This document shows, one piece after another, positions 1 through 12,839 of a stretch of DNA of 12,839 bases (positions within the stretch are counted from its first letter, which is position 1; each line of letters opens with the position of its first letter). The translations under genes and the position numbers were made by a program. Source of the stretch: Salegentibacter sp. (lineage in GTDB: Bacteria > Bacteroidota > Bacteroidia > Flavobacteriales > Flavobacteriaceae); NCBI GenBank assembly GCA_024635815.1, contig JAGXIG010000064.1:1-12839 (forward strand), read 5' to 3'. The notes under the pieces were generated by a model. That model saw only the letters and a program-made list of their open reading frames with translations, searched no databases and was not told where the DNA came from.

Positions 1-12
1 AACGGTCTCCTT

Positions 13-19
13 TACTTTG
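13..19 (+). promoter_or_regulatory. -7 half of a promoter completed by IS circularisation
   Basis: TACTTTG at 13-19 resembles the Bacteroidota -7 element TAnnTTTG, with one base fewer. In the linear element no matching -33 box can be seen because the flank is absent. If the ends join at the GT core, TTTG from the right end (1221-1224) lies 20 bp upstream, which is the expected spacing. A transcript would then start near 25, just before the bridge RNA stems. Junction promoters are known for IS110-family circles; this one is inferred. Confidence 0.45.
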
Positions 20-24
20 TTTTA

Positions 25-180
25 ATATCTTAAGAGAGAACTAAGGGGAGCACTATAACGGTCTCTAGATTGGAACTATTAAACGTAAGAGTCCCCTTAG
101 CTTCTACTAATGTTGCGAAGAACTAATTGGAATACCAGGTCTATTAGGACCCGTTAAAGGAGATAGTTAACGCAACTCAA
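25..180 (+). ncRNA. Candidate IS110 bridge RNA (target loop plus donor loop)
   Basis: Two stem-loops are visible in the leader. The first has a perfect 9-bp stem, 41-49 with 92-100, around a 42-nt loop. The second has stems 112-117/171-176 and 121-125/164-168, and is capped by GGTC 138-141 with GACC 148-151. In the second loop the left arm TTGGAATAC (127-135) equals the right end of the element (1228-1236). The right arm TAAAGGAGA (155-163) is the reverse complement of the left end (6-14). In the first loop AACGGT (57-62) equals the left flank plus core (1-6). The order of target loop then donor loop follows IS621. The transcript ends are guessed; the guide matches are read directly from the sequence. 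Confidence 0.75.
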
Positions 181-201
181 TTTTAAATCGAATTTAAAGA
201 T

Positions 202-1197
202 ATGAAAAATTACGAGTTAGCAGTAGGGATTGATGTATCCAAAAAAACCTTAGATGTTTTTATTCATAACCATAGTAAACATCGGGTCTTTGATAATACT
301 AGGTCAGGCTTTTTGTCTCTTCTGAAATGGTGTACTAAATTTTCAGAAACAGAAAATCCGATTTTATACTGTTTTGAACATACCGGAAACTATTCTTTGA
401 AGCTAGCGATCTTTATGCAAACCAACGGTTTGGATTATGTGCAAGAGAATCCGATAGTGATCAAACGATCTTCTGGATTGGTTAGAACTAAAAATGACCG
501 TGTAGATGCACAAATGATTGCCAGGTATGCCTGGTTGCACAGAGAAGAATTAGTTTGCAGTAGTATAAGGGATGAAGCTTTACTGGAACTGGGAAGATTA
601 TTAAGTCTCAGAGATCAGTTAGTAAGAAACCGCTCAGGGCTGATGGCTACTTTAGAAGAGCTCACCGGGCTTTTATCGAGTCCATCGACAGATGTAAGCT
701 GTAAAACCTTAAAACACACTATAGCTTATCTGAGCAAACAAATCCTTAAGTTGGAGAAACAGATCGATCAGCTTTTAAAAAGAGAGAAACATTTGGGAAA
801 GAATTACCAGTTACTCACCAGTTTAAAGGGAGTAGGTCGGATTCTTGCTTGTCAACTTATTTATCATACTTGTAATTTTGAGCGCTTTAGCAGTTGGCGG
901 CAGTTCTCAAGTTATTGCGGTACCGCCCCATTTGAACATAGTTCTGGAACTAGTGTATTTAAACGGGCGAAAGGTCATCCGATGAGTGATCGAAAGATGA
1001 AAAGTTTGCTAAGTATGGCCAGTGTATCGGCTATTCAACATGACGGTGAATTACGAGCTTATTACCAAAGGAAGGTAGCTGAAGGTAAACCGAAGATGGT
1101 GGCTATAAATAACGTTCGAAACAAGCTCTTATCAAGAGTATTTGCAGTAATCAAGCGTGGAACTCCATATGTAGATCTATGTAAATATGCGGCATAA
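202..1197 (+). CDS. IS110-family transposase (bridge-RNA-guided DEDD recombinase)
   Basis: This 331-residue protein has the two IS110 domains. The N-terminal RuvC-like DEDD domain shows D11 in GIDVSKKTLDV, E59 in CFEHTG, and D99 and D102 in TKNDRVDAQMIA. A helical middle (about 125-200) is rich in Leu and Lys. The C-terminal Transposase_20 domain starts at LTSLKGVGRILA (205-216) and carries the SSGTS segment (247-251), where the family's catalytic serine is expected, followed by GHPMSDRKMKSLL. The length is normal and the frame intact, so the enzyme may be active. In this family it excises the element as a circle and inserts it with the RNA encoded in its own leader. The start ATG follows a weak AAAGA site, as is common in this phylum. 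Confidence 0.95.
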   Translation: MKNYELAVGIDVSKKTLDVFIHNHSKHRVFDNTRSGFLSLLKWCTKFSETENPILYCFEHTGNYSLKLAIFMQTNGLDYVQENPIVIKRSSGLVRTKNDRVDAQMIARYAWLHREELVCSSIRDEALLELGRLLSLRDQLVRNRSGLMATLEELTGLLSSPSTDVSCKTLKHTIAYLSKQILKLEKQIDQLLKREKHLGKNYQLLTSLKGVGRILACQLIYHTCNFERFSSWRQFSSYCGTAPFEHSSGTSVFKRAKGHPMSDRKMKSLLSMASVSAIQHDGELRAYYQRKVAEGKPKMVAINNVRNKLLSRVFAVIKRGTPYVDLCKYAA

Positions 1198-1236
1198 AAA
1201 CTTTCAGTAAAGAACTTGGTTTTGATCTTGGAATAC

Positions 1237-1368
1237 GTTGTTCCCGTTGGCCTTAACGTTTATCCATTTCATGAGAAAAAATTTGGTTTCCATATAGAAG
1301 CTGCACCCATTCTACTTGATGCCGATATTCTAAGAGGGAGTTTTGGGATTCGCTACCGATTTTTATGA
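1237..1368 (+). pseudogene. C-terminal remnant of an outer-membrane beta-barrel-like protein, cut by the IS
   Basis: Starting at the proposed target core, 43 codons plus a TGA stop stay open. They contain VPVGLNVYPF, KKFGFHIEAAP and the end GSFGIRYRFL. Alternating polar and hydrophobic residues in the last strand and a C-terminal aromatic patch (Y, F) are typical of outer-membrane beta-barrels, and the amphipathic strands fit that fold. There is no start codon of its own in this stretch. Joining it to bases 1-6 keeps the frame (ACG GTT GTT CCC), so the parent gene probably lay to the left and was interrupted by the insertion. The protein family itself cannot be named from this tail. Confidence 0.7.
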
Positions 1369-1457
1369 ACCTGAAAAAAATTCCATTCTTAGTAGGCAAA
1401 ATCAAAGGTAATAGAGGTTGCTATTTTCAGTAAGAAGTCATTTCTTGTAGAAAAAAG
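1369..1457. other. Intergenic spacer with a weak hairpin
   Basis: This short A-rich spacer separates the interrupted gene from the next ORF. AATAG (1410-1414) can pair with CTATT (1421-1425), followed by TTT. It is at best a weak terminator for the interrupted gene. No clear TAnnTTTG box is visible. Confidence 0.3.
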
Positions 1458-2093
1458 ATGCCACAAGAAGAACCCAAAGTCTGGTATGCCTGTTATGGTT
1501 CCAATTTACTAAAAGAACGATTTAACTGTTATATTGGCGGTGGCCGGCCGGCAAATGCAAAACGCGTTTATCCTGGGTGTACCAACAAAACCCTGTCCGA
1601 AAAATCTAAAGGAATCACCATTAATGGTGAACTCTATTTTGCCAAATCCTCCAAAACCTGGAGTGGCGGTGGCGCCGGATTTATAAAATCTAATTTTGAC
1701 ACAAACACCAAAACCCTGGGCAGGATGTACCTCATCACCCAACAACAATTTATAGACCTGGTACAACAGGAAATAAAATTGGAAGGCGATTTTGATATAG
1801 ACCTTAAGCAGGTAATTAAAAATCGTAGCCTGGATATGAAAAATAATTCCTGGTATGGGAAGATTATCTACCTGGGCGAAGATGAAGGCTGCCCTATTTT
1901 CACTTTCACCAATGAAGATTACTTAAAAGATGAAATTAATCCGCCCCACGAATTTTACCTGAAAATAATTATTGAAGGTTTGAAAGAAACCTACAATATG
2001 ACCGATGCTGAAATTGAAACTTACTTAAAGACCAAAGAAGGCATCAAAGGCTTCCCAATTGAAGCTAAAATATCCCAACTCATTAAAAGCTAA
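1458..2093 (+). CDS. Gamma-glutamylcyclotransferase-like (GGCT/AIG2 fold) protein
   Basis: This is a 211-residue soluble protein without a signal peptide. Near the N-terminus, WYACYGSNL (residues 9-17) is the substrate-loop signature of the GGCT/AIG2-like fold. GELYFA (57-62) and LGRMYLIT (87-94) fit later core strands, and a glutamate in LVQQE (E105) sits where human GGCT has its catalytic acid (E98). Family members cleave gamma-glutamyl amides and release 5-oxoproline; the substrate here cannot be told. Asn-Pro-Pro-His-Glu and the KGFP segment near the C-terminus look like a lineage-specific extension. The cupin gene starts 24 bp downstream on the same strand, so the two may be co-transcribed. 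The fold assignment is firm, the activity less so. Confidence 0.75.
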   Translation: MPQEEPKVWYACYGSNLLKERFNCYIGGGRPANAKRVYPGCTNKTLSEKSKGITINGELYFAKSSKTWSGGGAGFIKSNFDTNTKTLGRMYLITQQQFIDLVQQEIKLEGDFDIDLKQVIKNRSLDMKNNSWYGKIIYLGEDEGCPIFTFTNEDYLKDEINPPHEFYLKIIIEGLKETYNMTDAEIETYLKTKEGIKGFPIEAKISQLIKS

Positions 2094-2117
2094 TTGTAAT
2101 TTTTTAATTTAGAAACT

Positions 2118-2483
2118 ATGAATCCAGAAAAAGTAAACCTGAAAGATAAATTCAATCTTTTTAATGAACATTGGACACCTAAAATTATTGGTGAACTTAA
2201 CGGGCAACAGGTAAAATTAGCAAAATTGAAAGGTGAATTTGTCTGGCACGATCACAAAGATGAAGATGAAATGTTCCTTATCATCAAAGGAAGTTTACGT
2301 CTTGAATTTCGTGACAAAACTATAACTTTAAATGAAGGCGAAATGTACATTGTCCCAAGAGGTGTAGAACATAATCCTGTGGCGGCAGAAGAAGCCTGGG
2401 TTTTACTTTTTGAACCGGCCACTACCAAACATACCGGCGAGGTAAAAGATAAGCTGACTATTGAAAATCCAGACTGGATTTAA
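2118..2483 (+). CDS. Single-domain cupin protein (Cupin_2)
   Basis: This 121-residue protein is one conserved beta-barrel cupin. Cupin motif 1 reads G39-x4-H44-x-H46-x4-E51-x6-G58, and motif 2 reads G74-x5-P80-x-G82-x2-H85. H44, H46, E51 and H85 are the four classic metal ligands and all are present, so a metal ion is likely bound. There is no signal peptide and no DNA-binding domain. Small cupins of this kind can be isomerases, dioxygenases or sugar-binding proteins, and the sequence does not decide between them. It follows the GGCT-like gene by 24 bp, suggesting one transcript. Confidence 0.85.
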   Translation: MNPEKVNLKDKFNLFNEHWTPKIIGELNGQQVKLAKLKGEFVWHDHKDEDEMFLIIKGSLRLEFRDKTITLNEGEMYIVPRGVEHNPVAAEEAWVLLFEPATTKHTGEVKDKLTIENPDWI

Positions 2484-2554
2484 TGGTTCAGGCGTTTTGA
2501 TGAAATTTTCAAAAAGCAGTAATATGTTTATAAGGCTGAAAGCACAGGGAATCC

Positions 2555-2562
2555 TATCTTTG
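2555..2562 (+). promoter_or_regulatory. Promoter -7 element upstream of the DEAD-like gene
   Basis: TATCTTTG is an exact match to the Bacteroidota consensus TAnnTTTG. It lies 66 bp before the ATG at 2629, giving a leader of about 60 nt. No good TTTG -33 box stands at the usual 19-20 bp distance. Confidence 0.5.
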
Positions 2563-2628
2563 TAAACTTCAGAAGCTTTTAAATTTTTGTTCAAAAATTA
2601 AAAAACTGAGGGCTCTAAAATAAAATTT

Positions 2629-3246
2629 ATGTCATTTAAGAAACTGAATACTCCGCTGAAGGAAGCCCTGGAAAGATTGGAAATTGAAACACCACTCCCT
2701 TTTCAGAAACAAATTTTACCCAAAATAAAAAGCGGAAGAGATCTTTTTATAGTGGCTCCGGAAGGAACAGGAAAAACCACAGCACTTGTAATAAGCACGA
2801 TTCAAAAACTGGAAAGCGCTGCTTTTGAAGACGCCCCCCGTGCACTTATTTTTGTGCAGGACAAAGAAGCCGCGTTAGCACTTGAAGAAGAATTCAACAG
2901 ATTCACAAGATATATGGATTTGCGAATCTTTAGCGCCTTTGACGCACCGGATATTGAAAAACAAAAAAATGAAATTTACGACGGAGTAGATATTGTGATC
3001 GCTACTCCAAAGAAGTTATTTAAACTTTTCAAAATCACCGGGATTAATGTAAGTCAGTTAAAAATCCTTGCTGTTGAAGACGCTGAGTTTCTTACCAAGA
3101 ACAGCGATTATAACGATCTTATTAGAATTCCTCAGCATATCAGCAAATGCCAGTACCTGGTTTTCGCCTCCACGATGAATCCTAAAATTGAACGTCTAAA
3201 AGATTCCTTTATGTCTCGTGCTGAAATGCTAAGGTTAAAGGTTTAG
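2629..3246 (+). CDS. Single-RecA-domain DEAD-box-like protein with altered motifs
   Basis: This 205-residue protein covers only the first RecA-like domain of a DEAD-box RNA helicase. It has a Q-motif-like segment ETPLPFQKQILP (20-31), an intact Walker A APEGTGKT (43-50) and a motif Ib-like TPKKL (126-130). Motif II reads EDAE (150-153) instead of DEAD, and motif III reads AST (180-182) instead of SAT. The second RecA domain with motifs IV-VI is absent, and the downstream DNA encodes an unrelated protein, so this is not a simple frameshift of a full-length helicase. It may bind ATP or RNA without unwinding, perhaps as a regulator or partner of another helicase; that is inference. An exact -7 box lies upstream. 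Confidence 0.8.
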   Translation: MSFKKLNTPLKEALERLEIETPLPFQKQILPKIKSGRDLFIVAPEGTGKTTALVISTIQKLESAAFEDAPRALIFVQDKEAALALEEEFNRFTRYMDLRIFSAFDAPDIEKQKNEIYDGVDIVIATPKKLFKLFKITGINVSQLKILAVEDAEFLTKNSDYNDLIRIPQHISKCQYLVFASTMNPKIERLKDSFMSRAEMLRLKV

Positions 3247-3268
3247 TAGATTTTTTGTAATTTACATA

Positions 3269-3697
3269 ATGCAAATTTCTATAAGTCTTTTTCTATTATT
3301 CCTCCTAAGTGTTATGAGTTTGAATGCGCAAGACCTTTCTAAACACCAGTGGAAAGATCGCTTGGTTTTAATTATAGCTGAAGATGAAAACAACGAGAAA
3401 CTTCAACAGCAACTTACCGAACTACAAAAAAATCAAAAAGGCCAAAAAGACCGAAAACTCATTATTTACCAAATCTTACCCGAAAAGTACAACACCGGTT
3501 TTCAGATTGAAACCTGGAATAATTCAGCCGAACTTTATAAAAAATATAAAACTGACAAAGACGATTTTAAGGTTATCCTCATTGGTTTGGATGGCGGCGA
3601 AAAACTGGCTCAAACCGAAATACTTTCCGCAGAAAAACTATTTAATACCATAGATAGTATGCCGATGCGGCAAAGCGAAATGAGGAAAAACAGATAA
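3269..3697 (+). CDS. Secreted DUF4174 domain protein
   Basis: This 142-residue protein has a clear Sec signal peptide: a hydrophobic stretch (residues 3-17) ends in SLNA before Q21. The mature part has the DUF4174 pattern: HQWKDRLVLIIAEDE (26-40), a Lys/Gln-rich amphipathic helix (44-60), DRKLIIYQIL (61-70), KVILIGLDGGEKLAQTEILS (101-120), and the closing SMPMRQSEMR (130-139). The family is thought to have a thioredoxin-like fold, but no CxxC is present, so redox activity is not supported. It is probably periplasmic. It starts 22 bp after the DEAD-like stop codon and may share its transcript, although the two products act in different compartments. Its function is unknown. Confidence 0.85.
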   Translation: MQISISLFLLFLLSVMSLNAQDLSKHQWKDRLVLIIAEDENNEKLQQQLTELQKNQKGQKDRKLIIYQILPEKYNTGFQIETWNNSAELYKKYKTDKDDFKVILIGLDGGEKLAQTEILSAEKLFNTIDSMPMRQSEMRKNR

Positions 3698-3865
3698 CTC
3701 AAAAACAGTATAAAAACCTGAAATTCAGCAATTATTCAGTATTTTCTTTATATTTATTGTGGAAACCAACAAACTGCCCTAAAACAAGCTCGCAAGGTGT
3801 AATAAATAATAAGAATCAATTTCGAGGTAAATCCTGGAGTATCTAAATCTCGATTATCGAGTAGA
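3698..3865. other. Intergenic region with alternative hairpins before the zinc-ribbon gene
   Basis: This is A+T-rich DNA. CTCGA (3849-3853) can pair with TCGAG downstream (3857-3861), forming a hairpin 4 nt before the ATG, or with TCGAG upstream (3822-3826). The two pairings exclude each other. With 5-bp stems this could affect translation start, or be chance. No exact TAnnTTTG promoter box is seen. Confidence 0.3.
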
Positions 3866-4213
3866 ATGGAAAAATCCTGTTTGGAATGTGGTGAAAAAAT
3901 TGTGGGTCGTGTAGATAAAAAATTCTGCAGCGATTACTGCCGCAATGCGCATCATAATAACCTCAATAAAGACAGGAAAAACCTGATTAGAAATGTAAAC
4001 AACCAACTTCGTAAAAACTACCGGATTTTAGAAGAATTCAATCCAAACGAAAAAACCACGATTAGTAAAAATAAATTACTTACCCGTGGTTTTAATTTTG
4101 AATATCTTACCAGCATTTATACAACCAAAACTGGTAAGGTCTATTATTTTGTGTACGATCAGGGTTATCTCCCATTAGAAAATGGAATTTACGCTTTAGT
4201 GAAACGCAATTAG
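3866..4213 (+). CDS. Small zinc-ribbon protein, function unknown
   Basis: This 115-residue protein has an N-terminal treble-clef/zinc-ribbon-like knot with C5 and C8 (CLEC) and C21 and C25 (CSDYC), followed by RNAHHN. The KKFCSDYCRNAHHN pattern is common in small Bacteroidota proteins annotated as DUF2116-like. The middle (33-60) is basic and helical. The C-terminus (75-113) is rich in Tyr and looks like beta structure, with YYFVYDQGYLPLENGIYALV. The cysteines probably bind one zinc ion. A role in nucleic-acid binding is a guess based on charge. It converges on the CBS gene, and the two stop codons overlap (TAG 4211-4213 against TAA 4212-4210). Confidence 0.75.
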   Translation: MEKSCLECGEKIVGRVDKKFCSDYCRNAHHNNLNKDRKNLIRNVNNQLRKNYRILEEFNPNEKTTISKNKLLTRGFNFEYLTSIYTTKTGKVYYFVYDQGYLPLENGIYALVKRN

Positions 4214-4680
4214 CCTACGTGCCAGTTATTGCTTTTTAACCGAACAGCGGCCCGCAAAACATCACTCTGACTAATTTGACCTATAAGTTTTCCATGTTCT
4301 ACAATTGGAAAACGCCTAAACCTTTTCTCAATAAAGAGTTTCGCGGCATCCATCACATTCATGTTGCCGTCTATAGTATCTACATTACAGGTCATTCGCT
4401 TTCCAACCGTGGCATCCTCCAAAGGCATATTGTAATAGCGACTGTCTGAAATTTGTTTCATACAATCCCCTTCAGAAATAAGCCCTACTAATTTATTATT
4501 TTCGTCTACTACACAACCCCCGGAAATTTTATGTTTGGTAAGCTTTTCGGCAACATCTAAAATATTTTCGTGTTCCTTAAAAGTAACCAGCGAGGTACTC
4601 ATATAATCCCTAACCAACATAGGGGCACTCTTTGGCTGTTCCGGCTCCGCCCTTTTTCCCTGAAAACTTTTAATACCCAT
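4210..4680 (-). CDS. Tandem CBS-domain protein
   Basis: This 156-residue protein is almost entirely a pair of CBS domains (about residues 22-78 and 92-148). The first has VRDYMSTSLVTFKEHENILDVAEKL and GGCVVDENNKLVGLISEGDC; the second has GKRMT, MNVMDAAKLF, RRFPIVEHGKLIGQISQSDVL. Such pairs form a Bateman module that usually binds adenine nucleotides such as AMP or ATP and senses energy state. No enzyme or transporter domain is attached, so it probably acts by binding another protein. A possible -7 box TATATTTA (4715-4708) lies 27 bp before the start, with TTT at the -33 distance. It diverges from the M28 peptidase gene. Confidence 0.85.
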   Translation of the reverse strand: MGIKSFQGKRAEPEQPKSAPMLVRDYMSTSLVTFKEHENILDVAEKLTKHKISGGCVVDENNKLVGLISEGDCMKQISDSRYYNMPLEDATVGKRMTCNVDTIDGNMNVMDAAKLFIEKRFRRFPIVEHGKLIGQISQSDVLRAAVRLKSNNWHVG

Positions 4681-4776
4681 AACTTAATTTTTTGATTACT
4701 AATTACTTAAATATAGGAAAAATTTAATTATTCTGAAAGCAGCCCTTCCTGTATTACTATTCCCTAAAATCTTAAG

Positions 4777-4784
4777 TATCTTTA
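4777..4784 (+). promoter_or_regulatory. Possible -7 element for the M28 peptidase gene
   Basis: TATCTTTA differs from TAnnTTTG by the last base only and lies 31 bp before the ATG at 4816. The -33 region is poor, so this is tentative. It sits in the 135-bp spacer between divergent genes. Confidence 0.3.
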
Positions 4785-4815
4785 AAGCCTGTAAACCTTT
4801 AGTTTTTTCTGAATT

Positions 4816-7131
4816 ATGCTGAAAAATATACCCCGCTTTTTCTCACTTATTTTTATTGCTATTGCGGTTTGGTTTAGCTTTTACAGCAACCAGCCAAAAA
4901 CTATTGAAGCTGAAGATGCACCTGAAACCACTTTTTCCACGCTAAGAGCCTTTAAACACGTTGAAGCCATTGCCCAGAAACCACATTATGTGGGGACGGA
5001 AGCGCATAGTCGTGTTAGAAATTACATTGTTGGCGAGCTGCAGAAAATGGGATTACAGGCCCAAACCCACGAAGATTACAGCCTTACCAAAAACGGAAAC
5101 CTGGTTCGTCCGCAAAACATTTTAGGACGTTTAGAAGGAACTGGAAATGGCGAAGCTCTCGTAATTATGACACATTATGATAGCAATCCGCATTCTTCTC
5201 CCGGTGCCAGTGATGCCGGCAGCGGTGTTGGGACTATTCTAGAAGGAATCCGTGCTTTTATAGCTGAAAATAAAGAACACAAGAACGATATCATTATCTT
5301 ATTTACCGATGCCGAAGAACTTGGGTTAAACGGCGCAGAGCTTTTCATAAAAGACCATCCCTGGGCAAAAGACGCAAAACTTGCGCTTAATTTTGAAGCA
5401 CGTGGTAGCGATGGCGATTCGTTTATGTTCCTGGAAACAAATTCCGGCAATGCAGGACTCATCAATTCGTTTAAAAAAGCAAATCCTGAATTTCCCGTAA
5501 CGAATTCTCTGTCTTATAGCGTTTATAAAATGCTACCCAACGATACTGATCTTACAGTTTTAAGAGAACAGAGCAATATTCCAGGCTATAATTTCGCTTT
5601 TATAGACGATCATTTTGATTATCACACCGCTACCGATACACCCAAAAATTTAGATAAAGAGACCCTGACTCATCAAGGCAGTTATTTAATGCCGCTGATT
5701 GATTATTTTAAGGATGCCAATTTAAACAAAGTTAAAGCTGAAGAAGAAGTATTGTTTTTTAATATTCCCGGGGGAGAAATAATTAGTTATCCCTTCTCCT
5801 GGATCTTCCCGATGGTCGTTTTAGCGTTTATATTATTTATTATAATCCTCGGCTACGGATTTACCCAAAACCGACTTCAGCTTAAGCCAATTTTAAAAAG
5901 CATTATTCCCTTTGTGGTAAGTTTAGCCTTTTCCGGATTATTGGTATTTCTACTTTGGAAATTCTTTCTTTTCAGCTATGCCGAATATTCAGAAATGGAG
6001 CACGGTTTTACCTATAATGGGTATTACTATATCGCTGCATTTATTTCGCTGAGTTTATTGATTTCGTTTTTTACCTACTATCGTTTTCGGCATATAGAGA
6101 ATAAAGCTAACCTGTTTGTGGTTCCATTATTCTTCTGGTTGTTGTTATGCACCCTGCTCGCCTTCCTTTTGAAAGGAGCGGCCTACTTTATTATTCCGGC
6201 ATTTTTTGGGCTACTTCAGCTTTTTATAATGATGAGACAGGAAAATCCAAATACATTGCTAATGGCATTTTTAGGTCTGCCGGCCATCTTTATTTTAGCC
6301 CCGTTCATTAAAATGTTCCCGGTAGCTTTAGGTTTAAAAATTCTTTTTGTTTCGGCTTTGCTCACCGTTCTACTATTTCAGTTGTTGTTACCTGTTTTCG
6401 CCTATTTCAAAAGCAATAAAAAAATTGCAGTTATCTTCTTTTTGATTTTCAATATCCTGCTTATTACCGCGCATTTTAAAGCCGATTTTACTGAAGAGCA
6501 TCCCAAACCAAACTCCCTTGTTTATTTAGCAGATGCCGATAAAAATACCACTAACTGGTATTCATACGATAAAATGCCAGATGAATGGACTGAAAAATAT
6601 TTTGGAGAAGAACCGCTTATTGCACCTTCGGAGAACAAATCTTTTAGCAGCAAATATGGAACAGATTTGACCTGGAGAGCAAGTGCGCCGGAAATTGATC
6701 TAAAAGAGCCTTCCATTATTTGGAAGCAAACAGATTCTTCTAAAACTATAAATTCCTATCTTCTAAAAATCGCACCTAACCGAAATATTAATAGAATAGA
6801 ACTTTTTGCCGATAGAGGAACCGATTTTGAAACTTTTAAAGTCAATAATAAAACTGCAGATAGTGTATATCTGGGCCAGGAAAAATTTCACATCCACACC
6901 CGGCGCTGGCATGATAGATTGCTTACATATCACGCTTCCAGCAAGGATACGCTAAGATTGGAATTCAGTGTAAAAAGCGATAAAAAACCGGAATTCATTA
7001 TTTATGAATCCAGTTATGATTTATTGGAAAACGAGGCTTTAAAGGTGCCAACAAGACCAGAAACAATGATTCCACGGCCTTTTGTACTCAACGATGCCGT
7101 AATATTTAAGAAAACCATAAGCCCGGAGTAG
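4816..7131 (+). CDS. Membrane-bound M28-family metallopeptidase
   Basis: This 771-residue protein starts with one membrane anchor (residues 8-23). An M28 zinc aminopeptidase domain follows (about 45-300), with the di-zinc site visible: H120 in MTHYDS, bridging D133 in GASDAGSG, catalytic E167 and ligand E168 in TDAEELG, E194 in NFEARG, and H270 in FDYHTATDT. After it come about eight hydrophobic segments (near 326-347, 363-384, 403-420, 432-453, 455-472, 484-497, 503-530 and 536-553), then a soluble tail of about 215 residues rich in beta strands. This order resembles the ER metallopeptidase 1 / vacuolar Pff1 type. The catalytic and tail domains probably face the periplasm. It likely trims amino acids from peptides; the substrate is unknown. 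Confidence 0.88.
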   Translation: MLKNIPRFFSLIFIAIAVWFSFYSNQPKTIEAEDAPETTFSTLRAFKHVEAIAQKPHYVGTEAHSRVRNYIVGELQKMGLQAQTHEDYSLTKNGNLVRPQNILGRLEGTGNGEALVIMTHYDSNPHSSPGASDAGSGVGTILEGIRAFIAENKEHKNDIIILFTDAEELGLNGAELFIKDHPWAKDAKLALNFEARGSDGDSFMFLETNSGNAGLINSFKKANPEFPVTNSLSYSVYKMLPNDTDLTVLREQSNIPGYNFAFIDDHFDYHTATDTPKNLDKETLTHQGSYLMPLIDYFKDANLNKVKAEEEVLFFNIPGGEIISYPFSWIFPMVVLAFILFIIILGYGFTQNRLQLKPILKSIIPFVVSLAFSGLLVFLLWKFFLFSYAEYSEMEHGFTYNGYYYIAAFISLSLLISFFTYYRFRHIENKANLFVVPLFFWLLLCTLLAFLLKGAAYFIIPAFFGLLQLFIMMRQENPNTLLMAFLGLPAIFILAPFIKMFPVALGLKILFVSALLTVLLFQLLLPVFAYFKSNKKIAVIFFLIFNILLITAHFKADFTEEHPKPNSLVYLADADKNTTNWYSYDKMPDEWTEKYFGEEPLIAPSENKSFSSKYGTDLTWRASAPEIDLKEPSIIWKQTDSSKTINSYLLKIAPNRNINRIELFADRGTDFETFKVNNKTADSVYLGQEKFHIHTRRWHDRLLTYHASSKDTLRLEFSVKSDKKPEFIIYESSYDLLENEALKVPTRPETMIPRPFVLNDAVIFKKTISPE

Positions 7132-7164
7132 GTTTTGGTTTTGTAGCTTTCAGTATTTATTGAT

Positions 7165-7244
7165 CGTCAAGCTGAACTTGTTTCAGCTTCTAAGATGAGA
7201 TTAATTTAAATAGAGTTAGATCCTGAAATGAATTCAGGATGACG
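7165..7244. repeat. Inverted pair of the 29-bp palindromic repeat
   Basis: Two 29-bp units (7165-7193 in minus orientation and 7216-7244 in plus orientation) lie tail to tail, with TGACG ends facing outward, 22 bp apart. Each unit is a hairpin with an 8-bp stem and 5-nt loop: AAGCTGAA/TTCAGCTT and ATCCTGAA/TTCAGGAT. It sits 33 bp after the M28 stop codon and could end that transcript. The same unit recurs at 8095-8123 and 10753-10816. Confidence 0.85.
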
Positions 7245-7284
7245 TTGCCATAAATTTTAATATCGCCTCAGAGAAAAATTAAAA

Positions 7285-8085
7285 ATGAACATATCAATAT
7301 TAGGAACTGGTTGGCTGGGATTGCCTTTGGCCAAAAAGCTGGCTAAAAAACATACGGTAAAAGGCTCGGTAACCAGCCAGGAAAAAATGCAGCAGCTGCG
7401 CGGTGCAGGAATTACGCCTTATCAAATTAAAATATTTACGGAAGGAGTTCTGGGCGATCTCACCTCTTTTTTAGCGCATTCTGAAATCCTGATCATCGAT
7501 ATTCCGCCGGGATTACGTAGCGATCCTGAAGCCGATTTCGTAGGAAAAATAGGCAGGATTATGGATTATATAGAAAAATCCCCGATTGAAAAAGTGATTT
7601 TCGTGAGTTCTACTTCAGTCTATAAAGACGAAGAAGATTTCCCCGAATATACCGAAGAAAAAGAAGCCAACGGAACTTCAGAAGCAGCCAAACAACTTAT
7701 TTCTTCAGAAAAAATGTTCCTGAATAATGAACATTTTCAAACTACAGTTATTCGTTTCGGCGGATTAATTGGTCCGGGAAGACACCCTGTAAAATACCTC
7801 TCCAATAAAACCGGAATTAAGAATCCAAAAGCGCCGGTAAACCTAATTCAGCAGAAAGATTGTATAGAAATTATAAATCAAATTATTCAAAAAGAAGCCT
7901 GGAATAAGATTTTTAACGCTGCCTTTCCGCAGCATCCTACCAAAGAAGATTATTACACTAAAACCGCAAAAAAAATGAACTTAAACCTCCCGGAATTTGA
8001 TCAAAATAGAGTTTCTAAAGGAAAAAAGATAAGATCGGTGAATTTAGGGGAAGTATTGGGTTACGAGTTTCAGATAGCAATTTGA
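7285..8085 (+). CDS. Atypical extended SDR, NAD(P)-binding (epimerase/YeeZ-like)
   Basis: This 266-residue protein has a Rossmann fold. The N-terminal glycine motif is GTGWLG (7-12), and VIFVSSTSVY (104-113) is the fourth-strand segment with the usual Ser. Extended SDRs then have YxxxK, but here the residue four before K143 is Ile139 (QLISSEK), so the catalytic Tyr seems to be missing. RFGGLIGPGRHP (157-168) and FNAAFPQHPTKEDYY (210-224) match the substrate-side part of NAD-dependent epimerases. It is similar in plan to E. coli YeeZ, whose role is unsettled. It may bind a nucleotide cofactor without oxidoreductase activity. It lies between two copies of the 29-bp repeat and converges on mfd. 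Confidence 0.78.
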   Translation: MNISILGTGWLGLPLAKKLAKKHTVKGSVTSQEKMQQLRGAGITPYQIKIFTEGVLGDLTSFLAHSEILIIDIPPGLRSDPEADFVGKIGRIMDYIEKSPIEKVIFVSSTSVYKDEEDFPEYTEEKEANGTSEAAKQLISSEKMFLNNEHFQTTVIRFGGLIGPGRHPVKYLSNKTGIKNPKAPVNLIQQKDCIEIINQIIQKEAWNKIFNAAFPQHPTKEDYYTKTAKKMNLNLPEFDQNRVSKGKKIRSVNLGEVLGYEFQIAI

Positions 8086-8094
8086 AATAACAGC

Positions 8095-8123
8095 TTAGAT
8101 TCCGAAACAAGTTCGGAATGACG
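8095..8123 (+). repeat. Single copy of the 29-bp palindromic repeat
   Basis: Stem ATTCCGAA (8099-8106) pairs with TTCGGAAT (8112-8119) around a 5-nt loop. The unit starts TTAGA and ends TGACG like the other four copies. It begins 9 bp after the SDR stop codon. Confidence 0.85.
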
Positions 8124-8158
8124 TAAAAAAAGACCTCACAGGTTTCTAAAACCTGTGA
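8124..8158 (-). terminator. Hairpin followed by a T run on the minus strand
   Basis: TCACAGGTTT (8136-8145) pairs with AAACCTGTGA (8149-8158) around a 3-nt loop. Read on the minus strand, the hairpin is followed by GGTC and then seven T residues (8131-8125), as in an intrinsic terminator. It would end transcripts from mfd about 160 bp past its stop codon. The palindrome also resembles an interspersed repeat, so it may serve both roles. Confidence 0.5.
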
Positions 8159-8174
8159 AGGCTAATGTTTTATT

Positions 8175-8275
8175 AAGCTCCTTCCGTTCTCAAGGGAAGG
8201 AGGCATTACGCAGGAATGACGGAAGGGTTAACCACCCCGGCCCATCGGCCACGCCTCCTTAGAAAGGAGGGGAAC
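8175..8275. repeat. Composite palindromic repeat between converging genes
   Basis: Two hairpins flank a G+C-rich centre that differs from the A+T-rich surroundings. CTCCTTCC (8178-8185) pairs with GGAAGGAG (8195-8202), and CCTCCTT (8254-8260) pairs with AAGGAGG (8264-8270). The outer CTCCTT and AAGGAG (8264-8269) also form terminal inverted repeats of the whole block. The centre holds CCACCCCGGCCC. No coding sequence is present. It looks like a small non-autonomous interspersed element, but only one copy is in the window. Confidence 0.5.
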
Positions 8276-8317
8276 GTTTATTCTCTATTTCCCTAATGGG
8301 CTAGGGTTTCTCCTGAA

Positions 8318-11300
8318 TTACTTTGGGAGGGATTCTTTCACTTCTTCCTTAACTCTAAAATCCAGCGGCTCCATAACTTTTAAAGCACTTTCTATGGATG
8401 TGATTTTTTCAAAAGTTAACAGCAAACGCAAACCGTTCCGGGTTTTCTTTTCCTTCATCGTGCATTTATGCTTATGGGTTTGCACATATTGAAGCACTTT
8501 GGTAAAGGTATTGGTATGGTAAAACCTGGATTGCTGGTCGGCAATAAAGTAACCTATTAATTTGTCTTGCTTTAAAATAATTTTCTCCAAACCAATACTC
8601 GCCGCGATCCATTTTATACGCACACTGTTCAATAAATCAACTCCCTGGGTTGGTAATTCGCCAAAACGATCTACCAATTCAGATTCAAACTTTATTAATT
8701 CTTCTTCTGTAGTAATTTTATTTAGTTGTGTATAAAGGTTCAGCCTTTCGGTAATACTATTGATATAATCATCCGGGAATAAAATCTCAAAATCAGTATC
8801 GATCTGCGTATCCTTTACAAAGGCCTTGTCTTCGATGTTTTCAGATTCGCTGTACAATTCCTGGAATTCGTTTTCTTTGAGCTCCTCAATAGCTTCATTC
8901 AGAATTTTCTGATACGTATCAAAACCAATTTCATTGATAAACCCGCTTTGTTCGCCACCCAGTAAATCACCGGCACCACGAATTTCCAAATCTTTCATCG
9001 CGATATTTATCCCGCTTCCCAATTCAGAGAATTGCTCTAAAGCGCTAATTCGCTTCCGTGCATCTTCGGTCATTGCCGAATATGGTGGAGTGATAAAGTA
9101 ACAAAAAGCTTTCTTGTTGCTTCGGCCTACTCTACCTCGCATCTGGTGCAAATCGGAAACTCCAAAATTGTTCGCATTATTAATAAAAATAGTGTTGGCA
9201 TTGGTAACATCAAGTCCACTTTCCACAATGGTTGTTGAAACCAAAACATCAAACTCGCCATTGATAAAACTCAGCATCAGTTTTTCCAGCTTCTTACCTT
9301 CCATCTGCCCGTGACCTATGCCAATCTTAGCATCTGGTACAACACGCTGAATCATCCCCGCAACTTCTTTAATATTTTCAATTCTATTATGAATAAAGAA
9401 AACCTGCCCGCCTCGTTGAATTTCATAAGAAACCGCATCCCGAATAGTTTCTTCGGAAAAACGGATCACGTTGGTTTCAATAGGATAACGGTTTGGCGGT
9501 GGAGTGGTGATGGTAGAAAGATCTCGCGCGGCCATTAAACTAAACTGAAGCGTTCGCGGAATAGGCGTTGCGGTGAGCGTAAGCGTATCTACATTCTCTT
9601 TTATAGTCTTGAGCTTATCTTTAACCGAAACCCCAAATTTCTGTTCCTCGTCTACAATTAACAATCCCAGGTCCTTAAATTTAACCGCTTTATTCACCAA
9701 TTGATGCGTACCGATAATAATATCTACTTTTCCGCTTTCAAGGTCGGCCAGGGTATCGCGGCGTTCTTTTGCAGTTCTAAACCTGTTTAAATAATCTACC
9801 GTAACCGGAAAATCCTTTAAGCGTTCAGAAAAAGTTTGGTGATGCTGAAAAGCCAAAATTGTGGTAGGCACCAAAACCGCGACCTGTTTTCCGTTATCTA
9901 CTGCTTTAAAAGCTGCGCGAATCGCGACTTCAGTTTTCCCGAAACCAACGTCCCCACAAACCAAACGGTCCATTGGGCGCTCGTTTTCCATATCTTCTTT
10001 TACTGCCTGGGTGGCGGTGCTTTGGTCAGGTGTGTCTTCGTAAATAAAAGAAGCCTCCAACTCGTGCTGCAAGTAAGAATCAGGGCCAAAGGCAAAACCT
10101 TTTTGCAATCGGCGTTTTGCATACAGCTCAATTAAATTGTAGGCAATATGCTTAACTCGAGCCTTGGTCTTCTGCTTTAATTTTTTCCAGGCGTTGCTGC
10201 CCAGTTTAAATATCTTGGGCTCCTTTCCATCTTTTCCGTTGTATTTTGAAATTTTATGCAGCGAATGAATGCTGAGATATAAAATATCTCGTTCGCCATA
10301 GAAAAGCTTAATAGCTTCCTGTTTCTTACCTTCCACATCAATTTTCTGAAGTCCGCCGAACTTTCCAATTCCATGGTCAATATGGGTTACGTAATCACCG
10401 ACTTCCAGATTTGTAAGTTCCTTAAGTGTAATCGCCTGTTTCTTCGCGTAACCATTCTTAAGATGAAATTTATGATAACGTTCAAAAATCTGGTGATCGG
10501 TATAGCAAACATTTTTACCGGTTTCATCTATAAAACCCTGGAATAGAGCTAAGGCTATGGTTTGGTATTTTACTTTTTGTTCCTGATCGTCAAAAATATC
10601 GTGAAAACGCTTGGCCTGCTGTTCGCTAACGCAAAAAATATAATTAGTATAACCGTTTTCCTGGTTTTCAATTAAATTCTCAATCAATAAATCGAATTGC
10701 TTATTGAAAGAAGGTTGAGGTTTGGTTTGAAACTCTATAAGTTTTACTCCACCGTCACCCTGAACTTGTTTCAGGGTCTCATTCGACTTAGATCCTGAAA
10801 TAAATTCAGGATGACGAAAGTAAGATTGGTTGCTCAGTTCAACTACTGAAAAAAGCTCGAGCTGCTCCTTAATTAACTGCCCGTTACAGAATAATTCATT
10901 AGGTTCGCTGTGTTTTACTTCTTCCGAAAGTTTCTGAAAAGCTTCTTCTGCTTTACTGAAAAGTTTATCGGCCTGGGCACTAAGCAAATCGAGGTTTTTT
11001 ACGAAAACCACCGTTTTTTCTGAAATATATTTTAGAAAGCTTTCCCTTATTTCATCAAGGTGTTTGTTCTCCACATTCGGCATCACCGAAATTTTCTTCA
11101 CTTTATCTGTAGAAAGCTGTGTTTCTACATCAAAACTTCTAATACTGTCTACCTCATCACCAAAAAACTCGATTCGGTAAGGCTCGTCATTACTAAAGGA
11201 AAAAACATCTATAATTCCGCCACGAACTGAGAATTCTCCAGGTTCGGTCACAAAATCTACCCGCTTAAATTTATATTCAAACAGCACTTCGTTCACAAAA

Positions 11301-11770
11301 TCTATAGAAAGTTCATCTTCTACAGAAATTTTAAGCGTGCTGCGGTCCAGTTCTTTTCGGGTAACGACTTTTTCGAATAAAGCATCGGGATAGGTAACGA
11401 TTATCGCCGGTTTTTTACGGGAATTAATCCGGTTTAAAACTTCAGCCCGTAACAGAACATTCGCATTGTCGGTTTCCTCGATCTGATAGGGACGGCGGTA
11501 ACTTCCGGGATAAAAAAGCACATTTTTTTCTCCTACCAGTTGCTCCAAATCGTTTAAATAATAGGCAGCTTCCTCTTTATCATTAAAAATCAACAAAAAA
11601 GGTTTTTCGGCTTCTTTAAATTCATTAGCAGCAACAAAAGAGAACGAAGAACCAACAAGGCCTTTAAGTTGAATTTTAGTACGTTTTTTTTCAGAGACGG
11701 CAAGGGAATCCCTCAATTCCTGCTGTTGCGGGGATTGTGCAAAGCTTTGGGCGATAATAGATTTACTCAT
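8318..11770 (-). CDS. mfd: Transcription-repair coupling factor Mfd (TRCF)
   Basis: This 1150-residue DNA translocase removes stalled RNA polymerase and recruits UvrA to the lesion. The N-terminal UvrB-like part includes LFYPGSYRRPYQIEETD. The CarD-like RNA polymerase-binding domain starts at LEVGDYVTHIDHGIGKFGG (about 456-474). The helicase motor shows GDVGFGKT (606-613), DEEQ (707-710), TATPIPRTL (733-741), VESGLD (849-854) and QMRGRVGR (876-883), and the TRCF C-terminal domain follows. I chose the ATG at 11770: the frame stays open to a TTG at 11806, but that TTG is the -33 box of an excellent promoter whose -7 box ends 6 bp before the ATG. Residues 319-339 are a translated repeat insertion, not family sequence. 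All motor motifs are intact, so it is probably functional. Confidence 0.96.
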   Translation of the reverse strand: MSKSIIAQSFAQSPQQQELRDSLAVSEKKRTKIQLKGLVGSSFSFVAANEFKEAEKPFLLIFNDKEEAAYYLNDLEQLVGEKNVLFYPGSYRRPYQIEETDNANVLLRAEVLNRINSRKKPAIIVTYPDALFEKVVTRKELDRSTLKISVEDELSIDFVNEVLFEYKFKRVDFVTEPGEFSVRGGIIDVFSFSNDEPYRIEFFGDEVDSIRSFDVETQLSTDKVKKISVMPNVENKHLDEIRESFLKYISEKTVVFVKNLDLLSAQADKLFSKAEEAFQKLSEEVKHSEPNELFCNGQLIKEQLELFSVVELSNQSYFRHPEFISGSKSNETLKQVQGDGGVKLIEFQTKPQPSFNKQFDLLIENLIENQENGYTNYIFCVSEQQAKRFHDIFDDQEQKVKYQTIALALFQGFIDETGKNVCYTDHQIFERYHKFHLKNGYAKKQAITLKELTNLEVGDYVTHIDHGIGKFGGLQKIDVEGKKQEAIKLFYGERDILYLSIHSLHKISKYNGKDGKEPKIFKLGSNAWKKLKQKTKARVKHIAYNLIELYAKRRLQKGFAFGPDSYLQHELEASFIYEDTPDQSTATQAVKEDMENERPMDRLVCGDVGFGKTEVAIRAAFKAVDNGKQVAVLVPTTILAFQHHQTFSERLKDFPVTVDYLNRFRTAKERRDTLADLESGKVDIIIGTHQLVNKAVKFKDLGLLIVDEEQKFGVSVKDKLKTIKENVDTLTLTATPIPRTLQFSLMAARDLSTITTPPPNRYPIETNVIRFSEETIRDAVSYEIQRGGQVFFIHNRIENIKEVAGMIQRVVPDAKIGIGHGQMEGKKLEKLMLSFINGEFDVLVSTTIVESGLDVTNANTIFINNANNFGVSDLHQMRGRVGRSNKKAFCYFITPPYSAMTEDARKRISALEQFSELGSGINIAMKDLEIRGAGDLLGGEQSGFINEIGFDTYQKILNEAIEELKENEFQELYSESENIEDKAFVKDTQIDTDFEILFPDDYINSITERLNLYTQLNKITTEEELIKFESELVDRFGELPTQGVDLLNSVRIKWIAASIGLEKIILKQDKLIGYFIADQQSRFYHTNTFTKVLQYVQTHKHKCTMKEKKTRNGLRLLLTFEKITSIESALKVMEPLDFRVKEEVKESLPK
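10753..10816. repeat. Inverted pair of the 29-bp repeat inside the mfd coding sequence
   Basis: Units at 10753-10781 (minus orientation) and 10788-10816 (plus orientation) lie 6 bp apart with TGACG ends outward. Stems are ACCCTGAA/TTCAGGGT and ATCCTGAA/TTCAGGAT. Read in the mfd frame they encode RHPEFISGS and ETLKQVQGD, peptides typical of this kind of translated palindromic repeat. The frame continues on both sides. Confidence 0.9.
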
Positions 11771-11775
11771 TGGCG

Positions 11776-11806
11776 CAAAGATAATTGCAGAAATTTTGCC
11801 CCGCAA
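11776..11806 (-). promoter_or_regulatory. Promoter of mfd
   Basis: TTG (11806-11804), a 20-bp spacer and TATCTTTG (11783-11776) give a full Bacteroidota-type promoter. Transcription would begin about 5-7 bp past the -7 box, which is at or next to the ATG at 11770-11768. The mRNA would then be leaderless or nearly so. Confidence 0.7.
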
Positions 11807-11836
11807 CTCCGCAACAATTATTTAACGTTAGTTGGT

Positions 11837-12127
11837 TTATTTATTTTTCTTTGAAGGATTTTGCCAGGTGTTAAATACGGAATACACAATTACCTCATTC
11901 TCTAAAACTTCATAAATAACAAGGTATGGGAAACGCTTTATAACGGCCTCTCTAAATGGTTTTCTTTTCTCTGAAAAATGAAACGGATAGTTCTTTATCC
12001 ATTTAAAATAGGAATCTAGATGATCTAAGATTGATTCGCCCAAACCTTCTTGCTTTTCCTCATAATAAAGAAAAGCCTCTATTATTTCTAATTGAGCTTC
12101 TTCTTTAATTATGAGTTTAAAAGTTAT
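11837..12127 (-). pseudogene. ParE/RelE-family toxin, apparent start codon lost (ATG to ATA)
   Basis: A 96-codon frame encodes a complete RelE/ParE-type toxin: TFKLIIKEEAQLEIIEAFLYYEEK at the start, DSYFKWIKNYPFHF in the middle, then KPFREAVIKRFPYLVIYEV and the closing VYSVFNTWQNPSKK. Such toxins are small mRNA interferases or gyrase poisons. No ATG or GTG stands at the N-terminus. The codon at the expected start, overlapping the antitoxin stop, is ATA (12127-12125). If that G had not become A, the usual ATGA start/stop overlap would be present. An internal TTG at 12043 would drop the first 28 residues. The gene may be silent or expressed poorly from ATA. Frame and family are clear; loss of function is inferred. 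Confidence 0.7.
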
Positions 12128-12359
12128 TCTTTGAAAGCATTTTTAGCTTTCTGCCGAACTTCTTCCCAGGAATAGGACTCGCTTTTTTCGTTTAGATGAT
12201 CTAGTCTTCGCTTATCTATTTCCTGATAATCTTCTTCAGTAAGGGCTGTCATTGATTCTTGCTCATAATTTTCAGCTAGAGCAAGCATCATTTCCAAAAG
12301 GCGCTCATCAGCTTCCTCAATGTAATTAAGGACTGCCTTTTTAATTCCACCACTTCCAT
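12124..12359 (-). pseudogene. Antitoxin of the ParE/RelE pair, frameshifted
   Basis: From ATG at 12359 the first residues read MEVVELK, after which the frame goes wrong. Shifting by one base at the A run (complement of T 12338-12342, five bases) gives KKAVLNYIEEADERLLEMM and continues to the stop at 12126-12124, ending SYSWEEVRQKAKNAFKE. The sum, 236 bp, is one base short of 79 codons. The composite of about 78 residues looks like a small acidic helical antitoxin next to a toxin. The cause is a one-base deletion, a sequencing error, or slippage at the A run. The last part overlaps the toxin start by 4 bp. Confidence 0.65.
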
Positions 12360-12495
12360 ATTAATCATTCTTTAGATTTATAAATTTACGAATTTTAGTT
12401 TTGGCGTATTTCTTTTCTTTCATCATTCAACTTTACCATTTCCCTAACAGCAAAACTCTTTACAGTTGATTAATTTCAAAGGAGAAATTAAAATT
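12360..12495. other. Divergent intergenic region
   Basis: This A+T-rich spacer separates the antitoxin from the oxidoreductase gene. No exact TAnnTTTG box is found on either strand. AAAGGAG (12478-12484) is a strong Shine-Dalgarno site for the plus-strand gene, 11 bp before its ATG, which is unusual in this phylum. Confidence 0.5.
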
Positions 12496-12839
12496 ATGGC
12501 TTTTAAACATTTTGACGTTTTTGTAATCGGCACCGGAACGGCCGGGAAAAGAGTGGCTTATGCCTGTATAGATGCTGGCTTAAAAGTGGCAATAGCCGAT
12601 AACCGGGAATACGGCGGCACCTGTGCCAATCGCGGCTGCGACCCCAAAAAAGTACTGACCGGATTTACCGAGATCCTGGAAAGAGCCCGAAAAATGGAAG
12701 GAAAAGGAATTACCAAACTTCCTGAATTCTCCTGGGAAGATTTAATGAAATTCAAACAAACATTTGTTGATGCAGTTCCGGCAGCCACCGAAAAAAAACT
12801 TGAGAGTTTAAACATCGAGATGTATCATCAATCCCCCCG
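12496..12839 (+). CDS. FAD-dependent pyridine nucleotide-disulfide oxidoreductase, 3' end outside window
   Basis: The first 114 residues are present. The FAD-binding glycine motif is VIGTGTAG (10-17), with D35 at the end of the second strand where the ribose of FAD is held. The redox disulfide motif is GGTCANRGCDPKK (40-52), with C43 and C48 in the CxxxxC spacing of glutathione reductase, mercuric reductase and dihydrolipoamide dehydrogenase. The NADPH/NADH domain and the dimer interface that would separate these families are missing from the window, so the substrate is not known. The ATG has a strong Shine-Dalgarno site (AAAGGAG, 12478-12484). It diverges from the toxin-antitoxin pair. Confidence 0.88.
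   Translation, partial: MAFKHFDVFVIGTGTAGKRVAYACIDAGLKVAIADNREYGGTCANRGCDPKKVLTGFTEILERARKMEGKGITKLPEFSWEDLMKFKQTFVDAVPAATEKKLESLNIEMYHQSP

Follow-up and report, generated by a model that had tools for sequence, protein, structure and literature searches.

An IS110-group element of Salegentibacter with a probable bridge RNA, and relatives in attC-like hairpin sites of Christiangramia

The window, the whole stretch of 12,839 nucleotides analysed here, comes from a Salegentibacter contig. It contains an IS110-group element in which a leader with two predicted guide hairpins precedes a DEDD recombinase gene (Table 1). The 331-residue protein has the DEDD RuvC-like and serine-bearing Tnp domains of the group, both Pfam domains scoring above their cut-offs, and it reaches 186 bits on the NCBIfam model NF033542, 'IS110 family RNA-guided transposase', which has a cut-off of 140. 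At E ≤ 0.001 the only relatives with a solved structure are ISCro4 (9t56, E 2e-24, residues 7-323) and IS621 (8wt6, E 6e-21). D, E, D, D and S of the window protein align with ISCro4; the roles of these residues in ISCro4 are assumed here. The non-coding left end (LE) measures about 190 nt and the right end (RE) 39 nt. The predicted RNA sits in the left end, not in the right end as in the IS1111 group. The element is a member of the IS110 group and a novel example of a known RNA-guided kind, which includes IS621, ISCro4 and ISEc21; the mechanism is not new. An Rfam scan of the window returned no family at its threshold, and the viral contigs searched contained no relative. A plasmid search returned three records at E ≤ 1e-40, each below 40% identity.

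On its right side the element appears, from the translation, to interrupt a gene, of which a 43-codon open tail remains. The tail ends GSFGIRYRFL and is outer-membrane-protein-like by eye. The first base of the window is also the first that the left junctions of the Christiangramia relatives described below have in common. Position 1 may be an assembly edge, a contig break at a repeated element.

Table 1. Features of the IS110-group element and its flanks (window positions)
Feature	Positions	Strand	Remarks
Left target flank (LT), AACGGTC	1..7	+	Identical to LTG 57-63; boundary from empty versus occupied sites in G415 and G405
Left core dinucleotide TC, putative	8..9	+	Exchange position in UKL13-3 and Christiangramia relatives
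Left non-coding end (LE)	10..201	+	Carries the predicted bridge RNA
Right donor CTTTAC and start of LE	10..19	+	CTTTA nearly invariant among relatives
Promoter-like TACTTTG	13..19	+	Motif
Target-binding hairpin, predicted	41..100	+	Stems 41-48/93-100 (one pair skipped) and 52-54/90-92
Left target guide (LTG), AACGGTCTC	57..65	+	Identical to 1-9; tracks left flank in relatives
Right target guide (RTG), reverse complement TACGTTTAATAG	76..87	+	Matches TACGTT at 1234-1239; tracks right flank in relatives
Donor-binding hairpin, predicted	112..176	+	Stems 112-116/172-176, 121-125/164-168 and 138-141/148-151
Left donor guide (LDG), TTGGAATAC	127..135	+	Identical to 1228-1236; first seven bases track right end in relatives
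Right donor guide (RDG), TAAAGGAGA	155..163	+	Reverse complement of 6-14; relatives support weakly
IS110 recombinase, 331 aa	202..1197	+	PF01548 and PF02371
Right non-coding end (RE)	1198..1236	+	Left donor 1228-1234, core AC 1235-1236
TTG half of promoter-like motif	1216..1218	+	Would be completed at the circle junction
Right target flank, open tail of apparently interrupted gene	1237..1368	+	43 codons; translation only

A preliminary description of this DNA had reported that the two loop arms of the second hairpin match the two ends of the element. Both 9-nt matches, of the LDG with the right end and of the RDG with the left, are exact. A further match, which that description did not list, lies in the first hairpin: the LTG repeats the first nine bases of the window and provides a target-loop match. 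The topology is that of IS621, as had been claimed. The 5' arms match the bottom-strand partner, the 3' arms match the top-strand partner, and the target loop comes first.

Relatives were found in 27 of 397 Flavobacteriaceae genomes (E ≤ 1e-60), in 6 of the 24 genomes of the genus of G001, in 3 of the 64 genomes of the order of G003, and at eight loci from assembled genome contigs. The fetched set is part of the matches in the Flavobacteriaceae search and in that of the genus of G001. Matches spanning less than 280 residues were dropped, and removal of three duplicates reduced 76 long matches to 73. Three loci of another lineage (below 36% identity) were also dropped. The remaining 70 elements were parsed by leader anchors and carry 33 distinct guide sets. 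Clade A was defined by at least 50% identity and clade B by 37-47%. Each guide set is represented by one element, and the tests below omitted sets without a left flank (two), a right end (five), or an RDG or left end (three). Anchors and end motifs were picked after the sequences had been viewed, and right ends were located by four motif forms. Because these forms were fixed after looking, non-conforming ends are missing from the LDG and RTG tests. Because the elements are related, the shuffles overstate independence.

The leader structure is conserved among these relatives. Of 396 cells in the 17 clade-A leaders, 94.4% are paired, and 15 of 24 pairs are changed on both sides, with a covariation score of 0.406 against 0.126 when shuffled and at most 0.130 in slid versions. 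Helices 1 and 2 of the target hairpin have 98.3% and 96.1% of cells paired, and helices 3-5 of the donor hairpin have 95.3%, 85.9% and 96.4%. The structure counted combines RNAalifold stems with helices 4 and 5, which were named from the window's own fold; in one of these two, pair 105-148 fails in 9 of the 17 leaders. Applied to all 33 leaders, RNAalifold recovered the first hairpin, with double changes in 10 of its 14 pairs, and did not find the second. The preliminary description had proposed a covariance model search of other leaders. A model built from the 17 leaders, with the window (match 25-185) among its sequences, found all 17 clade-B leaders at E values from 9e-16 to 3e-10, and none of these had been used in building it. 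The same model matched one Chryseobacterium plasmid element (E 2e-8). The hairpin is predicted in the window, but the folding energy of the window leader is ordinary compared to shuffles (z -0.04) and uninformative alone. By eye, L040, L042 and L043 appear to contain an extra target-loop-like hairpin upstream of the leader, which could reflect a duplication of the target-binding hairpin.

Guide arms were compared with ends and flanks across the 33 guide sets, and matches were counted against 5000 shuffles of the guide-DNA pairing. LTGs match the left flank at 7.39 of 9 positions (shuffled mean 3.76, n=31) and RTGs match the right flank at 4.46 of 6 (shuffled 2.27, n=28). For the donor loop, the means are 6.96 of 7 between LDG and right end (shuffled 5.91, n=28) and 2.33 of 4 between RDG and left end (shuffled 1.70, n=30). 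No shuffle reached the observed value in any of these four tests. In clade B alone, the shuffles as good numbered 0 for LTG, 0 for RTG, 38 for LDG and 1143 for RDG; in clade A alone they numbered 0 for LTG, 2 for RTG and 0 for RDG, and the LDG is invariant there. In clade B few changes underlie the LDG result, and the core bases of the LDG mismatch there. At the level of sequence, the comparison shows that LTG, RTG and LDG follow targets and ends across relatives, with the strongest support coming from the two target guides. The window RTG matches its own right flank over TACGTT only.

The comparison of guide arms with ends had also been proposed in the preliminary description, and its outcome differs between the two donor arms: the LDG varies with the right end, and the RDG is supported weakly. 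Support for the RDG is weak because its four testable bases are equivalent to window positions 6-9, two of them target flank and two core, and the inner CTTTA hardly varies. In L114, whose protein is 88% identical, the RDG and the left junction are changed jointly at window positions 7 and 8, and the junction alone is changed at 6. Pairing of the RDG with the right donor itself stays putative.

Empty and occupied sites in relatives define the point of exchange. Christiangramia empty sites read AACGGTC-TC-GGTTATCG and variants, and the set from G415, G405 and G404 also includes AACGGTC-TC-GGTTATC and variants. The corresponding junctions read AACGGTC-TC-CTTTAC on the left and TTGGAAT-AC-GGTTATCG on the right. 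In UKL13-3 (G003), the exchange position is GC in eight of ten empty left halves and AC in the other two, and junctions carry GC in 5/5 cases on the left and 3/5 on the right. These junctions and empty sites place the exchange at window positions 8-9 (TC) and 1235-1236 (AC), and not at GT, the core proposed earlier. Against a GT core, the right junctions in G415, G405 and G404 continue with GG (24 of 25) or GT (one) straight after AC. The 9-nt left match had been said to abut the core; the match stands, and by the boundaries in relatives it includes flank bases 6-7 and core bases 8-9. GC is found on both sides in L003, L005 and L007 of UKL13-3, and TC/AC in the window and in Christiangramia. 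The Christiangramia core is of the form xC, and its first base differs between the two sides, as it does in the window.

Some ends depart from this pattern. The right end is TTGGACG, not TTGGAATAC or its GC form, in L004, L006, L027 and L067, possibly through exchange in another register. L004 and L027 fall in guide sets represented by elements with ordinary ends. A right end was not found for L040-L043. L004 also carries a repeat of part of the target. L078, in UKL13-3, is a short IS110 left-end remnant fused directly to a hairpin site.

The IS110 protein of the window shares up to 94% identity with copies from Christiangramia. For an M28 peptidase of the window, identity is 91% with a Salegentibacter salegens protein and 59-61% with the Christiangramia proteins among the 120 best matches listed. 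The closeness of the IS110 protein to Christiangramia, compared with the host-like peptidase, suggests recent movement between genera. The window copy is not in a cassette site of the kind described below, as a scan of the window for a half of such a site found none. Its pre-insertion target was not found among the 24 genomes of the genus of G001; matches in 22 of them are 64-83% identical, and none lies within 240 bases of the junction.

The element very probably works like a bridge-RNA recombinase, as an autonomous IS110-group insertion sequence with a guide RNA encoded in its leader. This reading of the preliminary description is supported by the IS110-type protein (Pfam, NCBIfam), by the conserved two-hairpin leader with compensatory changes, and by three of four guides that vary with ends or flanks. 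The leader would be transcribed into a bridge RNA with a target loop (LTG and RTG) and a donor loop (LDG and RDG), and the DEDD/serine recombinase would bind it. In a predicted circular form, the left donor and the right donor, which begins at position 10, would meet around the two-base core. The joined donors would pair with LDG and, presumably, RDG. Through LTG and RTG the target loop would base-pair with a sequence of the form AACGGTC-NC-(right flank), and insertion of the element would follow from strand exchange at the core.

A promoter-like motif would be assembled when the two ends join. The form TTG-N18-23-TA-N1-2-TT[TA][GA], modelled on the promoter consensus, occurs in 23 of 29 joined right and left ends against 2.6 expected; it is a loose pattern set after looking, and the elements are related. 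A strict promoter-like form occurs in 2 of 29 joined ends, with 0.05 expected. In L021, L024, L046 and L115, the TTG of the motif is the left donor's own. The motif does no more than agree with expression from the circle, which published passages report for IS621.

Other explanations of the leader were weighed against a guide RNA. The hairpins might be cis-acting DNA sites for the transposase that merely copy the ends. The second loop does copy them, as internal binding sites might. However, the first loop tracks host flanks and not element ends, the stems stay paired through double changes, and the strand arrangement of the arms and the target-first order match published IS621. Cis-acting sites are therefore very unlikely. 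The 9-nt matches could also have arisen by chance in an AT-rich leader, since single 9-mers are short: 20,000 dinucleotide shuffles of leader 15-201, in a test that accepted any 9-mer near either end, gave a right-type match 148 times and a left-type match 484 times. Both matches, however, occurred together in only three shuffles. Each 9-mer is single-copy in leader 15-201, and in relatives the LDG changes along with the right end, the left-end match being less secure. Coincidence is barely credible as an explanation.

The window copy might instead be decaying, with guides that are relics and targets that are no longer selected. The reading frame of 331 aa is open, each of the two donor arms matches an end, and the recent movement between genera suggested above also speaks against decay. 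Decay would fit the absence of a hairpin-site half at the window insertion, the reading of the element into a gene tail and the short match between RTG and flank. On balance we consider it unlikely for this copy.

The element resembles known systems in several respects. As described in passages of Durrant et al. 2024 (PMC11208160), IS621 shares the protein family, a left-end RNA, a pair of hairpins with internal loops, the target loop first and the donor loop second, the match of 5' arms to the bottom strand and 3' arms to the top strand, and an LE longer than the RE, the arrangement published for the IS110 group. Unlike IS621, the window element belongs to a Bacteroidota clade with different targets, is known here from sequence alone, and has an xC core whose first base differs between junctions in clade A. 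The ISCro4 transposase (PDB 9t56) is the best solved relative of the window protein, a likeness seen by protein comparison only. ISEc21, an IS110-type element with a seekRNA, also has its guide RNA upstream of the transposase gene and the bottom-strand match 5' of the top-strand match, according to passages of Siddiquee et al. 2024 (PMC11187229). It differs in target and host, and is set beside our element by description, not by sequence. The same passages report that ISKpn4, an IS1111 element, targets integron cassettes. ISKpn4 and other IS1111-type elements (PMC11187229) thereby share with the Christiangramia relatives a target associated with integron gene cassettes. In the IS1111 type, as described there, the RNA lies downstream of the gene, whereas the present elements belong to the IS110 group, have the RNA upstream and use a different attC-like site. 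The main text of Durrant et al. (PMC11208160) does not contain the word Bacteroid, and their covariation set may include such elements. In the literature searched, one paper, a review judged by its title, mentions bridge RNA, IS110 and Bacteroid together. The present relatives provide a Bacteroidota clade whose guides are readable and can be compared with natural targets and ends.

In genomes of the genus Christiangramia, the relatives sit in attC-like hairpin sites. In G415 and G405, these sites form long cassette arrays beside an integron-like integrase (G415 C1:2236000-2389999; G405 C1:936000-1030000, L098-L110). IS copies number 13 in G415, 8 in G405 and 4 in G404, and each genome's copies lie on one strand. 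Of their 25 right junctions, 24 run into the same hairpin site. Site ends number 142 on one strand and 0 on the other in G415, and 57 and 1 in G405; G404 has 3, G406 9, G001 2 and G004 36. The G415 and G405 stretches contain 189 right halves, 178 of which were paired into cassettes. Start and end are complementary over at least five bases in 130 of these 178 cassettes, whereas 2000 shuffles gave 5 such cassettes on average and never more than 13. Among 168 cassettes of up to 1.6 kb, 131 contain an ORF of at least 60 aa, and 121 of the 131 ORFs are on one strand, opposite to the IS. Cassette starts are mostly GTTR followed by variable bases, unlike the canonical GTTRRRY consensus of an integron site end.

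The choice of target is visible inside these genomes. The exact LTG sequence AACGGTCTC is found at 20 of 21 occupied sites and 40 of 155 empty sites in G415 and G405 (Fisher 6e-10), so that exact matches to the guide are strongly enriched in the occupied sites. Position 7, which lies outside the core, alone matches at 20/21 occupied and 78/155 empty sites (3.5e-5). This is the safer figure, because core bases could come from the element.

All six genomes have an integrase-like gene no more than 5 kb from a site end. In all six the integrase scores below the cut-off of TIGR02249 (integron-integrase), and at that E-value 14 of 14 control genomes match too. The argument is therefore the position of the gene and not the match. 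One such integrase scores 220.3 on NF040815, 'site-specific tyrosine recombinase/integron integrase', against a cut-off of 220. The nearest solved chains are XerC-like 4a8e and XerA 5hxy, with IntI 2a3v third. In the one protein aligned, nothing matched 2a3v residues 212-244, the IntI-specific insert. Integrase relatives at E ≤ 1e-80 occur in 168 of 397 Flavobacteriaceae genomes overall, and in 7 of the 10 genomes with an IS110 match at E ≤ 1e-100. With the integrase threshold at E ≤ 1e-40, 11 of 13 IS110 carriers have it. These counts are only suggestive of a link between clade-A IS110 and the integrase. UKL13-3 contains eight integrase matches at E ≤ 1e-40, at least three of them within 3.5 kb of its hairpin sites.

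The targets lead on to a large cassette system of the Flavobacteriaceae. Passages of two papers (PMC8618304, PMC9668308) state that integrons occur in Bacteroidota. The literature searched, with most subscription journals outside it, yielded no description of this integron-like cassette system. The flavobacterial IS110 clade may aim its bridge RNAs at the structured recombination sites of an apparently undescribed system of this kind, with attC-like hairpins and an integrase without the IntI-specific insert; we put the chances of this at about even. If true, cassette sites would serve the IS as safe harbours, and the IS could block cassettes or move them. In other Flavobacteriaceae, the copies L002 and L023 also adjoin, on their right side, repeat-like flanks with GTTGCG.
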